From positions 310,001-374,000 of the forward strand of contig NZ_JAAOTJ010000004.1 in NCBI RefSeq assembly GCF_011297335.1: a stretch of 64,000 bases of DNA, in the 5' to 3' direction. The translations under genes were made by a program, and so were the position numbers. Position 1 is the stretch's first letter. Each line of letters starts with the position of its first letter. Shown piece by piece: positions 1 to 64,000 of this stretch. The DNA comes from Catellatospora methionotrophica. Lineage in GTDB: Bacteria > Actinomycetota > Actinomycetes > Mycobacteriales > Micromonosporaceae. The notes below the pieces were generated by a model. That model was not told where the DNA came from and did not search any database. It worked only from the letters and a program-made list of their open reading frames with translations.

Positions 1-628
1 GGGCGGGGCCGCCTGGTGGAAGACGATGGGCACCGAGAAGTCGTCCGGCCCGATGATCTACTCGTTGTCCGGCCGGGTGAAGAACCCGGGCCAGTACGAG
101 TGCTCGATGGGCATCACGCTGCGCGAGCTGATCGAGCTGGCGGGCGGCATGCAGGACGGCCACCAGCTGCGCTTCTGGACCCCGGGCGGCTCGTCGACGC
201 CGCTGCTGACCGGTGACCACATCGACACCGCGATGGACTTCGAGTCGGTCGCGGCGGCGGGCTCGATCCTGGGCACCACCGCCGTGCAGCTGTTCAGCGA
301 CCAGGACTGCCCGGTCTACGCGACGTACCGGTGGCTGGAGTTCTACCACCACGAGTCGTGTGGCAAGTGCACCCCGTGCCGCGAGGGCAACTACTGGATG
401 GTGCGGGTCTACCGCCGCATCCTGTCCGGCGAGGGCACGCTCGAGGACCTGGACACGCTGCTGGACACCGCGGCCAACATCCTGGGCCGCTCCTTCTGCG
501 GTCTCGGGGACGGCGCGACCAGCCCGGTGACCTCCTCCCTGCAGTACTTCAAGCAGGACTACCTGGACTACATCGAGGGTCGCAAGGCGCCGAAGCTCAG
601 CGCCCACGCCCTGGCAGGAGCGCACTGA
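1..628 (+). CDS. nuoF: NADH-quinone oxidoreductase subunit F, C-terminal part
   Basis: This frame is open from the first bases, so only the last ~208 residues of the gene are present. NuoF is the peripheral-arm subunit of complex I that binds NADH and FMN and carries cluster N3. The cysteine motif SCGKCTPC followed by a REG turn lies at about bases 355-390, and the fourth ligand sits in SFCGLGDGA at about bases 492-518. Both are the usual N3 ligands. The stop codon is two bases before the nuoG start, so the genes are cotranscribed. The N-terminal flavin and NADH sites are upstream of the window. Confidence 0.95.
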
Positions 629-630
629 CT

Positions 631-3102
631 ATGAGCCAGGAAGTACAGAAGCACACCGACACCGTCACCCTGTCCATCGACGGCATCGAGGTGACCGCGC
701 CCAAGGGCGAGCTGGTCATCCGCACCGCCGAGCGGCTGGGCATCGACATCCCGCGGTTCTGCGACCACCCGCTGCTGGCCCCGGCCGGCGCCTGCCGCCA
801 GTGCCTGGTGGACGTGGAGGGCCAGCGCAAGCCGGTCGCCTCGTGCACCCAGACGGTCGCCGACGGCATGGTGGTGCGTACGCAGCTCACCTCCGAGGTC
901 GCCCGCAAGGCCCAGGAGGGTGTGATGGAGCTGCTGCTCATCAACCACCCGCTGGACTGCCCCATGTGCGACAAGGGCGGCGAGTGCCCGCTGCAGAACC
1001 AGGCGATGCAGGTCGGCCGCCCGGAGTCGCGCTTCCGCGAGGAGAAGCGCGAGTACCAGAAGCCGATCAACATCTCGGCGCAGGTGCTGCTCGACCGCGA
1101 GCGCTGCGTGCTCTGCCAGCGCTGCACCCGGTTCTCCGAGGAGATCGCGGGCGACAAGTTCATCGACCTGATGGACCGGTCGTCGGCCGAGCAGATCGGC
1201 ATCTACCGCGACGCCTCGTTCGGGCACTCCCACGAGCACGGCACGATCGACGAGCTGGCCTACGACCAGGACGACCCGGAGTCCGGCGACGTCCCGTTCA
1301 ACTCCTACTTCTCGGGCAACACGATCCAGATCTGCCCGGTCGGCGCACTCACCAGCGAGCAGTACCGCTTCCGTGCCCGGCCGTTCGACCTGGTGTCCTC
1401 GCCGAGCAAGTGCGAGCACTGCGCGTCGGGCTGCGACATGCGCACCGACCACCGCCGCGGCAAGGTGCTGCGCCGGCTGGCCGGTAACGACCCGCAGGTC
1501 AACGAGGAGTGGAACTGCGACAAGGGCCGGTGGGGCTTCCGCTACGCCACCGCCTTCGACCGGCTCACCACCCCGCTGGTGCGCGACAAGGAGACCGGCG
1601 AGCTGCGCGAGGCCTCCTGGACCGAGGCGATCACCGTCGCGGCCGAGGGCCTGCGGGCGGCGCGGGACGGCGCGTACGGCGTCGGCGTGCTGACCGGCGG
1701 CCGGCTGACCGTCGAGGACGCGTATGCGTACGCGAAGTTCACCCGGATCGTGCTGGCCAGCAACGACATCGACTTCCGGGCCCGCCCGCTGTCGGCGGAG
1801 GAGGCCGGGTTCCTGGCGTCGTCGGTCGTCGGCGAGCAGGCGGTCACCTACACCGATTTGGAGCAGGCCAAGCACGTGGTGCTGGTCGGCTTCGAGCCGG
1901 AGGAGGAGAGCCCGATCATCCTGCTCCGCCTGCGCAAGGCGGCGGCCAAGGGCAAGCTCAAGGTCACCTCGGTGGCCCCGTTCCTGACCCGCGGCACGGA
2001 GAAGGCCGGCGCGACGCTGGTCGCCTGCGTGCCCGGCCAGGAGCCGGCGGCGCTGTCCAACCTGGAGGGCGTCGAGCCGGGCACGATCGTGCTGGTCGGC
2101 GAGCGCCTGGCGACGGTCCGCGGCGGCTTCTCCGCGGCGGCGGCCCTGGCCGCGCGCACCGGCGCGAAGCTGGCCTGGGTGCCGCGGCGCGCGGGTGACC
2201 GCGGCGCGGTCGACGCGGGCTGCCTGCCCACGCTGCTGCCCGGTGGCCGTTCGGTCGCCGACGCGGCGGCACGGGCCGAGCTGTCGGCGGCCTGGGGCGT
2301 CGCGGCGGGCGTCATCCCGAGCAAGACCGGCCGCGACACCGACGAGATCCTGGCCGCGGCTGCCGCGGGCAAGCTCGGCGCGCTGGTCGTGGCGGGCGTC
2401 GACCCGGCCGACCTGAGCGACCCGAAGGCCGCCGAGGAAGCGCTGGACAAGGTCGGCTTCCTGGTCTCGCTGGAACTGCGGATGAGCGCCGTGTCCCGGC
2501 GCGCGAACGTGGTGTTCCCGGTCGCCGCGCCCGCCGAGAAGGCGGGCTCGTACGTGAACTGGGAGGGCCGCCTGCGCACCTACGAGCAGGCGCTGGAGAC
2601 CCCGAACACGGGTGCGAAGCTGACCGACGCCCGGGTGCTCGACGCGCTGGCCGCCCGCCTGGGTGTCACGCTGGGCACCGGTGACGTGCTCGCGGTGCGC
2701 CGCGAACTGGGCAGCCTGCCCGCGACCGGCGCGCAGCGCCCGGCCGCACCGGCGGAGACGGGCGCGGCCGCGCCCACGCTGAAGCAGAACGAGGCGATCC
2801 TGGCCAGCTGGGCGCAGCTGATCGACCTGGGCAGCCTCACCGACGGCGACGAGGTGCTGGCCGGCACCGCCCGCCCGCCGGTGGTGCGCCTGTCGAAGGC
2901 CCGCGCGACCGCGCTGGGTGTCGCCGACGGCGACCCGGTGACCGTCGGGACCGCGCGGGGTGCGATCACCCTGCCGGCCGCGATCACCGAGATCGCCGAT
3001 GACGTCGTCTGGGTGCCGACCAACTCCCCGGGTTCCACGCTGCGCCGCACGCTGGGCGCGGACGCGGGTGCGGTCGTGACCGTGAGCGGAGGAAGCAAAT
3101 GA
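631..3102 (+). CDS. nuoG: NADH-quinone oxidoreductase subunit G
   Basis: This is the 823-residue large iron-sulfur subunit of complex I, which passes electrons along the peripheral arm. The N-terminal 2Fe-2S ligands are Cys44, Cys55, Cys58 and Cys72. His106, Cys110, Cys113 and Cys119 form the HxxxC-type N5 site, and Cys159, Cys162 and Cys165 belong to a 4Fe-4S site. A further CEHCASGC motif with a later WNC near residues 270-300 matches the extra N7 cluster found only in some bacteria. The C-terminal half is a molybdopterin-oxidoreductase-like fold without obvious cofactor function. The ATG has an AGGAG 10 bases upstream. The stop overlaps the nuoH start by four bases. Confidence 0.97.
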
Positions 3103-4475
3103 TCCTCGCCCCCATCGGTTTCCTGGCGGAGGACCCGGTAACCGGCGATCCGACGCTGGCCGACTTCGGGCATGACCCGTGGTGGCTCGTCCTCGTCAAG
3201 GTGGTCGGCGTCTTCGTCTTCCTCGTGGTGATGACGCTGTTCACCATCTGGTACGAGCGCCGCGTGGTGGCCCGGATGCAGGTGCGTCCCGGCCCCAACC
3301 GGCACGGGCCCTTCGGTCTGCTCCAGTCGCTGGCCGACGGTCTGAAGCTGGCGTTCAAGGAAGACATCATGCCGCTCAAGGCGGACAAGGTGGTCTTCTT
3401 CATCGCGCCGGTGATCTCGACCGTGTGCGCCTTCACGGCGTTCTCGATCATGCCGTTCGGCCCGTTCGTGTCGATGTTCGGCACGCGCACGCCGCTGCAG
3501 CTGACCGACATCCCGGTGGCGGTGCTGCTGGTGCTGGCCTGCTCCGGCATGGGCATCTACGGCATCGTGCTGGGCGGCTGGGCCTCCGGCTCGACCTACC
3601 CGCTGCTCGGCGGCCTGCGCTCGGCGGCCCAGCTGGTCTCGTACGAGGTCGCGATGGGCCTGTCGTTCGTGGCCGTGTTCATGACCGCGGGCACGATGAG
3701 CACCTCGGAGATCGTCAACGCGCAGGCGCAGGGTTCGCCGGTCAACCTGTTCGGCTTCGAGTTCACCGCGCCGAGCTGGTTCTTCCTGCTGCTGCTGCCG
3801 AGCTTCATCATCTACTCGATCTCGGCGGTCGGCGAGACCAACCGCGCCCCGTTCGACCTTCCCGAGGCCGAGTCGGAGCTGGTCGGCGGCTTCCACACCG
3901 AGTACTCGTCGCTGAAGTTCGCGCTGTTCTTCCTGGCCGAGTACATCAACATGGTGACGGTGTCCGGCCTGTGCGCCACGCTGTTCCTGGGCGGCTGGCG
4001 CGCACCGACGTCGTTCGAGAGCTTCTGGCCGGGCATCAACTCCGGCTGGTGGCCGCTGCTGTGGTTCACCATCAAGGTGCTGCTGCTGCTGTTCGTCTTC
4101 ATCTGGCTGCGGGGCACGCTGCCCCGGCTGCGCTACGACCAGTTCATGCGCTTCGGCTGGAAGGTCCTCATCCCGGTCAACCTGGTGTGGATCCTGACCC
4201 TGGCCGGTATCAAGACGCTGCAGAAGCAGAACATCCCCGCGCAGGAGAAGCTGATCTACGCGGGCCTGGCGGTCGGTGTGATCCTGCTGCTCGCGCTGCT
4301 CTGGCCGCAGAAGAAGGAGGAGCCGGTCCTGCCCATCGAGGAGCAGGTGGCCCGGCGTCCCGAGGGCAGCTTCCCGCTGCCGCCGATGGATCTGCAGGTG
4401 CCGGTCAGCCCGCGCGCCAACCGGCTCACCGCCGAGCGCGAGACCGTGCCCGCGACCAGCGAAGAGGAGGTGTGA
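3099..4475 (+). CDS. nuoH: NADH-quinone oxidoreductase subunit H
   Basis: NuoH is the membrane subunit that links the peripheral arm to the proton-pumping arm and helps form the quinone tunnel. The 458-residue product has about eight hydrophobic segments. It contains the hallmark loop [16 protein letters not shown] near residues 244-260, whose acidic residues line the quinone channel. The protein is longer than the enteric homologue because of a hydrophilic tail after about residue 405, a tail also common in actinobacterial versions. The ATG overlaps the nuoG stop as ATGA, with GGAGG just upstream, so translation is probably coupled. Confidence 0.97.
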
Positions 4476-4476
4476 C

Positions 4477-5013
4477 ATGGGTTCGATGACTGATGCCGTC
4501 AAGGGCTTCGGCGTGACGTTCTCGCACATGTTCAAGAAGACCGTCACCACGCACTACCCGGAGAAGCCGGACCCGACGGCCCCGCGTTACCACGGCCGGC
4601 ACATCCTCAACCGCTACCCGGACGGCCTGGAGAAGTGCATCGGCTGCGAGCTGTGCGCGTGGGCCTGCCCGGCGGACGCGATCTTCGTCGAGGGCGGCGA
4701 CAACACCGACGACGAGCGCTTCTCGCCCGGTGAGCGGTACGCGTCCAACTACCAGATCAACTACGCTCGGTGCATCTTCTGCGGACTGTGCATCGAGGCC
4801 TGCCCGACCCGTTCGCTCACCATGAGCAACGAGTACGAGCTCGCCCGCGACAACCGGCAGGACCTGATCTTCACGAAGGAGCAGCTGCTCGCGCCGCTGC
4901 TGCCCGGCATGGAGCAGCCGCCGCACCCGATGCGCCTGGGCGACACCGAGAAGGACTACTACCTGGGCGCCCCGGCGAACCCCGGTACGTCGGCGGGAGC
5001 TGAGACCCGATGA
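4477..5013 (+). CDS. nuoI: NADH-quinone oxidoreductase subunit I
   Basis: This 178-residue ferredoxin-like subunit carries clusters N6a and N6b between NuoG and NuoB. Both full ligand sets are visible: [12 protein letters not shown] near residue 50 and [12 protein letters not shown] near residue 98. The start at 4477 is preferred over an in-frame ATG at 4486 because GAGGAGG lies six bases upstream of it. The stop overlaps the nuoJ start by four bases. Confidence 0.97.
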
Positions 5014-5786
5014 TGCTTTCGACTCAGGTGCTCGCCGCCGCGGCGGAGGTGCCGACCGGGGAGAAGTGGGTCTTCTTCCTGCTGGCGCCGCTCGCGCTCG
5101 CCGGCGCGCTGGGCATGATCATCGCGCGCAACGCGGTGCACTCCGCACTGTGGCTCGTGCTGACCATGCTCAGCCTGGGCGTCTTCTACATCGTGCAGGC
5201 CGGGCCGTTCATCGGCATGGTGCAGATCATCGTCTACACCGGCGCGATCATGATGCTGTTCCTGTTCGTGCTGATGCTGGTCGGCCGCGACGCGTCCGAC
5301 TCGGTGATCGAGACGCTGCGCGGGCAGAAGGTCGTCGCGGTCCTGCTGGGCCTGGGCCTGGCCGGCCTGCTCGGCACCGGCGTCTACCAGGCCACCCGGG
5401 GCATGCCCTCGGCCGGCCTGGAGTTGGCCAACGCCAACGGCAACGTGCAGGGCATCGCCCAGCTGCTGTTCGGCCGCTACGTGTACGTCTTCGAGGTCAC
5501 CTCCGCGCTGCTGATCACGGCGGCGGTCGGCGCGATGCTGCTGGCCCACCGCGAGCGCGCCAAGGGCGAGCGGGTCGGCCAGGCCGCGCAGATGCGGGCG
5601 CGCTTCGAGCCCGGCAACTACGCCGGTCCCAAGCCCGGCCCCGGTGTCTTCGCGAACTCCACCTCGGTGGCCACCCCGGCGAAGCTGCCGGACGGCACCC
5701 CCGCCGAGCGCAGCATCTCACCGATCCTCCCCACCCGTGAGCTCACCTCGGCGGAGATCGCGAACAAGCCCACCGAGGGGAAGTGA
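5010..5786 (+). CDS. nuoJ: NADH-quinone oxidoreductase subunit J
   Basis: NuoJ is a small membrane subunit next to NuoH, NuoA and NuoK, and it contributes to the conformational relay to the proton channels. The 258-residue product has about five hydrophobic segments in the first 185 residues, including the conserved [16 protein letters not shown] segment. A hydrophilic, proline-rich tail of about 70 residues follows that is not part of the core fold. Two ATG codons occur in tandem at 5010 and 5013; the first overlaps the nuoI stop. Confidence 0.95.
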
Positions 5787-5790
5787 ACCG

Positions 5791-6090
5791 ATGACCCCCA
5801 TGTACTACATCGTGCTGTCGGCTGCGCTGTTCAGCATCGGGGCCGTCGGCGTGCTGATCCGGCGCAACGCGATCGTGCTGTTCATGTGCGTCGAGCTGAT
5901 GCTCAACGCCGCGAACCTGGCACTGATCACCTTCGCCCGGATGAACGGGACGCTGGACGGCCAGGTCATGGCGTTCTTCTCGATGGTGGTCGCGGCAGCC
6001 GAGGTCGTCGTCGGCCTGGCCATCATCATGTCGATCTTCCGCACGCGACGCTCGGCGAGCGTCGACGACGCGAACCTGCTGAAGTACTGA
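5791..6090 (+). CDS. nuoK: NADH-quinone oxidoreductase subunit K
   Basis: This 99-residue protein with three membrane helices is the MrpC-like subunit of complex I. The second helix has the conserved glutamate in [15 protein letters not shown], and a second acidic position is present in helix three ([11 protein letters not shown]). Both are known proton-path residues in the family. It begins five bases after nuoJ with GAGGGGAAG upstream of the ATG. The length matches the family exactly. Confidence 0.97.
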
Positions 6091-6097
6091 GGCGGAG

Positions 6098-8059
6098 ATG
6101 CAACCAACTCTGATGCTCGCCGAAGGGGCACCGGCGCCCGTCGTCTACGCCTCGGCCACGGGCCTCCTTTCCTACATGTGGCTCCTGATCGCCATCCCCG
6201 CGGTCAGCGCGCTGATCCTGCTCACGACCGGCCGCTGGGCCGACAAGTGGGGCCACTGGCTCGGCTGTGCGTCGGTGCTGGTCTCCTTCGTGCTGGGCGC
6301 GGGCATGTTCTTCGAACTGCGCGACCTGCCCAATCGGGCCGTGCAGCAGAACCTGTACAGCTTCATCCCGGTCGGCTCGCTGAAGGTCGACTTCGGTTTC
6401 CTGTTCGACCCGCTGACCGCGTGCTTCGTGCTGCTGATCACGGGCGTGGGTTTCCTGATCCACCTGTACGCGACCGGCTACATGGCCCACGACCCGGGCC
6501 GCCGCCGCTTCTTCGGCTACTTCAACCTGTTCATCGCGGCGATGCTGCTGCTGGTGCTCGGCAACAACTACGTGATGCTCTACTTCGGCTGGGAAGGCGT
6601 GGGTCTCGCGTCCTACCTGCTGATCTCCTTCTGGTACGGCAGGCCGTCCGCGGCCACCGCCGGCAAGAAGGCGTTCATCATGAACCGCATCGGTGACGCG
6701 GGCCTGGTGCTCGGCATCTTCCTGATGTTCGCGCAGCTCGGCTCGGTCAACTACGACGTGGTGTTCAGCAACGCCGGTCTGCTGCCGAGCACCACGGTGC
6801 TCGTGCTCGGCCTGCTGCTGCTGCTCGGCGCGACCGGCAAGTCCGGCCAGTTCCCGCTGCAGGCGTGGTTGCCCGACGCGATGGAGGGCCCGACCCCGGT
6901 CTCGGCCCTGATCCACGCCGCGACGATGGTGACCGCCGGTGTCTACCTGATCGCCCGCTCCAACCCGATCTTCTCGGCGAACCTGACGCTGCAGACGGTC
7001 GTGGTCAGCGTCGGCGCGCTCACCCTGCTGCTGGGCTGCATCATCGGCTCGGCCAAGGACGACATCAAGCGGGTGCTCGCCTGGTCGACCGTGTCGCAGA
7101 TCGGCTACATGTTCCTCGGCGTCGGGCTGGGCGGCGGCGCGTACGCGCTGGCCATCATCCACCTGCTGGCGCACGGCTTCTTCAAGGCCAACATGTTCCT
7201 CGGCGCGGGCTCGGTCATGCACGGCATGAACGACCAGGTGGACATCCGCCGCTTCGGCGGGCTGTGGAAGTACATGCGCATCACCTGGCTCACCTTCATG
7301 ATGGGCTGGCTGGCGATCATCGGCATCCCGCCGCTGAGCGGCTTCTTCACCAAGGAGCCGATCATCGTGGCCGCGTTCGCGCGTCCCGGCTGGACCGGCT
7401 GGCTCTACGGGTTGGCGGCGCTGATCGGCGCGGGCCTGACCGCGTTCTACATGACGCGCCTGTTCATTCTGACCTTCCACGGCCCGAAGCGGTGGACCAC
7501 CGCCAAGGAGGGTTCGGTCGACCAGCACCCGCACGAGTCCCCGCTGGTGATGACCATCCCGCTGATCTTCCTGGCGCTCGGCTCGATCTTCGCGGGCTGG
7601 CTCATGGCCTCCCCGGTGGCGCAGTGGCTCACCCCCGTGGTGGGCCCGCCGACCGAGGAGCACCCGAAGATGGGTCACCTCACCATCACCGTGCTCAGCC
7701 TGGTGCTGACGGTGGCCGGTGCGGGTGTGGCGTACTGGCTGTTCAACAAGGGCACGGCGCTCGCGCCGCAGCCGGCCGGTCCGGTCGTCACCGCGGCCCG
7801 CAACAACCTCTACACCGACGCCTTCAACGAGGCCGTGTTCGAGAAGCCGGGCAAGTGGCTCACCCGCGCGCTGGTCTTCGTCGACAACAAGGGCGTCGAC
7901 GGAGTGGTCAACGGGCTCGCCGCGCTGGTCGGCGGGGGCTCGGGCAGGCTGCGCAGGCTCCAGACCGGCTTCGTGCGGTCGTACGCGCTCTCGATGCTTC
8001 TCGGCGGTGTGCTGGTGCTCGGCGCCTTCGTCGCGGTGCAGCTCGGCTGGATGGGATAA
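6098..8059 (+). CDS. nuoL: NADH-quinone oxidoreductase subunit L
   Basis: NuoL is the distal antiporter-like proton-pumping subunit of complex I. The 653-residue product has the expected many membrane helices, the conserved glutamate in YFGWEGVGLASYLL, the lysine in GKSGQFPLQAWLPDA, and the HAATMVTAGVYL segment. The C-terminal part forms the long lateral helix and a final transmembrane anchor. It begins seven bases after nuoK and ends two bases before nuoM. Nothing appears missing. Confidence 0.97.
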   Translation: MQPTLMLAEGAPAPVVYASATGLLSYMWLLIAIPAVSALILLTTGRWADKWGHWLGCASVLVSFVLGAGMFFELRDLPNRAVQQNLYSFIPVGSLKVDFGFLFDPLTACFVLLITGVGFLIHLYATGYMAHDPGRRRFFGYFNLFIAAMLLLVLGNNYVMLYFGWEGVGLASYLLISFWYGRPSAATAGKKAFIMNRIGDAGLVLGIFLMFAQLGSVNYDVVFSNAGLLPSTTVLVLGLLLLLGATGKSGQFPLQAWLPDAMEGPTPVSALIHAATMVTAGVYLIARSNPIFSANLTLQTVVVSVGALTLLLGCIIGSAKDDIKRVLAWSTVSQIGYMFLGVGLGGGAYALAIIHLLAHGFFKANMFLGAGSVMHGMNDQVDIRRFGGLWKYMRITWLTFMMGWLAIIGIPPLSGFFTKEPIIVAAFARPGWTGWLYGLAALIGAGLTAFYMTRLFILTFHGPKRWTTAKEGSVDQHPHESPLVMTIPLIFLALGSIFAGWLMASPVAQWLTPVVGPPTEEHPKMGHLTITVLSLVLTVAGAGVAYWLFNKGTALAPQPAGPVVTAARNNLYTDAFNEAVFEKPGKWLTRALVFVDNKGVDGVVNGLAALVGGGSGRLRRLQTGFVRSYALSMLLGGVLVLGAFVAVQLGWMG

Positions 8060-8061
8060 CG

Positions 8062-9603
8062 ATGAAATACCTGTCACTCCTGACCCTCGTGCCGCTCGTC
8101 GGCGCGCTGACGGTCGCGTTCGTCCCACGGTCGAAGCCGGAGCTGGCCAAGCGGCTGGCCCTGATCTGGTCGATCGTGGTGCTCGCGGTGGGCGTCGGGG
8201 CCTGGGTCGCGTACAAGCCCAACGGCCCGCGCCTGCAGTTGCTGGAGTCCTACACCTGGATCCCGCAGTGGGGCGCGAAGTTCAGCTTCGCCGTCGACGG
8301 CATCGCACTGGTGATGATCGCGCTGATCGTGCTGCTGGTCCCGCTGGTCATCCTGGCCAGCTGGCACGACGCGGAGAAGAGCAAGCGCAGCGTCCCGGCG
8401 TACTTCGCGCTGCTGCTCGCGCTCGAAGGCACCATGATCGGCACCTTCACCTCCGCCGACGTGCTGCTGTTCTACCTCTTCTTCGAGGTCATGCTGGTGC
8501 CGATGTACTTCATCATCGGCTCGTTCGGCACCGACGTGCCGGCCAAGCAGCGCCAGTACGCCGCGGTGAAGTTCTTCCTCTACTCGCTGGTCGGCGGCCT
8601 GCTCATGCTGGCCGCGGTCATCGGCATGTGGGTGTACGGCGGCCACACCTTCGACTGGCAGACGCTGACCAACGTCGAGTTCACCACCACCGTGCAGCGG
8701 TGGCTGTTCCTCGGCTTCTTCGTCGCGTTCGCCATCAAGGCCCCGTTCTTCCCGTTCCACACCTGGCTGCCCGACGCGGGCGGGGCGGCTCCGGCCGGCG
8801 CCGCCGCGCTGCTGGTCGGCGTGATGGACAAGGTCGGCACGTTCGGCATCCTGCGTTACTGCCTCCCGCTGTTCCCGGAGGCGTCGCGCTGGTTCGCGCC
8901 GTGGGCGATCGGCCTGTCACTGGTCGGCATCATCTACGCCGCGCTCGTGGCGATCGGCCAGAAGGACCTCAAGCGGCTGGTCAGCTACACCTCGATCGCG
9001 CACTTCGGCTTCATCGGCGTCGGCATCTTCGCCTTCACCTACCAGGCCGGTTCCGGCGCGGTGCTGTACATGGTCAACCACGGTCTCGCCACCGGCCTGC
9101 TGTTCCTGGTCGTGGGCATGTTCGTGGCGCGCCGCGGCAGCACCCTGGTGACCGACTTCGGCGGCGCGGGCAAGCTGCTGCCGGTGCTGGCGGGCGTCTT
9201 CTTCATCGCGGGCATGGCCTCGCTGGCGCTGCCGGGCCTGGCCCCGTTCGTCAGCGAGTTCCTGGTGCTCATCGGGACGTTCACGGTCAACAAGCCGGTG
9301 GCGGTCATCGCGACGGTCGGCATCATCCTCGCGGCGGCGTACGTGCTGTGGATGATCCAGCGCACCACCCAGGGCAACACCAACCCCGTGCTGCACGACC
9401 TCGCGCCGATGAAGCGTGACCTGTCGCTGCGTGAGGGCATCGTGGTGGCCCCCCTGATCGTGCTGCTGATCGTGCTGGGCTTCTACCCCAAGCCGGTGCT
9501 CGACGTGATCAACCCGGCGGTGGAGTACACGCTGTCGGACGTGGTCACCCCGGAGCGGGCCGACCCGGCGCCCGCCACCCCCACTGTGGAAGCAGGAAAG
9601 TGA
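8062..9603 (+). CDS. nuoM: NADH-quinone oxidoreductase subunit M
   Basis: This is the middle antiporter-like proton pump of complex I (513 residues). The conserved glutamate is in FFEVMLVPMYFIIG, and the lysine pair is seen in IKAPFFPFHTWLPDA and QKDLKRLVSYTSIAH. The start at 8062 lies two bases after the nuoL stop and gives the classical N-terminus MKYLSLLTLVPLVGA. A long open frame continues upstream but overlaps nuoL and is not used. Confidence 0.96.
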   Translation: MKYLSLLTLVPLVGALTVAFVPRSKPELAKRLALIWSIVVLAVGVGAWVAYKPNGPRLQLLESYTWIPQWGAKFSFAVDGIALVMIALIVLLVPLVILASWHDAEKSKRSVPAYFALLLALEGTMIGTFTSADVLLFYLFFEVMLVPMYFIIGSFGTDVPAKQRQYAAVKFFLYSLVGGLLMLAAVIGMWVYGGHTFDWQTLTNVEFTTTVQRWLFLGFFVAFAIKAPFFPFHTWLPDAGGAAPAGAAALLVGVMDKVGTFGILRYCLPLFPEASRWFAPWAIGLSLVGIIYAALVAIGQKDLKRLVSYTSIAHFGFIGVGIFAFTYQAGSGAVLYMVNHGLATGLLFLVVGMFVARRGSTLVTDFGGAGKLLPVLAGVFFIAGMASLALPGLAPFVSEFLVLIGTFTVNKPVAVIATVGIILAAAYVLWMIQRTTQGNTNPVLHDLAPMKRDLSLREGIVVAPLIVLLIVLGFYPKPVLDVINPAVEYTLSDVVTPERADPAPATPTVEAGK

Positions 9604-9605
9604 CC

Positions 9606-11159
9606 ATGGGCGAAGATTTTGTCCTAGAGCTGCCGAAGCTGGACTACGCCGCACTGGCGCCGATGCTGATCCTGTTCGGCGCGGCGTGCCTCGGGGTGCT
9701 CATCGAGGCGTTCGTGCCGCGTGCGGCCCGCAACGCCGTGCAGCTGGTGCTGGGCCTGCTGGCGCTGATCGGCGCGCTGGTGGCTGTCGTGCTGCGGGCT
9801 CCGCACGTGACCGACGCCAACGCGCAGACCGCCGCACGGGCGCTGTCGATCGACCAGGCGGGCCTGTTCCTGCAGGGCTCGATCCTGGTGCTGGCCATCG
9901 TCTCGCTGCTGCTGTTCGGCGAGCGCACGCTGGAGAACGGCGGCCCGTTCGTCGCCCAGGCCGCGATCACCGTCGGTTCGGAACTCGACCGCAACCAGGC
10001 TGCCAAGCAGCCGGGGGCGACCGAGGTCTACCCGCTGGCGCTGTTCGCCGTCGGCGGCATGATGCTGTTCGTGACCGCGAACGACCTGCTGGTCATGTTC
10101 GTGGCGCTGGAGGTCTTCTCGCTCCCGCTGTACCTGCTCTGCGCGCTGGCCCGGCGCAAGCGGCTGCTGTCGCAGGAGGCCGCGCTCAAGTACTTCCTGC
10201 TCGGCGCGTACGCCTCGGCGTTCTTCCTGTTCGGCCTGGCGCTGGTGTACGGCTACGCGGGCGCGGTCGACTTCCGCTCGATCCACGCCTCGATCAACAA
10301 CTCGCCGAACGACATCATCCTGCTCATCGCGGGCCTGGCGATGCTGTCGATCGGCCTGCTGTTCAAGGCCGCCGCGGCCCCGTTCCACGTCTGGACGCCG
10401 GACGTGTACCAGGGCGCGCCGACCCCGATCACCGCGTTCATGGCGGCCTGCACCAAGGTCGCCGCGTTCGGCGCGCTGGCCCGGGTGCTCTACGTCGGCT
10501 TCGACGGGCTCGGCTGGGAGTTCACGCCGGTGCTCGGCGTGATCGCGGTGCTGACCATGCTGATCGGCGCGATCCTCGCGGTCACCCAGACCGACCTCAA
10601 GCGCCTGCTCGCCTACTCGTCCATCGCCAACGCCGGCTACCTGCTGGTCGGTGTGCTGGGCGGCGGCAAGGAGGGCCTGAGCAGCATGCTGTTCTACCTC
10701 GTGGCGTACGGCTTCCTCGTGATCGCGGCCTTCGCGATGCTCACGCTGGTCCGCGACGCCGACGGGGAGGCCACCCACCTGGCCCGCTGGGCGGGTCTGG
10801 GCAAGCGGTCGCCGCTGTTCGCGGGGGTCTTCACGTTCCTGCTGCTGGCCTTCGCCGGTATCCCGCTGACCAGTGGCTTCGTGGCGAAGTTCGCGGTCTT
10901 CGGCGCCGGTATCGCCGGCAACCAGACCTGGCTCGTGCTGTTCGGTGTGCTGAGCAGCATCATCCTCGCCTTCCCGTACCTGCGGGTGGTGGTGATGATG
11001 TGGCTGAGCGAGCCTGGTGAGACCACGCCGAGCGTCTCCATCCCGGGTGCGCTGACCTCGACCGCCCTCATGATCGGCGTGCTGGTCACGCTGGTCCTGG
11101 GGGTCTGGCCGACGCCGCTCATCGATCTGACGACCAACGTGTCCAACTTCATCCGGTAG
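9606..11159 (+). CDS. nuoN: NADH-quinone oxidoreductase subunit N
   Basis: NuoN is the proximal antiporter-like proton pump and the last gene of the nuo operon. The 517-residue product has the glutamate in FVALEVFSLPLYLL and the lysine-containing segment KAAAAPFHVWTPD. Two starts are possible: GTG at 9600, which overlaps the nuoM stop, or ATG at 9606. I chose 9606 because AGGA at 9594-9597 is eight bases from it and only two from the GTG. A strong hairpin follows the stop. Confidence 0.95.
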   Translation: MGEDFVLELPKLDYAALAPMLILFGAACLGVLIEAFVPRAARNAVQLVLGLLALIGALVAVVLRAPHVTDANAQTAARALSIDQAGLFLQGSILVLAIVSLLLFGERTLENGGPFVAQAAITVGSELDRNQAAKQPGATEVYPLALFAVGGMMLFVTANDLLVMFVALEVFSLPLYLLCALARRKRLLSQEAALKYFLLGAYASAFFLFGLALVYGYAGAVDFRSIHASINNSPNDIILLIAGLAMLSIGLLFKAAAAPFHVWTPDVYQGAPTPITAFMAACTKVAAFGALARVLYVGFDGLGWEFTPVLGVIAVLTMLIGAILAVTQTDLKRLLAYSSIANAGYLLVGVLGGGKEGLSSMLFYLVAYGFLVIAAFAMLTLVRDADGEATHLARWAGLGKRSPLFAGVFTFLLLAFAGIPLTSGFVAKFAVFGAGIAGNQTWLVLFGVLSSIILAFPYLRVVVMMWLSEPGETTPSVSIPGALTSTALMIGVLVTLVLGVWPTPLIDLTTNVSNFIR

Positions 11160-11172
11160 ATAGTCGTAAGTC

Positions 11173-11218
11173 CGAAGCTCCCCCCGCGGCCGGTTCACTG
11201 GGCATGGGGGGAGCTTCG
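11173..11218 (+). terminator. Hairpin closing the nuo operon
   Basis: Bases 11173-11185 and 11206-11218 form a perfect 13-bp stem with a 20-base loop, 13 bases after the nuoN stop. There is no T-run, which is usual for terminators in very GC-rich actinobacteria. It separates nuo from the polyprenyl synthase gene. Confidence 0.7.
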
Positions 11219-11253
11219 ATCATGTGACAGCCATGTGGCATCGTGGGGACGTG

Positions 11254-12273
11254 GTGAGCAGCGTGAACGGTCGTACTGCCCGGAGCACCGGAGTCCAGTT
11301 CGAGGACCCGGCCCTGGAGGCCTCGGTGATGGCGCACCTGGCGCTGGTGGAGGACCGCCTGCGCGAGTGCGTCGAGTCCGCGGACCCCTTCGTCAGTGAG
11401 GCCGCCAAGCACCTGATGGAGGCGGGCGGCAAGCGGTTCCGGCCGATGCTGGTCGCGGTCTGCGCGCACTTCGGCGACCCCGACGCGCCCGAACTCGTCG
11501 ACGCCTCGGCGGTGCTGGAACTGACCCACGTCGCCACGCTCTACCACGACGATGTCATGGACGAGGCGCTCGTGCGCCGCGGCACGCCCAGCGCCAACGC
11601 GCGCTGGGGCAACTCGCTGGCCATCCTCGTCGGCGACTTCCTCTTCTCCCGCGCCGCCGAACTGGCCGCGGGCCTGGGCCCCGACGCGGTGCGCATCCAG
11701 GCGCAGACCTTCGCCCAGCTCGTCCACGGCCAGATCGCCGAGACCGTGGGCCCGCGCGACGCCGACCCGGTCGAGCACCACCTGAAGGTGCTCGACGGCA
11801 AGACCGCGTCGCTGATGGCCACCTGCGGCACCTTCGGCGGCATGTTCTCCGGGGCGTCCCCGGCGACCACCGCCGCGCTGACCACCTACTGCGAGACGCT
11901 GGGGCTGGCGTTCCAGCTCTCCGACGACCTGCTCGACATCTCCAGCGACTCGACGGACTCGGGCAAGACGCCCGGCACCGACCTGCGCGAGGGCGTGCCG
12001 ACGCTGCCGGTGCTGTACGCGCTGGCCTCCGAGGACAGCGACCCGGCCGCGGTGCGGCTGCGGCGGATCCTGGCCGACGGCCCGGTCACCGACGACGCGC
12101 TGCACGCCGAGGCGCTGGAGCTGCTGCGCGACAGCGTGGCCCTCAAGCGCGCGCGGGAGACCGTACGCGGCTACGCCGAGCAGGCCCGCGCCCAGCTGCA
12201 GGGGCTGCCCCGCAACGCGGCCCGCGACGCGCTGGAGTCGCTCTGCGACGTCATCGCCGACCGCATCGCCTGA
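11254..12273 (+). CDS. Long-chain polyprenyl diphosphate synthase
   Basis: This trans-prenyltransferase adds isopentenyl units to an allylic diphosphate to make a long all-trans chain. Both aspartate-rich motifs are present: DDVMD at residues 99-103 and DDLLD at 224-228, along with the GGKRFRP substrate motif near residue 58. Its place directly after the nuo operon suggests that it makes the menaquinone side chain used by complex I, which is a contextual inference. Chain length cannot be read with confidence. The start is uncertain: GTG codons at 11251, 11254 and 11263 are in frame, and GGGGA at 11245-11249 favours the first two. Confidence 0.9.
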   Translation: MSSVNGRTARSTGVQFEDPALEASVMAHLALVEDRLRECVESADPFVSEAAKHLMEAGGKRFRPMLVAVCAHFGDPDAPELVDASAVLELTHVATLYHDDVMDEALVRRGTPSANARWGNSLAILVGDFLFSRAAELAAGLGPDAVRIQAQTFAQLVHGQIAETVGPRDADPVEHHLKVLDGKTASLMATCGTFGGMFSGASPATTAALTTYCETLGLAFQLSDDLLDISSDSTDSGKTPGTDLREGVPTLPVLYALASEDSDPAAVRLRRILADGPVTDDALHAEALELLRDSVALKRARETVRGYAEQARAQLQGLPRNAARDALESLCDVIADRIA

Positions 12274-12317
12274 CCGCCCGCTGACCTCGGGGTGTCGCGC
12301 GCCCCTACCCCGTTTTG

Positions 12318-12384
12318 CATAGACGTTGGCCTATCCGGATGAGTTCGATCGCCGAATAATCATCCAGATAGGCCAACGTCTATG
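12318..12384. repeat. Long near-perfect palindrome between genes
   Basis: Bases 12318-12342 and 12360-12384 are inverted 25-base arms with a single mismatch and a 17-base loop. The element is visibly richer in A and T than its surroundings. It lies 44 bases after the polyprenyl synthase stop and about 170 bases before the IclR start. It could be a terminator-type hairpin, an operator, or a dispersed palindromic repeat. Its build resembles the palindromes at 16260-16322 and 49967-50033, but the sequence differs. Confidence 0.8.
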
Positions 12385-12550
12385 TTGGGAGCGATCACGC
12401 GCGTGCGGCGCATTGCCATCGTGATGTGTCGGTGGGCTGGCGGGCGGGGGTGGGGACCGTCGCGAATGGATCGAGGGATTTCGTTACGTCGGGGGCCTTC
12501 ACGCCGGGCGTGCATTTGCATATCGTAGGTGCGACTGCATGGAGGTGACG

Positions 12551-13360
12551 GTGCGAGATTCAGCGGTTCCGCCATCGGACATGGTCAGCAGCGTGGCGCG
12601 AGCGCTGCGCGTGCTGGAGGTCGTGGGCGAGTCGCCCGCCGGGCTGTCGCCCAAACAGATCGCCCGCCGGTGTGACATCACCATCGCGGCGGCATACCGG
12701 ATGCTGCGCACGCTGGCCCACCAGGGTTACGTGATGCGCCGCGCCGACGGGGCGTACACGCTGGGCCTCGCGGTCGCCGACCGCTTCCGTGAGCTGGTCA
12801 GCGCGATGCGCGGCCCGGCCGAGGTCGGCTCGGTGCTGCGCCGGGCCAGCGCCGAGATCGGCTACAGCCACTACCTGGGCAGCTTCGTCGACGGCCGGAT
12901 CGCGATCACCGCGGTGGCCGAGGGCTTCCGCTCGCCGCACGTCGAGGACCTGGTCCCCGGGTTCGACGAGGGCGCGCACGCCACCGCGCTGGGCAAGAAC
13001 CTGCTGGCCACCCTCGACCAGGTGCAGCGCGAGCGTTACCTCAAGGAGCACGGCATGCGGGCCTTCACCCAGGCCACGCTGCGCTCGCACACCGCACTGG
13101 ACGCCGACATCGCGGCGGGTATGCGGCGCGGCATGCAGGTCGAGATCGGGCAGTTCCGGCAGGGCGTGGCCTGCGCGTCGGTCTCCGTGCAGACGTCGGG
13201 CGACCTGTCGCAGCGGTTCGTGGTCGCCTGCGCGCTGCCCGCGGTCGACCTCGTGAAGCAGGCCCCGGTGGTCCGGGAACGGCTGCACGCCACGGCCCGC
13301 GCGCTCCAGGCGGCCCTCAACGCCCCGCTGGTCGCCACTCCGGGCGCGGCGGCGGCCTGA
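12551..13360 (+). CDS. IclR-family transcriptional regulator
   Basis: This 269-residue regulator has an N-terminal winged helix-turn-helix (about residues 10-75, with the recognition region around CDITIAAAYRMLRTL) and a C-terminal IclR effector-binding domain (about 85-255). IclR proteins usually repress or activate catabolic genes in response to small organic acids, but no such operon adjoins it, so its target is unknown. GTG at 12551 is chosen because GGAGGTGA sits directly in front of it; an in-frame ATG at 12539 overlaps that binding site. It converges with the VOC gene. Confidence 0.88.
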   Translation: MRDSAVPPSDMVSSVARALRVLEVVGESPAGLSPKQIARRCDITIAAAYRMLRTLAHQGYVMRRADGAYTLGLAVADRFRELVSAMRGPAEVGSVLRRASAEIGYSHYLGSFVDGRIAITAVAEGFRSPHVEDLVPGFDEGAHATALGKNLLATLDQVQRERYLKEHGMRAFTQATLRSHTALDADIAAGMRRGMQVEIGQFRQGVACASVSVQTSGDLSQRFVVACALPAVDLVKQAPVVRERLHATARALQAALNAPLVATPGAAAA

Positions 13361-13387
13361 AGACCCCCCGCACGGTCCGGGGCGCGC

Positions 13388-13771
13388 TCAGCCGGCCAGG
13401 AAGAGGCAGAACGGGTGCCCGGCAGGGTCGAGGTAGACCCGGACGTCCTCCTGCGGCTGGAAGTCCGCCAGCGTGGCTCCAGCGGCCACCGCGTGCGCCC
13501 CGGACGCCGCCAGGTCGTCGACGGCGATGTCGAGGTGGACCATCATCTGCGGGTCACCGGGTGCGGCGGGCCACACCGGGCGGGCGTACGCCACCTCGGT
13601 CTGGAAGCTCAGGCCGGGCCCGCCGCCGGGCCCGCGCAGCTTGACCCAGTCGGGTTCGTCCTGCTCGCGGGACCAGCCGAGCAGCCGCTCGTAGAAGGCG
13701 GCCAGGGCCTGCGCGTCGGGTGAGTCCAGCACGATGCCGGACAACTCCAGCCGGGGCGGGTTCGCGGTCAT
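13388..13771 (-). CDS. VOC-superfamily (glyoxalase/dioxygenase fold) protein
   Basis: This 127-residue protein has the paired beta-alpha-beta-beta-beta modules of the vicinal oxygen chelate fold, beginning LSGIVLDSPDAQALAAFYERLLG and ending DPAGHPFCLFL. Family members bind a divalent metal and act on varied small molecules or serve as resistance proteins. The substrate cannot be told. The ATG at 13771 is chosen as the conserved N-terminus; longer frames upstream are probably not translated. It is followed by a 27-base gap and the end of the convergent iclR-type gene. Confidence 0.85.
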   Translation of the reverse strand: MTANPPRLELSGIVLDSPDAQALAAFYERLLGWSREQDEPDWVKLRGPGGGPGLSFQTEVAYARPVWPAAPGDPQMMVHLDIAVDDLAASGAHAVAAGATLADFQPQEDVRVYLDPAGHPFCLFLAG

Positions 13772-13788
13772 ACCGGCCAGCGTAGACA

Positions 13789-13828
13789 GTGACGGCGCCC
13801 ACGGCCCGAAGGCCGCGGACGCCGTCAC
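13789..13828 (-). terminator. Hairpin after phoX
   Basis: The arms at 13789-13797 and 13820-13828 are perfect 9-bp complements with further GGCC pairing inside. The hairpin begins eight bases beyond the phoX stop on the minus strand, the position of a transcription terminator. Confidence 0.55.
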
Positions 13829-13835
13829 CGGTGGG

Positions 13836-15974
13836 TCAGCTGCCGACGGGGCGGCCGTCGAGCCGCCACACGCCGACGATGCCCGGCTTGGCGTAGTCGC
13901 CGTCCGGCCAGGTGCTGGCGGGGGAGTCCATCGACGCTCCGCTGATCTCGCCCGGGTGCTGCGGGGCGACGAACACCGTCTTGTTGTCCACGCTGATGAA
14001 CGGGCCGCAGGCCTCGGCCCCGCGGGGCACGGTGAGGAACTGCTTGAGGTGACCGGCCTCGGGGCCGCTCAGCGCGGTCGCGAACAGGCCGTCGTTGCTC
14101 AGCAGCGCGTTGCCGTCCGTGGAGATCCACAGGTTGCCCGCGCCGTCGAACGCCAGGTTGTCGGGGCAGGAGATCGGCGAGACCTTGGTCTTGTCGTATC
14201 CCATGAAGTAGGTCGACGGGTCCGCCGGGTCGCCGCAGACGATCGGCACCGCCCAGGTGAACGTCGTCCCCGTGTGCTTGCCGCCGTCCTCGGTGATCTC
14301 GAAGATGTGCCCGTGCTTGTTGGCGTTGCGCGGGTTCGCCTCGTCGGCGGGCGCGTTGCGGCCGCCGGTGGTGCCGCGGGCCGTGTTGTTGGTCAGCGCG
14401 GCGTAGATCTTGCCGGTGACCGGGTTCGGCTCGACGTCCTCGGGACGGTCCATCTTGGTCGGTTTGACCAGGTCGGCAGCGAGGCGGGTGTGCACCAGGA
14501 TCTGCTCGACGGTCCAGCCCGGCACCATCGGCTTGTTGTCCTTGACCAGCGGGATCCAGACGCCGGTGCCGTTGAACGCGCCGTCGCTGGGCAGCTTGCC
14601 GGTGCCGTCGATCTCGGCGGCGCTGGTGTAGCCGAGCTGCGCCACGTACAGGTCGCCGGACTCCAGCAGGGACATGTTCTGCTTGCGGGCCCAGTACGAG
14701 CTGCCCCGGGTGAACTTCCTGTGCGAGACGAACTTGTACATGTAGTCGTGCCGCTCGTCGTCGCCCATGTACGCCACGACGTGCCCGCTGTCGGCCACGA
14801 TGACGTTCGCGCCCTCGTGCTTGAACCGGCCCAGCGCGGTGTGCTTGCGCGGGGTCGAGCCCGGGTCGAACGGGTCCACCTCGACGATCCAGCCGTGCCG
14901 GTGGATCTCGTTCGGGGTCGCGGTCAGGTCGAACCGGGCGTCGACCCGGTCCCACTTGCGCGAACCGCTGGGGTAGCGGGCCGTGGTCGAGACGCCGTAG
15001 CGGTTCAGCGACGCCTTGTTCTCCTCCGGCGCGCCCTCGCCGCCGACGAAGTACTGGTTCCAGTTCTCCTCGCCGGACAGCACCGTGCCCCACGGCGTGA
15101 CGCCGCCCGCGCAGTTGTTGAACGTGCCGATGACCTTCTTGCCGGTCGGGTCGGCGGCCGTCTTCAGCATCGCCGAACCCGCGGCCGGGCCGGTCATCGC
15201 GAAGACCGTGGACAGTCCGGTGATCCGCCGGTTGTACGGCCGCCGACCCTTGCCGACCACGACCCACTGCCCGGTGCGCCCGACCCGCTCCAGCTCGACC
15301 ACCGACATGCCGTGCGCGGCGATGGTGGCCTGGATCTGGTCGGCGGTGAGCGCGTCGAGCCCCGCGAAACCGGGGAACATCAGCTCCTCGTTGGTGTACT
15401 CGTGGTTGCAGACCAGCAGGGCGCGGTCGTTGCCCCGGCCCAGCGGCAGCACCGCGACGAAGTCGTTGTTGTAGCCGAACTGCTTGGACTGGGTGGCCGC
15501 GGTCTGCGTGGCCGGGTTGAAGTCCGCCGCGCCCGGCACGACCTCGTCACCCCAGCGGATGATCACATTGTGGTCGTACCCGTTGGGCACCACCAGGTTG
15601 TCCAGGGTGTTCGGGGGGATCGGCGAGAACGTCAGCGCGGTCGGCCTGCCCGTACGGGTCAGCGCGTCCACGGAGAACTCCTCGGCCGCGCCTGCCTCGC
15701 CGGTCTCGGCGAACGCCGGGGCGGCCGCGACGGTGGCACCGGCCGCCGCACCGGCGAAGCCGAGCGCGATGGCACCGGCCGAACCGGCCTTGAGCATGCC
15801 GCGCCGGGACACCTCGCCCTGCACGACATCGTTGAAGTGCTCGTTCGACGACGTGTTCGGGACCGGGTGGTCACAGGCGTTGCCGCAGCGGTACAGGCAG
15901 GTCATGGACGACCGGCTGCCTCCGCTGTGGCCGTCCCCGCCGAGCAGGGGGAGCCGGCGGCGGGATTCGTTCAT
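13836..15974 (-). CDS. phoX: PhoX-type secreted alkaline phosphatase (DUF839)
   Basis: PhoX enzymes are calcium- and iron-dependent phosphomonoesterases exported folded by the Tat pathway to release phosphate from organic esters. The 712-residue product has the long hydrophilic N-terminus typical of the family (CLYRCGNACDHPVPN), then a twin-arginine signal SRRGMLKAGSAGAIALGFAG near residues 55-75 with an alanine-rich cleavage region. The large beta-propeller domain follows, with segments such as CNHEYTNEEL and GGVTPWGTVLSGEENW. ATG 15974 is chosen over 15989 because GGAGG lies eight bases upstream of it. A PHO-box-like repeat lies about 80 bases further up. Confidence 0.93.
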   Translation of the reverse strand: MNESRRRLPLLGGDGHSGGSRSSMTCLYRCGNACDHPVPNTSSNEHFNDVVQGEVSRRGMLKAGSAGAIALGFAGAAAGATVAAAPAFAETGEAGAAEEFSVDALTRTGRPTALTFSPIPPNTLDNLVVPNGYDHNVIIRWGDEVVPGAADFNPATQTAATQSKQFGYNNDFVAVLPLGRGNDRALLVCNHEYTNEELMFPGFAGLDALTADQIQATIAAHGMSVVELERVGRTGQWVVVGKGRRPYNRRITGLSTVFAMTGPAAGSAMLKTAADPTGKKVIGTFNNCAGGVTPWGTVLSGEENWNQYFVGGEGAPEENKASLNRYGVSTTARYPSGSRKWDRVDARFDLTATPNEIHRHGWIVEVDPFDPGSTPRKHTALGRFKHEGANVIVADSGHVVAYMGDDERHDYMYKFVSHRKFTRGSSYWARKQNMSLLESGDLYVAQLGYTSAAEIDGTGKLPSDGAFNGTGVWIPLVKDNKPMVPGWTVEQILVHTRLAADLVKPTKMDRPEDVEPNPVTGKIYAALTNNTARGTTGGRNAPADEANPRNANKHGHIFEITEDGGKHTGTTFTWAVPIVCGDPADPSTYFMGYDKTKVSPISCPDNLAFDGAGNLWISTDGNALLSNDGLFATALSGPEAGHLKQFLTVPRGAEACGPFISVDNKTVFVAPQHPGEISGASMDSPASTWPDGDYAKPGIVGVWRLDGRPVGS

Positions 15975-16055
15975 GGGAGTTGCCTCCATACGTCGGGTCG
16001 ACAGGTAAGTGCCGTCGACCGGAACGTAGGGAGGCGAGGTGAGCCGCGCTCATCC

Positions 16056-16077
16056 CACCGATGAACCCCGTATGAAC
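16056..16077 (-). promoter_or_regulatory. Putative PHO box (PhoP operator) of phoX
   Basis: On the minus strand this reads as two tandem 11-base units, GTTCATACGGG (16067-16077) and GTTCATCGGTG (16056-16066). They fit the actinobacterial PhoP direct-repeat unit that begins GTTCA. A weaker third unit may occupy 16045-16055. The position is 80-100 bases before the phoX start, and the function of the gene supports phosphate control. Confidence 0.65.
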
Positions 16078-16217
16078 ACCACCAGGCCGCAGTCCGCCCG
16101 CGCCAGGATCGTTCGATTTTCCTGGCACGTGTGCGTATCTTGAGCACGCTTTCGCCCGGTTGCCAGGCGGAACCCTCCTCCACCCATACCCCGGACAAAT
16201 CCTCACCCGCGTCTCGC

Positions 16218-16275
16218 CCCGCAAGCCTTGACGAGCCCCGCAAGTCTTTGACGAGTCCCGCAAGTCTTAAAGAGT
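16218..16275. repeat. Three tandem ~20-base repeats
   Basis: Three head-to-tail units of 19, 20 and 19 bases (16218-16236, 16237-16256, 16257-16275) share the core CCGCAAG(C/T)CTT and end in GAG. The third unit is also the left arm of the palindrome at 16260-16322. The gap between phoX and rarD (15975-16352) holds no gene; it contains the PHO box, this array and the palindrome. Confidence 0.8.
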
Positions 16276-16322
16276 CGCGCCTACCGGGAGGGTGTTTGGG
16301 CGCGAGTCTTTAAGACTTGCGA
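16260..16322. repeat. Long near-perfect palindrome after rarD
   Basis: The arms at 16260-16282 and 16300-16322 are 23 bases with one mismatch and a 17-base loop. The element is 30 bases beyond the rarD stop on the minus strand and could end that transcript. The left arm overlaps the last unit of the tandem array, which suggests that the palindrome and array grew from one sequence. Confidence 0.8.
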
Positions 16323-16352
16323 CAGGGAGGGGGTGTCGGGCAGGGGAGGGGG

Positions 16353-17288
16353 TCAGGCGGGGCGGGTGGCGGGGGCTAGGGGGGTGGCGTCGCCGGTGGT
16401 TAGGGCCAGGCGGTGGCGGCGGGCGTTGTGGAGGGCGTCCCAGGTGAAGACGGCGAGCGCCAGCCAGACGAGGCCGAAGCCGAAGAGGCGGGCGGCGGGC
16501 ATGGGCTCGTGGAAGGCGAAGACGCCGAGGGCCAGTTGCAGGGTGGGGGCTACGTACTGGAGCATGCCGAGGCCGGTCAGGGGGATGCGGTTGGCGGCTC
16601 CGGCGAACATCAGCAGCGGGATCGCGGTGATCACGCCTGCGGCGGCCAGCAGCAGGGTGTGGCCGGTGCTGACCTGGCCGAAACTCAGGTCGCCGGAGAA
16701 GGCGAGCCAGCCGAGCACGGCCAGCGCGGGCAGGGTCAGCACCGCCGACTCGACGAACAGGCCGTCGGCGGGCGGCAGGGCCAGGCGCTTCTTGGTGAGG
16801 CCGTACAGGGCGAAGGTGACCGCGAGGGTGATGGCGATCCACGGCGGGTGGCCGTAGTCGACGGCGAGAACCAGCACGGCGAACGTGCCGACGCCGACGG
16901 CGGCCCACTGTGCGGGGCGCAGCCGCTCGCCGAGGACGAGCACACCGAGCACGATGACGACGAGCGGGTTGATGAAGTAGCCGAGCGAGGTCTCCACGAC
17001 CCGGTCGACGTTCACGCCGTAGATGTAGGTGCCCCAGTTGACGCCGATGAAGACGGCGGCCATGGCGATGCCGGCGACCGTGGCGGGCTTGCGCAGCAGT
17101 GCCGCGATCTGCCGCCAGCGGCGCACCGCGGTCAGCACGAGCACCATGAACAGCGCGGACCAGGCGATCCGGTGCGCCAGGACCTCGATCGGCCCGGCAG
17201 GTTTGAGCAGCTTGAAGTACGCCGGGAAGAAGCCCCACAGGGCGTAGGCGCCGAACCCGTACAGGTAGCCGAGGCGAAGCTGACTCAC
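16353..17288 (-). CDS. rarD: RarD-type EamA-family transporter
   Basis: The 311-residue protein has about ten hydrophobic segments in two EamA repeats and starts with the RarD signature region GYLYGFGAYALWGFFPAYFK. It also has the VNWGTYIYGVN segment near residue 83 and the YFINPLVVIVLGVLVLGE segment near residue 105. Members are drug/metabolite-type exporters in the inner membrane; RarD was first linked to chloramphenicol sensitivity, but substrates are poorly known. It is the last gene of a minus-strand run that begins with eccE. Confidence 0.9.
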   Translation of the reverse strand: MSQLRLGYLYGFGAYALWGFFPAYFKLLKPAGPIEVLAHRIAWSALFMVLVLTAVRRWRQIAALLRKPATVAGIAMAAVFIGVNWGTYIYGVNVDRVVETSLGYFINPLVVIVLGVLVLGERLRPAQWAAVGVGTFAVLVLAVDYGHPPWIAITLAVTFALYGLTKKRLALPPADGLFVESAVLTLPALAVLGWLAFSGDLSFGQVSTGHTLLLAAAGVITAIPLLMFAGAANRIPLTGLGMLQYVAPTLQLALGVFAFHEPMPAARLFGFGLVWLALAVFTWDALHNARRHRLALTTGDATPLAPATRPA

Positions 17289-17360
17289 CCCCTGATGGTA
17301 AGGGCCAGCCCCGCCCCGGCTCCTGACATGTGAGCCAGGTCGCTCAGAGTCTGGGAAAGA

Positions 17361-17732
17361 TCAGTCTTCGATGAACCAGTTCAGCGCCCAGCTGGTGAGA
17401 CCGACGACGAGCGCGCCCAGGATCGCGGCGGGCCAGAAGTTGTCGACGTGGAACGGCACGTCCAGCAGGCCGGCGATGAAGCTGGTCAGCATGAACAGCG
17501 CGCCGTTCACGACCAGCGCGATCAGGCCGAGGGTGAAGACGTACAACCCGCAGCCGACCATCTTGACGATGGGGCGGATGAACGCGTTGCAGAGTCCGAA
17601 GATCACGGCGATGGCGACGAACGTGCCGATCGTGCCGAGGACGGTGTCGGCCGTCACGCGGATGCCCGGCACGAGCATGGTCGCCACCCATACGGCGGCG
17701 GCGCTGGCGGCCAGACGGAGGAGGATGCCCAT
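17361..17732 (-). CDS. Small four-helix membrane protein (phage holin 4_2 / DUF360 family)
   Basis: This 123-residue protein consists almost wholly of four hydrophobic helices, with the family hallmark FGLCNAFIRPIVK near residue 45. It belongs to a widespread bacterial membrane family that databases call phage holin family 4 superfamily 2; despite the name there is no phage gene nearby, and a lytic role is unlikely. The ATG at 17732 follows eccE after a 53-base gap, so it may be cotranscribed with it. Its function is unknown. Confidence 0.85.
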   Translation of the reverse strand: MGILLRLAASAAAVWVATMLVPGIRVTADTVLGTIGTFVAIAVIFGLCNAFIRPIVKMVGCGLYVFTLGLIALVVNGALFMLTSFIAGLLDVPFHVDNFWPAAILGALVVGLTSWALNWFIED

Positions 17733-17785
17733 GGTGCGGCATCGTGCCACGATTCGCCCCGGTGCGCACCCCCCACTCGCGCCGG

Positions 17786-19630
17786 TCAGCGTCCGTTCTG
17801 CTGGGTCGCGTTGATCAGCTGCTGCTCGTAGCCGGTCGTGCTCAGCGCCGCCCAGCGCACCGAACGCCGGTGCACCACGCCGATCATGCCGGGCTGGGCG
17901 CGGGACAGCCACGCCTCCTGGTCGCGGCTCAGGCCGAGCACGGACACCGCGACGCCGGCCTCGGCGGGCTGCAACGGCTGCAGCAGCGCCAGGTCGGCGC
18001 GGCCGAGCACGTCGACGTCCACGGGCGACAGATCGTCGCGGACGACCAGGGTGCTGTGCCAGGGCGTGCCCGGTGTGCGGTCGGCGGCCACGGGACCCGC
18101 GTCGACGATGCTGAGCAGCGGGCGCAGCGGCGTGCCGGGCGGCACGTTGACCGGGCCGGGCGCCATCACGGCCAGCGGAGCGCCGGAGCCCAGCCCGCGG
18201 CTGAACGGCTCCCACGCCCACGGGCGGGTCGTCTGGACCAGCACGTACGCCCCGAGGGCCATGGCGCGCACGGCCAGGATCTGGGCGACTGCCACGCCGC
18301 CGATCATGACGAGACGGGTGGCCTCCGGGCGGAACAGCCGGAACGAGACCGGCTCGCTGTGCCGGTTGACCCCGATCATGAGCCCGCTGCCGCCGTACGG
18401 GGTGGCCAGCGCGGCGACCGCGGCCGGTCGCCGGTTGACGCCGCCGCGCCCGCCCGCGCCCAGTTCGGCGGGGCCTGGCCCGGCCAGCGGCAGGGTGGCG
18501 GTCAGGCCGTCGAACTGCTGCCCGTCCAGGCGGCGGGCGTGCGCGTGCTCGTTGGCCAGCAACTGACGCAGCGCGGTGCCGGCGTTGCCGAGCGAGGTGT
18601 GGTCGGGGGCGGTCAGCCGCACGGTCAGCTCGGCCTGCAGGGTCGCGCCGCCGTCGGCCCAGGGGCCGGCGGTCAGTGACACCGAGACTGTGGTGGCGGG
18701 CAGCCGGAGCAGCCGGGGCAGCAGCGCGTGGGCCGGGTCGGGGTGCGGCGTCGGCCAGCGCTCCACGGCGTACGAGCTGGCGTAGAGCCCGCCGATGTGC
18801 AGCGCTGACCAGCCCTCCTGGGCCGGGCTGGTGCCGTCGTGCCCAGCCGCCTCGGCCAGCGCGCGCAGTGCCGCGACGTCGCCGAGCAGCCGGTGCGGGA
18901 CCTCGCCGAGCTTCGCGCGGACCTTGCGCACCGCGCCGGTCAGCGCACGCTGCAGGTCGGCCTCCTGCCAGCCCTCGGCCCGCTGCACCCGCACCGCGAG
19001 AACGGCGCGCTCGTTGGCCAGCAGCCGCCCGCCGGACAGCTGGCGGTAGGACGACGCCGCGGGCGACGAGCCGTTGGCCGCGTTGGCGTGCAGCAGCAGT
19101 TGCAACCGCACCGGCGGGGTGTCGGCGCCGGGCGCGGGCAGCAGCGTGGCCGGTGACGGCAGCGGGTGCCAGCCGCGGGCCGGCATCACCGCCTGGTCGC
19201 CCAGTTCCAGCAGCACGCACATGCCCTCGGCGTCGGTGAGCGTGGCGCAGGACACGCCCTCGATGTCCAGCGTGGACAGCCGGCTGCCCGGCGCGGCGGC
19301 GGCCAGCAGCTCGGCGGCGTCGCCGGACGGCTCGATCCGGCGGCGGCGGCCCCGGTAGCGCAGGTAGACCGCGGTCCACTCGGACAGCCAGCGGCCCCGC
19401 CAGCGGCCCCAGGCCAGCACGACGAGGGCGGCGGCGAGCGGCACGGCGGGCAGCAGGTAGCCGACCCCTGCCGCCATGGCGCCCACCAGCAGCACCAGCG
19501 CCAGCTGCACGGCGACGATCTGGCCGCTGCCCAGGCCGAGGAAGCGCCTGGCCGGACGCGGATACGCCGCCGGTGGAGCCTGTTCGCCGCCGGTGCGCGC
19601 CGTCGGCCCGGTAACCGTGTCGACCGTCAT
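17786..19630 (-). CDS. eccE: Type VII secretion protein EccE
   Basis: EccE is a peripheral component of the ESX inner-membrane complex. The 614-residue product shows two adjacent N-terminal hydrophobic segments (about residues 32-70), then the EccE core and a long C-terminal region. This order is typical of EccE. I identify it from that architecture, the YLRYRGRRR segment after the membrane part, and its position divergent from eccB. The ATG at 19630 has GGGGAGG eight bases upstream. The 142 bases to eccB should hold both promoters. Confidence 0.85.
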   Translation of the reverse strand: MTVDTVTGPTARTGGEQAPPAAYPRPARRFLGLGSGQIVAVQLALVLLVGAMAAGVGYLLPAVPLAAALVVLAWGRWRGRWLSEWTAVYLRYRGRRRRIEPSGDAAELLAAAAPGSRLSTLDIEGVSCATLTDAEGMCVLLELGDQAVMPARGWHPLPSPATLLPAPGADTPPVRLQLLLHANAANGSSPAASSYRQLSGGRLLANERAVLAVRVQRAEGWQEADLQRALTGAVRKVRAKLGEVPHRLLGDVAALRALAEAAGHDGTSPAQEGWSALHIGGLYASSYAVERWPTPHPDPAHALLPRLLRLPATTVSVSLTAGPWADGGATLQAELTVRLTAPDHTSLGNAGTALRQLLANEHAHARRLDGQQFDGLTATLPLAGPGPAELGAGGRGGVNRRPAAVAALATPYGGSGLMIGVNRHSEPVSFRLFRPEATRLVMIGGVAVAQILAVRAMALGAYVLVQTTRPWAWEPFSRGLGSGAPLAVMAPGPVNVPPGTPLRPLLSIVDAGPVAADRTPGTPWHSTLVVRDDLSPVDVDVLGRADLALLQPLQPAEAGVAVSVLGLSRDQEAWLSRAQPGMIGVVHRRSVRWAALSTTGYEQQLINATQQNGR

Positions 19631-19772
19631 CGCGATAGCCTCCCCTAGGCTCCAGCTTGTGGCGGCCCCGCGGCCCGCCCGGCGGCGGATCGCCGAGGAC
19701 AACCCAACAGCTGAACCGCCGCACTTCGCCCGGCTCATGGTAGAGCCGCAGGCTGACCCGTGGGGAGGGCCC

Positions 19773-21149
19773 ATGCCGTCGAGACAGGACCAACTGCACT
19801 CGTACCAGTTCACGGTGCAGCGCGTGGTCTCGGCGCTGGTGATGCGCGACACCGATCCGGCGCAGGCGCCGTTTCGCCGCGCCGCTGGCGCCACGCTGGC
19901 CAGCATCCTGCTCGCGGTGGTCATCGCCGCCGGATTCGGGGTGTACGGCGTGTTCACCAACCGTGGTGACAACGCCTGGAAGGCCGAGGGCACGGTCATC
20001 ATCGAGCAGGACTCGGGCGCGCATTTCGTGTACCGCAACGGAAAACTGCACCCGGCGCTGAACCTCACCTCGGCGATGCTGGCCGCGGGCGTCGGCCAGC
20101 CGAAGGTGGCCACGGTGTCCCGCAAGTCGCTTCTGGACGTGCCACGCGGGCTCACCGTCGGCGTGGTGGACCTGCCGGACTCGCTGCCCGATCCGCGCTC
20201 GCTACTGGGGCTGCCCTGGATGATCTGCTCGGCGAGCGCCGCGGGCAAGCCCGCCGCGGCGCTGGTGGTCGGCGACACCGCGCTCGCGGGCCGGGGCCGC
20301 GTGATGGGCGGCGAGGAGGCGCTGTTCGTACGCGCCGGGGAGCAGATCTACCTGCTCTGGCACGGCCGCCTCTACAACGCCGACCCCGACGAGTACGCGG
20401 ACCTGGCCGGTGGCGCGCAACCGGTGACCGTGCCCGCCGCGTTCGTCAACGGGATGCCGCAGGGGCAGCCGCTGGACGAGCCGCGGGTGAGCAGGCCGGG
20501 CGACCTCTCCAGCGTCAAGGCGCTCAAGAACGGCCAGGTCATCAAGATCAAAGGCTTGGACGGCAAGTCCCACCAGTACGCGGTGGTCCGCGCGGACGGC
20601 CTGGCGATGATCACGCCGGTGCAGGCCGCGCTGCTGCTCGGCCGGTTCCGCCAGCGGTACGCCATCGGGCGTGAGATCGAGATCGACCAGACCGAGCTGA
20701 CCGAGTACGACAGCGCGCCCGCCAGCCTCGTCCCGGACGCGAACGACCCGCGGCAGCCTCCGGCGAACATGCCGACCATCGCGTCGTACGGCCAGGGCGC
20801 GCTGTGCGCGGTGACCCGCGACGACGCCGGGACCACCGAGGTGCGCGCCGAGGTGCCGCTCGACCTGAACGGCCGGATCGCCACCGTGGCCCGCAGCGCC
20901 GAGGGCGGTTCGTACGCCGACTACGTGCTGGTGCCCTCGGGCCGGGGCGCGATCGTCGCCGCGGGCACCACGCTGAGCCTGGTCACCGACCAGGGCGTGC
21001 GTTACGACGCGGCCCGCCCGGACGTGCTGCCGATGCTCGGCTACAAGGACCCGGTGCCACTGCGGCTGCCCTCGTCGCTGGTCGACCTGCTGCCCCCGGG
21101 CCCCGGCCTCGACCCGCAGGCGGCGTCCGCGCAGCTGGCCCTCGGCTGA
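19773..21149 (+). CDS. eccB: Type VII secretion protein EccB
   Basis: EccB is a single-pass membrane protein whose large periplasmic domain forms part of the ESX translocon. The 458-residue product starts with the family hallmark RQDQLHSYQFTVQRVVSALV, has one transmembrane helix at about residues 41-62, and continues as a long extracytoplasmic domain. The conserved WMICS segment, whose cysteine normally pairs with another in the domain, is near residue 149. GGGGAGGG lies four bases before the ATG. The two WXG100 genes follow on the same strand. Confidence 0.93.
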   Translation: MPSRQDQLHSYQFTVQRVVSALVMRDTDPAQAPFRRAAGATLASILLAVVIAAGFGVYGVFTNRGDNAWKAEGTVIIEQDSGAHFVYRNGKLHPALNLTSAMLAAGVGQPKVATVSRKSLLDVPRGLTVGVVDLPDSLPDPRSLLGLPWMICSASAAGKPAAALVVGDTALAGRGRVMGGEEALFVRAGEQIYLLWHGRLYNADPDEYADLAGGAQPVTVPAAFVNGMPQGQPLDEPRVSRPGDLSSVKALKNGQVIKIKGLDGKSHQYAVVRADGLAMITPVQAALLLGRFRQRYAIGREIEIDQTELTEYDSAPASLVPDANDPRQPPANMPTIASYGQGALCAVTRDDAGTTEVRAEVPLDLNGRIATVARSAEGGSYADYVLVPSGRGAIVAAGTTLSLVTDQGVRYDAARPDVLPMLGYKDPVPLRLPSSLVDLLPPGPGLDPQAASAQLALG

Positions 21150-21306
21150 TCGCGCGAAGGCACGGAGTTATCCACAGGCAGCGGCTCCGGGCTGGCACTC
21201 CTCGACGCGGGACGCTACCGTCACCGAGACAGGCGCACCACCACCAATGCTCCGCAAAGGACGGTGGATGCGTTACTGCACAAAGGGAATGGGGTGACGT
21301 ACGACA

Positions 21307-21627
21307 ATGGCGGAAACCGCCTCCGAAGCCGCGATCATGGCCTCGACCGCAGGCAAGTTCGACTCGGCCAACGACGATCTGCAGACCATGCTCAGCCGCT
21401 TGCTGAGCGAGCTGGAGATGCTGCAGACCAGTTGGGTGGGTCGCGCGGGCAGCTCCTTCGAGCAGGTCAAGATCGCATGGTCGCAGGACCAGAAGGCACT
21501 TCACCAGGCGCTCGCTGAGACGTCGAAAGCGATCCGTACGGCCGGCCGGGAGTACAGCCGCGCCGACGAGGAGCAGGCAGGCCGGGTGGCCTCCAAGAAC
21601 ACCGGCGGCGTCTCGCTGAACCTGTGA
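21307..21627 (+). CDS. WXG100 protein with C-terminal secretion motif (CFP-10-like)
   Basis: This is a 106-residue helical-hairpin protein with the central WVG turn at residues 43-45. Tyr83 and Asp87 form the YxxxD signal that type VII systems recognise on the C-terminal arm of the EsxB/CFP-10 partner. It is 37 bases before a second WXG100 gene and probably forms a heterodimer with that product for export through the ESX channel. The binding site in front of the ATG is weak. A DnaA-box-like TTATCCACA at 21168 lies in the leader region. Confidence 0.9.
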   Translation: MAETASEAAIMASTAGKFDSANDDLQTMLSRLLSELEMLQTSWVGRAGSSFEQVKIAWSQDQKALHQALAETSKAIRTAGREYSRADEEQAGRVASKNTGGVSLNL

Positions 21628-21664
21628 GCGCGGCAGACCACGGACCGAAAGGGGGAGGACCGAT

Positions 21665-21961
21665 ATGAGCAACGGCGACAGGCTCGTCGTCAACTTCGCT
21701 TCGCTGCACGAGGCGAGCGGGCACATTCAGTCGGCGCTGGGCAAGCTGGAGACCACGCTGAGCCAGCTCGAGAGCGACGCCGGGCCGATGGTGTCCACGT
21801 GGAGCGGCGCCGCGCAGACGGCGTACCACGAGCGTCAGGCCAAGTGGCGTAAGGCCGCGGACGAACTGTCCGTGATGCTGAAGGACATCAAGGGCGCGGT
21901 CGACGAGGCCGCCGTCCAGTTCAAGGACGCCGAGGACCGCAACACCCGGCTGTTCCACTGA
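21665..21961 (+). CDS. WXG100 protein (ESAT-6-like)
   Basis: This 98-residue protein has the WXG turn at W46-S47-G48 and the two-helix pattern of the EsxA/ESAT-6 family, with no YxxxD tail. It is therefore the likely partner of the preceding gene product. GGGGGAGGA directly precedes the ATG. A hairpin at 21977-22009 closes the transcript that starts with eccB or the first WXG100 gene. Confidence 0.92.
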   Translation: MSNGDRLVVNFASLHEASGHIQSALGKLETTLSQLESDAGPMVSTWSGAAQTAYHERQAKWRKAADELSVMLKDIKGAVDEAAVQFKDAEDRNTRLFH

Positions 21962-21976
21962 CCCAACGTCGCCGTG

Positions 21977-22009
21977 GCCCGGGGCAGGGCGACAACCGCT
22001 GCCCCGGGC
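21977..22009 (+). terminator. Hairpin after the WXG100 pair
   Basis: Bases 21977-21987 and 21999-22009 form a perfect 11-bp GC stem with an 11-base loop between the convergent WXG100 and sulfotransferase genes. It may terminate both transcripts. Confidence 0.6.
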
Positions 22010-22025
22010 TGCGCGCGTAGCGCGG

Positions 22026-22985
22026 TCAGGCTGAGGTGCCCGCCGGCCGGAAGCGGTCCAGCACCTCGCCGGTGATCGCGGTGACCCGGGCGGCGTCCTC
22101 GGCCGACAGCCGGTTCTGCGCCGCCGCCAGCGCCTGCTTGGAGTCCATCGGCCGGAACGCGGTCTTGGACGTGCCCGAGCGCACGAACCCGCGCTGCGAG
22201 TCCTGCTCCCCGGCCGTGGTCGCCGCGACGACCTGTGCGCGGGCCTGCTCGTCGAAGTCGAGGCCGAAGTGGGCGTACAGCGCCCCGAACTCCTCCACCG
22301 GCCGCATCGCGAAGTCCTCGTAACGGCGTACCAGCACGCCCGGCTCGTGCCGGTGCACCCGGTCCACCACGTCGTAGACGACCCGCCACAGCAGTGCCGT
22401 GGTGTGGATCTCGTCCTTGGTGGCGGCGGCCTCGCGCAGCTCGTCGACGTGATCGGCCAGCAGGTCGCGGGTCAGCAGCGGCTGGCCCAGCAGTTCGTCG
22501 AGGCTGATGTGCCAGCCGAGCTTGCGGTAACTGCCGACCAGCGACACCGGGTCGCGGACCAGCACCACCGAGCGCACCCCGAAGTTGCGCGCCAGCCACG
22601 GCACCGCCATCAGCGCGTACGGGTCGTCGAGCATCGCCCGCCGCCCGCGCAGCCGGCCGGACGTGAACGCCGTCGCGTACTTCACCATCCGGGCGATGTC
22701 GTAGGGCGCGTGGTTGCGCCGCAGCTCCCGGCCGACGCCGTAGCGCAGGGCCAGGGTGCGGCGGAACGCGCGCAGCCAGACGTCCTCGTTGTCGGCGCAG
22801 ATGTACTGGAAGCGGTGCGTGACGTCGGCGTCGAGCACTCCCGGCGAGCGGCCCGGAGGGTGGCGCACGTTGAGCGGCTCGTTGACGTACACGACCTGCC
22901 GCCCGGCCTCCACCATCTTGCCCACCCAGCTCGTCCCGCTCCGGGGCAGCCCGGTGACCAGCAGTCCCGGCTGGGTCGCGCTCAT
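22026..22985 (-). CDS. Sulfotransferase-family protein
   Basis: The 319-residue product begins with the 5'-phosphosulfate-binding loop GLLVTGLPRSGTSWVGKM (about residues 7-24) and later has LVRDPVSLVGSYRKLGW near residue 149, which matches the 3'-phosphate site of PAPS-dependent sulfotransferases. The acceptor substrate is unknown. ATG 22985 is chosen because GGAG occurs within GGAGAAGGAGAG just upstream. It sits between the WXG100 genes and mycP, which is not a standard position for such a gene in ESX loci; a link with secretion is only contextual. Confidence 0.85.
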   Translation of the reverse strand: MSATQPGLLVTGLPRSGTSWVGKMVEAGRQVVYVNEPLNVRHPPGRSPGVLDADVTHRFQYICADNEDVWLRAFRRTLALRYGVGRELRRNHAPYDIARMVKYATAFTSGRLRGRRAMLDDPYALMAVPWLARNFGVRSVVLVRDPVSLVGSYRKLGWHISLDELLGQPLLTRDLLADHVDELREAAATKDEIHTTALLWRVVYDVVDRVHRHEPGVLVRRYEDFAMRPVEEFGALYAHFGLDFDEQARAQVVAATTAGEQDSQRGFVRSGTSKTAFRPMDSKQALAAAQNRLSAEDAARVTAITGEVLDRFRPAGTSA

Positions 22986-23129
22986 CGGCTCTCCTTCTCC
23001 ACAGGGCAGGGCGCCCGTCACAGATGGACATGATGGCCGCCGCGGCTTTGCGGCGGATCCTCCGTCGAGTCGGCTGTCGCCGACACTCGGCTCCGACGTG
23101 GGCAAACGGTGCCCGCTGTCAGGGTTCCG

Positions 23130-24380
23130 TCAGTCGGTGCCGCCGTGCTGCCCGGCGGCGCGCCAGCGGCGGCGGATGCCGCTGGGCAGTGCCATGGCCA
23201 GCCCGAGCACCAGCCCGGCCAGGACGATCCCGATGCCGGCCAGCCACAGTGCCCGCGAGCGCTGCTCGGTGGCCCGCACGGCGGCGGCCTCGGCAGCCGG
23301 GTCGGCCGCGCGCGGCACCAGCGCGGCCGGGGTGACCCGGGCCGCGCCGTCCATCACGTCGGTCACGGCCCGCACCGGGTTGAGGATGCCCACGCCGTAG
23401 TCGCCGCTGAGGCGGCCACCCGGCGCAGGGTCGGCCGTGGCCAGCAGCCGCCGCCGGACCTGCGACTCGGTGAGCTTCGGGTACGCCTGGCGGATCAGCG
23501 CCGCCGTGGCGGCCACCATCGGGGCGGCGAAACTGGTGCCGCTCTCCGTGGTGTGCCCGCGGCCGGGCCGTGCCACGATCACCTGGTCACCGGGGGCGAC
23601 GAGGTCCACGTACGGCCCCGTCTGCGAGGCGGCCAGCCGCTGCCCGGACTCGTCGATCGCGCCGACCCCGAGCACGTCGTCCCAGGAGGCGGGATACGGC
23701 GTGGGGTTGCCCTCGTTCTTCTGGTTGCCCGCCGCGGCGATCACGACCACGTCCTGGGCGATCGCCTCCCGGACCGCTTCGCGCAGCTCGGCGAGCTTGG
23801 CCGTGGTGCTGTTGCCGTAGCTCAGCGACAGGTTGATCACGCGGGCCTTCTTGCTCACCGCGAAGCGGACGGCGGCGGCCATGCCCGGCACGTCGGCCTG
23901 GCGGCCGCGACCGGTCTTCTCCTTGCCGCCGAGCTGCTCGCTGACCCGCAGCGGCAGGATCTGCGCGCCGGGGGCGATGCCCCGGAACTCGACGCCGACG
24001 GCAGGTCTGGCGGCGATGACACTGGCGACGCCGGTGCCGTGGCCCAGGCAGTCCTGCCGGCCGTCGGTGCCGCCACCGGGCAGCAGGTCCTGGCCCGCGA
24101 TGACCCGACCGCGCAGCTGGGGGTGGTTCCCGTCGACACCCGAGTCGAGCACCGCCACGATGACACCGGACCCGTCGATGCCCCTGGGCAGCGCGGACAG
24201 GTCCCAGCGCTGCTGCGGCCACGGCTTGGCGGTGATCACCTGACCCGGCGCGGGCACGCCGTCGGGGCACGGCCCGGCGAACGCGGGCGCTGTCGCGATC
24301 CCGACCACGCCGCAACCGACCACCACGCTGAACACCACCGTGCGGGCCGCGAAGGCGACCATCGGCCGGCTGCGGTGCAT
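23130..24380 (-). CDS. mycP: Mycosin, type VII secretion subtilisin-like protease
   Basis: MycP is a membrane-anchored serine protease that stabilises the ESX complex. The 416-residue product has an N-terminal signal segment, the catalytic triad Asp79 (VLDSGVDG), His114 (GHGTGVAS) and Ser283 (SGTSFAAP), the oxyanion region AAAGNQ, and a C-terminal transmembrane anchor near residue 390 followed by a short basic tail. This is the exact mycosin plan. The ATG at 24380 has GGGGAGG four bases upstream. It diverges from the SseB-domain gene. Confidence 0.93.
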   Translation of the reverse strand: MHRSRPMVAFAARTVVFSVVVGCGVVGIATAPAFAGPCPDGVPAPGQVITAKPWPQQRWDLSALPRGIDGSGVIVAVLDSGVDGNHPQLRGRVIAGQDLLPGGGTDGRQDCLGHGTGVASVIAARPAVGVEFRGIAPGAQILPLRVSEQLGGKEKTGRGRQADVPGMAAAVRFAVSKKARVINLSLSYGNSTTAKLAELREAVREAIAQDVVVIAAAGNQKNEGNPTPYPASWDDVLGVGAIDESGQRLAASQTGPYVDLVAPGDQVIVARPGRGHTTESGTSFAAPMVAATAALIRQAYPKLTESQVRRRLLATADPAPGGRLSGDYGVGILNPVRAVTDVMDGAARVTPAALVPRAADPAAEAAAVRATEQRSRALWLAGIGIVLAGLVLGLAMALPSGIRRRWRAAGQHGGTD

Positions 24381-24575
24381 GTCGCCTCCCCAGGCCTTGT
24401 CCGGGTCGGCCACGCGGCGCGCGCGAAGCGCTCGCGAGGGCGGAAAATCCGCGTGGCTGATCCCCGGCGCAGATGCTACTGGAAGGAGCGGACCTAGACT
24501 GCTGGTTGCGACACGCCTACGGGGCGCAAGGTAAGTTGTGTCTCAGTACTCTCGCGGCAGCCAGGAGGTGAGCGC

Positions 24576-26750
24576 GTGATGGGTTGGGAGCCGGCCACCG
24601 ATACCGAGATCGCGCTGCGTGACGCCCTGCGCGCCGGGGATCAGGAACTCTACTTCCGCATCCTCGGCCGTTCGGAACTGCTGCTGCCGGTCGCCGGTGA
24701 CGGCGCTGCGGGACGCGGTCCGGCGGGCTGGGGCACCTGGACCGCGGAGAACCGCACCCACGTGCTCGCCTTCACCTCGTCCGCGGCGCTGCGCGCCTGC
24801 CTGGCCGAGCATGCCGGTCCCGCGCGGCGCGTGCCGTTCCAGGAACTGGCGTCCTCGTGGCCCAACCACGAGTGGTGGCTGGCGGTCGACCCGGGCCTGC
24901 CGATCGAGGGATACCTGCCGGCCTGGTTCGTGACCCAGCTGGTCCGTGGCGACGTGCGCATTCCCGGCGCACCGGCGGTCGCCCGCGGGCGGCTCGAACG
25001 GCTGGAGGCGCTCGAACGCGCCAAGGCCGCCCGGACCGCGCCGCCGCCGATGGCACCGGCCCGCGCGCCACAGCAGCCCGCGTACGGCCCGCACCCCGAC
25101 GAGGACCTGATCCTCGACGCTGAGGTGATCGACGTCGAGGAGGTGCGCCCGGTCGCCGCGCCTCAGGTGCACAGGCCGATGGCGATCGAGTCCCCGGCCG
25201 CCCAGCCGCAGTCAGGCGTGCCCGTCGCGCAGCCCGGTGGCCGGTTCTTCCCGGCAGACCCGGCCTTCTCCGCCGAACAGGTCGCGCCGCCCGCACCGGC
25301 GCACACGTTCCCGCCGCCGCCCGCACCGCCCGCGCTGGTGCCCGCGGCCGCCGCACCGCCTCCCGCGGTGCCGCCCACCGCCCCGCCGCCGGCCGAGCCC
25401 GCACCCGCTGAGCGTCCGGCCCCGGGCTCGCTGTTCCAGCCGGTGTCCGCCCGCCCGGCCACCGCGCCGCCGCCCGCCGTGCGGCCGGGTGAAGGGTCAC
25501 TGTTCGAGCCCGCGTCGTCGCGCCAGGCCGCAGCCGAGCCCACGACCACGGGCCGGTCGGCCGAAGGCTCGCTGTTCGAGCCGGTGTCGGCACGGCCACC
25601 GGCCACGATGCCGCCCGCCACCGAGCCGCCGACGGCCACGGTGCCGCTCGCGGCCGAGCCGCCGCCCGCCGTGGTGCCGCCTGCCGTACAACCGGGCGCA
25701 GGGCCGCCGCCCGGGCCCGTGGCTCCGGTCACGGCAGCCCCCGCCGTGGTGCCGCCGGTCCGGGAAACCGGGCCCCGGCACGAACGGCCGAAGGCGCCCG
25801 AGGACGACTTCACGCCGTCGAACTCCGTCGAGGAGCAGCTGCTCGAAGCCGCCGACGCGGGCAACACCGACGCCTTCCTGTCGACGCTGCTGCTGGCGAC
25901 CGTGCTGCTGCCCGTGTCCGGCGGCCCGAGCGCGCCCCGGCCCGGCGAGGCGGGGTTCTCCTGGCAGCCGCGCGACATCGGCGGCGAGCAGCACATCGTC
26001 TGCTACACGTCGGTGCAGACCATGCCGGAGCCGGTCGACGCGGTGCCGGTGCGCTTCGTCAAGCTCATCGCGGCCTGGCCCGACCCGTCATGGTCGTTCG
26101 CGGTCAACCCGGGCACCGCGGTCGGCGCTAGTCTGCCCGGTGACCAGCTGCTGGAACTGGCCCGCTGGGCGGCCGAGATGGGCCTCGGCGGCGAGGAGAG
26201 CGAGCCGGTGGTGACCGCGCCGACGGCCGGATCCGCCCCGCCGCCCGCCCGCCGCGACCCGGAGATCACCGAGATGCAGAAGGTGATCGCGCCCAGCCAG
26301 ATCGGCTACTACCTGGACCGGGGCTACGACCGGGTGTCCGGATTCGTGCACCGCGCCCGCGAGGTCGGTCACCTGCGCGGCCCCCAGGCCCTGCGCAGCG
26401 CGCTCGGCCTGACCTGGACGGGCTCCCCGTTCGCCGCCGACGACAAGGAGATCTACGTGCTGCGCTGGCCGGCCTACCGGCCCAGCCTGTACCGGATTCC
26501 GTACGGCGGGCAGCACGAGGCGGCGATGAAGGCCATGGAGGGCTGGGTCATCGAACGCGGCCCGTTCCGCGGCAACGGCTTCGCCCCCGGGGAGAGCACG
26601 GAGATCATCGCCGAGTTCAAGGTGGACAGCGCCCGGCTGCCGCACGGCGCGCGCCTGCTGCGCGTGGACGCCGAGGGCAAAGAGGAGATGGTCGCGGTGC
26701 TCGACGCCGACGGGCCGCGCTGGCTGCGCACCGACGGGGGCGAGGAGTGA
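24576..26750 (+). CDS. Large SseB-domain protein with proline-rich linker and unknown C-terminal domain
   Basis: The 724-residue product has an SseB-type domain at about residues 10-130, a proline/alanine-rich linker (about 150-405), a second SseB-type domain (about 410-540) and a separate C-terminal module (about 566-724) that I do not recognise. The linker has three copies of a GSLFxPxSxR motif, near residues 285, 307 and 331, which look like short binding motifs. There is no signal peptide or membrane helix, so it is probably cytoplasmic. SseB-like proteins recur beside actinobacterial ESX genes, but their job is unclear. GTG 24576 or ATG 24579 can start it; AGGAGG precedes both. The stop overlaps the next gene. 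Confidence 0.75.
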   Translation: MMGWEPATDTEIALRDALRAGDQELYFRILGRSELLLPVAGDGAAGRGPAGWGTWTAENRTHVLAFTSSAALRACLAEHAGPARRVPFQELASSWPNHEWWLAVDPGLPIEGYLPAWFVTQLVRGDVRIPGAPAVARGRLERLEALERAKAARTAPPPMAPARAPQQPAYGPHPDEDLILDAEVIDVEEVRPVAAPQVHRPMAIESPAAQPQSGVPVAQPGGRFFPADPAFSAEQVAPPAPAHTFPPPPAPPALVPAAAAPPPAVPPTAPPPAEPAPAERPAPGSLFQPVSARPATAPPPAVRPGEGSLFEPASSRQAAAEPTTTGRSAEGSLFEPVSARPPATMPPATEPPTATVPLAAEPPPAVVPPAVQPGAGPPPGPVAPVTAAPAVVPPVRETGPRHERPKAPEDDFTPSNSVEEQLLEAADAGNTDAFLSTLLLATVLLPVSGGPSAPRPGEAGFSWQPRDIGGEQHIVCYTSVQTMPEPVDAVPVRFVKLIAAWPDPSWSFAVNPGTAVGASLPGDQLLELARWAAEMGLGGEESEPVVTAPTAGSAPPPARRDPEITEMQKVIAPSQIGYYLDRGYDRVSGFVHRAREVGHLRGPQALRSALGLTWTGSPFAADDKEIYVLRWPAYRPSLYRIPYGGQHEAAMKAMEGWVIERGPFRGNGFAPGESTEIIAEFKVDSARLPHGARLLRVDAEGKEEMVAVLDADGPRWLRTDGGEE

Positions 26751-27112
26751 TGCGCGACGGCTACATCGCCCGCTTCCTGGGCCGGGAGTACGAGGCCAGC
26801 CCCGACGGCGACACCGTGCGCCTGTACCGCCCCGATGCCGCGGAGGGGTTCGAGGAGGTCCGGCCCGGCCGGTTCGTGCGCGTGGTTCCCGCGGCCGACG
26901 TCGACGATCTGGCGTACGTGCGCAGCGTCTGCAACTGGCGCGGCGAGCCCTTCATCGTGCTCGCCGAACACGAGGCCTGGCTGCGCGTCGAGTACACCGG
27001 CGGCAAGGCCCCCGTCGCCGCCGAACTCGGCCTGGAGGAGTTCGACTACGGCGTCTACCAGGGCTGGGCACCCAAGCAGGACGTCACCGACCTGCGCGAA
27101 TCCCGCCTCTGA
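26750..27112 (+). CDS. Small protein coupled to the SseB-domain gene, unknown function
   Basis: This is a 120-residue acidic, probably cytoplasmic protein without signal or membrane segments, rich in aromatic residues (FEEVRPGRFVRVVPAADVDD). Its start overlaps the stop of the SseB-domain gene (GTG 26747 or ATG 26750), so the two are translated together and the products may interact. I do not recognise the family. A chaperone or immunity-type partner for the C-terminal module next door is possible, but nothing in the sequence proves it. Confidence 0.75.
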   Translation: MRDGYIARFLGREYEASPDGDTVRLYRPDAAEGFEEVRPGRFVRVVPAADVDDLAYVRSVCNWRGEPFIVLAEHEAWLRVEYTGGKAPVAAELGLEEFDYGVYQGWAPKQDVTDLRESRL

Positions 27113-27127
27113 CCGGCCCGGCCCGGG

Positions 27128-28054
27128 TCACTTGGTCCAGCGGATGATCTCGCCGGCCACCAGGTCGGGGCGTTCCAGATGGGGGAAGTGCCCGGTGTCC
27201 TCCAGCAGCCGCCACTCGTAGTCGGCCAGCACGTAGCGCCCGGAGCCCTGGGCGGTGGCGGGCAGCGTGATCGGGTCGAGGGCGCCCTGCAACTGCAGCG
27301 TCGGCGAGATGATCGGCTGCCGGATCGCGCGCAGGAAGCGGTATCCGTGCAGGCGCAGCGTGGACCGGAACGCCCAGCGGTACGCCTCCATCGCGCAGAA
27401 CGCGGCCTGCGGGATGCGCATGGCCTCGCGGTAGCGGTGCTCGTACTCGGCATAGTCGGCGGTCTGCCGGAACGCCGGTGACGACCACGCCCGCATCAGC
27501 CCGCCCGCCAGCGCGGCGTCGTCACGGGTCAGCACGTGCTCGTACCGGGGGAGCTGGAAACGCAGCAGGTCGCGCCCGGCCCGGCGCTGCGCCGCGTTGG
27601 CGACCAGCGCCGAGCGCAGCCGCAGCGGATGGGCCGCCCCGAGCACCACCAGCCGGTTCACCAGCCGCGGGTGCAGCGCCGCCGCGGACCAGCCGATCAG
27701 GCCGCCCGCACCGGCCCCGACGACCGTGGCGTTGCGCTCGCCGAGCGCGCGGATCAGGCCGACCACGTCGGCGGCGAGCGTGAAGCCGTCGTACCCCCGC
27801 GGTGGCTTGTCGGTCGCGCCGTAGCCGCGCAGGTCCACCGCGACCGCCCGCAGGCCAGCGTCCGCGAGCAGGGGAAGCTGCCGGTGCCAGGCCCACCAGA
27901 ACTCGGGGAAGCCGTGCAGGAGCACCACCAGCGGTCCGGTGCCCTGCTCCACGACGTGGAAGCGGCTGCCGTTGGCGTTGACGAACCGGTGCGTCCACGG
28001 ACCCTCGTCCAGGACGCACGACTCGTCCACGGAGCTGGCGGCGTGCTCATTCAT
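27128..28054 (-). CDS. Alpha/beta hydrolase, epoxide-hydrolase type, without nucleophile
   Basis: The 308-residue product has the fold hallmarks of the epoxide hydrolase/haloalkane dehalogenase group: the oxyanion motif HGFPEFW near residue 48, DLRGYGATDKP near 74-84, a candidate acid in ALDP and the histidine in DTGHFPHLE. The nucleophile elbow, normally GHDWGG, reads GAGAGG at residues 113-118, so residue 115 is glycine instead of Asp or Ser. The protein is therefore probably not a normal hydrolase. It begins nine bases after nhaA with no clear binding site, suggesting coupled translation. Confidence 0.85.
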   Translation of the reverse strand: MNEHAASSVDESCVLDEGPWTHRFVNANGSRFHVVEQGTGPLVVLLHGFPEFWWAWHRQLPLLADAGLRAVAVDLRGYGATDKPPRGYDGFTLAADVVGLIRALGERNATVVGAGAGGLIGWSAAALHPRLVNRLVVLGAAHPLRLRSALVANAAQRRAGRDLLRFQLPRYEHVLTRDDAALAGGLMRAWSSPAFRQTADYAEYEHRYREAMRIPQAAFCAMEAYRWAFRSTLRLHGYRFLRAIRQPIISPTLQLQGALDPITLPATAQGSGRYVLADYEWRLLEDTGHFPHLERPDLVAGEIIRWTK

Positions 28055-28063
28055 GAGTGCAGG

Positions 28064-29311
28064 CTAGCGTGTGCGCACCCGGACCTGTCTGCGCAGCAGG
28101 CCCGCGGCCAGCAGCGATGCGATCAAGGAGCCGAGCAGCACCGCGCCCTTGACCCGGGCCTGCTGCTCGCCGTAGTCGAAGGCCAGCTCCGCGATGAGCA
28201 GGCTGACCGTGAAGCCGCAGCCGGTGACCACGGCGACGGCGAACAGGTCGCGCCAGTCCAGCGCCTCGGGCAGCTCGGCCAGCTTCGCGCGCACCGCCAC
28301 CGCCGCGCCGAGCAGCACCCCGACCGTCTTGCCGACGACCAGGCCGATCAGCACGCCGAGCGAGGCCCGGTCGGTGAAGATCGCACCGAGCGCACCCGCG
28401 CTGATCGCGATGCCCGCGGAGAAGAACGCGAACAGCGGGACGCAGATCCCGGCGGAGATCGGCTGGATGCGGTGCTCCAGCGCCTCCGCGGGTGACTCGT
28501 GCTCGCCGGGATCGTGTTTGACCCGGGTGAGCAGCCCGATGGCGACGCCCGCGATGGTGGCGTGCACCCCCGAGGCGTGCACCAGCGCCCAGGCGGCCAG
28601 GCCCAGCAGCAGGTAGAGCCACCAGCCGCGGAAGCGGAACTGCTGGAGCAGGGCGTACACCACCAGCACCGCGGCCGCGCCGAGCAGCGGCAGGAAGGCC
28701 ACGTGCGCGGTGAAGACCAGCGCGATCAGCAGGATGGCCCCGAGATCGTCGACGATGGCCAGCGACAGCAGGAAGACACGCAGGCTCGGGGGCAGGTCGC
28801 GGGCGCAGATGGCGAGCACCGCCAGGGCGAAGGCGATGTCGGTGGCGACCGGCACCGCCCACGCGTCGGAGCCCCCCGGTGCGCCGAACGCGATGAGGAA
28901 GCACAGCAGGGCGGGCACGACCATGCCGCCGATCGCACCGGCGATGGGCAGCGCGGCCTGGCGCGGACTGCGCAGCTCGCCGATGACGAGTTCGCGTTTC
29001 AGTTCCAGGCCCGCGACCACGAAGAACACGGTGAGCAGCCCGTCCTGGGCCCACTGCGCCACGGACAGGTCGAGGTGCAGCGACTGCGGCCCGAAGGTGT
29101 ACGCGCTGAGCCGCTGGTAGGCGTCGGACAGCGGTGAGTTGGCGATGATCAGGGCCAGCGCCGTGGCACCGAGCAGCACGAGGCCGCCGATCTGCTCCGT
29201 ACGCAGAAAGCGCACCACGTCGGCGGCGGCGCTGCGGGCAGCCTGGGCGCGGCGGCGCTTCATCCGCTTCACGCGCGGGCTGGCCTTCGGCCGGGTCCGG
29301 CTGTCTCCCAT
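28064..29311 (-). CDS. nhaA: Na+/H+ antiporter NhaA
   Basis: NhaA exchanges two protons for one sodium ion across the inner membrane and controls pH and sodium. The 415-residue protein has about twelve hydrophobic segments. The ion-binding aspartates are present in ATDIAFALAVLAI (one Asp, where the enteric protein also has one) and in SLAIVDDLGAILLI, and the conserved FFVVAGLELKREL segment is present. A basic, positively charged tail of about 30 residues precedes the first helix. The downstream alpha/beta hydrolase gene is probably in the same transcript. Confidence 0.95.
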   Translation of the reverse strand: MGDSRTRPKASPRVKRMKRRRAQAARSAAADVVRFLRTEQIGGLVLLGATALALIIANSPLSDAYQRLSAYTFGPQSLHLDLSVAQWAQDGLLTVFFVVAGLELKRELVIGELRSPRQAALPIAGAIGGMVVPALLCFLIAFGAPGGSDAWAVPVATDIAFALAVLAICARDLPPSLRVFLLSLAIVDDLGAILLIALVFTAHVAFLPLLGAAAVLVVYALLQQFRFRGWWLYLLLGLAAWALVHASGVHATIAGVAIGLLTRVKHDPGEHESPAEALEHRIQPISAGICVPLFAFFSAGIAISAGALGAIFTDRASLGVLIGLVVGKTVGVLLGAAVAVRAKLAELPEALDWRDLFAVAVVTGCGFTVSLLIAELAFDYGEQQARVKGAVLLGSLIASLLAAGLLRRQVRVRTR

Positions 29312-29427
29312 GATCCGGATACTACGGTCACCGCCGGGGCGTAACAGGAGGTTCGCCGCGAAGCGGGGCCGTCCACCGGAGGTTCCCGGTGGCGCGCGCA
29401 GCGGCCGGTGCGGCAGAGTGGCCGGGC

Positions 29428-30546
29428 ATGAACACCCCCTTGACCGTGGTCGACGTGACCGGCACCCCCGCCGCGATGGGCCTGGCGTACGGCACCGCCG
29501 CCGCCGATCTGATCAACCTGAACGTGGCGGCCTACCTGGGCCGGTTCGCGAACGCCGCCGGGCTGGACCGGGCCGCGGTGGTCGAGCAGGGCGCGGCGTT
29601 CCGGGAGACGACATCGGCCCACCTGCCCCGGCTCGCGGCGATGCTCGACGGCGTCGCCGAGGGCGCGTCGCTGGCACCCGAGCTGATCTACGCGATCAAC
29701 GCCCGGTCCGAGCTGCTGTACGGCATGCCGTCCTGCGGCTCGCCGGGCGACCCCGGCCCGGCGGGCGGCGACCGCGGCGAGTGCACCAGCCTGGGCGTGC
29801 TCGGCCCGCGCAGCGAGGGCGGGCGCACCCTGCTCGCGCAGAACTGGGACTGGCATCCCGACCACCGGGACTACAACGTCCTGCTGATCACCCGGGACGA
29901 GCGGGGGCACGAGGTGCTGGCGCTGACCGAGGCGGGCATGCTCGCCAAGGCCGGGCTCAACTCCGCGGGCGTCGGGGTCTGCGTCAACCTGCTCGGCTGC
30001 GACCGTGACGGCCGGCCCGGCGGGGTGCCATATCACGTGCTGCTGCGGTCGGTGCTGGAGGCGGACTCGCTGTCGTGGGCGATCCGCAACGCGATGCGGG
30101 TGCCGCGTTCGGCATCGATCAACCTGCTCGTCGGCCAGGCGTACGCGGGCGGCGGTGAATTGATCGACCTGGAACTGGTGCCGGGCGACGCGGGCTGGCT
30201 GCATCCGGTGGACGGAGTGCTGGTGCACGCGAACCACTTCGAGACAGCGCTGCCGGTGTACGACACGATCAAGGACTGGGGTGGTTCCTCGCTGTTCCGG
30301 TCGGCGCGGGCGCGACGGCTGCTGGACGGGGTGCGCACGCCGTTGACGCCCGCCGACCTGCGGACGGTTCTGCAGGATCACCACAGCCATCCGGTGTCCA
30401 TCTGTCGCCATGCCGACGAGCGCGACGCGGTCGAGGATCGCTCGGAGACGATTTGGACCGTTTTCATGGATTTAGATGAACGGTTTGTCCGTCTCGTGCC
30501 TGGGCCGCCTTGTGTGGGCGGAGAAGGAACGACTTATACCCTCTGA
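29428..30546 (+). CDS. C45-family peptidase / acyl-CoA:6-APA acyltransferase-like protein
   Basis: This 372-residue protein belongs to the Ntn-hydrolase group named after penicillin acyltransferase. Members cleave themselves before a cysteine that becomes the nucleophile. Cys119 in GECTSLGVLG matches that site, followed by the typical AQNWDWHP segment near residue 138 and GLNSAGVGVCVNLL near 182. There is no signal peptide, and the natural substrate is unknown. ATG 29428 is chosen because it gives the conserved N-terminus. It diverges from nhaA across 116 bases. Confidence 0.88.
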   Translation: MNTPLTVVDVTGTPAAMGLAYGTAAADLINLNVAAYLGRFANAAGLDRAAVVEQGAAFRETTSAHLPRLAAMLDGVAEGASLAPELIYAINARSELLYGMPSCGSPGDPGPAGGDRGECTSLGVLGPRSEGGRTLLAQNWDWHPDHRDYNVLLITRDERGHEVLALTEAGMLAKAGLNSAGVGVCVNLLGCDRDGRPGGVPYHVLLRSVLEADSLSWAIRNAMRVPRSASINLLVGQAYAGGGELIDLELVPGDAGWLHPVDGVLVHANHFETALPVYDTIKDWGGSSLFRSARARRLLDGVRTPLTPADLRTVLQDHHSHPVSICRHADERDAVEDRSETIWTVFMDLDERFVRLVPGPPCVGGEGTTYTL

Positions 30547-30695
30547 TGTGGACCCCCGCAATCTCCTGCGGCGCAGGGTGATGACAGAGACAGATAGTTA
30601 TGCAAGGCTGCTTTCATAATTGACGACCCGGGCCGCTGGCTCACCCCTGCCGCGTGCTGCCCGGGATCGTTTCCGTCAAAGGGAGGGAGGACCCT

Positions 30696-32984
30696 TTGCG
30701 AATCCGCAGAATCGGCAGCGCAGTCGGGATCACCGCTGCACTGGTCGCTGCCAGTCTCTCGGGTGCCCCCGCAAGCGGGGCGCCCCAGCAGGTGGCGAAC
30801 CCGCTGGAGCCGACGGCGGGCGTCAGCCGGCCGGACAACCTGCCCAACCCCCTCGACGACTCGCGGTCCGGGCTGCGCAAGCAGGCCATCGCCGACGTCG
30901 TCTCGGGCAAGGCCAAGGCCGTCGAGCGCAACGGTTCGACGGTCGTGCAGGTCGGCAAGAACCGGTGGGCGGAGCTGAAGCGGAAGGCCGACAAGGTCGA
31001 CCCGATCTTCGTCGTGCTCTCCGAGTTCGGCGACCAGGTCGACCCGCTCACCGGTGGCGGCAGCGGCCCCGTGCACAACGGGATCGCGGCACCGGACCGC
31101 AGCGTGGACAACTCCACGTACTGGGAGGCCGACTTCAACAAGGCCCACTTCGACCGGATGTACAACGGGAAGAGTGAGTCGGTCGCCGACTTCTACTACG
31201 ACCAGTCCGGTGGCAAGTACTCGACCAAGGCCGAGGTCACCGACTGGGTCAAGCTGTCGTACAACGAGGCGCGGTACGGGCACAACTTCCCGGACAACGC
31301 CACGGACCCCGACGGCAACCCGCTGGACGACCGGTACACGTACTGGCAGTTCGTGCGGGACAGCGCCAACGCGTGGTACGCCTCGCAGGTGGCGGCGGGC
31401 AAGTCGGCCGCCGAGATCGCGACGTACCTCAAGAAGTTCGACGTCTACGACCGCTACGACGCGGACGGCGACGGCAACTTCAACGAGCCCGACGGCTACA
31501 TCGACCACTTCCAGGCGGTGCACGCCGGTGAGGGCGAAGAGGCCGGCGGCGGCGCGCAGGGTGCGGACGCCATCTGGTCGCACCGCTGGTACGCGTACTC
31601 GACCGACCGGGAGAAGACCGGCCCCGCCGGAGCCCTCCTCGGCGGCACGCAGATCGGCAACTCGGGCATCTGGATCGGCGACTACACGATCCAGCCCGAG
31701 AACGGCGGCCTGGGCGTGTTCGTCCACGAGTTCGGCCACGACCTCGGTCTGCCGGACCTGTACGACACCGCGGGCGGCGACAACGGCACGGGCTTCTGGA
31801 CGGTCATGTCCGGCGGTTCGTGGCTGAACCACGACCCGAACAGCATCGGCACCTCGCCGGGCTACATGGGTCCGTGGGAGAAGCTGTTCCTCGGCTGGCT
31901 CGACTACGCGACGGTCAAGGACGGCAAGACCAAGCTGGTCTCGCTGGGCTCCGCGGCGACGCCGCAGGGCCTGCCGCAGGCCGTTCTGGTCGAACTGCCC
32001 GAGCAGGTCATCACCACCGAGTACAACACGCCGTACTCCGGCTCGTACGAGTGGTGGAGCGGCTCCGGTGACGACCTCCAGAACACGCTGACCCGGACCG
32101 TCGACCTGACCGGCGCCACGTCGGCCTCGCTGTCGGCCCAGGCGTGGTACGACATCGAGGCGGGTTACGACTACCTGTACCTCGAGGTCAACGACGGCAG
32201 CGGCTGGAACGGGGTCGGCGACGTCCTCCAGGACAAGAGCCCCGGCTGGGTGCCGGTGTCGTGGGACCTGAGCGCGTACGCGGGCAAGTCCGTGAGCGTG
32301 CGGTTCCGTTACGCCACCGACGGTGGTTTCGCGCCCAAGGGCGCCTTCTTCGACGACATCAAGATCGTGAAGGACGGCACCACCGTCCTCAGCGACGACG
32401 TCGAGGGCGGCACCAACGGCTGGGCCGCGGTCGGCTTCACCCGCATGATCGGCTCGACCACGGGCGTCTACCCGCACTTCTACCTGGCGGAGTACCGGTC
32501 CTACACCGGTTACGACAAGAACCTCAAGACCGGTCCCTACCAGTTCGGCTTCGCGAACGTGCTGCCGGACAAGGTCGAGCGGTTCCCGTACCAGGATGGT
32601 CTGCTGGTGTGGTACATCAACTACGCCTACGCGGACAACAACACCATCGAACACCCCGGTCACGGCGAGGTTCTGCCGGTCGACGCCCGTCCGCAGGTCG
32701 CCCTGTGGCCGGACGGCGGCAAGCTCGGCAACCGCCGCCAGCCGTGGGACGCCACGTTCGGTCTGCAGAAGACCGACGCCGTGACGTTCCACCGCAACAG
32801 CGTTCCGGTGACGGTGGCGCCGCAGGCCGCGATCCCGACGTTCGACGACACGAACCCGGACGCGTACTGGAACGCCGCCAACCCGCTGAACTCGGTCAAG
32901 GTGGCCGGCAACGGCGTCAAGATCTCGGTCTGGCTGGAGATCCCCGGCACCCTGCCGGTGGTTCTGCTCCAGGTCAAGAACTGA
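30696..32984 (+). CDS. Secreted M6-family metalloprotease (immune inhibitor A-like)
   Basis: This 762-residue secreted zinc protease has a signal peptide with a basic start and hydrophobic core ending in ASGA, a propeptide (about 30-110), the M6 catalytic domain with HEFGH at residues 344-348 followed by DLGLPDLYD, and C-terminal beta-sandwich regions. TTG at 30696 is the likely start because GGGAGGGAGG ends five bases before it; a GTG at 30654 has no binding site. A paralogous M6 gene lies downstream on the opposite strand. Such enzymes degrade extracellular proteins. Confidence 0.9.
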   Translation: MRIRRIGSAVGITAALVAASLSGAPASGAPQQVANPLEPTAGVSRPDNLPNPLDDSRSGLRKQAIADVVSGKAKAVERNGSTVVQVGKNRWAELKRKADKVDPIFVVLSEFGDQVDPLTGGGSGPVHNGIAAPDRSVDNSTYWEADFNKAHFDRMYNGKSESVADFYYDQSGGKYSTKAEVTDWVKLSYNEARYGHNFPDNATDPDGNPLDDRYTYWQFVRDSANAWYASQVAAGKSAAEIATYLKKFDVYDRYDADGDGNFNEPDGYIDHFQAVHAGEGEEAGGGAQGADAIWSHRWYAYSTDREKTGPAGALLGGTQIGNSGIWIGDYTIQPENGGLGVFVHEFGHDLGLPDLYDTAGGDNGTGFWTVMSGGSWLNHDPNSIGTSPGYMGPWEKLFLGWLDYATVKDGKTKLVSLGSAATPQGLPQAVLVELPEQVITTEYNTPYSGSYEWWSGSGDDLQNTLTRTVDLTGATSASLSAQAWYDIEAGYDYLYLEVNDGSGWNGVGDVLQDKSPGWVPVSWDLSAYAGKSVSVRFRYATDGGFAPKGAFFDDIKIVKDGTTVLSDDVEGGTNGWAAVGFTRMIGSTTGVYPHFYLAEYRSYTGYDKNLKTGPYQFGFANVLPDKVERFPYQDGLLVWYINYAYADNNTIEHPGHGEVLPVDARPQVALWPDGGKLGNRRQPWDATFGLQKTDAVTFHRNSVPVTVAPQAAIPTFDDTNPDAYWNAANPLNSVKVAGNGVKISVWLEIPGTLPVVLLQVKN

Positions 32985-33004
32985 CCCGCACCGCCTAGCA
33001 GCAC

Positions 33005-33036
33005 AGAAGGGCCTGCCCGCGAGGGCAGGCCCTTCT
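33005..33036 (+). terminator. Terminator of the first M6 protease gene
   Basis: A perfect 14-bp stem (33005-33018 with 33023-33036) with a GCGA tetraloop begins 20 bases after the stop. A short T/C run follows. Between here and 33253 I see only one weaker GC hairpin (33147-33175). Confidence 0.85.
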
Positions 33037-33252
33037 TCGTGTCCGGCCACTCCGGCCGCCAGGTGCCCGGTGGCCTGTCGGTGGCCGCGGCGCCGGGGGT
33101 CGCCCACGATCGCGCCGCAGGGGGTCTCATCGGGTCGGTGTCGGACCTGGCGGTGCTGGGGCACCAGGTCCCCACCCGCGGACCGTCCGTCCCGCCAGGC
33201 GGCCCTGTGCGGGTGTCGGCGGAGCGGTCCCCGGGCTCTGCGCCGTGGACGG

Positions 33253-33291
33253 CGAAGAGGGCGGCCCGCCTGTCGCGGACCGCCCTCTTCG
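33253..33291 (-). terminator. Terminator of the second M6 protease gene
   Basis: The outer arms 33253-33264 and 33280-33291 form a 12-bp stem with further CCGC/GCGG pairing inside. It begins 24 bases beyond the stop of the minus-strand protease gene and may work in both directions. Confidence 0.7.
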
Positions 33292-33315
33292 TTACTGCTC
33301 AGGTGCGTGGTGCTG

Positions 33316-36096
33316 TCAGCCGTTCGCCGACGTGACCGCCACGTAGACGTAGGCGTTGTCGTGCGTCGCCCACAGCAGCTTCAGCTTGACGCCGTTGGCG
33401 ACGTTCGCGTCACCCGGGTTGCCGCTGCCCAGCACGGTGAAGCCGAGGCTGGCACCGTACAGGTCGGTGGCGGGGGTGCCGTCCGGGTTGACGATCCGCG
33501 TGGTGTACGGAGCGTTGCCCAGCGACGGGATGACGACGGAGGCGTCGGCGTCGCGGGCGTACAGGTCCTCGCCCACCAGCTCCAGGCCGGGAGCCCAGCC
33601 CTTCGCGTCGGTGAACTCGCCGACACCCTTCTGCGCCTTGAACTTGGTGCAGTACTCGACGTACAGCTCCGTCGGCACCTCCAGGCACTCCTTGAACGCG
33701 TACGTCGGGTGCAGCGTGAACGCCGCGTTCGACGACTGCGGACGGCCCGGCAGGTTCTTCAGCACGGACGTGTCCTTCGTGGCCGCGGTGCCGGTCCGGC
33801 GCAGCGGGTCGAAGTGCGAGTCCACCAGCAGCAGACCACCCTTGGCGCCGTAGCTCGGCAGCGCGGTCGAGTTGGCCGTCACGTGGTTGGTGTTGCCGTA
33901 CGTGGTGTCCCGGTACCACAGCAGCATGCCGGGCGCGTTGTACTTGATCTTCTCGACCTTCCACGCCTCGTGCGCGTAGGTCGTGTCGTAGGCGTACTGC
34001 AGGCCCTTGTCGAACCCGTCGAAGTTACGCCACTCGGCCAGGTAGTAGTGCGCCTTGGACGAGGTGCCGGTGTCGATCCGCCAGCCGGGGCCGGTGGTGT
34101 CGGTCCAGGTGCCGCCGCTGGCGGTCCAGCCGTTGGCGCCGCTCTCGACGTCGTCGCTCCACGTGGTCGCGCCGCCGCCGGTGACCGAGAAGTCGTCGGC
34201 GAACCAGCCGCGCTCCTGGAAGGCGGCGTCGGTGGCCTGGCGCAGCCGGACCTTGACGTTGGTGCCCGCGTACGCCGACAGGTCGACGTAGTCGTGACGC
34301 CAGCCGCCGCTGGTGCCGGTCAGGCCGTAGTGCCGCCCGAAGTTGCCGTGCAGGTTGCCGTTCGGGTCGGCGTAGTCGTCATCGGTCGACACCAGGGTGC
34401 CGGCCTCGTTGTAGACCTTCAGGTCGGCCCAGGTGGCGCCGCCGTCCGTCGAGACCTCGACCAGGCCGTAGTCCCAGTCCTCTTCGATGACGTAGTTGTT
34501 CCACATCCAGAACTTGGCGTCGGCCGCGTTCGGAACCGCGATGTCACGCGCGATCTTGATGTCGGCCCAGTCCTGGTCGGCGCCGGTGTACCACATGTTG
34601 GCGCCGCTGTGCGGGGCGGCCAGCGTGACCGTCTTCGGCGGCAGGTCGATCTTGATGCCGTCCTGGGTGCCGACCGGCGTACGCGAGGTCTGGCCCAGCT
34701 TGATGTTCTGCGTGCCCGAACCCGGCGTGATGACCTGCGGGTCGGCCCAGCCGAGCACCCACTTGTCCCAGATGCCCATGTGCGTCGGCATCGACTGGAA
34801 GATCGGGCCCGAGTGCGAACCCGAGGACATGAGGTCCCAGAAGTCGATGCCGGACTCGCCGTTGCCGGAGGTGTCGTACAGGTCCGGCAGACCGAGGTCG
34901 TGGCCGTACTCGTGGGCGAACACGCCCACGCCCGAGTCCTCGGGCTGCACGATGTAGTTCGAGATCTTCAGGTTGGTGCCCGGAATGGTGAAACCGTTCG
35001 GGACGGCCGAGGAGTGCGCCCAGATGGCGTACGGGCCCTGGGCCCCGCCGCCACCGGACTTGTCCTCACCCGCGTGCACCAGCACGAGGTGGTCGATCAC
35101 GCCGTCCGGCTCGAAGAAGTTGCCGTCGCCGTCGCGGTCGCCCTGGTCCTCGATGTCGTAGTCGGCCCACGGGAAGTTCGGCTGGGCCGCGGCGAGCGCG
35201 ACAACAGCGTCCGTGGCCATCCGCTGCGGACCCTGCGGGTTGTCCGGGTGGCCCTGCATGCCCTGGATCTCCGGGGCGACCCAGCCGCCCGCGCCGTCCG
35301 GCGAGCAGGTCGTCGCGGCGTACCAGCCCTCCGAGTGCGGCAGGGTGATCCACGGGGTCGCCTGGCCCTCGACGGTGTAGGCGCCCTTCGACATCTCCAG
35401 GTACATGTTGCGCATGGTCAGACCGGTCAGGTCGATGCCGGGCTTGCCGTCCGGGCCCTTGAGGTCGGTGCGCACGCGCTTGGTGATGCCCTTGGAGGTG
35501 TAGAGCATCTTGTTGTAGTGGTCCTGGTTGAAGTCCGAGACCCACATCGAGTTGTTGTCCAGCTTGGACAACGTCGCCGGGTTCGGGATGCCGTTGTGCA
35601 GCGGGCCGTTCTGGATGTTGCCCGGCACGCACTCGCGCGACTCGTTGACCGTCCGCGGCACCATCACGCCGGTGAAGTCGTCGTTCGCGGTCGGGCTGTA
35701 CTCGACCAGCATCGTCAGCAGCTTGGCGACCTGGGTGGTCGGCGCCTGCTTGATCTTGCGGGGGCTCTTGCGCTCCTTGATGGACTTCGCTTCGAGCTTG
35801 GCGATCTCACGCGCGGTGAGCGGGTTGCCCGCCGCGTGCTTCTTGTCGATGGCACGGGTCTTGTCGGCCTTCGCGCCGAAGACGCCGCCCGCGCCCTTGG
35901 TCTCCTTGCCCGTGGTGTCCGGCTGGACGGCGGGCTCGGCGTAGTTGATGTAGAACTCGCTGGGGCTGATCACGGCTGTCGGACCGGTGGCGGCGGCGGC
36001 CGTCGTGGGTGCGGCCAGCCCGACAGCGGCCAGTGCCAGCGCAGGGACAGCGGCTAGTAGCCGCCGTCTCCGCTGCGCATGGATGGCGTGCTTCAT
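33316..36096 (-). CDS. Secreted M6-family metalloprotease, second copy
   Basis: The 926-residue product has a signal peptide with an arginine cluster (AQRRRRLLAAVPALALAAVG), a propeptide, and an M6 catalytic domain with HEYGH at residues 395-399 followed by DLGLPDLYD, then long C-terminal beta-rich domains. It is longer than the convergent paralogue at 30696-32984 because of extra sequence on both sides of the catalytic core. ATG 36096 has a GGAG upstream. An inverted repeat at 36198-36237 lies about 100 bases before the start and may be an operator. Confidence 0.9.
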   Translation of the reverse strand: MKHAIHAQRRRRLLAAVPALALAAVGLAAPTTAAAATGPTAVISPSEFYINYAEPAVQPDTTGKETKGAGGVFGAKADKTRAIDKKHAAGNPLTAREIAKLEAKSIKERKSPRKIKQAPTTQVAKLLTMLVEYSPTANDDFTGVMVPRTVNESRECVPGNIQNGPLHNGIPNPATLSKLDNNSMWVSDFNQDHYNKMLYTSKGITKRVRTDLKGPDGKPGIDLTGLTMRNMYLEMSKGAYTVEGQATPWITLPHSEGWYAATTCSPDGAGGWVAPEIQGMQGHPDNPQGPQRMATDAVVALAAAQPNFPWADYDIEDQGDRDGDGNFFEPDGVIDHLVLVHAGEDKSGGGGAQGPYAIWAHSSAVPNGFTIPGTNLKISNYIVQPEDSGVGVFAHEYGHDLGLPDLYDTSGNGESGIDFWDLMSSGSHSGPIFQSMPTHMGIWDKWVLGWADPQVITPGSGTQNIKLGQTSRTPVGTQDGIKIDLPPKTVTLAAPHSGANMWYTGADQDWADIKIARDIAVPNAADAKFWMWNNYVIEEDWDYGLVEVSTDGGATWADLKVYNEAGTLVSTDDDYADPNGNLHGNFGRHYGLTGTSGGWRHDYVDLSAYAGTNVKVRLRQATDAAFQERGWFADDFSVTGGGATTWSDDVESGANGWTASGGTWTDTTGPGWRIDTGTSSKAHYYLAEWRNFDGFDKGLQYAYDTTYAHEAWKVEKIKYNAPGMLLWYRDTTYGNTNHVTANSTALPSYGAKGGLLLVDSHFDPLRRTGTAATKDTSVLKNLPGRPQSSNAAFTLHPTYAFKECLEVPTELYVEYCTKFKAQKGVGEFTDAKGWAPGLELVGEDLYARDADASVVIPSLGNAPYTTRIVNPDGTPATDLYGASLGFTVLGSGNPGDANVANGVKLKLLWATHDNAYVYVAVTSANG

Positions 36097-36197
36097 GGTC
36101 ACTCCATTCCTCGGGGTGTCCGTCACGGGCAGGGGATGCCGTGGCGGTGACAGGTGGAGACGGAGGCGTGCAAGCCTGCCCTCCCATGCCATACGCG

Positions 36198-36237
36198 GCT
36201 TCACGTGGCGGATGGAGTTGTGCGGCTCACGTGAAGC
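36198..36237. promoter_or_regulatory. Inverted repeat upstream of the second M6 protease
   Basis: GCTTCACGTG at 36198-36207 and CACGTGAAGC at 36228-36237 are perfect 10-base inverted copies, 20 bases apart. The spacing suits an operator or a looped site better than a terminator. The rest of the 36097-36422 gap has no gene that I can see. Confidence 0.5.
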
Positions 36238-36422
36238 AAGCACTTCACAATCGCAAATGAACACACGACGAGGCATGGCCCGGTTAACGGATCAGGGCAC
36301 CGCGAACAGTCGATGTCCCAGGATCCATATGGCCGGATAGTCGTGACCGAAAAGATGAGTTGCGCGAGGTTGCGCGCCTATCAGGACAGTCGGCCAGCAT
36401 GGCGGTGGGTCATGCCGGATGC

Positions 36423-37007
36423 TCAGAACGGGTCCGGGCACAGCACGCAGCCCGGCCCGCCCGGTCCGCCGGTCGGCACGGTCATGTCGGTGACGGCCGG
36501 TGCGGCGACCAGCGGCGAGTCGACGGCCAGCGGCCCGGTGACGGTGGGTCGTGCCGTGCCGCCGACGACGGCCCAGCTCAGCGACACGCAGGCCAGACGG
36601 GTGGTCTCGTCGGCGATGACGCACACGGCCTGCGCCCCGGGGTAGACGCGGATGGCCGTCAGGAGCGGATGTTCCGGGGGAGGGTTGCGGGGAAACGGGC
36701 GCGGCGAGCCGTAGGCGCCGGTGCCGCCGTACGCCGCCAGCCCGAACACCTCGTATCCGCTGGTCGGTGTTCGGCAGGCGACGACGGTGCCGACGATGTG
36801 GACGAAGTAGACGTCGACGTACTCGAAGTACTGCTCGACAGAGGTGTTGTCGATGGTCGCGGTGGTGCTGGTGCCCGGCGGGCAGGACAGCCACCGGTAT
36901 CTGGTCTCCTTCGGCGGGTCCGCCGCCGCGGCGGGCGCCGCGCTGACGGCGACGGCCAGCAGCGCCGTCGTCGCTGCCGCGAATACCGCGCGGACGATCC
37001 TGTTCAT
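36423..37007 (-). CDS. Small secreted protein ending in a CVLCP motif (copy 2)
   Basis: This 194-residue protein has a clear Sec signal peptide (MNRIVRAVFAAATTALLAVA, cleavage after an AAA stretch) and no other membrane segment. It is paralogous to the product of the gene before it. Shared blocks are Y-x-WLxCPxGTS near the mature N-terminus, AVCVIADETTRLxCVSxSW in the middle, DSPLVAAPAVTxM near the end, and a terminal GPGCVLCP. Conserved cysteines suggest disulfides after export. AGGAG lies eight bases before the ATG. I do not recognise the family. Confidence 0.85.
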   Translation of the reverse strand: MNRIVRAVFAAATTALLAVAVSAAPAAAADPPKETRYRWLSCPPGTSTTATIDNTSVEQYFEYVDVYFVHIVGTVVACRTPTSGYEVFGLAAYGGTGAYGSPRPFPRNPPPEHPLLTAIRVYPGAQAVCVIADETTRLACVSLSWAVVGGTARPTVTGPLAVDSPLVAAPAVTDMTVPTGGPGGPGCVLCPDPF

Positions 37008-37054
37008 GGGGGTGGCTCCTGTTCGCTCTCGTACTCGGCGGGCATGACGATCAG

Positions 37055-37092
37055 GGCCCGCGCCGGTGCGGTGATCCGCACCGGCGCGGGCC
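37055..37092 (-). terminator. Strong hairpin between the two secreted-protein genes
   Basis: Bases 37055-37071 and 37076-37092 form a perfect 17-bp stem with a TGAT loop, 17 bases beyond the stop of the first secreted-protein gene. It could end that transcript or reduce read-through into the second gene; no U-run is present. Confidence 0.65.
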
Positions 37093-37109
37093 GGACGTCG
37101 GAGGTGGTG

Positions 37110-37670
37110 TCAGGGGCAGAGCACGCAACCCGGCCCGATGGGACCGGGATTCATCAGCATGTTCGTGACCGCGGGTGCGGCCACCAGCGGTGAGTCGACG
37201 GGCACCGGGCCGCCGACGACGGGCAGCAGTACTCCGTCGGTGTCGACCCAGCTGATCGACACGCAGCCGAGACGCGTGGTCTCGTCGGCGATGACACACA
37301 CCGCCCGTACACCCGGCCTGATCCGGACCGCGCCGGTGTAGTGGCCGCTGAACAGGTTGTCGAACTTGTAGGGAATGGGGGTGCCGTAGGCCGAGTCGAC
37401 GCGGTACGCCGCCATGCCCCAGGCGTCCTGGTCCAGTTGCGGTGACTTGCAGGGGAACACCTGGCCGCCGAAGGAGGCGAAGGCGCGGCCCTGGTAGTCG
37501 ACGAAAGTCGAGGCGTCGTCGATGCGTACGGCGTTGCTCGTGCCCGCGGGGCAGTCGAGCCAGGTGTAGTAGGCCTGCGACGCGGGAACCGCCGTCGCGG
37601 GGCTGACCGTCGCGGTGGTCAGGATCATCATGGTGGCAGTCAGGACCAAGGCGCGGATGGTACGGCGCAC
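37110..37670 (-). CDS. Small secreted protein ending in a CVLCP motif (copy 1)
   Basis: This 186-residue exported protein has a signal peptide (hydrophobic core LVLTATMMILTTATV, cleavage near ATA-V). It shares the blocks listed for its paralogue, including the terminal GPGCVLCP as its very last residues. The GTG start lies three bases after the stop of the LuxR-type regulator gene with GGGGAG seven bases upstream, so the two are co-translated. Function unknown; the tight link to the regulator suggests that the protein is its product of interest. Confidence 0.85.
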   Translation of the reverse strand: MRRTIRALVLTATMMILTTATVSPATAVPASQAYYTWLDCPAGTSNAVRIDDASTFVDYQGRAFASFGGQVFPCKSPQLDQDAWGMAAYRVDSAYGTPIPYKFDNLFSGHYTGAVRIRPGVRAVCVIADETTRLGCVSISWVDTDGVLLPVVGGPVPVDSPLVAAPAVTNMLMNPGPIGPGCVLCP

Positions 37671-37673
37671 GGG

Positions 37674-38729
37674 TCACTCCCCTTTGGGTTTGTGCGGTGT
37701 CTCCTCGGCGGGCGCCTGCCGCGCTGCTTCTGCGCCCAGCCGAAGTCCGAGCTGGAATCGGTTGCTCACGTGGTATCTGTCCATGAGGGCGGACAGGGTG
37801 TAGGCGATGGTCCGCATGCTGATGTCGAGCCTCGCGGCGAGTGCGGTGTCGGTGTAGCCCCTGGCCAGCAGCGCCAGGATGGTGCTCTCGCGAGGCGTCA
37901 GGTGTGCGGGCGGTGACCAGTCGCGACCCGGGTCCCTGGCCCGCGCCCACTGCTGCAGGAACAGGGCGGTGAGCTCGGCGACGATGCCCGGTGCGACGAC
38001 CTCCCACATGCCGCGGGTGCGGTCGGAGGGATTCTGGGGCACCAGCGCCGTGGTCCGATCGAAAATGATCATCTTCCCCGGCACCTGCGGCAGCTCCCGG
38101 TACTGCATACCGTGGAAACGGAGTTCGGTGTCGTGCACCTCCGACTCGTCCTCCGTCGACGCGGGCACGCCCAGGCTGAGGATCGAGATCCCGCGCGCGA
38201 GCATCTTGCGCTCCGCAGGTGCGGCCGTCTTCAGGGCGCTGGAGCTGAAGGCCGGCTCCGGATTCATCCCCATGTGCTCGTGGCGTTCGGCCGCCGCCAG
38301 CTCCATGAGCCGGTCGACCGTCCTGGTGAGACCGTCGAGCGGCCGTGCGGCGCCGGCGGGCAGCCGGGCGAGGTCGGTGATGATGTCCGGGTACGTCATC
38401 CGGGTCAGCCGCTGGCGCAGCCGGTGCCTGGCCAGCGCGGTGTGGTGGTGCCGGTCCTGGAGCAGCGAAACCACCTGGGCGGGTTCGCGGCTGGACCAGA
38501 CGCGGTCGTCTTCGGCCCTCTCGTGGGAGCTGCGGTGCACCGGGGCGGCCGCGCCCAGCGCGATGAGTTCGTCCAGGGCGCTGCGGACCAGCCGCGGCTT
38601 CATCTCCAGGGACCGGCTGATGTGCTCCACGGACCAGGGCCCGAAGGTGATGAGGGTGCGATAGACCAGGTCGGCGTGCGGCGACACGCCCCATTTCAGC
38701 AATGAGGGCACGACCGGTGATTCGAGCAT
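37674..38729 (-). CDS. LuxR/GerE-type regulator with TrmB-like N-terminus
   Basis: The 351-residue protein has an N-terminal winged-helix-like region (about residues 15-65, with SVEHISRSLEMKPRLVRSALDEL), a middle domain of about 200 residues without a recognised signature, and a C-terminal GerE helix-turn-helix (about 275-340: LTPRESTILALLARGYTDTALAARLDIS). There is no receiver domain, so it is not a standard two-component regulator. ATG 38729 has GGGGAGG five bases upstream. It heads an apparent operon with the two secreted-protein genes. The nearby palindrome at 38831-38846 is a candidate binding site. Confidence 0.88.
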   Translation of the reverse strand: MLESPVVPSLLKWGVSPHADLVYRTLITFGPWSVEHISRSLEMKPRLVRSALDELIALGAAAPVHRSSHERAEDDRVWSSREPAQVVSLLQDRHHHTALARHRLRQRLTRMTYPDIITDLARLPAGAARPLDGLTRTVDRLMELAAAERHEHMGMNPEPAFSSSALKTAAPAERKMLARGISILSLGVPASTEDESEVHDTELRFHGMQYRELPQVPGKMIIFDRTTALVPQNPSDRTRGMWEVVAPGIVAELTALFLQQWARARDPGRDWSPPAHLTPRESTILALLARGYTDTALAARLDISMRTIAYTLSALMDRYHVSNRFQLGLRLGAEAARQAPAEETPHKPKGE

Positions 38730-38785
38730 CAAGGCCTCCCCGTGAAACCTCTCCGGCGCTGGCTCGCGTCGCGCCGGACAACAGC

Positions 38786-38890
38786 AATCTAGACAGGCGG
38801 ATCAAGGCCGACCAGGGACCGTCCGTCGGATTGCATGTTTGTGCAATCACGTCTAGTGATCTTGGAGGTGTGCTCGCCCCGCCCTATGTT
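38786..38890. promoter_or_regulatory. Divergent promoter with central palindrome, copy A
   Basis: Rightward, TTGGAG (38862-38867) and TATGTT (38885-38890) are 17 bases apart. Leftward, towards the LuxR-type gene, TAGATT lies at 38786-38791. The palindrome TTGCATGTTTGTGCAA (38831-38846) is about 59 bases from both predicted start points, the position of a class I activator site. The same elements with the same spacing recur at 39452-39556. Confidence 0.65.
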
Positions 38891-38896
38891 CGTGGA

Positions 38897-39090
38897 CATG
38901 ACCTTCCCCGTACGGGGCAGGTCGCGGGCCACGGGTCCGGGCGTGAGCGGGTGCGAACCGCGGCGGCCGGAACCTCGGTGCCGCGCAGTACGTGCGTGCA
39001 CGGCGGGCCCTGCCCGGCGGAGTACGGGGGACCACGTGCCGGCGGCGACGAAAGGGGCGGCTGCCGGTGTCACGCCGGTAGCCGCCCCTT
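38897..39090 (+). ncRNA. Putative hairpin-ended non-coding transcript, copy A
   Basis: The rightward promoter of copy A would start a transcript near 38897 that ends at the hairpin 39052-39067/39075-39090 (16 bp with one wobble). Conserved blocks GTACGTGCGTGC (38988) and TACGGGGGACC (39023) also occur in copy B, but their spacing differs by two bases between copies, which breaks any shared reading frame. The hairpin also lies just beyond the stop of the leftward gene at 39153 and can serve as its terminator. Confidence 0.4.
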
Positions 39091-39152
39091 CGCACAGGAG
39101 AGGGTCGTCCATGCCGTGCCCGGGGGCGGCGGATCAGCGCCGCCCGCACCGG

Positions 39153-39389
39153 TCACGTCTCGTCAGGTTCCTCTTCGGCCGGATCCTCGATGGGGGTCTG
39201 CTGCGGCGCCTCGGCGCCGAGTCGCAGTCCCAGCTGGAATCGGTTGGACACCTCGAACCGCTCCATGAGCGCGGACAGGGTGTAGGCGATGGTGCGCACG
39301 CTGAGGTCGAGCTGCGCGGCGATGGCGGCATCGGTGTGGCCCGCGGCCATGAGCGCGACGATGGTGCTCTCACGTGGGGTGAGCTGCAT
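39153..39389 (-). CDS. Stand-alone GerE helix-turn-helix protein
   Basis: This 78-residue protein is essentially only a LuxR-type DNA-binding domain (LTPRESTIVALMAAGHTDAA near its start), followed by a short acidic tail. It is closely similar to the C-terminus of the 351-residue regulator at 37674-38729, including the RTIAYTLSALM and VSNRFQLGLRLGAEA segments. It seems to come from a duplication that lost the sensor part. GGGGAGG lies 12 bases before the ATG, longer than usual. It may compete with the full-length regulator for the shared palindrome. A degraded remnant is also possible. Confidence 0.7.
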   Translation of the reverse strand: MQLTPRESTIVALMAAGHTDAAIAAQLDLSVRTIAYTLSALMERFEVSNRFQLGLRLGAEAPQQTPIEDPAEEEPDET

Positions 39390-39451
39390 GAGTGATAGAG
39401 GCCTCCCCGTCGAAACATGCCGGTGCGAGGACCGCCCGGCCGGACTAGAGC

Positions 39452-39556
39452 AACCTAGACAGCGTTGTCGGCCCAGGCCAGGCCAGTCCCGCAGATTGCA
39501 GGATCGTGCAACGGTCGCGAAGTGATCTTGGTCGTTTCCGTCACGGGGCCTATGTT
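39452..39556. promoter_or_regulatory. Divergent promoter with central palindrome, copy B
   Basis: This matches copy A element by element: rightward TTGGTC (39528-39533) and TATGTT (39551-39556) with a 17-base spacer; leftward TAGGTT (39452-39457); palindrome TTGCAGGATCGTGCAA at 39496-39511, again about 59 bases from both start points. The GTGATCTTGG block before the rightward promoter is identical in both copies. Confidence 0.65.
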
Positions 39557-39562
39557 CAGAAC

Positions 39563-39740
39563 GCGACGTCCCTCCAGGTGGAGGTCGGGGCACCGGCCCC
39601 GGGCGTCCGGCGGTGCGGACACCGATCGGGCGGCCGGTCCGGCGCTGCGGGGTACGTGCGTGCCTGTGGGTGTCAGCCCGCGGATACGGGGGACCGCGTG
39701 CCGACGACGAGGGGGCGGCCACCGGCAGGTGGCCGCCCCC
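39563..39740 (+). ncRNA. Putative hairpin-ended non-coding transcript, copy B
   Basis: The transcript would start near 39563 and end at the hairpin 39711-39723/39728-39740. It carries GTACGTGCGTGC at 39652 and TACGGGGGACC at 39685, at nearly the same distances from the start as in copy A. There is no ATG with a binding site. The 39390-39755 gap contains nothing else. Confidence 0.4.
39711..39740 (-). terminator. Hairpin after acs
   Basis: A perfect 13-bp stem with a GGCA loop begins 15 bases beyond the acs stop on the minus strand. It also closes the rightward transcript of copy B, so it is likely bidirectional. Confidence 0.75.
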
Positions 39741-39755
39741 TGTGATCGGCCCGAA

Positions 39756-41708
39756 TCAGTCCTCGTCGGACTTGCTCGACTGCATACCCTCGGAGATCAG
39801 GTTCATCACCGCGGAGTCCTGCAGCGTCGTGACGTCGCCGAGCGAGCGGTTCTCCGCCACGTCGCGCAGCAGCCGCCGCATGATCTTGCCGGACCGGGTC
39901 TTCGGCAGCTCCGTGACCAGCATGATCTGGCGCGGCTTGCAGATCGGGCCCAGCGTCTTGGACACGTGCTCGCGCAGCTCGGGCACGCCGACCTCGGCGC
40001 CGCCCTTCAGGATCACGAACGCGACGATGGCCTGGCCGGTCGTCGGGTCGGTGGCGCCGACGACCGCCGCCTCCGCCACCGCCGGGTGGGCGACCAGCGC
40101 CGACTCGACCTCGGTGGTGGAGATGTTGTGGCCGGACACCAGCATCACGTCGTCGACCCGGCCGAGCAGCCAGATCGCGCCGTCCTCGTCGCGCTTGGCA
40201 CCGTCGCCGGCGAAGTAGAAGCCCTGCTCGGCGAAGCGCGACCAGTACGTCTCCAGGAAGCGCTTGTCGTCGCCCCAGATGGTGCGCAGCATCGACGGCC
40301 ACGGGCCGGTCAGCGCCAGGTAACCGCCGCCGCCGTTGCCGACGATCGAGCCGTCGTCCGCGACGACCTCGGCCTTGACACCGGGCAGCGGGCCCATCGC
40401 CGAGCCCGGCTTGCAGTCGGTCACGCCCGGCAGCGGGGAGATCATGATCGCCCCGGTCTCGGTCTGCCACCAGGTGTCCACCACGGGGCACCGGTCACCG
40501 CCGATGTGCTTGCGGTACCACATCCAGGCCTCGGGGTTGATCGGCTCGCCGACCGAGCCGAGCAGCCGCAGCGAGCTGAGGTCGAACTGGGCCGGGATGT
40601 CGTCGCCCCACTTGGCGAACGTGCGGATCGCGGTCGGCGCGGTGTAGAGGATCGTGACGCGGTACTTCTCGATCAGCTCCCAGAACCGGCCGCGGTGCGG
40701 GGTGTCGGGGGTGCCCTCGTACATGACCTGGGTCGCGCCGTTGGACAGCGGGCCGTACACGATGTAGCTGTGCCCGGTCACCCAGCCGATGTCGGCGGTG
40801 CACCAGTAGACGTCGGTCTCCGGCTTCAGGTCGAACACCGCGTGATGGGTGTACGAGGTCTGCGTCAGGTAACCGCCGGTCGTGTGCAGGATGCCCTTCG
40901 GCTTCGCCGTGGTGCCCGAGGTGTACAGGATGAACAGCGGGTGCTCGGCGTCGAACGGCTGCGCCTCGTGCTCGGGGCTGGCGTTGCCGACCACGTCGTG
41001 CCACCACAGGTCGCGGCTGTCATCCCAGGCGACCTCCTGGCCGGTGCGGCGTACGACCAGGACCTTCTCGACGGTCGGGCACTCGGCCACGGACTCGTCG
41101 ACGGTCGGCTTGAGCGCGCTCGGCGCGCCACGGCGGTAGCCGCCGTCGGCGGTGATGACGACCTTGGCGCTGGCGTCCTGGATCCGGCCGCCGAGCGCGT
41201 CCTTGCTGAAGCCGCCGAACACCACCGAGTGGGTCGCGCCGATGCGGGCGCAGGCCAGCATCGCGACCGCGGCCTCGGGGATCATCGGCATGTAGATTGC
41301 GACCCGGTCACCGGCGTTCACGCCGAGGCCGGTCAGCGCGTTGGCCGCGCGGCACACCTCGGCGTGCAGGTCGGCGTACGTGATGGTGCGGGTGTCGCCC
41401 GGCTCGCCCTCCCAGTGGATGGCGACCCGGTCGCCCAGGCCGTTGGCCAGGTGCCGGTCCAGGCAGTTGTACGCGACGTTGAGCTGACCGCCGACGAACC
41501 ACTTCGCGAACGGCGGGTTGGTCCAGTCCAGTACCTCGTCCCACGGCCGGGCCCAGTCGAGCCGCCCGGCCTGGGTCTCCCAGAACGCCAACCGGTCGGC
41601 GTCAGCCTCCGCGTACGCCTGCGCGGTGACGTTCGCCTGGGCGGCGAACTCCGCCGACGGTGGGAACCGGCGCGACTCGTGCAGCAGGTTTTCGAGGGTC
41701 TCGCTCAC
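39756..41708 (-). CDS. acs: Acetyl-CoA synthetase (AMP-forming)
   Basis: Acs activates acetate to acetyl-AMP and then acetyl-CoA. The 650-residue product is the normal length and has the ATP-binding loop [11 protein letters not shown], the adenylation motif [10 protein letters not shown], the [10 protein letters not shown] hinge region and the C-terminal [14 protein letters not shown] motif. The lysine in that last motif is catalytic and is the known site of inhibitory acetylation. The start is GTG with GGGAGG seven bases upstream. A degenerate Fic protein is divergent across 144 bases, an arrangement that I recall from other actinobacteria. Confidence 0.96.
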
Positions 41709-41852
41709 TACGGCGCCTCCCTAGGGGTGATGGTCATGCCATGTGACCTGGGTCTCCGGGAGATGTTACGGCCCGGTGACCCGGCTTTACAGTAAGGGTC
41801 CCTAACTATTTTGCCTCGGCTGCCCCGCAACCGACTTGGTTACTCTCTGGCT

Positions 41853-42593
41853 GTGACTATGGATCCGCTGGCACCGCTGCTGACACTGGCCGACGTCGAA
41901 TCTGCGGTGAATGGCGCACGCGCTGCGGTGGACGGTGCCTACAAGCATCGCGCGCTGCGCCGTCAGGGCGGCATGGTGGCCGCGGAGATCAGCCTGCGCT
42001 GCGCGGTGGCCAGCGCCGCGCTGGAGGGACACCGCTACGACCTGAGCGACGTACGCGGCGGCACCGTGCTCGACGCGGTGCTGCAGGGGGCGCTGCGGGT
42101 CGCCGAGGCGCTGCCCGGCCTGCACCAGCACTGGCACAGCGCGCCGCGGCAGGTGCTGGCGAAGCTGCACCTGCTGGCAGGCACCGGAGTGCTGCCCGCG
42201 GCCACGCTCGGCAGGCCCGCCGAGGAGAGTGCCGCCCGGCTGGACACCCTGCTGGAGATCGTGACCGGGCAGGCGGGCAACCCGCTGATCCGCGCCGCCG
42301 TCGTACACGGCGAACTGCTTGCGGCACAGCCGTTCCCCGGCGTCAACGGGATCGTGGCCCGCGCGGCCGCCCGGCTCACCCTGGTCGGCAGCGGTTTCGA
42401 TCCGCGCGGCCTGGTTGCGGTCGAACTGGCGCAGCTGGCCCGCGAACCCGAGTACATCGGCGCGGCCGGGGCGTTCGCCACCGGCACCCCCGACGGCCTG
42501 CGGTCCTGGCTGCGCCACTACGCCACCGCGGTCGAGCAGGGCTGCGCCGAGATCGCGGTCGTCGGCGACGCGGTGCTCGCCTCCGTGGCCTGA
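41853..42593 (+). CDS. Degenerate Fic-domain-like protein
   Basis: This protein of about 245 residues has the layout of a Fic protein. SAALEGH near residue 59 resembles the Fic inhibitory motif (S/T)xxxE(G/N). The catalytic loop, normally HPFxxGNGRxxR, reads QPFPGVNGIVAR near residue 160, so the histidine, first glycine and first arginine are changed. Nucleotide transfer of the usual kind is unlikely. GTG 41853 or ATG 41859 could start it; neither has a clear binding site, and TACTCT at 41841 could be a -10 box for a leaderless message. Databases often label such proteins only as oxidoreductase. Confidence 0.7.
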   Translation: MTMDPLAPLLTLADVESAVNGARAAVDGAYKHRALRRQGGMVAAEISLRCAVASAALEGHRYDLSDVRGGTVLDAVLQGALRVAEALPGLHQHWHSAPRQVLAKLHLLAGTGVLPAATLGRPAEESAARLDTLLEIVTGQAGNPLIRAAVVHGELLAAQPFPGVNGIVARAAARLTLVGSGFDPRGLVAVELAQLAREPEYIGAAGAFATGTPDGLRSWLRHYATAVEQGCAEIAVVGDAVLASVA

Positions 42594-43011
42594 CCGCGAC
42601 CACCCGGAGGCAGTGGCCGGGCGCGCCCCCAGGAGCGAAGTCCGCGCAGCGGACCAGCGCCCGGCGGGTAAGGGAGGCTTCCGAGGCCGGGCCGGCCCGT
42701 GAAGGCGTGCGCCAACACGATGGATGGCGCCGCACTTCTGCGGCGCCATCGCGCACGTCCCACCGGGTTACCAGGCGTGCATCCTTTGACAACCGCCCTC
42801 GGTGGACCCGAGGGTCACACCGGGACTTTGCCTTCACGACGGCTAGATCGCGCGTGGGTGCCCGGAGGCCGTGCCCGAAAGCTGGTTTCTGCCAGCTACT
42901 TCAGCCGCAGAATGCTTTCGTAACCACTTTTCTACGCCCGTTCGCCGGTGATGGCCAGGCTTGCGGCTGAATGTGTGACCGGTGGGGCTGTTGTGGCGGC
43001 GAAATCACCCG
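42594..43011. other. Gene-free convergent gap with hairpins
   Basis: The 418 bases between the Fic-like and HAD genes hold no convincing gene. A 12-bp hairpin with a CTTC loop at 42723-42750 can terminate both converging transcripts. A smaller 6-bp hairpin is at 42880-42897. I looked for a tRNA and known riboswitch cores and saw none. Confidence 0.5.
42723..42750 (+). terminator. Hairpin in the convergent gap
   Basis: Bases 42723-42734 and 42739-42750 pair perfectly over 12 bp around a CTTC tetraloop. It is 130 bases after the Fic-like stop and 262 bases beyond the HAD stop. Confidence 0.55.
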
Positions 43012-43815
43012 TCAGAGGGCAGAAGCCGCGGCACGCGCCCGCTTACGGCGGCCGTACCAGGCGATGCCGATGGCGACCCCGACTCCGATGCCGAGCGCGG
43101 CCGCGACCGGAACGGCCGGGCGGTTGCGCAGGCGGCGGCCCAGCGGCACCGGGTGCCGGAACTCCAGCACCGGCCAGTGGCGCTCGTTGGCCTCGCGGCG
43201 CAGCGCCTTGTCGGGATTGACCGCGCTGGGATGCCCGACGGCGGCCAGCAGGGGGACGTCGGAGATCGAGTCCGAGTACGCGTAACACTCGGCGAGGTCG
43301 TATCCCCGCTCGGCGGCGAGCTTGCGCACGGCGTCGACCTTGCCCGTGCCCGCGGCGTAGAACTCGATCTCGCCGGTGTACTGCCCCTCGGCGACCTTCA
43401 TCCGGGTGGCGATGACGTCGGAGACGCCGAGCTGCGCGCCGATGGGCTGCACCATCTCCTCGCCGGACGCGGACACCAGCACGATGTCGCGCCCGGCCGC
43501 CTGGTGCTCCTCGATGAGGGTCGCGGCCTCGGCGTAGATGTACGGGTCGATCAGCTCGTGCAGGGTCTCGTTGACGATCTGCCGGACCTGGTCCACGCGC
43601 CAGCCCTTGACCAGCTCGGCCATGTAGTCGCGGGTGCGGACCATGGCCTGGTCGTCGGCACCGCCGCGTTTGAACATGAACTGGGCGAAAGCCGTCTTAA
43701 CGACGTCGCGTTTGGTTATCAGGCCGTCACGATAGAACGGTCTGCCGAATGCCAGCGCGCTCGAAGTCGCGATGACGGTCTTGTCCAAGTCGAAAAACGC
43801 GGCGCTGCGGCCCAC
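43012..43815 (-). CDS. HAD-IB-family hydrolase with C-terminal membrane anchor
   Basis: The 267-residue product has the HAD motif FFDLDKTVI (Asp9 nucleophile, Asp11), the second motif VLVSASG near residue 112 and the acidic third motif AYSDSISDVP near 179. This makes it a phosphoserine-phosphatase-like enzyme. A hydrophobic segment near residue 240 and a basic tail anchor it in the membrane. The GTG start follows the SerB-like pattern. The gene is divergent from ssd and flanks the 6C RNA, as the homologue does in mycobacteria. The substrate is unknown. Confidence 0.9.
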   Translation of the reverse strand: MGRSAAFFDLDKTVIATSSALAFGRPFYRDGLITKRDVVKTAFAQFMFKRGGADDQAMVRTRDYMAELVKGWRVDQVRQIVNETLHELIDPYIYAEAATLIEEHQAAGRDIVLVSASGEEMVQPIGAQLGVSDVIATRMKVAEGQYTGEIEFYAAGTGKVDAVRKLAAERGYDLAECYAYSDSISDVPLLAAVGHPSAVNPDKALRREANERHWPVLEFRHPVPLGRRLRNRPAVPVAAALGIGVGVAIGIAWYGRRKRARAAASAL

Positions 43816-44040
43816 GGTCGCAAAGTGTAGCCGTAGCTCTGTCGCCGCGGCGTCCGGCCGTGGGTCGGATACCGGCAGGGCACTCGCGGCGGCGGCGGGC
43901 GGAAGGGTTCCGCAACTTGGTAACTGAGCGACGACTCAGTGATTGCGCAGCGTAGGATCTTGGGTTGGTCTACGGCGTGTCGTGGTGTGTCGGTCACGAT
44001 CCCCCTCGACGGCGCGCCGTCAAGTCAGGCATGCTTTCGC

Positions 44041-44160
44041 CAACAGCCCTCAGCGGGTGCCATCCCCCCCGCAGCCGCTGAGCGGGCTCCGGCTCACCAT
44101 CCCCCCTGAGAGCCGGACCCCAAGACGACCCCCGTCTCCCCGGACGGGGGTCGTCGCCAT
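44041..44160 (+). ncRNA. 6C small RNA
   Basis: Two 8-bp stem-loops have C-rich loops. The first stem is 44049-44056 with 44075-44082 and its loop holds CCATCCCCCCC. The second is 44088-44095 with 44110-44117 and its loop holds CCATCCCCCC. A perfect 13-bp terminator hairpin (44124-44136 with 44143-44155) follows. This is the plan of the actinobacterial 6C RNA, which in Mycobacterium and Streptomyces binds C-rich loops to G-rich sites in mRNA. It also lies between the HAD and ssd genes as in mycobacteria. The 5' end is uncertain; the next candidate upstream -10 is near 43953. Confidence 0.85.
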
Positions 44161-44337
44161 CTTCGCCCCGCTCCCCGAGAAGGTCGCCCCGCTCGTCGCG
44201 GAGGTGCACGGCACGAGCAGTGGGCTCATAACAGATCCACGTGATGATCGGCGTACTGTCCACAAGCGCCGGTCCGTCCACAGGCGCGGACCGTCGGCCC
44301 TGTTGCAGAGGCCCGGCCACGGCGCACAGTCCCCGGC

Positions 44338-45438
44338 ATGAGCCGCCAGATCGCCGCCCCGCCCGCGTCAGCCCGCATCCTGCTGGTCACCGCCGACGCC
44401 GACCTGCTCGACGATCTGCTGCGGTTGGGATCCGCCGCGGGCGCCGAGGTCGAGGTCGCCCACGACCTGTCCGCGGCCCGCCTGCGCTACGGGCCCGCCC
44501 CGCTCGTGCTGATCGGCGGCGACATGGTGCCCGGCTGCCTGCGGGCCAGGCTGCCGCGCCGGTCAGGGGTCATCGTGGTCTGCCGCGACAGCGAGGACAC
44601 GCGCCCCTGGGATTACGCCCAGCCGCTCGGGGCAGAACACGTCGCACTGCTGCCGGACGCCGAATCCTGGCTGGTGGAGCGCCTTGCCGGGATCGGGCGC
44701 GGCCCGGCCCGGGGCAGCGGGCGGGTGCTGGCGGTGCTCGGCGGCCGGGGCGGGGCCGGAGCCAGCGTGCTCGCCGCGGGTCTGGCCGTGACGGCGTGCC
44801 GGACCCGGCTGCGCACCCTGCTCGTCGACGCCGACCCGCTCGGTGGCGGCGCGGACCTGCTGCTCGGCTGGGAGGAACTGCGCGGGCTGCGCTGGCCGCA
44901 ACTCGCCAGGGCCAGCGGCCCCGTCGACCCGGCGGCGTTCGTCGACGCGCTGCCCAGCCGCGGCGACCTGGTGGTGCTGTCCTGTGCCCGGGACATCCCC
45001 GACGAGGACTGCCCCGTCTCGCCGGAGCTGCCGCCCGACGCGATGGCCGCCGCCCTCGACGCCGGACGGCGCGGCCGTGACCTCGTCGTCGTCGACCTGC
45101 CCCGCCGCCTCGACGACGCGGCGGCCGTGGTGCTGCAGTCGGCCGACCGGGTGCTGCTGGTGGTGCCCGCCGAACTGCGCGCTGCCGCCGCGGCCGCCCG
45201 GGTCGTCGACGTCGTCTCGGCGTACCGGCGAGAGCTGTCCGTGGTCGTTCGCGGTCCCGCCCCCGGTCGGCTGGGCCCCGGCGACCTGGCTCAGGCACTG
45301 GGCCTGCCGCTGGCCGGGATGCTCGCCCCGGAGCCGCGCCTGGCGGCCGCCCTCGAACGCGGTCAGGCGCCCGGCAGCGCGCCCCGTGGCCCGCTGGCGA
45401 CCCTGTGCGGGCGCCTCATCGGCGAGGTCATGGCATGA
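44338..45438 (+). CDS. ssd: Septum-site-determining / CpaE-like protein of the Tad locus
   Basis: This 366-residue protein has a receiver-like N-terminal domain (about 1-115) without the usual phosphorylation site and a MinD/CpaE-type P-loop domain. The nucleotide motif reads GGRGGAGAS near residue 136, without the normal signature lysine, as in actinobacterial Ssd proteins; the second motif LLVDADPLGGG is present. CpaE/Ssd proteins place Tad secretion machines, and the mycobacterial one also affects septation. The gene starts the tad operon 50 bases before tadA. Confidence 0.9.
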   Translation: MSRQIAAPPASARILLVTADADLLDDLLRLGSAAGAEVEVAHDLSAARLRYGPAPLVLIGGDMVPGCLRARLPRRSGVIVVCRDSEDTRPWDYAQPLGAEHVALLPDAESWLVERLAGIGRGPARGSGRVLAVLGGRGGAGASVLAAGLAVTACRTRLRTLLVDADPLGGGADLLLGWEELRGLRWPQLARASGPVDPAAFVDALPSRGDLVVLSCARDIPDEDCPVSPELPPDAMAAALDAGRRGRDLVVVDLPRRLDDAAAVVLQSADRVLLVVPAELRAAAAAARVVDVVSAYRRELSVVVRGPAPGRLGPGDLAQALGLPLAGMLAPEPRLAAALERGQAPGSAPRGPLATLCGRLIGEVMA

Positions 45439-45490
45439 GCGTACGAAGCACGCGCGTGCACGGCCCCGGCGAGCGCAGCGGAGAGCAGGC

Positions 45491-46507
45491 ATGAGCGTTC
45501 CGGCGGAACTGGTCGGGGCCGGGCCGCTGGGTTCCCTGCTGGCCGTGCCCGAGGTCACCGATGTGCTCGTCAACGGCGTGCAGGTGTGGACCGATCGGGG
45601 ATCGGGCCTGGTCCGCGAGCCGTTCACGATGCCCTCGGCGGAGGCGGTGCGACGGCTCGCGCAGCGCCTCGCGGCGGCGTGCGGGCGGCGGCTCGACGAC
45701 GGGCAGCCGTACGTCGACGCGCGGCTCGCCGACGGCACCCGCCTGCACGCGGTGCTGCCCCCGGTCGCGACAGCGGGGCCGTACCTGTCCCTGCGTACGT
45801 TCCGGCAGCGGCCGATGGCGCTCGCCGACCTGGCCCCGCCCGAGATCGCCGCGCTGCTGTCGGCGATCGTCGCGGCCCGGCTGACCTTCCTCGTCTCCGG
45901 CGGCACCGGGTCCGGCAAGACCACGCTGCTCGGCGCGATGCTCGCCGCGGTGCCCGGCCGGGAGCGCATCGTGCTGGTCGAGGACTCGGCCGAGCTGCGT
46001 CCCGCGCACCCGCACGTGGTCGCGCTACAGGCGCGTACCTCCAATCTGGAGGGCATCGGTGTGATCGGGCTGTCCGAGCTGGTCCGCCAGGCGCTGCGGA
46101 TGCGCCCGGACCGGCTGGTGGTGGGCGAATGCCGGGGCGCGGAAGTGGTGGACCTGCTGGCGGCACTCAACACAGGGCACGAGGGCAGCGCGGGAACGGT
46201 GCACGCCAACGCGCCCGAGGACGTGCCCGCCCGGCTGGAGGCGCTGGGCCTGCTCGGCGGGCTGCCCCGCCCGGCGCTGCACGCGCAGGTCGCCGCCGCG
46301 ATCCGGGTGCTGTTGCACCTGCGGCGCACCCCGTCGGGCCGGGTGCTCGACGAGGTCTGCCTGCTGGCCGCCGACGGGCCGGAGCGCCTGGTGGCAGCCC
46401 GGCCGGTGTGGCGGCGTACCGGCGGCCTGCTGCCCGCGTCCGCCGAACTCGCCGCGCTGCTGCGGTCCCGCGACGTGACCCCACCAGCCTGGCTGGAGTG
46501 CCGATGA
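45491..46507 (+). CDS. tadA: Tad pilus assembly ATPase
   Basis: TadA is the hexameric secretion ATPase of the GspE/VirB11 group that powers pilus assembly. The 338-residue product has the Walker A motif GGTGSGKTT at residues 137-145, an Asp box LVEDSAELRP, a Walker B-type motif RPDRLVVGECRGAE and a His box GHEGSAGTVHAN. It is shorter than proteobacterial TadA because the long N-terminal domain is missing, as in other actinobacteria. GGAGAG precedes the ATG. Its stop overlaps the next gene by four bases. Confidence 0.94.
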   Translation: MSVPAELVGAGPLGSLLAVPEVTDVLVNGVQVWTDRGSGLVREPFTMPSAEAVRRLAQRLAAACGRRLDDGQPYVDARLADGTRLHAVLPPVATAGPYLSLRTFRQRPMALADLAPPEIAALLSAIVAARLTFLVSGGTGSGKTTLLGAMLAAVPGRERIVLVEDSAELRPAHPHVVALQARTSNLEGIGVIGLSELVRQALRMRPDRLVVGECRGAEVVDLLAALNTGHEGSAGTVHANAPEDVPARLEALGLLGGLPRPALHAQVAAAIRVLLHLRRTPSGRVLDEVCLLAADGPERLVAARPVWRRTGGLLPASAELAALLRSRDVTPPAWLECR

Positions 46508-47922
46508 GGGCGGATCGACTGCGTGGGCTCGTCGGACCGGTGTTCGCGCCCGCCGCCCGGCGACGCCTGGCGCGGGCGACCGGGGGAGGGCCGGCAGGCC
46601 GCACGTCGTACGGGGACGACGGCATGGAACCGGAAGGGGCTGCGCGGCCTGGTGTGACGGTGGACTCGTGGTCGCCGGGCCGCACCCGGCTCCTCGCGGC
46701 GGGCGTCGGGGTCGGCGGGTGGCTGGCGCTCGGCTCGCCCGTCGGCGGGCTGATCGTGGCCGGATACACCGTGCTGGCGCTGCGGATGTGGCGTGATCAG
46801 CGGGCCGGGCGGCGCGAGGCCGTCCACCGGGAGGCGGCTCTCGACCTGCTCGCCGCCTCGGTGGCCGAGCTGCGGGCCGGTGGTGTGGGTGCGGTCCTGC
46901 TGCTACCTGACGACGACCTGGACCGGTCGGTGCACGCCGCGCAGCGGCTCGCGGCGAGCACCGGCGCTCCCTTGGCCGACCTGCTGGAACGGCTGGAGGC
47001 GCAGAGCCGTGCGGCCGACCGGGCCGACGCCGCCGCCCACGCGCAGGCGGCCGGTGCGCAGCTGACGGCGGTGCTGCTCGCCGCGCTGCCGGTCGGCGGT
47101 ATCGGGCTCGGCTACCTGATCGGCGTCGACGCGCTGCGGATCCTGCTGCACACGCCGACCGGAGTCGCCTGCGCCTGCGGGGCGGCAGTGCTGCAGGCGG
47201 CCGGGCTCGCCTGGACCAGGCGCCTGCAGCGTACGGGCGGCCGGTCCGCCGTCGGCCGATCCACGGGCCGGTTCACGGCGCGGCGGCGACTGCGCGGGTT
47301 GCCACTGCGGCGGGCCGTCGCACCGCCGAGCCGCCGTACGCCGTGGCTGTTCGGGGTCGTGGCGGGCGGTGCGGTGTTCGCGCTGCTGCCGTCGGCGACC
47401 GGTGCCGTGCTGGGCACGGGTGTGGCGGCCGGAACGGTGCTGGTGCTGCGGCGGATGGAACCCGCGGCGACCCGCGCCGAACGGGAGCGGGCGCTCGCCG
47501 ACCTGCCGTGGGCCGTCGACCTGATCGGGACCGCACTGCGGGCCGGTGCCCCGCTCGACCATGCCGTGCTCAGTGTGGCCACGGCGCTCGACGGGCCGCT
47601 CGGCACCCGGCTGCAGCGGATCGGGCGATCCCTGCGGCTGGGCGCGACCGCCGCCGAAGCCTGGTCGCATCTGGCCGACCTGCCGCCCGCCCGCCGCCTG
47701 GTGACGGCCGTGGAACGCAGCGCCGCGAACGGGTCCGCGCTGGCCGGAGCGCTGCACCGCTGCGCCGACGACCTGCGCGCCGACACCGCCGTACGCCGCC
47801 AGGCCGGTGCGCAGCGCGCCGGTGTCCTGATCGTCCTGCCGCTCGGGCTGTGCTTCCTGCCCGCCTTCGTGCTCGCCGGCCTGGTGCCGGTGGTCCTCGC
47901 CGTACTCGGCGAGGTGCTCTGA
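46504..47922 (+). CDS. Fused TadB-TadC pilus membrane platform protein
   Basis: One uninterrupted 472-residue frame joins what are usually two genes. The N-terminal half (about 1-250) is TadB-like, with a T2SSF domain and paired membrane helices near residues 178-230. The C-terminal half (about 280-472) is a second T2SSF domain like TadC (ADLPWAVDLIGTALRAGAPLDHAV, then a C-terminal helix pair). The combined length is close to the sum of the two mycobacterial proteins. The ATG overlaps the tadA stop as ATGA. Confidence 0.85.
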   Translation: MRADRLRGLVGPVFAPAARRRLARATGGGPAGRTSYGDDGMEPEGAARPGVTVDSWSPGRTRLLAAGVGVGGWLALGSPVGGLIVAGYTVLALRMWRDQRAGRREAVHREAALDLLAASVAELRAGGVGAVLLLPDDDLDRSVHAAQRLAASTGAPLADLLERLEAQSRAADRADAAAHAQAAGAQLTAVLLAALPVGGIGLGYLIGVDALRILLHTPTGVACACGAAVLQAAGLAWTRRLQRTGGRSAVGRSTGRFTARRRLRGLPLRRAVAPPSRRTPWLFGVVAGGAVFALLPSATGAVLGTGVAAGTVLVLRRMEPAATRAERERALADLPWAVDLIGTALRAGAPLDHAVLSVATALDGPLGTRLQRIGRSLRLGATAAEAWSHLADLPPARRLVTAVERSAANGSALAGALHRCADDLRADTAVRRQAGAQRAGVLIVLPLGLCFLPAFVLAGLVPVVLAVLGEVL

Positions 47923-47944
47923 CCCACCCCGAAAGGAGATCGTC

Positions 47945-48346
47945 ATGCCCCGACAGAGGTACCTGCGAGCCGCGGCCACGCCGTCACTGGACACCGGGGT
48001 CCGGATGCCGAGCCGCCCGCCCGTGCCGGTGCCCGCCCTGCTGCGCGACGTCGACCTGGACGCCGCCGCGATCCTCACCGAGGCCGTCGGCCGGGTGCCC
48101 GGCGACCCGGCGTACGCCGTGCCGAGCGAGGTCCCGGATCAGCCGTCACGCCATACGGTCAAGGTGGGCGCGGTGCCCGCTGGCCGGGCCCGGTTGTCCG
48201 TCGCGCCGGACGCGGGGATGAACACCGCGGAGTACGCCGTCGGCACGCTGGCCGCGGTCGCGTTCGCGGGACTGCTGCTCAAGGTGCTGACCAGTGACAG
48301 CGTGCAGGCGGCACTGGCCGGTGTGATCCAACGGGCTCTCGGGTGA
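47945..48346 (+). CDS. DUF4244-type Flp pilin with a long leader
   Basis: The last 43 residues are a typical Flp pilin: Gly91, then MNTAEY with glutamate at +5, followed by a hydrophobic helix (AVGTLAAVAFAGLLLKVL). Prepilin peptidase would cut after Gly91. This leaves a leader of 91 residues, much longer than the usual 10-30, rich in proline and without a membrane segment. AAGGAGAT before the ATG at 47945 supports the long start. The stop overlaps the tadE-type start. Confidence 0.85.
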   Translation: MPRQRYLRAAATPSLDTGVRMPSRPPVPVPALLRDVDLDAAAILTEAVGRVPGDPAYAVPSEVPDQPSRHTVKVGAVPAGRARLSVAPDAGMNTAEYAVGTLAAVAFAGLLLKVLTSDSVQAALAGVIQRALG

Positions 48347-48633
48347 GCCGAACGGATCGGGGTAGCGGGACCGCCGAGCTGGCGGTCGCGCTACCCGCCG
48401 TGGTGCTGCTGCTGGTGACCGGCATCGGCGCGGTCGCCGCCGTGACCGTGAAACTCGGCTGCGTCGCCGCCGCCCGCGACGCGGCCCTCACCGCGGCCCG
48501 TGGTGGCGGTGCGACCGGCGGCGCGAACGTGGACGTCAGCGGGGACACCGTCACTGCGACGGTGCGGCGCTCGCTCCGGGTGACCGAGCTGACCTGCACG
48601 GCTACCGCCGCCCGGGAACCAGGTGCGCCATGA
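48343..48633 (+). CDS. TadE-like minor pilin
   Basis: This 96-residue protein has a prepilin-like N-terminus: after RG comes SGTAELAVALP with glutamate at +5, then a single hydrophobic helix (VVLLLVTGIGAVAAV) and a short extracellular part with two cysteines. TadE-type pseudopilins help to build the Flp pilus. It starts with GTG overlapping the previous stop and ends overlapping the next start. Confidence 0.85.
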   Translation: MSRTDRGSGTAELAVALPAVVLLLVTGIGAVAAVTVKLGCVAAARDAALTAARGGGATGGANVDVSGDTVTATVRRSLRVTELTCTATAAREPGAP

Positions 48634-48950
48634 GCTCGCTGTACGCCCTCGGCGTGGGTCTGGTGTTCGTCGCCGCGGGCACCGTGGTGGCCGCCGACGG
48701 CGCACAGCTGATCGCCCGTGAACAGGCGCAGACCGCTGCCGACCTGGGTGCGCTCGCGGGCGCGGCGTACGCGGTCGGCGGGGCCGGCGGAGCCTGTGCC
48801 CGGGCGGCGGTGATCGCCGCCGCGAACGCCGCGACCGTCACCGCCTGCCACCTCGACGGCCTCGACCTCACCCTCACGGTCCAGGTGGTGACCGGCGCCG
48901 GTGCCGCCGAAGCCACCGCCGTCGCCGGCCCCCTCCGCGAGTCCCCATGA
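48630..48950 (+). CDS. TadG/Rv3654c-type pilus-associated protein
   Basis: This 106-residue protein has one N-terminal hydrophobic helix (LYALGVGLVFVAAGTVVAA), then an AREQAQTAADLGALAGA segment that is typical of the TadE/TadG-like family, and a short extracytoplasmic tail with two cysteines. It is the last tad gene here. In most relatives the helicase gene is next; here a DUF559 gene lies between. Confidence 0.85.
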   Translation: MSSLYALGVGLVFVAAGTVVAADGAQLIAREQAQTAADLGALAGAAYAVGGAGGACARAAVIAAANAATVTACHLDGLDLTLTVQVVTGAGAAEATAVAGPLRESP

Positions 48951-49000
48951 CCCGTGGAGATCGCTGGTTCGTGTCAGAAAGTGAGGTGTGACCGCAGATC

Positions 49001-49909
49001 ATGACCAGAGACGACGATCACCGGCGGCTCGACGCTCTGGCGGAGAGCCGGGGCGGACTCTTCACCAGGGCGGAGGCGCGGGAGAACGGGTTCTCCGACG
49101 ATCAGATCCGGCGGCGGCTGAGGCGGGGTGACTGGCAGGTGGTGCTGGGTCCGGTGCTGGCCCGTGCCGGGCGGTCGGTCACCCCGCTGGTGCGGGACCG
49201 TGCGGCAGTGCTGGCGGTGCCGGATGCGGTGTTGAGCGGCCCGTCCGCAGCGCGGCGGTACGGACTGGACGTGCCGGAACCGTGGACCAGTCTCACGGTG
49301 AGGCCGAGTCAGCGGGTGCGGCTCGCCGGTGTCTCGGTGCGCCGGGAGCCACTGGACCCGGCGGACCTGTGTCTGGTGGACGGGGTGCTGCTGACCGGAC
49401 CGGTGCGCACCGTCGTCGACTGCGTGCGTGAGATGGCTCCGGGCCACGCCGATGTGCTGCTGGACAGGGCGCTGCAGCGCAGGCTGATCACCTACGAGGA
49501 TTTCGTCGCGCGGGTTCAGGCCATGGTTGGGCAGCATGGCGTGCGAGCACTGGTGCAGGCCGTCGCCCGGCATGCGCACGGGGCGCGGTCGGTCGCGGAG
49601 CGGCTGCTGGCGCAGGGGCTGCGGCGGCGGCGGATCAGCGGCTGGCAGGCGAACCTGACGGTGTACGACGAGGGAGGGTTGATCGGCGAAGTGGATTTCG
49701 GGTTCGCGGAGATTCTGCTGGCAGTGGAGGTCGACGGTCGTGCTTGGCACAGTGCGGACGACCGTTTCCAGCGCGACCGGACCCGGCAGAACCGGCTGGT
49801 CCGGGCAGGCTGGACGGTCCTCCGCTTCACCTGGAGCGACCTGACCGAAGACCTCGACGGCGTCCTCCGCCAGATCGCCGCCGTCCGCCGCCGCCTGACC
49901 GCACCGTGA
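49001..49909 (+). CDS. AbiEi-type winged-helix and DUF559 nuclease-like protein
   Basis: This 302-residue protein has an N-terminal helix-turn-helix like the AbiEi antitoxin domain (LFTRAEARENGFSDDQIRRR) and a C-terminal DUF559 domain related to very-short-patch endonucleases (EVDFGFAEILLAVEVDGR and RFTWSDL). The D-E-x-D-type acidic residues of that nuclease fold are present. Such genes are widespread single genes in actinobacteria, often many per genome, with no known job. No toxin partner is adjacent. It sits between the tad operon and the helicase, where relatives have no gene. Confidence 0.85.
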   Translation: MTRDDDHRRLDALAESRGGLFTRAEARENGFSDDQIRRRLRRGDWQVVLGPVLARAGRSVTPLVRDRAAVLAVPDAVLSGPSAARRYGLDVPEPWTSLTVRPSQRVRLAGVSVRREPLDPADLCLVDGVLLTGPVRTVVDCVREMAPGHADVLLDRALQRRLITYEDFVARVQAMVGQHGVRALVQAVARHAHGARSVAERLLAQGLRRRRISGWQANLTVYDEGGLIGEVDFGFAEILLAVEVDGRAWHSADDRFQRDRTRQNRLVRAGWTVLRFTWSDLTEDLDGVLRQIAAVRRRLTAP

Positions 49910-49966
49910 CGCTGTCGGTGAAGTTCCGCAACGCTCGCGAGTCGAGTTCCGTAGCGCTCGCGGGTC

Positions 49967-50028
49967 CATGATCGCTGTTTCGGGTCAGAACCTGCGGTTT
50001 AACCAGAGGTTCTGACCTGAAACAGCGA

Positions 50029-50033
<5 letters not shown>
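49967..50033. repeat. Long near-perfect palindrome at the end of the helicase gene
   Basis: The arms at 49967-49993 and 50007-50033 are 27 bases long with one mismatch and a 13-base loop. The right arm contains the helicase stop codon (50029-50031). This is the third palindrome of this type in the window. It may act as a terminator for both converging genes or be a dispersed element that inserted there. Confidence 0.85.
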
Positions 50034-52458
<2,425 letters not shown>

Positions 52459-52751
52459 CCCCGCACTCTGCCACCGCGGACCGGGCCCCGGCCAGCCGCC
52501 GGAACCGGTCGTGGCGTGACTCCCGGCACGAGGGCGCGACCTGCGGTTTCTCCGAACGGCCCACCGGGGTGCCGGTCGGGGCGGTACCTTGCCGGAAACC
52601 GCAGGCCGTTCCGGCGGCCGGGAGCGGCCCGCCCAGGTGCGCGTTAAGGGCAAAGGGCGCGTAGCCCGGAAACCCGACCAGTGGTTAGATGCATGGGGAT
52701 CTGGCACGGAGAGATTCCGGGCAGTGACCGGACGTCGTAGAGGAGGTGCCG

Positions 52752-53087
52752 ATGGAGCTGTCGCTGGCAACGCGTGTCGTCGCCGCGCACACCGTGCTCG
52801 AAGTCGGCGGCGAGGTGGACGTCTACACCGCTCCGAAGCTGCGCGAGCGCATCGGTGAGCTGCTGGAGAGCGGGGTGACCGCGGTGGTGGTCGACCTCGC
52901 CCGGGTCGACTTCATGGATTCGACCGGGCTCGGTGTGCTGGTCGGCGCGCAGCGCCGGGCGCGGACCGCGGGAGCCACCTTCGGTGTGGTGTGTTCGCGG
53001 GAGTCGCTGTTGAAGATCTTCCGCATCACCGCGCTCGACCAGGTGCTGCCGCTGTACCCGTCCGTCGACGCGGCCACCGCGAGTTGA
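52752..53087 (+). CDS. bldG: Anti-sigma-factor antagonist BldG
   Basis: This 111-residue STAS-domain protein is close to BldG of Streptomyces, as shown by the N-terminus ELSLATRVV, GGEVDVYTAPKLRERIG and DSTGLGVLVG. Ser57 in FMDSTGLG matches the phosphorylated serine. BldG controls development and antibiotic production by binding anti-sigma factors in its unphosphorylated form. AGGAGG lies five bases before ATG 52752. The next gene, 11 bases on, encodes a probable kinase partner. The region to the helicase (52459-52751) contains an 11-bp inverted repeat (52540-52550 and 52595-52605). Confidence 0.94.
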   Translation: MELSLATRVVAAHTVLEVGGEVDVYTAPKLRERIGELLESGVTAVVVDLARVDFMDSTGLGVLVGAQRRARTAGATFGVVCSRESLLKIFRITALDQVLPLYPSVDAATAS

Positions 53088-53098
53088 CCAGCGCGGAC

Positions 53099-53491
53099 AT
53101 GGCGACCGTCCGGCTCGAATTCACCCCTGAACCCGCGCATGTACGCACTGCGCGGCTCGTCGGCGTGGCCGTGGCCCGGCGCGCCGGTGTGCCCGACGAC
53201 CAGCTCGACGAGGTGCGCCTGGCGATCGGCGAGGCGTGCGCCCGTGCGGTCGCGCGCCACCAGCGGGTCGGCCTGCGCGACGTGGTCTCGGTCGCGTTCA
53301 GTGACGGCGACCGGTATGTCGTGCAGGTGTGGGACCACGCCGACGACGAGGAGCAGATCACCGTCGACGTGAGCGCGAGCCTGCTGCAGGCGATCGTGAA
53401 GGATCTGCAGGTGCGCCCGCTCGAAGGCGGCCCCGGCACCGAGGTGCAGATGGCCTGGCCGGTCCGGCGCGCCTCGCGGCTTGGGCGCTGA
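53099..53491 (+). CDS. RsbW-like anti-sigma/kinase protein next to bldG (ApgA-type)
   Basis: This 130-residue protein is a GHKL-type ATPase of the RsbW family, with the N-box region LDEVRLAIGEACARAVARH and a shortened C-terminus. It corresponds by position to the gene beside bldG in Streptomyces (apgA). The N-box normally has Asn at the Mg-ATP site; here residue 49 is Arg, so ATP binding may be altered, unless this is a feature of the subfamily. It begins 11 bases after bldG. Together they would form a partner-switching module acting on a sigma factor encoded elsewhere. Confidence 0.85.
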   Translation: MATVRLEFTPEPAHVRTARLVGVAVARRAGVPDDQLDEVRLAIGEACARAVARHQRVGLRDVVSVAFSDGDRYVVQVWDHADDEEQITVDVSASLLQAIVKDLQVRPLEGGPGTEVQMAWPVRRASRLGR

Positions 53492-53706
53492 TTCACTCAC
53501 CCGCGGGCATAGAGTCGCTGAGCGTACCGCACAACCCCGTAGCCCCGCAGCAACGAAGATCACCGCGACACAGCAGGTGGCGGGTGTGACCCGGACCACG
53601 TGTCCGGTTTACAGTTCACGGGTTGTTTCCAGGCCGTAACCGACGTCACCCATGACCGCCGGCGCGGCTGCCTCACAAGTAGATCGTGATCTTTGGGAGG
53701 ACAAAG

Positions 53707-56049
53707 ATGTCCGGGTCCACTCTCGCCGCCCCCGGCGGCGAGCTGGCCCTTACCGGCGCAAACGTTTCGTACGTGATCGTCGCGGCTGTGATCGCACTGG
53801 TGGCTCTGGCTTTTGCCGCCGTGCTGGTCAAGTCCGTGCTTGCAACCGGTAAGGGCACCGAAAAGATGCAGGAGATTGCCGGGGCCGTCCAGGAGGGCGC
53901 CTCTGCATACCTGTTCCGCCAGTTCAAGACGCTCGGCATCTTCGTGGTGCTCGCGGTCATCCTGCTCTTCCTGCTGCCGGTCCACGGCGACGGTGACAAC
54001 GACACCGCGCTGAAGATCGGCCGTTCGGCATTCTTCGTGGTCGGCGCGGTGTTCAGCGCCTTCATCGGCGGTGCCGGCATGGCCATGGCGACCCGCGCCA
54101 ACCTGCGGGTGGCCGCGGCGGCCCGCGCGGCCGAGGGTGGCCGCGAGGCCGCCATGGCGATCGCCTTCCGCACCGGTGGTGTGGTCGGCTTCATGACCGT
54201 CGGCCTCGGCCTGTTCGGCGCGGCAGTGGTGGTCTTCATCTACCGTGCCGACGCCGCGACCGTGCTGGAGGGCTTCGGCTTCGGCGCGGCGCTGCTCGCG
54301 ATGTTCATGCGGGTCGGCGGCGGCATCTTCACCAAGGCCGCCGACGTCGGCGCGGACCTGGTCGGCAAGGTCGAGCAGGGCATCCCCGAGGACGACCCGC
54401 GCAACGCGGCGACCATCGCCGACAACGTGGGCGACAACGTCGGCGACTGCGCCGGCATGGCCGCCGACCTGTTCGAGTCGTACGCGGTGACCCTGGTCGC
54501 GGCCCTGATCCTGGGCCGGGCCGCGTTCGGCGTGGAGGGCCTCGTCTTCCCGCTGATCGTGTCGACCATCGGCGTGCTGATCGCGATCGTCGGCGTGTTC
54601 CTGACCCGCCTGCGCAAGTCCGACAAGAACGGCCTGCAGGCGATCAACCGTGCCTTCTACATCTCGGCCGCGCTGTCCGCGGTCGCGGTCGCGGGCGCCT
54701 CGCTGTACTACCTGCCGAAGACCTTCGCCGAGCTCGGCAAGCCCGAGATCAGCGGCAACCCGCAGATCGTCGCCATCGGCGCGGTCATCATCGGCATCGT
54801 GCTGGCCGCCGCCATCCAGGCGCTGACCGGCTACTTCACCGAGACCGGGCGCCGTCCGGTGCAGGACATCGGCAAGTCGTCGGAGACCGGCCCGGCCACC
54901 GTGGTGCTCGCGGGCATCAGCGTCGGCCTGGAGTCGGCCGTCTACTCGGCGCTGCTCATCGGTGCCGCCGTCTACGGCGCGTTCCTGCTGGGCGGCGGCA
55001 CGCTGATCGTGTCGCTGTTCGCCATCGCGCTGGCCGGCTGCGGCCTGCTGACCACCATCGGCGTCGTCGTGGCCATGGACACCTTCGGCCCGATCTCCGA
55101 CAACGCGCAGGGCATCGCGGAGATGTCCGGCGACATCGACGAGCAGGGTGCGCGCACGCTCACCGAGCTCGACGCGGTCGGCAACACCACCAAGGCGATC
55201 ACCAAGGGCATCGCGATCGCGACGGCCGTGCTGGCCGCGACCGCGCTGTTCGGGTCGTACACCGACACCCTGGGCGTATCGCTGGCCGAGGCCGGCGAGA
55301 CCACCGCGGGCTTCATCGACGAGATGCTGAACGTGGCGAACCCGGCCAACCTGGTCGGTCTGCTGATCGGTGCGGCGGTCGTCTTCCTGTTCTCGGGTCT
55401 GGCCATCAACGCGGTGTCGCGTTCGGCCGGCGCGGTGGTGCACGAGGTGCGCCGCCAGTTCCGCGAGCTGCCGGGCATCATGGACGGCACGCAGCGGCCC
55501 GAGTACGGCAAGGTCGTCGACATCTGCACCCGGGACGCGCAGCGCGAGCTGCTGACCCCGGGCCTGCTCGCGGTCCTCGCCCCGATCGCCGTCGGCTTCG
55601 GCCTCGGCGCGGGCGCGCTGGCGGCATACCTGGCCGGCGCGATCGGTGCGGGCACCCTGATGGCGGTGTTCCTGTCCAACTCCGGTGGGGCCTGGGACAA
55701 CGCGAAGAAGATGGTCGAGGATGGTGCGCACGGCGGCAAGGGCTCGGCGTCGCACGAGGCGACCATCATCGGCGACACGGTCGGCGACCCGTTCAAGGAC
55801 ACCGCCGGTCCTGCCATCAACCCGCTGCTCAAGGTGATGAACCTGGTGTCGCTGCTGATCGCCCCCGGCGTGGTGTCGCTCTGGTACGGCAGCACCGAGA
55901 ACGCCACCGTGCGTAACCTGATCGCGCTCGGCGCGACGCTGGTGATCGTGGTGGCGGTGTTCATCAGCAAGCGCAAGCCGATCACGGTCGGCGGCGACTC
56001 GGGAAAAGCTGACGCTGCGCCTACGCAGCGCGAGAAGGTCAGCGCCTGA
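53707..56049 (+). CDS. hppA: Membrane-bound H+-translocating pyrophosphatase, K+-independent type
   Basis: This 780-residue membrane protein hydrolyses pyrophosphate and pumps protons. It has about 16 hydrophobic segments and the acidic substrate loops DVGADLVGKVE and EDDPRNAATIADNVGDNVG near residues 218-247. The motif GNTTKA has lysine at residue 496, where potassium-dependent enzymes have alanine; this marks the potassium-independent type. ATG 53707 has GGGAGG upstream. It follows the bldG pair by 215 bases, as in Streptomyces, and ends in a strong terminator. Confidence 0.96.
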   Translation: MSGSTLAAPGGELALTGANVSYVIVAAVIALVALAFAAVLVKSVLATGKGTEKMQEIAGAVQEGASAYLFRQFKTLGIFVVLAVILLFLLPVHGDGDNDTALKIGRSAFFVVGAVFSAFIGGAGMAMATRANLRVAAAARAAEGGREAAMAIAFRTGGVVGFMTVGLGLFGAAVVVFIYRADAATVLEGFGFGAALLAMFMRVGGGIFTKAADVGADLVGKVEQGIPEDDPRNAATIADNVGDNVGDCAGMAADLFESYAVTLVAALILGRAAFGVEGLVFPLIVSTIGVLIAIVGVFLTRLRKSDKNGLQAINRAFYISAALSAVAVAGASLYYLPKTFAELGKPEISGNPQIVAIGAVIIGIVLAAAIQALTGYFTETGRRPVQDIGKSSETGPATVVLAGISVGLESAVYSALLIGAAVYGAFLLGGGTLIVSLFAIALAGCGLLTTIGVVVAMDTFGPISDNAQGIAEMSGDIDEQGARTLTELDAVGNTTKAITKGIAIATAVLAATALFGSYTDTLGVSLAEAGETTAGFIDEMLNVANPANLVGLLIGAAVVFLFSGLAINAVSRSAGAVVHEVRRQFRELPGIMDGTQRPEYGKVVDICTRDAQRELLTPGLLAVLAPIAVGFGLGAGALAAYLAGAIGAGTLMAVFLSNSGGAWDNAKKMVEDGAHGGKGSASHEATIIGDTVGDPFKDTAGPAINPLLKVMNLVSLLIAPGVVSLWYGSTENATVRNLIALGATLVIVVAVFISKRKPITVGGDSGKADAAPTQREKVSA

Positions 56050-56063
56050 CGCATCGCACCTCG

Positions 56064-56100
56064 GCGGCGCCCTCCCCATCCGGGAGGGCGCCGCTTTTCT
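56064..56100 (+). terminator. Intrinsic terminator of hppA
   Basis: A perfect 13-bp stem (56064-56076 with 56082-56094), five-base loop and TTTTCT tail, 15 bases after the hppA stop. It is the most classical terminator in the window. Confidence 0.95.
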
Positions 56101-56198
56101 AGGTGCGGCACCGGCGCCGCCGCCCCGTTTGCCCGTGTCGCGGGGTACATCCGTGCAAGATCGCCGCGGCGGCCGGGGGCGGCGCTAGGCTGCACATC

Positions 56199-56732
56199 AT
56201 GCGTAGGCCCCGCGCTGGTTTCCTGCCGCTGCTGCTCGTGGTGGCGGCGGTCTCGGGTGGATGTGTGGCGGACGGCCCTCCACCGCGGGTCTGGGCGGCG
56301 TCGGTGTGCTCGGCGCTGAGCCCGTGGCGCGACGAGATCGCCACGCTGACCACCCGCGCGCAGCAGCAGACGCCCACCTCGACGACACCCCAGCAGGCCA
56401 AGGAGAACCTGGTCCGCATGCTGGAGGGGGCCCGCGACGCCAGCGAGAAGGCGCGCGGGCGCATCGCCGACGCCGGAGTGCCGGAGGTGGACGACGGCGA
56501 CGCCATCGCCGACGGGGTCACCGGGTCGCTGGCCAAGGTGCGCGACGCGTACGGCCGCGCGGGCGAGACGGTGCGCACCCTGTCCACCGACGACCCGCCC
56601 GCCTTCTACCAGGGCGTCAGTACGGCGATGACGACCCTGCAGCAGGAGTACGACGCCAGCGCGCTGGACACCAGCCAACTGCGCTCCACGGAACTGCAGC
56701 AGGCCTTCGGTGAGGTGCCCGAGTGTCTGTGA
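56199..56732 (+). CDS. Putative lipoprotein
   Basis: This 177-residue protein has a lipoprotein signal peptide with a basic start (MRRPRAGF), hydrophobic core and VSGGC lipobox with the cysteine near residue 22. The mature part is predicted helical and has a conserved pair of cysteines at each end. A -10-like TAGGCT at 56186 places transcription start at or next to the ATG, so the mRNA is probably leaderless. Function unknown. The next gene overlaps it by ten bases. Confidence 0.8.
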   Translation: MRRPRAGFLPLLLVVAAVSGGCVADGPPPRVWAASVCSALSPWRDEIATLTTRAQQQTPTSTTPQQAKENLVRMLEGARDASEKARGRIADAGVPEVDDGDAIADGVTGSLAKVRDAYGRAGETVRTLSTDDPPAFYQGVSTAMTTLQQEYDASALDTSQLRSTELQQAFGEVPECL

Positions 56733-57658
56733 ACCGGCAGCTCGCCATGTTCTCCGCCGAGTCGGCCCGCCCCTCGGCGTACGACCTGGCCGGGCTGCTC
56801 ATCGGGCCCGGCCAGGTGACCCGGATGGGCGGCACGGCCCGGGTGTCGGTGGTGGTCGACGCGGCGTGGCGGGTGCACGCGCTGGCGGCCGAGTTCACCG
56901 CGCGGGGGCTGGAGACGAGCTGGGAGCCCGCGGCGGTCGACGGGCACTTCGGGGTGCGCACCGCGTACACCGGGATGCTCGCGCCGCTGGCCGAGGCCTG
57001 GACGCGCGGGTCGGGCAAGCGCCCGCCCGCCGGGTTCGCGCTGGACGGCGCGCGGCTGCGGCTGTGGTTCGCGGCGGCGGGCGCGGTCGACCCGGAGGGC
57101 GACGGCGCGGTGCTGCGGCTCGGTGCGAACGACGAGCACTGCGCGGCCACCGGCCTGCGCGCTTTCACCGCGCTGGCCTGCATGGCCGAACTGGGCCGCG
57201 GGCCGGTGCTGCGGATCGCCGGTCGGCGGCGGGTGACCCGCCTGCGCGAGCTGGTCGGCGAGCGCCCGGCCATGGCCCCGCTCGGCGCGTGGCCCGGCGA
57301 CCAGCCGCTGGTTTCGGAGACCGGTCCCGAGGCTGACAGCGCGGAGCAGGCCGGATCGCGTCCCGTGCGGACGGTCCGGACGTCACGGCTGCGCCCGGTC
57401 GCACCTGGCCAGCTGGACACCGGCCAGGTCCTGCCGGCCGTGCGGCCCGATCCAGCCCACGGCGAGGTGCCGCCGGGGGAGGTCGCAGGCCAGACCCCAC
57501 CGGTCGAGCCCGACGCTGGCCGGATCACACTGGATAAACCGGACGCGGGCCGGACCCCACCAGGCGAGCCGGAAGCGGGCCAGGGGCTGCCGGACCTGCC
57601 GGATCAGGCCGGGACCACCGGACCGGTCCGGACCGGCAGCGATCTGACCGGGCCGTAG
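56723..57658 (+). CDS. Conserved actinobacterial protein with repeat-rich tail, unknown function
   Basis: The first ~195 residues form a folded domain without a signal peptide or recognised motif (start region AYDLAGLLIGPGQVTRMGG). The remaining ~115 are Pro/Asp/Gly-rich and contain about three imperfect 10-residue repeats of the type PDAGRTPPGE, encoded by 30-base units around bases 57508-57597. GTG 56723 is chosen because AGGTG lies five bases upstream; GTG 56729 is an alternative. The last 55 bases overlap the end of the convergent dipeptidase gene. Confidence 0.7.
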   Translation: MSVNRQLAMFSAESARPSAYDLAGLLIGPGQVTRMGGTARVSVVVDAAWRVHALAAEFTARGLETSWEPAAVDGHFGVRTAYTGMLAPLAEAWTRGSGKRPPAGFALDGARLRLWFAAAGAVDPEGDGAVLRLGANDEHCAATGLRAFTALACMAELGRGPVLRIAGRRRVTRLRELVGERPAMAPLGAWPGDQPLVSETGPEADSAEQAGSRPVRTVRTSRLRPVAPGQLDTGQVLPAVRPDPAHGEVPPGEVAGQTPPVEPDAGRITLDKPDAGRTPPGEPEAGQGLPDLPDQAGTTGPVRTGSDLTGP

Positions 57659-58278
57659 CGGGCCACCGGTGCGCCGGTGACGTGGGCCCAGTAGCGGTCG
57701 CCGTAGGACCAGTGCCACCACTCGGTCGGGTAGTTCACCATGCCGACCGAGGTCAGTGCGTCGCCCAGGTAGCGCCGGTTGCGGGCGGCCTCGGCGGAGA
57801 CGTTGGCGGAGTCGGTGTGGCAGGCTTCGCTGTCGGTGTCGTTGACCTGCGTTCCCATCCACAGTTCGGTGCCGTCGGCGGTGCACAGCGTCAGGTCCAC
57901 CGCTGCTCCCGCGACGTGCGGGGCGACCTCGGGCGGGGAGATGTACCGGCTGGCCCGGCGGTGGTACCAGGCCTCGTCGTTGCCGGGCTGGATCACGCGC
58001 AGCCGTTGCTTGTGCGAGTCGAAGTACTCCTGTTGCAGGGCGAGCGGGCGGTAGCACTCGACGATCAGCAGCCGCAGCCCGGCAGGCAGCAGCGTCTGCG
58101 CGGTGACCAGCCGGTCGACCACGCTCAGCCGCACGTGGGCGAAGGCCCCGTCGCCGTCGGCCAGCCGCCGGTCGAGCCGCAGCGCGCCGACGGTACGCAG
58201 GTCGATCAGGCACTCGTCGCACTCGGCCACCGGCGTCTCCACGACCGCAGTGTCCGACAGCAGCACCATCTCCGCCAT
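57604..58278 (-). CDS. VanX-type D-Ala-D-Ala dipeptidase (M15 family)
   Basis: The 224-residue product keeps the M15D zinc ligands: His and Asp spaced as in HVAGAAVD, and His in EWWHW with the catalytic Glu before it. The transition-state arginine lies in ECYRPLALQQ near residue 77. VanX splits D-Ala-D-Ala; homologues also recycle cell wall material. No vanH or vanA gene is nearby, so glycopeptide resistance is not implied. GGGAGG precedes ATG 58278. The 3' end overlaps the convergent neighbour by 55 bases. Confidence 0.87.
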   Translation of the reverse strand: MAEMVLLSDTAVVETPVAECDECLIDLRTVGALRLDRRLADGDGAFAHVRLSVVDRLVTAQTLLPAGLRLLIVECYRPLALQQEYFDSHKQRLRVIQPGNDEAWYHRRASRYISPPEVAPHVAGAAVDLTLCTADGTELWMGTQVNDTDSEACHTDSANVSAEAARNRRYLGDALTSVGMVNYPTEWWHWSYGDRYWAHVTGAPVARYGPVRSLPVRTGPVVPA

Positions 58279-58362
58279 TGGCAATCCCTCCCAGCCGGGC
58301 CCGCCCCCGGTGTGTACGCCCGAGGGGTCCCCCACCTGCCCGGTCGTGATGTGAACGTCGGG

Positions 58363-58394
58363 ACGGGTGGCTCGCCCCGTGCCGAGCCACCCGT
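58363..58394 (-). terminator. Hairpin after the AfsR-type regulator gene
   Basis: Bases 58363-58374 and 58383-58394 form a perfect 12-bp stem with an 8-base loop, 74 bases beyond the stop on the minus strand. There is no T-run. Confidence 0.55.
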
Positions 58395-58468
58395 ACCTCC
58401 GACAGGACGGACACTTCCAGGCGGCGCTGGAACTTTTCTGTAATAGACGGGTGTCGCGACCTCGGGCG

Positions 58469-61400
58469 CTAGCCGCGGGCGTCGAGTTCGGCGAGCTCGC
58501 GGGCCCCGTGGTCGTGGAAGACCTGCCGGGCGCGGGCCTGGGCGGTCCGCGCCCCGGCGGTGTCGCCGCGTGCGGCCAGCAGCCGGGACCGGTCCAGGTC
58601 CAGCCGGGCCTGCCACACCGGCACGTCCATCGACTGCCAGATGTCGTGCGCGGCGTCGAAGCAGGCCTGGGCGAGGTCGAGCCGGTGTTCGGCGAGGTGG
58701 AGCTGGCCGAGTACGCGCAGCGTCGCGCCCTGGCCCCAGCGGTCGCCCATGGTGTGGCTGACCGACAGCGCCCATTCGAGCCGGGGCAGCGCCTCGCCGT
58801 GGTGGCCCTGCCGCATGCGCGCCTTGGCGAGCGCGCGGACCGCGTACGCCTCCATCAGCTCGTCGCCGAGTTCGTGGAAGATCTCGGCGGACTCGGCGCA
58901 GCGCCGCTCGGCGTCGTCCCACTCGTCCCTGGCCCGGTGGTAGAGGCCGAGCGTGCGCAGGGTGTGGCCCTCGCCGAGCCGGCTGCCCGCGCGCCGGTAC
59001 GCGGCCAGCGACTCGGTCAGGTCGGCCAGCGCCCCGTCGTAGTCGCCGAGTTCCAGCCGCACCGACCCGGCGATGCGGCGGCAGTAGCCGATGCCGATGT
59101 CGTCGCGGGCGTCGTGCAGCAGCGCCGTGGCCTGGTCGAGGAAGTGCACACCCTCGGCGAAGCGGCCCGGCTCGCGGCAGGCGATGCCCAGCCCGGCCAG
59201 CGCGGTGGCCTGTCCGGGCAGGTCGTTCAGCTCGCGGAACAGGCTCAGCGCGGCCCGGAACTGCCGCCGCGCCTCGGTGTAGTGGTCCTGGTCGTAGCGC
59301 AGCTGGCCCAGTTCGGTGAGGATCACCGCCTCGTCGTGCGGCTTGGCCGCGCGCCGGGCCGCGGTCAGCGCCGCCTCGATGACGCGGGTGCGCGCGGCGA
59401 ACCGGTTCGCGCCCATGAAAGCCGACGCGTTGCGGGCCGAGGCGAATTCGAAGACCAGGTCGTACAGGCCGAGCACGAGCGCCCGCTCCACCCCGGAGGC
59501 CAGCGCGGACTGCTCCGCCTCGAACCAGTCCCAGGGGTCGGCGATGACCAGCGCGGTCAGCTCCTCGGCGACGTCGTGCGGGCTGAACGGCCGCCGCCAC
59601 CGGATCTCGGCGGGCGGCGAGTCGACGGCGGCGCGGTGGATCAGGGCCAGCCAGCCGCGCAGCGCGCGGGCCACCGCGTCGGCCAGGTCCTCGGCGGGCT
59701 CCTCCAGTGCGGCGCACTCGCGGGCGTACAGCCGGATCAGGTCGTGCAGGCGGTAGCGCAGCCCGCCCATCCGGTCCACCCCGACGAACTCGACCAGCTG
59801 CGCGTCGACGAGCTGCTCGACCAGCTCCTCGGCCTCGGTCGGGGAGGTCTCGGCGAGCCAGGACACCACCCACGGGGAGAAGTCGGGCACGCCGAACCAG
59901 CCCAGCCGCCGCAGCGTGGTCCGGCAGCCGTCGTCCAGGGCCCGGTAGCTCAGCTCGATGCTGCTGCGTACGCCGACGTCACCGGCGGACAGGTGGTTGA
60001 GGCGGCGGCTCTCGTCGGCGAGCCGGTCGGCCAGCGGCTTGAGCGGCAGCGCCCGCCGTCCGGCCAGCCGCGCGCTGACGATGCGCAGCGCCAGCGGCAG
60101 GTTGCCGCAGTACTCGACGATCCGCCGGGCCGCGTCGACGTCCTCGTCGACCCGCCCGTCCCCGGCGAGCCGCCGCAGCAGCAGCAGCGCCTCGTCGGGC
60201 TCCAGCACGCGCAGGTCGGTCAGCGTGGTGCCGGACAGCCCGGACAGGCGGTCCCGGCTGGTGATGACGACCGCGTTGCCCGCCCGGCCCGGCAGCAGCG
60301 GGCGCACCTGCTGCTCGGAGGCGGCGTCGTCGAGCACGAGCAGCATGCGGCGCTGGGCGAGCAGCGAGCGGTAGAGGTCGGCCCGCTCCTCGATGCTCTC
60401 CGGCAGCTGGGCCTGCTCGACGCCGAGCGCCCGCAGGAAGCGTGACAGTACCTCGCCCGGCTCGGCGGGCGCGTCGCTCATGCCGCGCAGCTCCGCGTAG
60501 AGCTGGCCGTCGGGGAAGTGTTCGGCGAGCCGGTGCGCGACCGCGGTGGCCAGGGTGGACTTGCCGGTGCCGCCCGGCCCGGCGATGACCTGTACGGCGG
60601 GAGCGCCGTCGGTGGGCAGCAGGCCCTGCGCCAGGGCCTCGATCTCGGCGGCGCGGCCGGTGAAGTCGGCGGGCACCGGCGGCAGTTGCGCGGGCACCGG
60701 GTGCACCGCGCCGGGGCCGGTCAGCTCCGGTGAGGCGGCGGCCAGCTGCTCGGTGCCGCCGCGCAGGATCGCGTGGTGCAGCGCGGTGAGTTCGGGGCCG
60801 GGCTCGACGCCCAGCTCGCCGATGAGCACGTCGCGGCCTTCGCGGTAGCAGGCCAGCGCCTCGGCCTGGCGGCCCAGCCGGTACAGCACGGTCATCAGCT
60901 GGCCGCGCAGCCGCTCGTTGGTGGGCCGCTGCCCGACCAGCACGGTCAGCTCGGCGACCAGGTCGCCCCACTGGCCCGCGGCGATCTCCGCGGCGATGCG
61001 CTCCTCGACGGCCGTGGCCCGTAGCTCGTCCAGGCGCGAGGCCTGCGCGGTGAGCTCGGTGGCGTCCAGGCCGGACAGCGCCGGGCCCTGCCAGAGGGCG
61101 TCCGCCGCGCGCAGCAGGTCCGCTGCGGCGGGGGAGTCACCGGCGGCCGCCGCGGCCCGCCCCTGGGTCAGCAGCCAGGTGAACTGCTCCACGTCCAGCG
61201 CCTCCGGCTCGATCCGGATCACGTAGCCGGGAGCCGCGGTGGTGATGAGGTCACCGGCGCCGTACCGGGCGAACGTGCGGCGCAGCGTGGACACGTAGGT
61301 CTGGACCAGGGCGCGGGCGGTGTCCGGCGGGTCCTCGCCCCACAGCACGTCCACCAGCCGGTGGGCCGAGACGACCCGGCCGTGCTCCAGCAGCAGGGCG

Positions 61401-61489
61401 GCGAGCAGCGCTTTCGGTTTCGCGCCGCCGAGCGGCACGGCCTCGTCACCGGCGTATGCCGAGACGGGTCCGAGCAACCGGAACTCCAC
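58469..61489 (-). CDS. AfsR/SARP-type regulator with NB-ARC and TPR domains
   Basis: The 1006-residue product has an OmpR-type winged-helix domain (about 1-95), a bacterial transcriptional activation domain (about 98-245), an NB-ARC ATPase (P-loop GPGGTGKST near residue 304, MLLVLDDA near 375) and a long C-terminal TPR array. AfsR-like proteins integrate signals for secondary metabolism and development; no biosynthetic cluster is in the window. GTG 61489 is chosen because GGAGGAG is six bases upstream. It diverges from the subtilisin-like protease across 248 bases. Confidence 0.92.
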   Translation of the reverse strand: MEFRLLGPVSAYAGDEAVPLGGAKPKALLAALLLEHGRVVSAHRLVDVLWGEDPPDTARALVQTYVSTLRRTFARYGAGDLITTAAPGYVIRIEPEALDVEQFTWLLTQGRAAAAAGDSPAAADLLRAADALWQGPALSGLDATELTAQASRLDELRATAVEERIAAEIAAGQWGDLVAELTVLVGQRPTNERLRGQLMTVLYRLGRQAEALACYREGRDVLIGELGVEPGPELTALHHAILRGGTEQLAAASPELTGPGAVHPVPAQLPPVPADFTGRAAEIEALAQGLLPTDGAPAVQVIAGPGGTGKSTLATAVAHRLAEHFPDGQLYAELRGMSDAPAEPGEVLSRFLRALGVEQAQLPESIEERADLYRSLLAQRRMLLVLDDAASEQQVRPLLPGRAGNAVVITSRDRLSGLSGTTLTDLRVLEPDEALLLLRRLAGDGRVDEDVDAARRIVEYCGNLPLALRIVSARLAGRRALPLKPLADRLADESRRLNHLSAGDVGVRSSIELSYRALDDGCRTTLRRLGWFGVPDFSPWVVSWLAETSPTEAEELVEQLVDAQLVEFVGVDRMGGLRYRLHDLIRLYARECAALEEPAEDLADAVARALRGWLALIHRAAVDSPPAEIRWRRPFSPHDVAEELTALVIADPWDWFEAEQSALASGVERALVLGLYDLVFEFASARNASAFMGANRFAARTRVIEAALTAARRAAKPHDEAVILTELGQLRYDQDHYTEARRQFRAALSLFRELNDLPGQATALAGLGIACREPGRFAEGVHFLDQATALLHDARDDIGIGYCRRIAGSVRLELGDYDGALADLTESLAAYRRAGSRLGEGHTLRTLGLYHRARDEWDDAERRCAESAEIFHELGDELMEAYAVRALAKARMRQGHHGEALPRLEWALSVSHTMGDRWGQGATLRVLGQLHLAEHRLDLAQACFDAAHDIWQSMDVPVWQARLDLDRSRLLAARGDTAGARTAQARARQVFHDHGARELAELDARG

Positions 61490-61653
61490 CTCGCACTCCT
61501 CCGCCGCGTTACTAGATCGATTCAGCGTACGGCCGGACCGGGGCAGAGGACCACCGTCCGACAAGACATCGCAGGTCAGAGGCTAGCGCATGGCGCGGTT
61601 GACCACATTGTCCCGCTTCACCCGGCGTAGCTGCGCAGACACCGGTTCCACCT

Positions 61654-61699
61654 GCGGCGATGGCGGAGTTTCGCCATGGCGTAACCCCGCCATCGCCGC
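61654..61699. promoter_or_regulatory. 46-base nested palindrome in the divergent gap
   Basis: Perfect 13-base outer arms (61654-61666 and 61687-61699) enclose inner GTT/AAC arms and the central palindrome GCCATGGC. Its centre lies about 61 bases upstream of the predicted start of the protease gene, immediately before the -35 element. It may be an activator or repressor site. Confidence 0.6.
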
Positions 61700-61702
61700 C
61701 TA

Positions 61703-61731
61703 TTCACTCGGTGACGGCGGGCCGGTAGACC
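61703..61731 (+). promoter_or_regulatory. Predicted promoter of the subtilisin-like protease
   Basis: TTCACT (61703-61708) and TAGACC (61726-61731) are 17 bases apart. Transcription would begin at about 61738, which is the ATG, so the message is probably leaderless. No ribosome binding site is visible. Confidence 0.55.
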
Positions 61732-61737
61732 GTTGTC

Positions 61738-64000
61738 ATGTTCTCCCCCTCACAGCCTTCCCGCTCCCGGCGCAGGCGCTGGCAGCTGATCTCGGCGGCC
61801 ACCGTGGCACCGCTGCTGGCGGCGGGTCTCGCCGTCCTGCAGACGCCCGCGGTCGCCGCCGCGCCGAGCAAACCCTCCACCCCCGCCAAGCCGTCGGCGA
61901 CCCACCAGGTCACGCTGGTCACCGGCGATGTCGTCACGGTCGTCACGATGGCCGACGGCAAGCAGATCGCCGATGTCGACCGCCCGGCCGACGCGGTCGG
62001 CGGTGTGAAGCTGCAGGAGATCAAGGGCGACCTGTTCGTGATCCCGGACGAGGCGGTGGCGCTGCTCGGTGCGAACAAGCTCGACCGGCGGCTGTTCAAC
62101 GTCACCGACCTGATCGAGATGGGCTACGACGACGCGAAGTCGGCCGGTGTGCCGCTGATCGCGACGTACACCGCGGCGCAGTCGCGCGCCGTGACCGAGC
62201 CGAAGGCTCCCCGCGGCAGCAAGCTGACCCGCAAGCTCAAGGGCATCCGGGGCGCGGCGCTGACCGCCGACAAGAAGCAGGCCCGCTCGTTCTGGACCAC
62301 CGTCGCGCCACAGGGCAGCACGACGGCGGGTCAGGGCGGCGCGACGGCCGTTCCGGTCAAGGCGACCCTCGGTGAGGGCGTGGCCAAGCTGTGGCTGGAC
62401 GGCCGTGTCTCGGTCAACCTGAAGGAGAGCGTGCCGCTGATCGGCGCGCCCGAGGCCTGGGCCGCCGGGTACACCGGCAAGGGCGCCAAGGTCGCCGTGC
62501 TCGACACCGGCGTCGACGTGACCCACCCTGACCTGGCCGGTGTCGTCGACGGCACGGCCAGCTTCGTGCCGGGCGAGTCGGCGACCGACGACGTCAACGG
62601 CCACGGCACCCACGTCGTCTCGACGATCGTCGGCACGGGCGCGGCTTCCAACGGCGACTACAAGGGCGTCGCCCCCGACGCTGACATGATCGTCGGCAAG
62701 GTGCTCGGCGGGCTGGAGGGCTACGGCCAGGACTCGTGGATCATCGCGGGTATGGAGTGGGCCGTCCAGCAGGGCGCCGACGTCGTCAGCATGAGCCTGG
62801 GCGACACCTACCCGACCGACGGCAGCGACCCGATGTCGCAGGCGGTCGACGCGCTGTCCGCGCAGTACGGCGCGCTGTTCGTCATCGCGGCGGGCAACGC
62901 GGGCCCGGAGAGCATCTCCACCCCGGGCGCGGCCGCCTCGGCGCTGACCGTGGCCGCCACCGACAAGGCCGACGAGCTGGCGTACTTCTCCAGCACCGGC
63001 CCGCTGGCGTACTCGGGCGGCATGAAGCCGGACATCGCGGCCCCCGGTGTGGACATCACCGCGGCCCGCTCGCAGCAGATGACCGACGGCGGCGAGGGCC
63101 TGTACCGCACCATCAGCGGCACCTCGATGGCCACCCCGCACGTGGCGGGCGCGGCGGCGATCCTGGCCCAGCAGCACCCCGACTGGACCGGCGCGATGCT
63201 CAAGGAACACCTGATGAGCAGCGCGAAGGGCCTGGCCGACCACTACTCGCCGTACGAGGTCGGCACCGGCCGCCTCGACGTGGCCGCCGCCGTGAAGACC
63301 GGCGTGCGCGCCACCGGCTCGCTGTTCTACGGCAACTACACCTGGCCGCACGACGCGAACGACGTCCCGGTCACCAAGGACCTGGTCCTCACCAACACCG
63401 GCGCCGCCGACGTCACGCTGAACCTGGCGCTGACCAACGCGGGCGGCCCGTTCACCCTGGGTGCGACCTCGGTGACCATCGCGGCGGGCGCGAAGGCGAC
63501 CGTCCCGGTCACCGGCGACCCGCAGGCGGCGGCGGCCGGAGCCCGGCACGTCGGCTACGTGATCGGCACCGACGCGGCCACCGGCAAGCCGGTGACCCGT
63601 ACCTCGGTCGCGCTGGTCAAGGAGGACGAGCGCTACGACCTGAACATCAAGCTGGTCGGCCGGGACGGCAAGCCCGCGTCCGCGCTGGTCGCGGTAAACC
63701 AGGCCGGGGGCGAGTTCACCTGGCAGGTTCAGGTGCAGGGCACAGCCACGCTGCGCATGCCGGCCGGCACCTACTCCGTGCTGGCGTACCTGGACGTGCC
63801 GGGTGAGAAGGCCGACCGCATCGGTGTGGCCACGCTGATCGACCCGGAGACGGTGCTCGGCGGCGGTCCGGCCGAGGTGGTGCTCGATGCGAGCAAGGCA
63901 CGCCTGCTCGACACCGCCGCGCCGCAGCGGTCCGAGGACCGGCAGCGCAAGGTCGACCTCAACGTCCACTACGACGGCCTCGACTCCTACTACGACTTCC
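61738..64000 (+). CDS. Secreted S8 subtilisin-like protease, 5' part
   Basis: The frame is open to the window edge (754 residues so far). There is a long signal peptide with an arginine run (SRSRRRRWQL), a hydrophobic core and cleavage near AVAAAP, then a propeptide (about 45-230) and an S8 catalytic domain with Asp256 (VLDTGVDVTHPD), His289 (NGHGTHV) and Ser463 (SGTSMATPHVAG). C-terminal beta-rich domains continue past the window. Such proteins are large extracellular proteases of actinomycetes. It is divergent from the AfsR-type gene. Confidence 0.93.
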   Translation, partial: MFSPSQPSRSRRRRWQLISAATVAPLLAAGLAVLQTPAVAAAPSKPSTPAKPSATHQVTLVTGDVVTVVTMADGKQIADVDRPADAVGGVKLQEIKGDLFVIPDEAVALLGANKLDRRLFNVTDLIEMGYDDAKSAGVPLIATYTAAQSRAVTEPKAPRGSKLTRKLKGIRGAALTADKKQARSFWTTVAPQGSTTAGQGGATAVPVKATLGEGVAKLWLDGRVSVNLKESVPLIGAPEAWAAGYTGKGAKVAVLDTGVDVTHPDLAGVVDGTASFVPGESATDDVNGHGTHVVSTIVGTGAASNGDYKGVAPDADMIVGKVLGGLEGYGQDSWIIAGMEWAVQQGADVVSMSLGDTYPTDGSDPMSQAVDALSAQYGALFVIAAGNAGPESISTPGAAASALTVAATDKADELAYFSSTGPLAYSGGMKPDIAAPGVDITAARSQQMTDGGEGLYRTISGTSMATPHVAGAAAILAQQHPDWTGAMLKEHLMSSAKGLADHYSPYEVGTGRLDVAAAVKTGVRATGSLFYGNYTWPHDANDVPVTKDLVLTNTGAADVTLNLALTNAGGPFTLGATSVTIAAGAKATVPVTGDPQAAAAGARHVGYVIGTDAATGKPVTRTSVALVKEDERYDLNIKLVGRDGKPASALVAVNQAGGEFTWQVQVQGTATLRMPAGTYSVLAYLDVPGEKADRIGVATLIDPETVLGGGPAEVVLDASKARLLDTAAPQRSEDRQRKVDLNVHYDGLDSYYDF

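Follow-up and report, generated by a model that had tools for sequence, protein, structure and literature searches.

Results

Organization of the locus

Within the window, the 64,000-nucleotide stretch of Catellatospora DNA that was analyzed, two related regulator genes on the reverse strand each lie behind an intergenic region (copies A and B) with a palindrome flanked by divergent predicted promoters, the rightward one of which faces a predicted small RNA. The features, by position in the window, are:

37110-37670, reverse strand: 186-aa protein whose N-terminus looks signal-like by eye, separated by 3 bases from the full-length regulator upstream of it; paralogue at 36423-37007
37674-38729, reverse strand: full-length regulator, 351 aa, with a TrmB-like winged helix and PLD-like domain followed by a C-terminal GerE domain
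38786-38791, reverse strand: predicted leftward -10 of copy A, TAGATT, at offset 39 from the palindrome edge
38831-38846, no strand: palindrome A, TTGCATGTTTGTGCAA, presumed regulator operator
38862-38890, forward strand: predicted rightward promoter of copy A, TTGGAG-17-TATGTT (-35 at 38862-38867, -10 at 38885-38890)
38897-39092, forward strand: predicted small RNA A, from a 5' end placed by means of the -10 to a 3' end formed by the predicted hairpin 39052-39090
38986-39042, forward strand: conserved core of RNA A, with ACGUG and CGUGC stems and the 6-base 3' bulge GGGGAC
39153-39389, reverse strand: GerE-only regulator, 78 aa, sharing the recognition helix of the full-length protein and lying downstream of the predicted leftward promoter of copy B
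39452-39457, reverse strand: predicted leftward -10 of copy B, TAGGTT, at offset 38 from the palindrome edge
39496-39511, no strand: palindrome B, TTGCAGGATCGTGCAA, presumed regulator operator
39528-39556, forward strand: predicted rightward promoter of copy B, TTGGTC-17-TATGTT (-35 at 39528-39533, -10 at 39551-39556)
39563-39745, forward strand: predicted small RNA B, 5' end predicted, hairpin at 39710-39741
39650-39704, forward strand: conserved core of RNA B
44083-44159, forward strand: 6C RNA (RF01066) with two C-rich loops, 50.9 bits (cut-off 47), 4.3 kb right of RNA B

Copies A and B belong to a tandem duplication in which the regulator genes are 79% identical over 203 bases, the intergenic blocks 70–75% identical, and the whole intergenic region 67% identical. 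The gene for the 186-aa protein follows the full-length regulator so closely that the two probably form a single operon. This protein and its paralogue, encoded on the same strand, are both small, have signal-like N-termini, and fall into no Pfam family at E 0.001; most of the mapped genus loci have relatives close to the regulator. The gene at 33316-36276 (reverse strand) encodes an M6 (immune inhibitor A-type) metallopeptidase; several mapped loci contain relatives.

Predicted divergent promoters around a central palindrome

A first-pass annotation, made from the sequence alone, had described two duplicated divergent promoters with a palindrome midway between them, and direct reading confirmed this arrangement, with the palindrome centers (38838.5 and 39503.5) lying half a base off the midpoints of the paired -10s. 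It had also placed the palindrome about 59 bases from the predicted starts on each side; with +1 predicted 7 bases past the -10, this puts the center at -58.5 or -59.5 in both directions in each copy. The identical block that it reported in both copies, GTGATCTTGG, was found at 38856-38865 and 39522-39531. The -35 begins at a distance of 15 or 16 bases from the palindrome, which overlaps neither it nor the -10. Class I activators act from -61.5, and an operator near -59 and upstream of the -35 would be close to such a site, given the predicted starts.

A sigma-70 consensus scan of 37000-40000 returned no passing promoter, so the predicted promoters rest on conservation and not on a consensus match, and a scan of the same interval for T-tailed terminators found none.

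The pattern TTGCA-N6-TGCAA occurs twice in the whole 8.39-Mb genome (pattern count), both times at this locus between divergent promoters. A reversed control pattern also occurs twice genome-wide, so that the number is not raised; what is unusual is the location of both palindromes at one locus with promoters on either side. Within the window the two occurrences compare with none in 100 shuffles. When the window was scanned for palindromes with up to three mismatches in ten together with TANNNT at an offset of 38 or 39, only sites A and B were returned, each on both sides, while 20 control windows, made by shuffling within 200-base blocks, had 0–2 matches each, none with one mismatch or fewer.

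Conservation of the geometry in Catellatospora

A search of relatives for the palindrome beside GerE regulators, proposed in the first-pass annotation, showed that the palindrome, its equal spacing to the -10s, and its GerE neighborhood are conserved in the genus. The genus genomes (n = 11) hold 34 exact palindromes, compared to 12 for the reversed control, and 20 of the 34 adjoin a member of the TrmB-like/GerE regulator family, in 10 of the 11 genomes. The geometry was compared at 22 in-locus sites, these 20 and two in which C replaces the T of the right arm. A TANNNT -10 at offset 38 or 39 is present in all left flanks that face a gene (20/20) and all right flanks that face a small RNA (13/13), and at none of the remaining 11 flanks (2 left, 9 right) does TANNNT occur at offsets 34–43. 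On the right side the -35 block GATCTTGG is well conserved, with T at offset 15 in 12 of 13.

Departures from the complete unit take two forms. At three regulator-only sites GATC is retained at offset 11 but there is no -10, as if an RNA had been lost from them. Conversely, two genomes (G002 and G010) carry a third palindrome whose predicted promoter would drive the RNA alone, with no divergent gene. Beyond the genus, one genome (G020) has the palindrome beside a regulator with the same helix type, but the -10 spacing is absent.

The palindrome interior is asymmetric, with T at positions 7 and 8 (0-based) in 18/22 and 21/22 sites, respectively, and a symmetric dimer does not account for this asymmetry. 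The conserved run of T at positions 7–9 of 0–15, inside the six-base spacer, keeps a fixed orientation relative to the regulator gene among the 22 in-locus palindromes.

A TrmB-like/GerE regulator family

The GerE DNA-binding domain (PF00196) was matched at 37.4 and 46.7 bits (cut-off 23.5) in the two regulators. By sequence, the 351-aa protein aligns with TrmBL2 over profile positions 16–258 (E about 2e-8). Its structural model (pLDDT 76.7, pTM 0.50) matched the TrmB-like structures 5box, 5bpd, and 3qph in Foldseek, at E 2.1e-11 but with TM 0.30 and an rmsd of 15.6 over the chain, which makes this a match at the level of domains.

In the eight genomes that carry the RNA, the recognition helix RTIAYT is present in every regulator found, full or short, and six of the eight have a GerE-only companion in the stretch examined. 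Because the full-length and GerE-only proteins share this helix, it is plausible that one regulator would act on copies A and B at once. Across 19 loci, an exact palindrome accompanies 11 of 13 regulators with the helix RT[IV]AYT and none of the six with other helices (Fisher p 0.001, indicative only because the sequences are related). This co-occurrence would fit binding of the palindrome by the adjacent GerE regulators, as the earlier annotation had supposed. In the stretch scanned, two regulators with the RT[IV]AYT-type helix (G006b and G019a) lacked a palindrome even when one mismatch was allowed. Two paralogues whose helix differs (G004b and G008a) lie beside TTGCGGGATCCCGCAA without the -10 spacing. 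At three positions (L075, 4313 and 4350; L076, 4226) TTGCGGGATCCCGCAA occurs beside related regulators with another recognition helix, without the -10 spacing.

The rightward transcript as a probable structured small RNA

The first-pass annotation held that one site could serve two divergent transcripts. The conserved -10s on both sides agree with this, while the nature of the rightward product as a small RNA had gone unrecognized. The predicted RNA measures 114–210 bases from the predicted start to the end of the strong hairpin region, and such a hairpin, without a T run, follows the core in all 13 copies. The core has ACGUG and CGUGC stems, an apical part that varies in length, and GGGGAC as a 3' bulge; the 10-base motif ACGGGGGACC, which places GGGGAC in the stem bulge, is invariant (13/13). 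The core structure is paired in 93.6% of cells, compared to 16.7–59.6% for slid structures. Covariation is modest: two pairs changed on both sides (equalled by 83 of 500 shuffles), with three such cells (3 of 500).

The 13 copies are distributed over 8 of the 11 genus genomes, one or two in each, and score 54.3–68.1 bits, with the next best match anywhere at 35.1 bits; G004, G008, and G009 lack the RNA. A strict pattern of the RNA was found in 7 of 354 family genomes, all of them Catellatospora, and misses the G001 copy, which has ACGCGCGTG. Searches with the RNA model (R1) used stricter filters, which can lose weak matches; under these, 299 relatives gave 13 strong matches in eight genomes and 17 further genomes at 24.9–30.9 bits, and 396 phylum genomes gave the window's own two copies as the only strong matches, with seven others at 27.5–35.1 bits. 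Six weak loci outside the genus were aligned and look like chance. Against 4227 Rfam families, 37000-40000 gave four weak matches (best E 0.44), none at cut-off, and the window copies fall below the 6C cut-off. Overall, the rightward transcript is probably a structured small non-coding RNA restricted to the genus, preceded by its own promoter geometry in 13 of 13 copies.

Two other candidates were rejected: a pairing site for the core in neighboring genes (no conserved GGTCCCC in eight loci), and an anti-Shine-Dalgarno stretch, noted on visual inspection in the variable 5' half of a few copies but not conserved.

Other palindromes in the genus

Outside the locus the genus has 14 sites, 13 of which were inspected (one G007 site was left out). 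Four of the 13 have, on one side, both a -10 at 38 or 39 and, at offset 15, a hexamer resembling a -35; the other nine do not have the full geometry. The first genes at all four promoter-like sites encode proteins with signal-like N-termini (judged by eye). The two in G003 are near-identical at the start, and the one tested (L145) matches Trypsin; the two in G006 have no Pfam match. Since a secreted-looking protein is also encoded behind the regulator, the regulator looks like a controller of exported proteins.

Discussion

A proposed shared operator for a regulator and a probable small RNA

From the palindrome, its spacing and conservation, and the fold and terminal hairpin of the RNA, all read in the sequence, we infer a mechanism that we consider probable, in which a TrmB-like/GerE dimer activates its own gene and a small RNA from a shared palindrome near -59. 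The one-component activator would bind the palindrome as a dimer between the two divergent promoters and stimulate both in a class I-like manner. To the left of copy A this would raise expression of its own gene and of the secreted-looking protein gene behind it, and to the left of copy B that of the GerE-only companion. To the right it would yield a short non-coding RNA that ends in a hairpin and contains the conserved stem with its unpaired GGGGAC bulge. The unit appears to have undergone tandem duplication, with reduction in relatives to forms that keep only the regulator or only the RNA.

The palindrome could instead be an operator through which the regulator represses both promoters, since divergent promoters are commonly subject to autorepression. 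This is unlikely here, with the operator clear of the -10 and -35 elements, its center near -59 on both sides, and -35s that are far from consensus, as fits a need for activation. That a protein other than the neighboring GerE regulators binds the palindrome would be in keeping with the two same-helix regulators that have none nearby. We regard this as rather improbable, however, given that 10 of 11 genus genomes have the palindrome next to the regulator family and that, in another genus, it stands beside a regulator of the same helix type.

A short mRNA for a small peptide is the least probable account of the rightward transcript, and a very doubtful one: 11 of the 13 copies do contain the start of a frame of at least 15 codons, but these frames vary in start, length, and end, many overrun the hairpin, the other two copies have no such frame, and the gaps between conserved blocks vary by other than multiples of three, with no reading frame common to all 13.

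The preferred activation model has partial counterparts in known systems. As in GerE/LuxR-type activators, there is a C-terminal GerE domain and a dyad site upstream of the -35 in a class I-like position; unlike them, the regulator has a TrmB-like N-terminal half in place of a receiver or acyl-homoserine-lactone domain, and one site is common to two promoters symmetrically. The winged helix and PLD-like domain resemble, by sequence and fold, those of TrmB and TrmBL2 (an archaeal sugar regulator and chromatin protein), whereas the protein described here continues into a GerE domain. Divergent regulator–sRNA pairs exist in other bacteria, as do sponge RNAs, and the control region common to regulator and RNA is similar; the difference is that one central palindrome would serve both here, in units duplicated in tandem. 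No regulator–RNA pair of this kind was found among the matches listed from the open-access literature, which is weak evidence of absence. In the accessible portion of a 2012 survey of LuxR proteins in actinobacteria (PMC3466318), the terms 'PLD', 'winged helix', and 'sugar-specific' are absent. The locus offers a clean case of one candidate operator for two predicted promoters, with a symmetry that is exact to one base. It is associated with a TrmB-like/GerE regulator and with a predicted small RNA that is confined to the genus and carries an invariant 10-base motif.

A possible link to 6C RNA

Like 6C RNA (RF01066, B11), the predicted RNA would be a standalone structured actinobacterial RNA; unlike 6C, a possible pairing partner, it has a G-rich bulge. 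Sponge activity, with the RNA acting in trans, is a speculative addition to the shared-activator explanation and would not replace it: the unpaired GGGG(G)A would take up the C-rich loops of 6C, which would otherwise occupy G-rich ribosome-binding sites in transcripts of the regulator and its targets. The regulator would switch on a decoy at the same time as mRNAs with a similar ACGGGG(G)A tract at their ribosome-binding sites, and its regulon would escape repression by 6C. We judge this unlikely. The two RNAs are encoded on the same contig in all eight RNA-bearing genomes, 4.3–4.4 kb apart in six and 9–10 kb apart in two, a nearness that may be inherited synteny. 6C was recognized by DNA in all 11 genus genomes (9/11 above the Rfam cut-off), which argues against the sponge in that only eight have the RNA. 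In 11 of the 13 RNAs the motif is the site of the best accessible contact with 6C of the same genome, 10 of these with a C-rich loop, but the contact energies are no better than those of shuffled RNAs (4–30 of 60 shuffles equal). According to two reports on mycobacteria (PMC10470900, PMC12395582), 6C/B11 is a repressor whose C-rich loops pair with the G tracts of ribosome-binding sites, the mode that the sponge would counter.

The leaders of palindrome-driven genes also bear on this. ACGGGG(G)A is present in 13 of 20, in seven directly before the start codon, in three away from one, and in three within hairpins in genomes that lack the RNA. The leaders of G001, G007, G004, and G009 have up to nine contiguous bases complementary to their own 6C loop. 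In opposition, the window's own two leaders have only five contiguous matches to 6C, when 12 of 40 background genes reach at least six, and leader–6C energies mostly lie inside the background of the 40 genes (-8.3 to -24.6 kcal/mol), with G001, G007, and one G009 leader as exceptions. In the one paper listed for a 6C sponge, the two passages with the word 'sponge' belong to the reference list. If the RNA does antagonize 6C, it would show how an actinobacterium can exempt a selected regulon from the action of a global sRNA with C-rich loops.

Across the DNA examined, ACGGGG(G)A precedes 7 of 82 predicted starts, five of them those of regulators of this family, which are related sequences; it is likewise found ahead of the two protease genes in G003. 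In two loci of genomes without the RNA (L068 and L069), the leaders beside the palindromes can form a hairpin, judged by eye, that presents ACGGGGGA.
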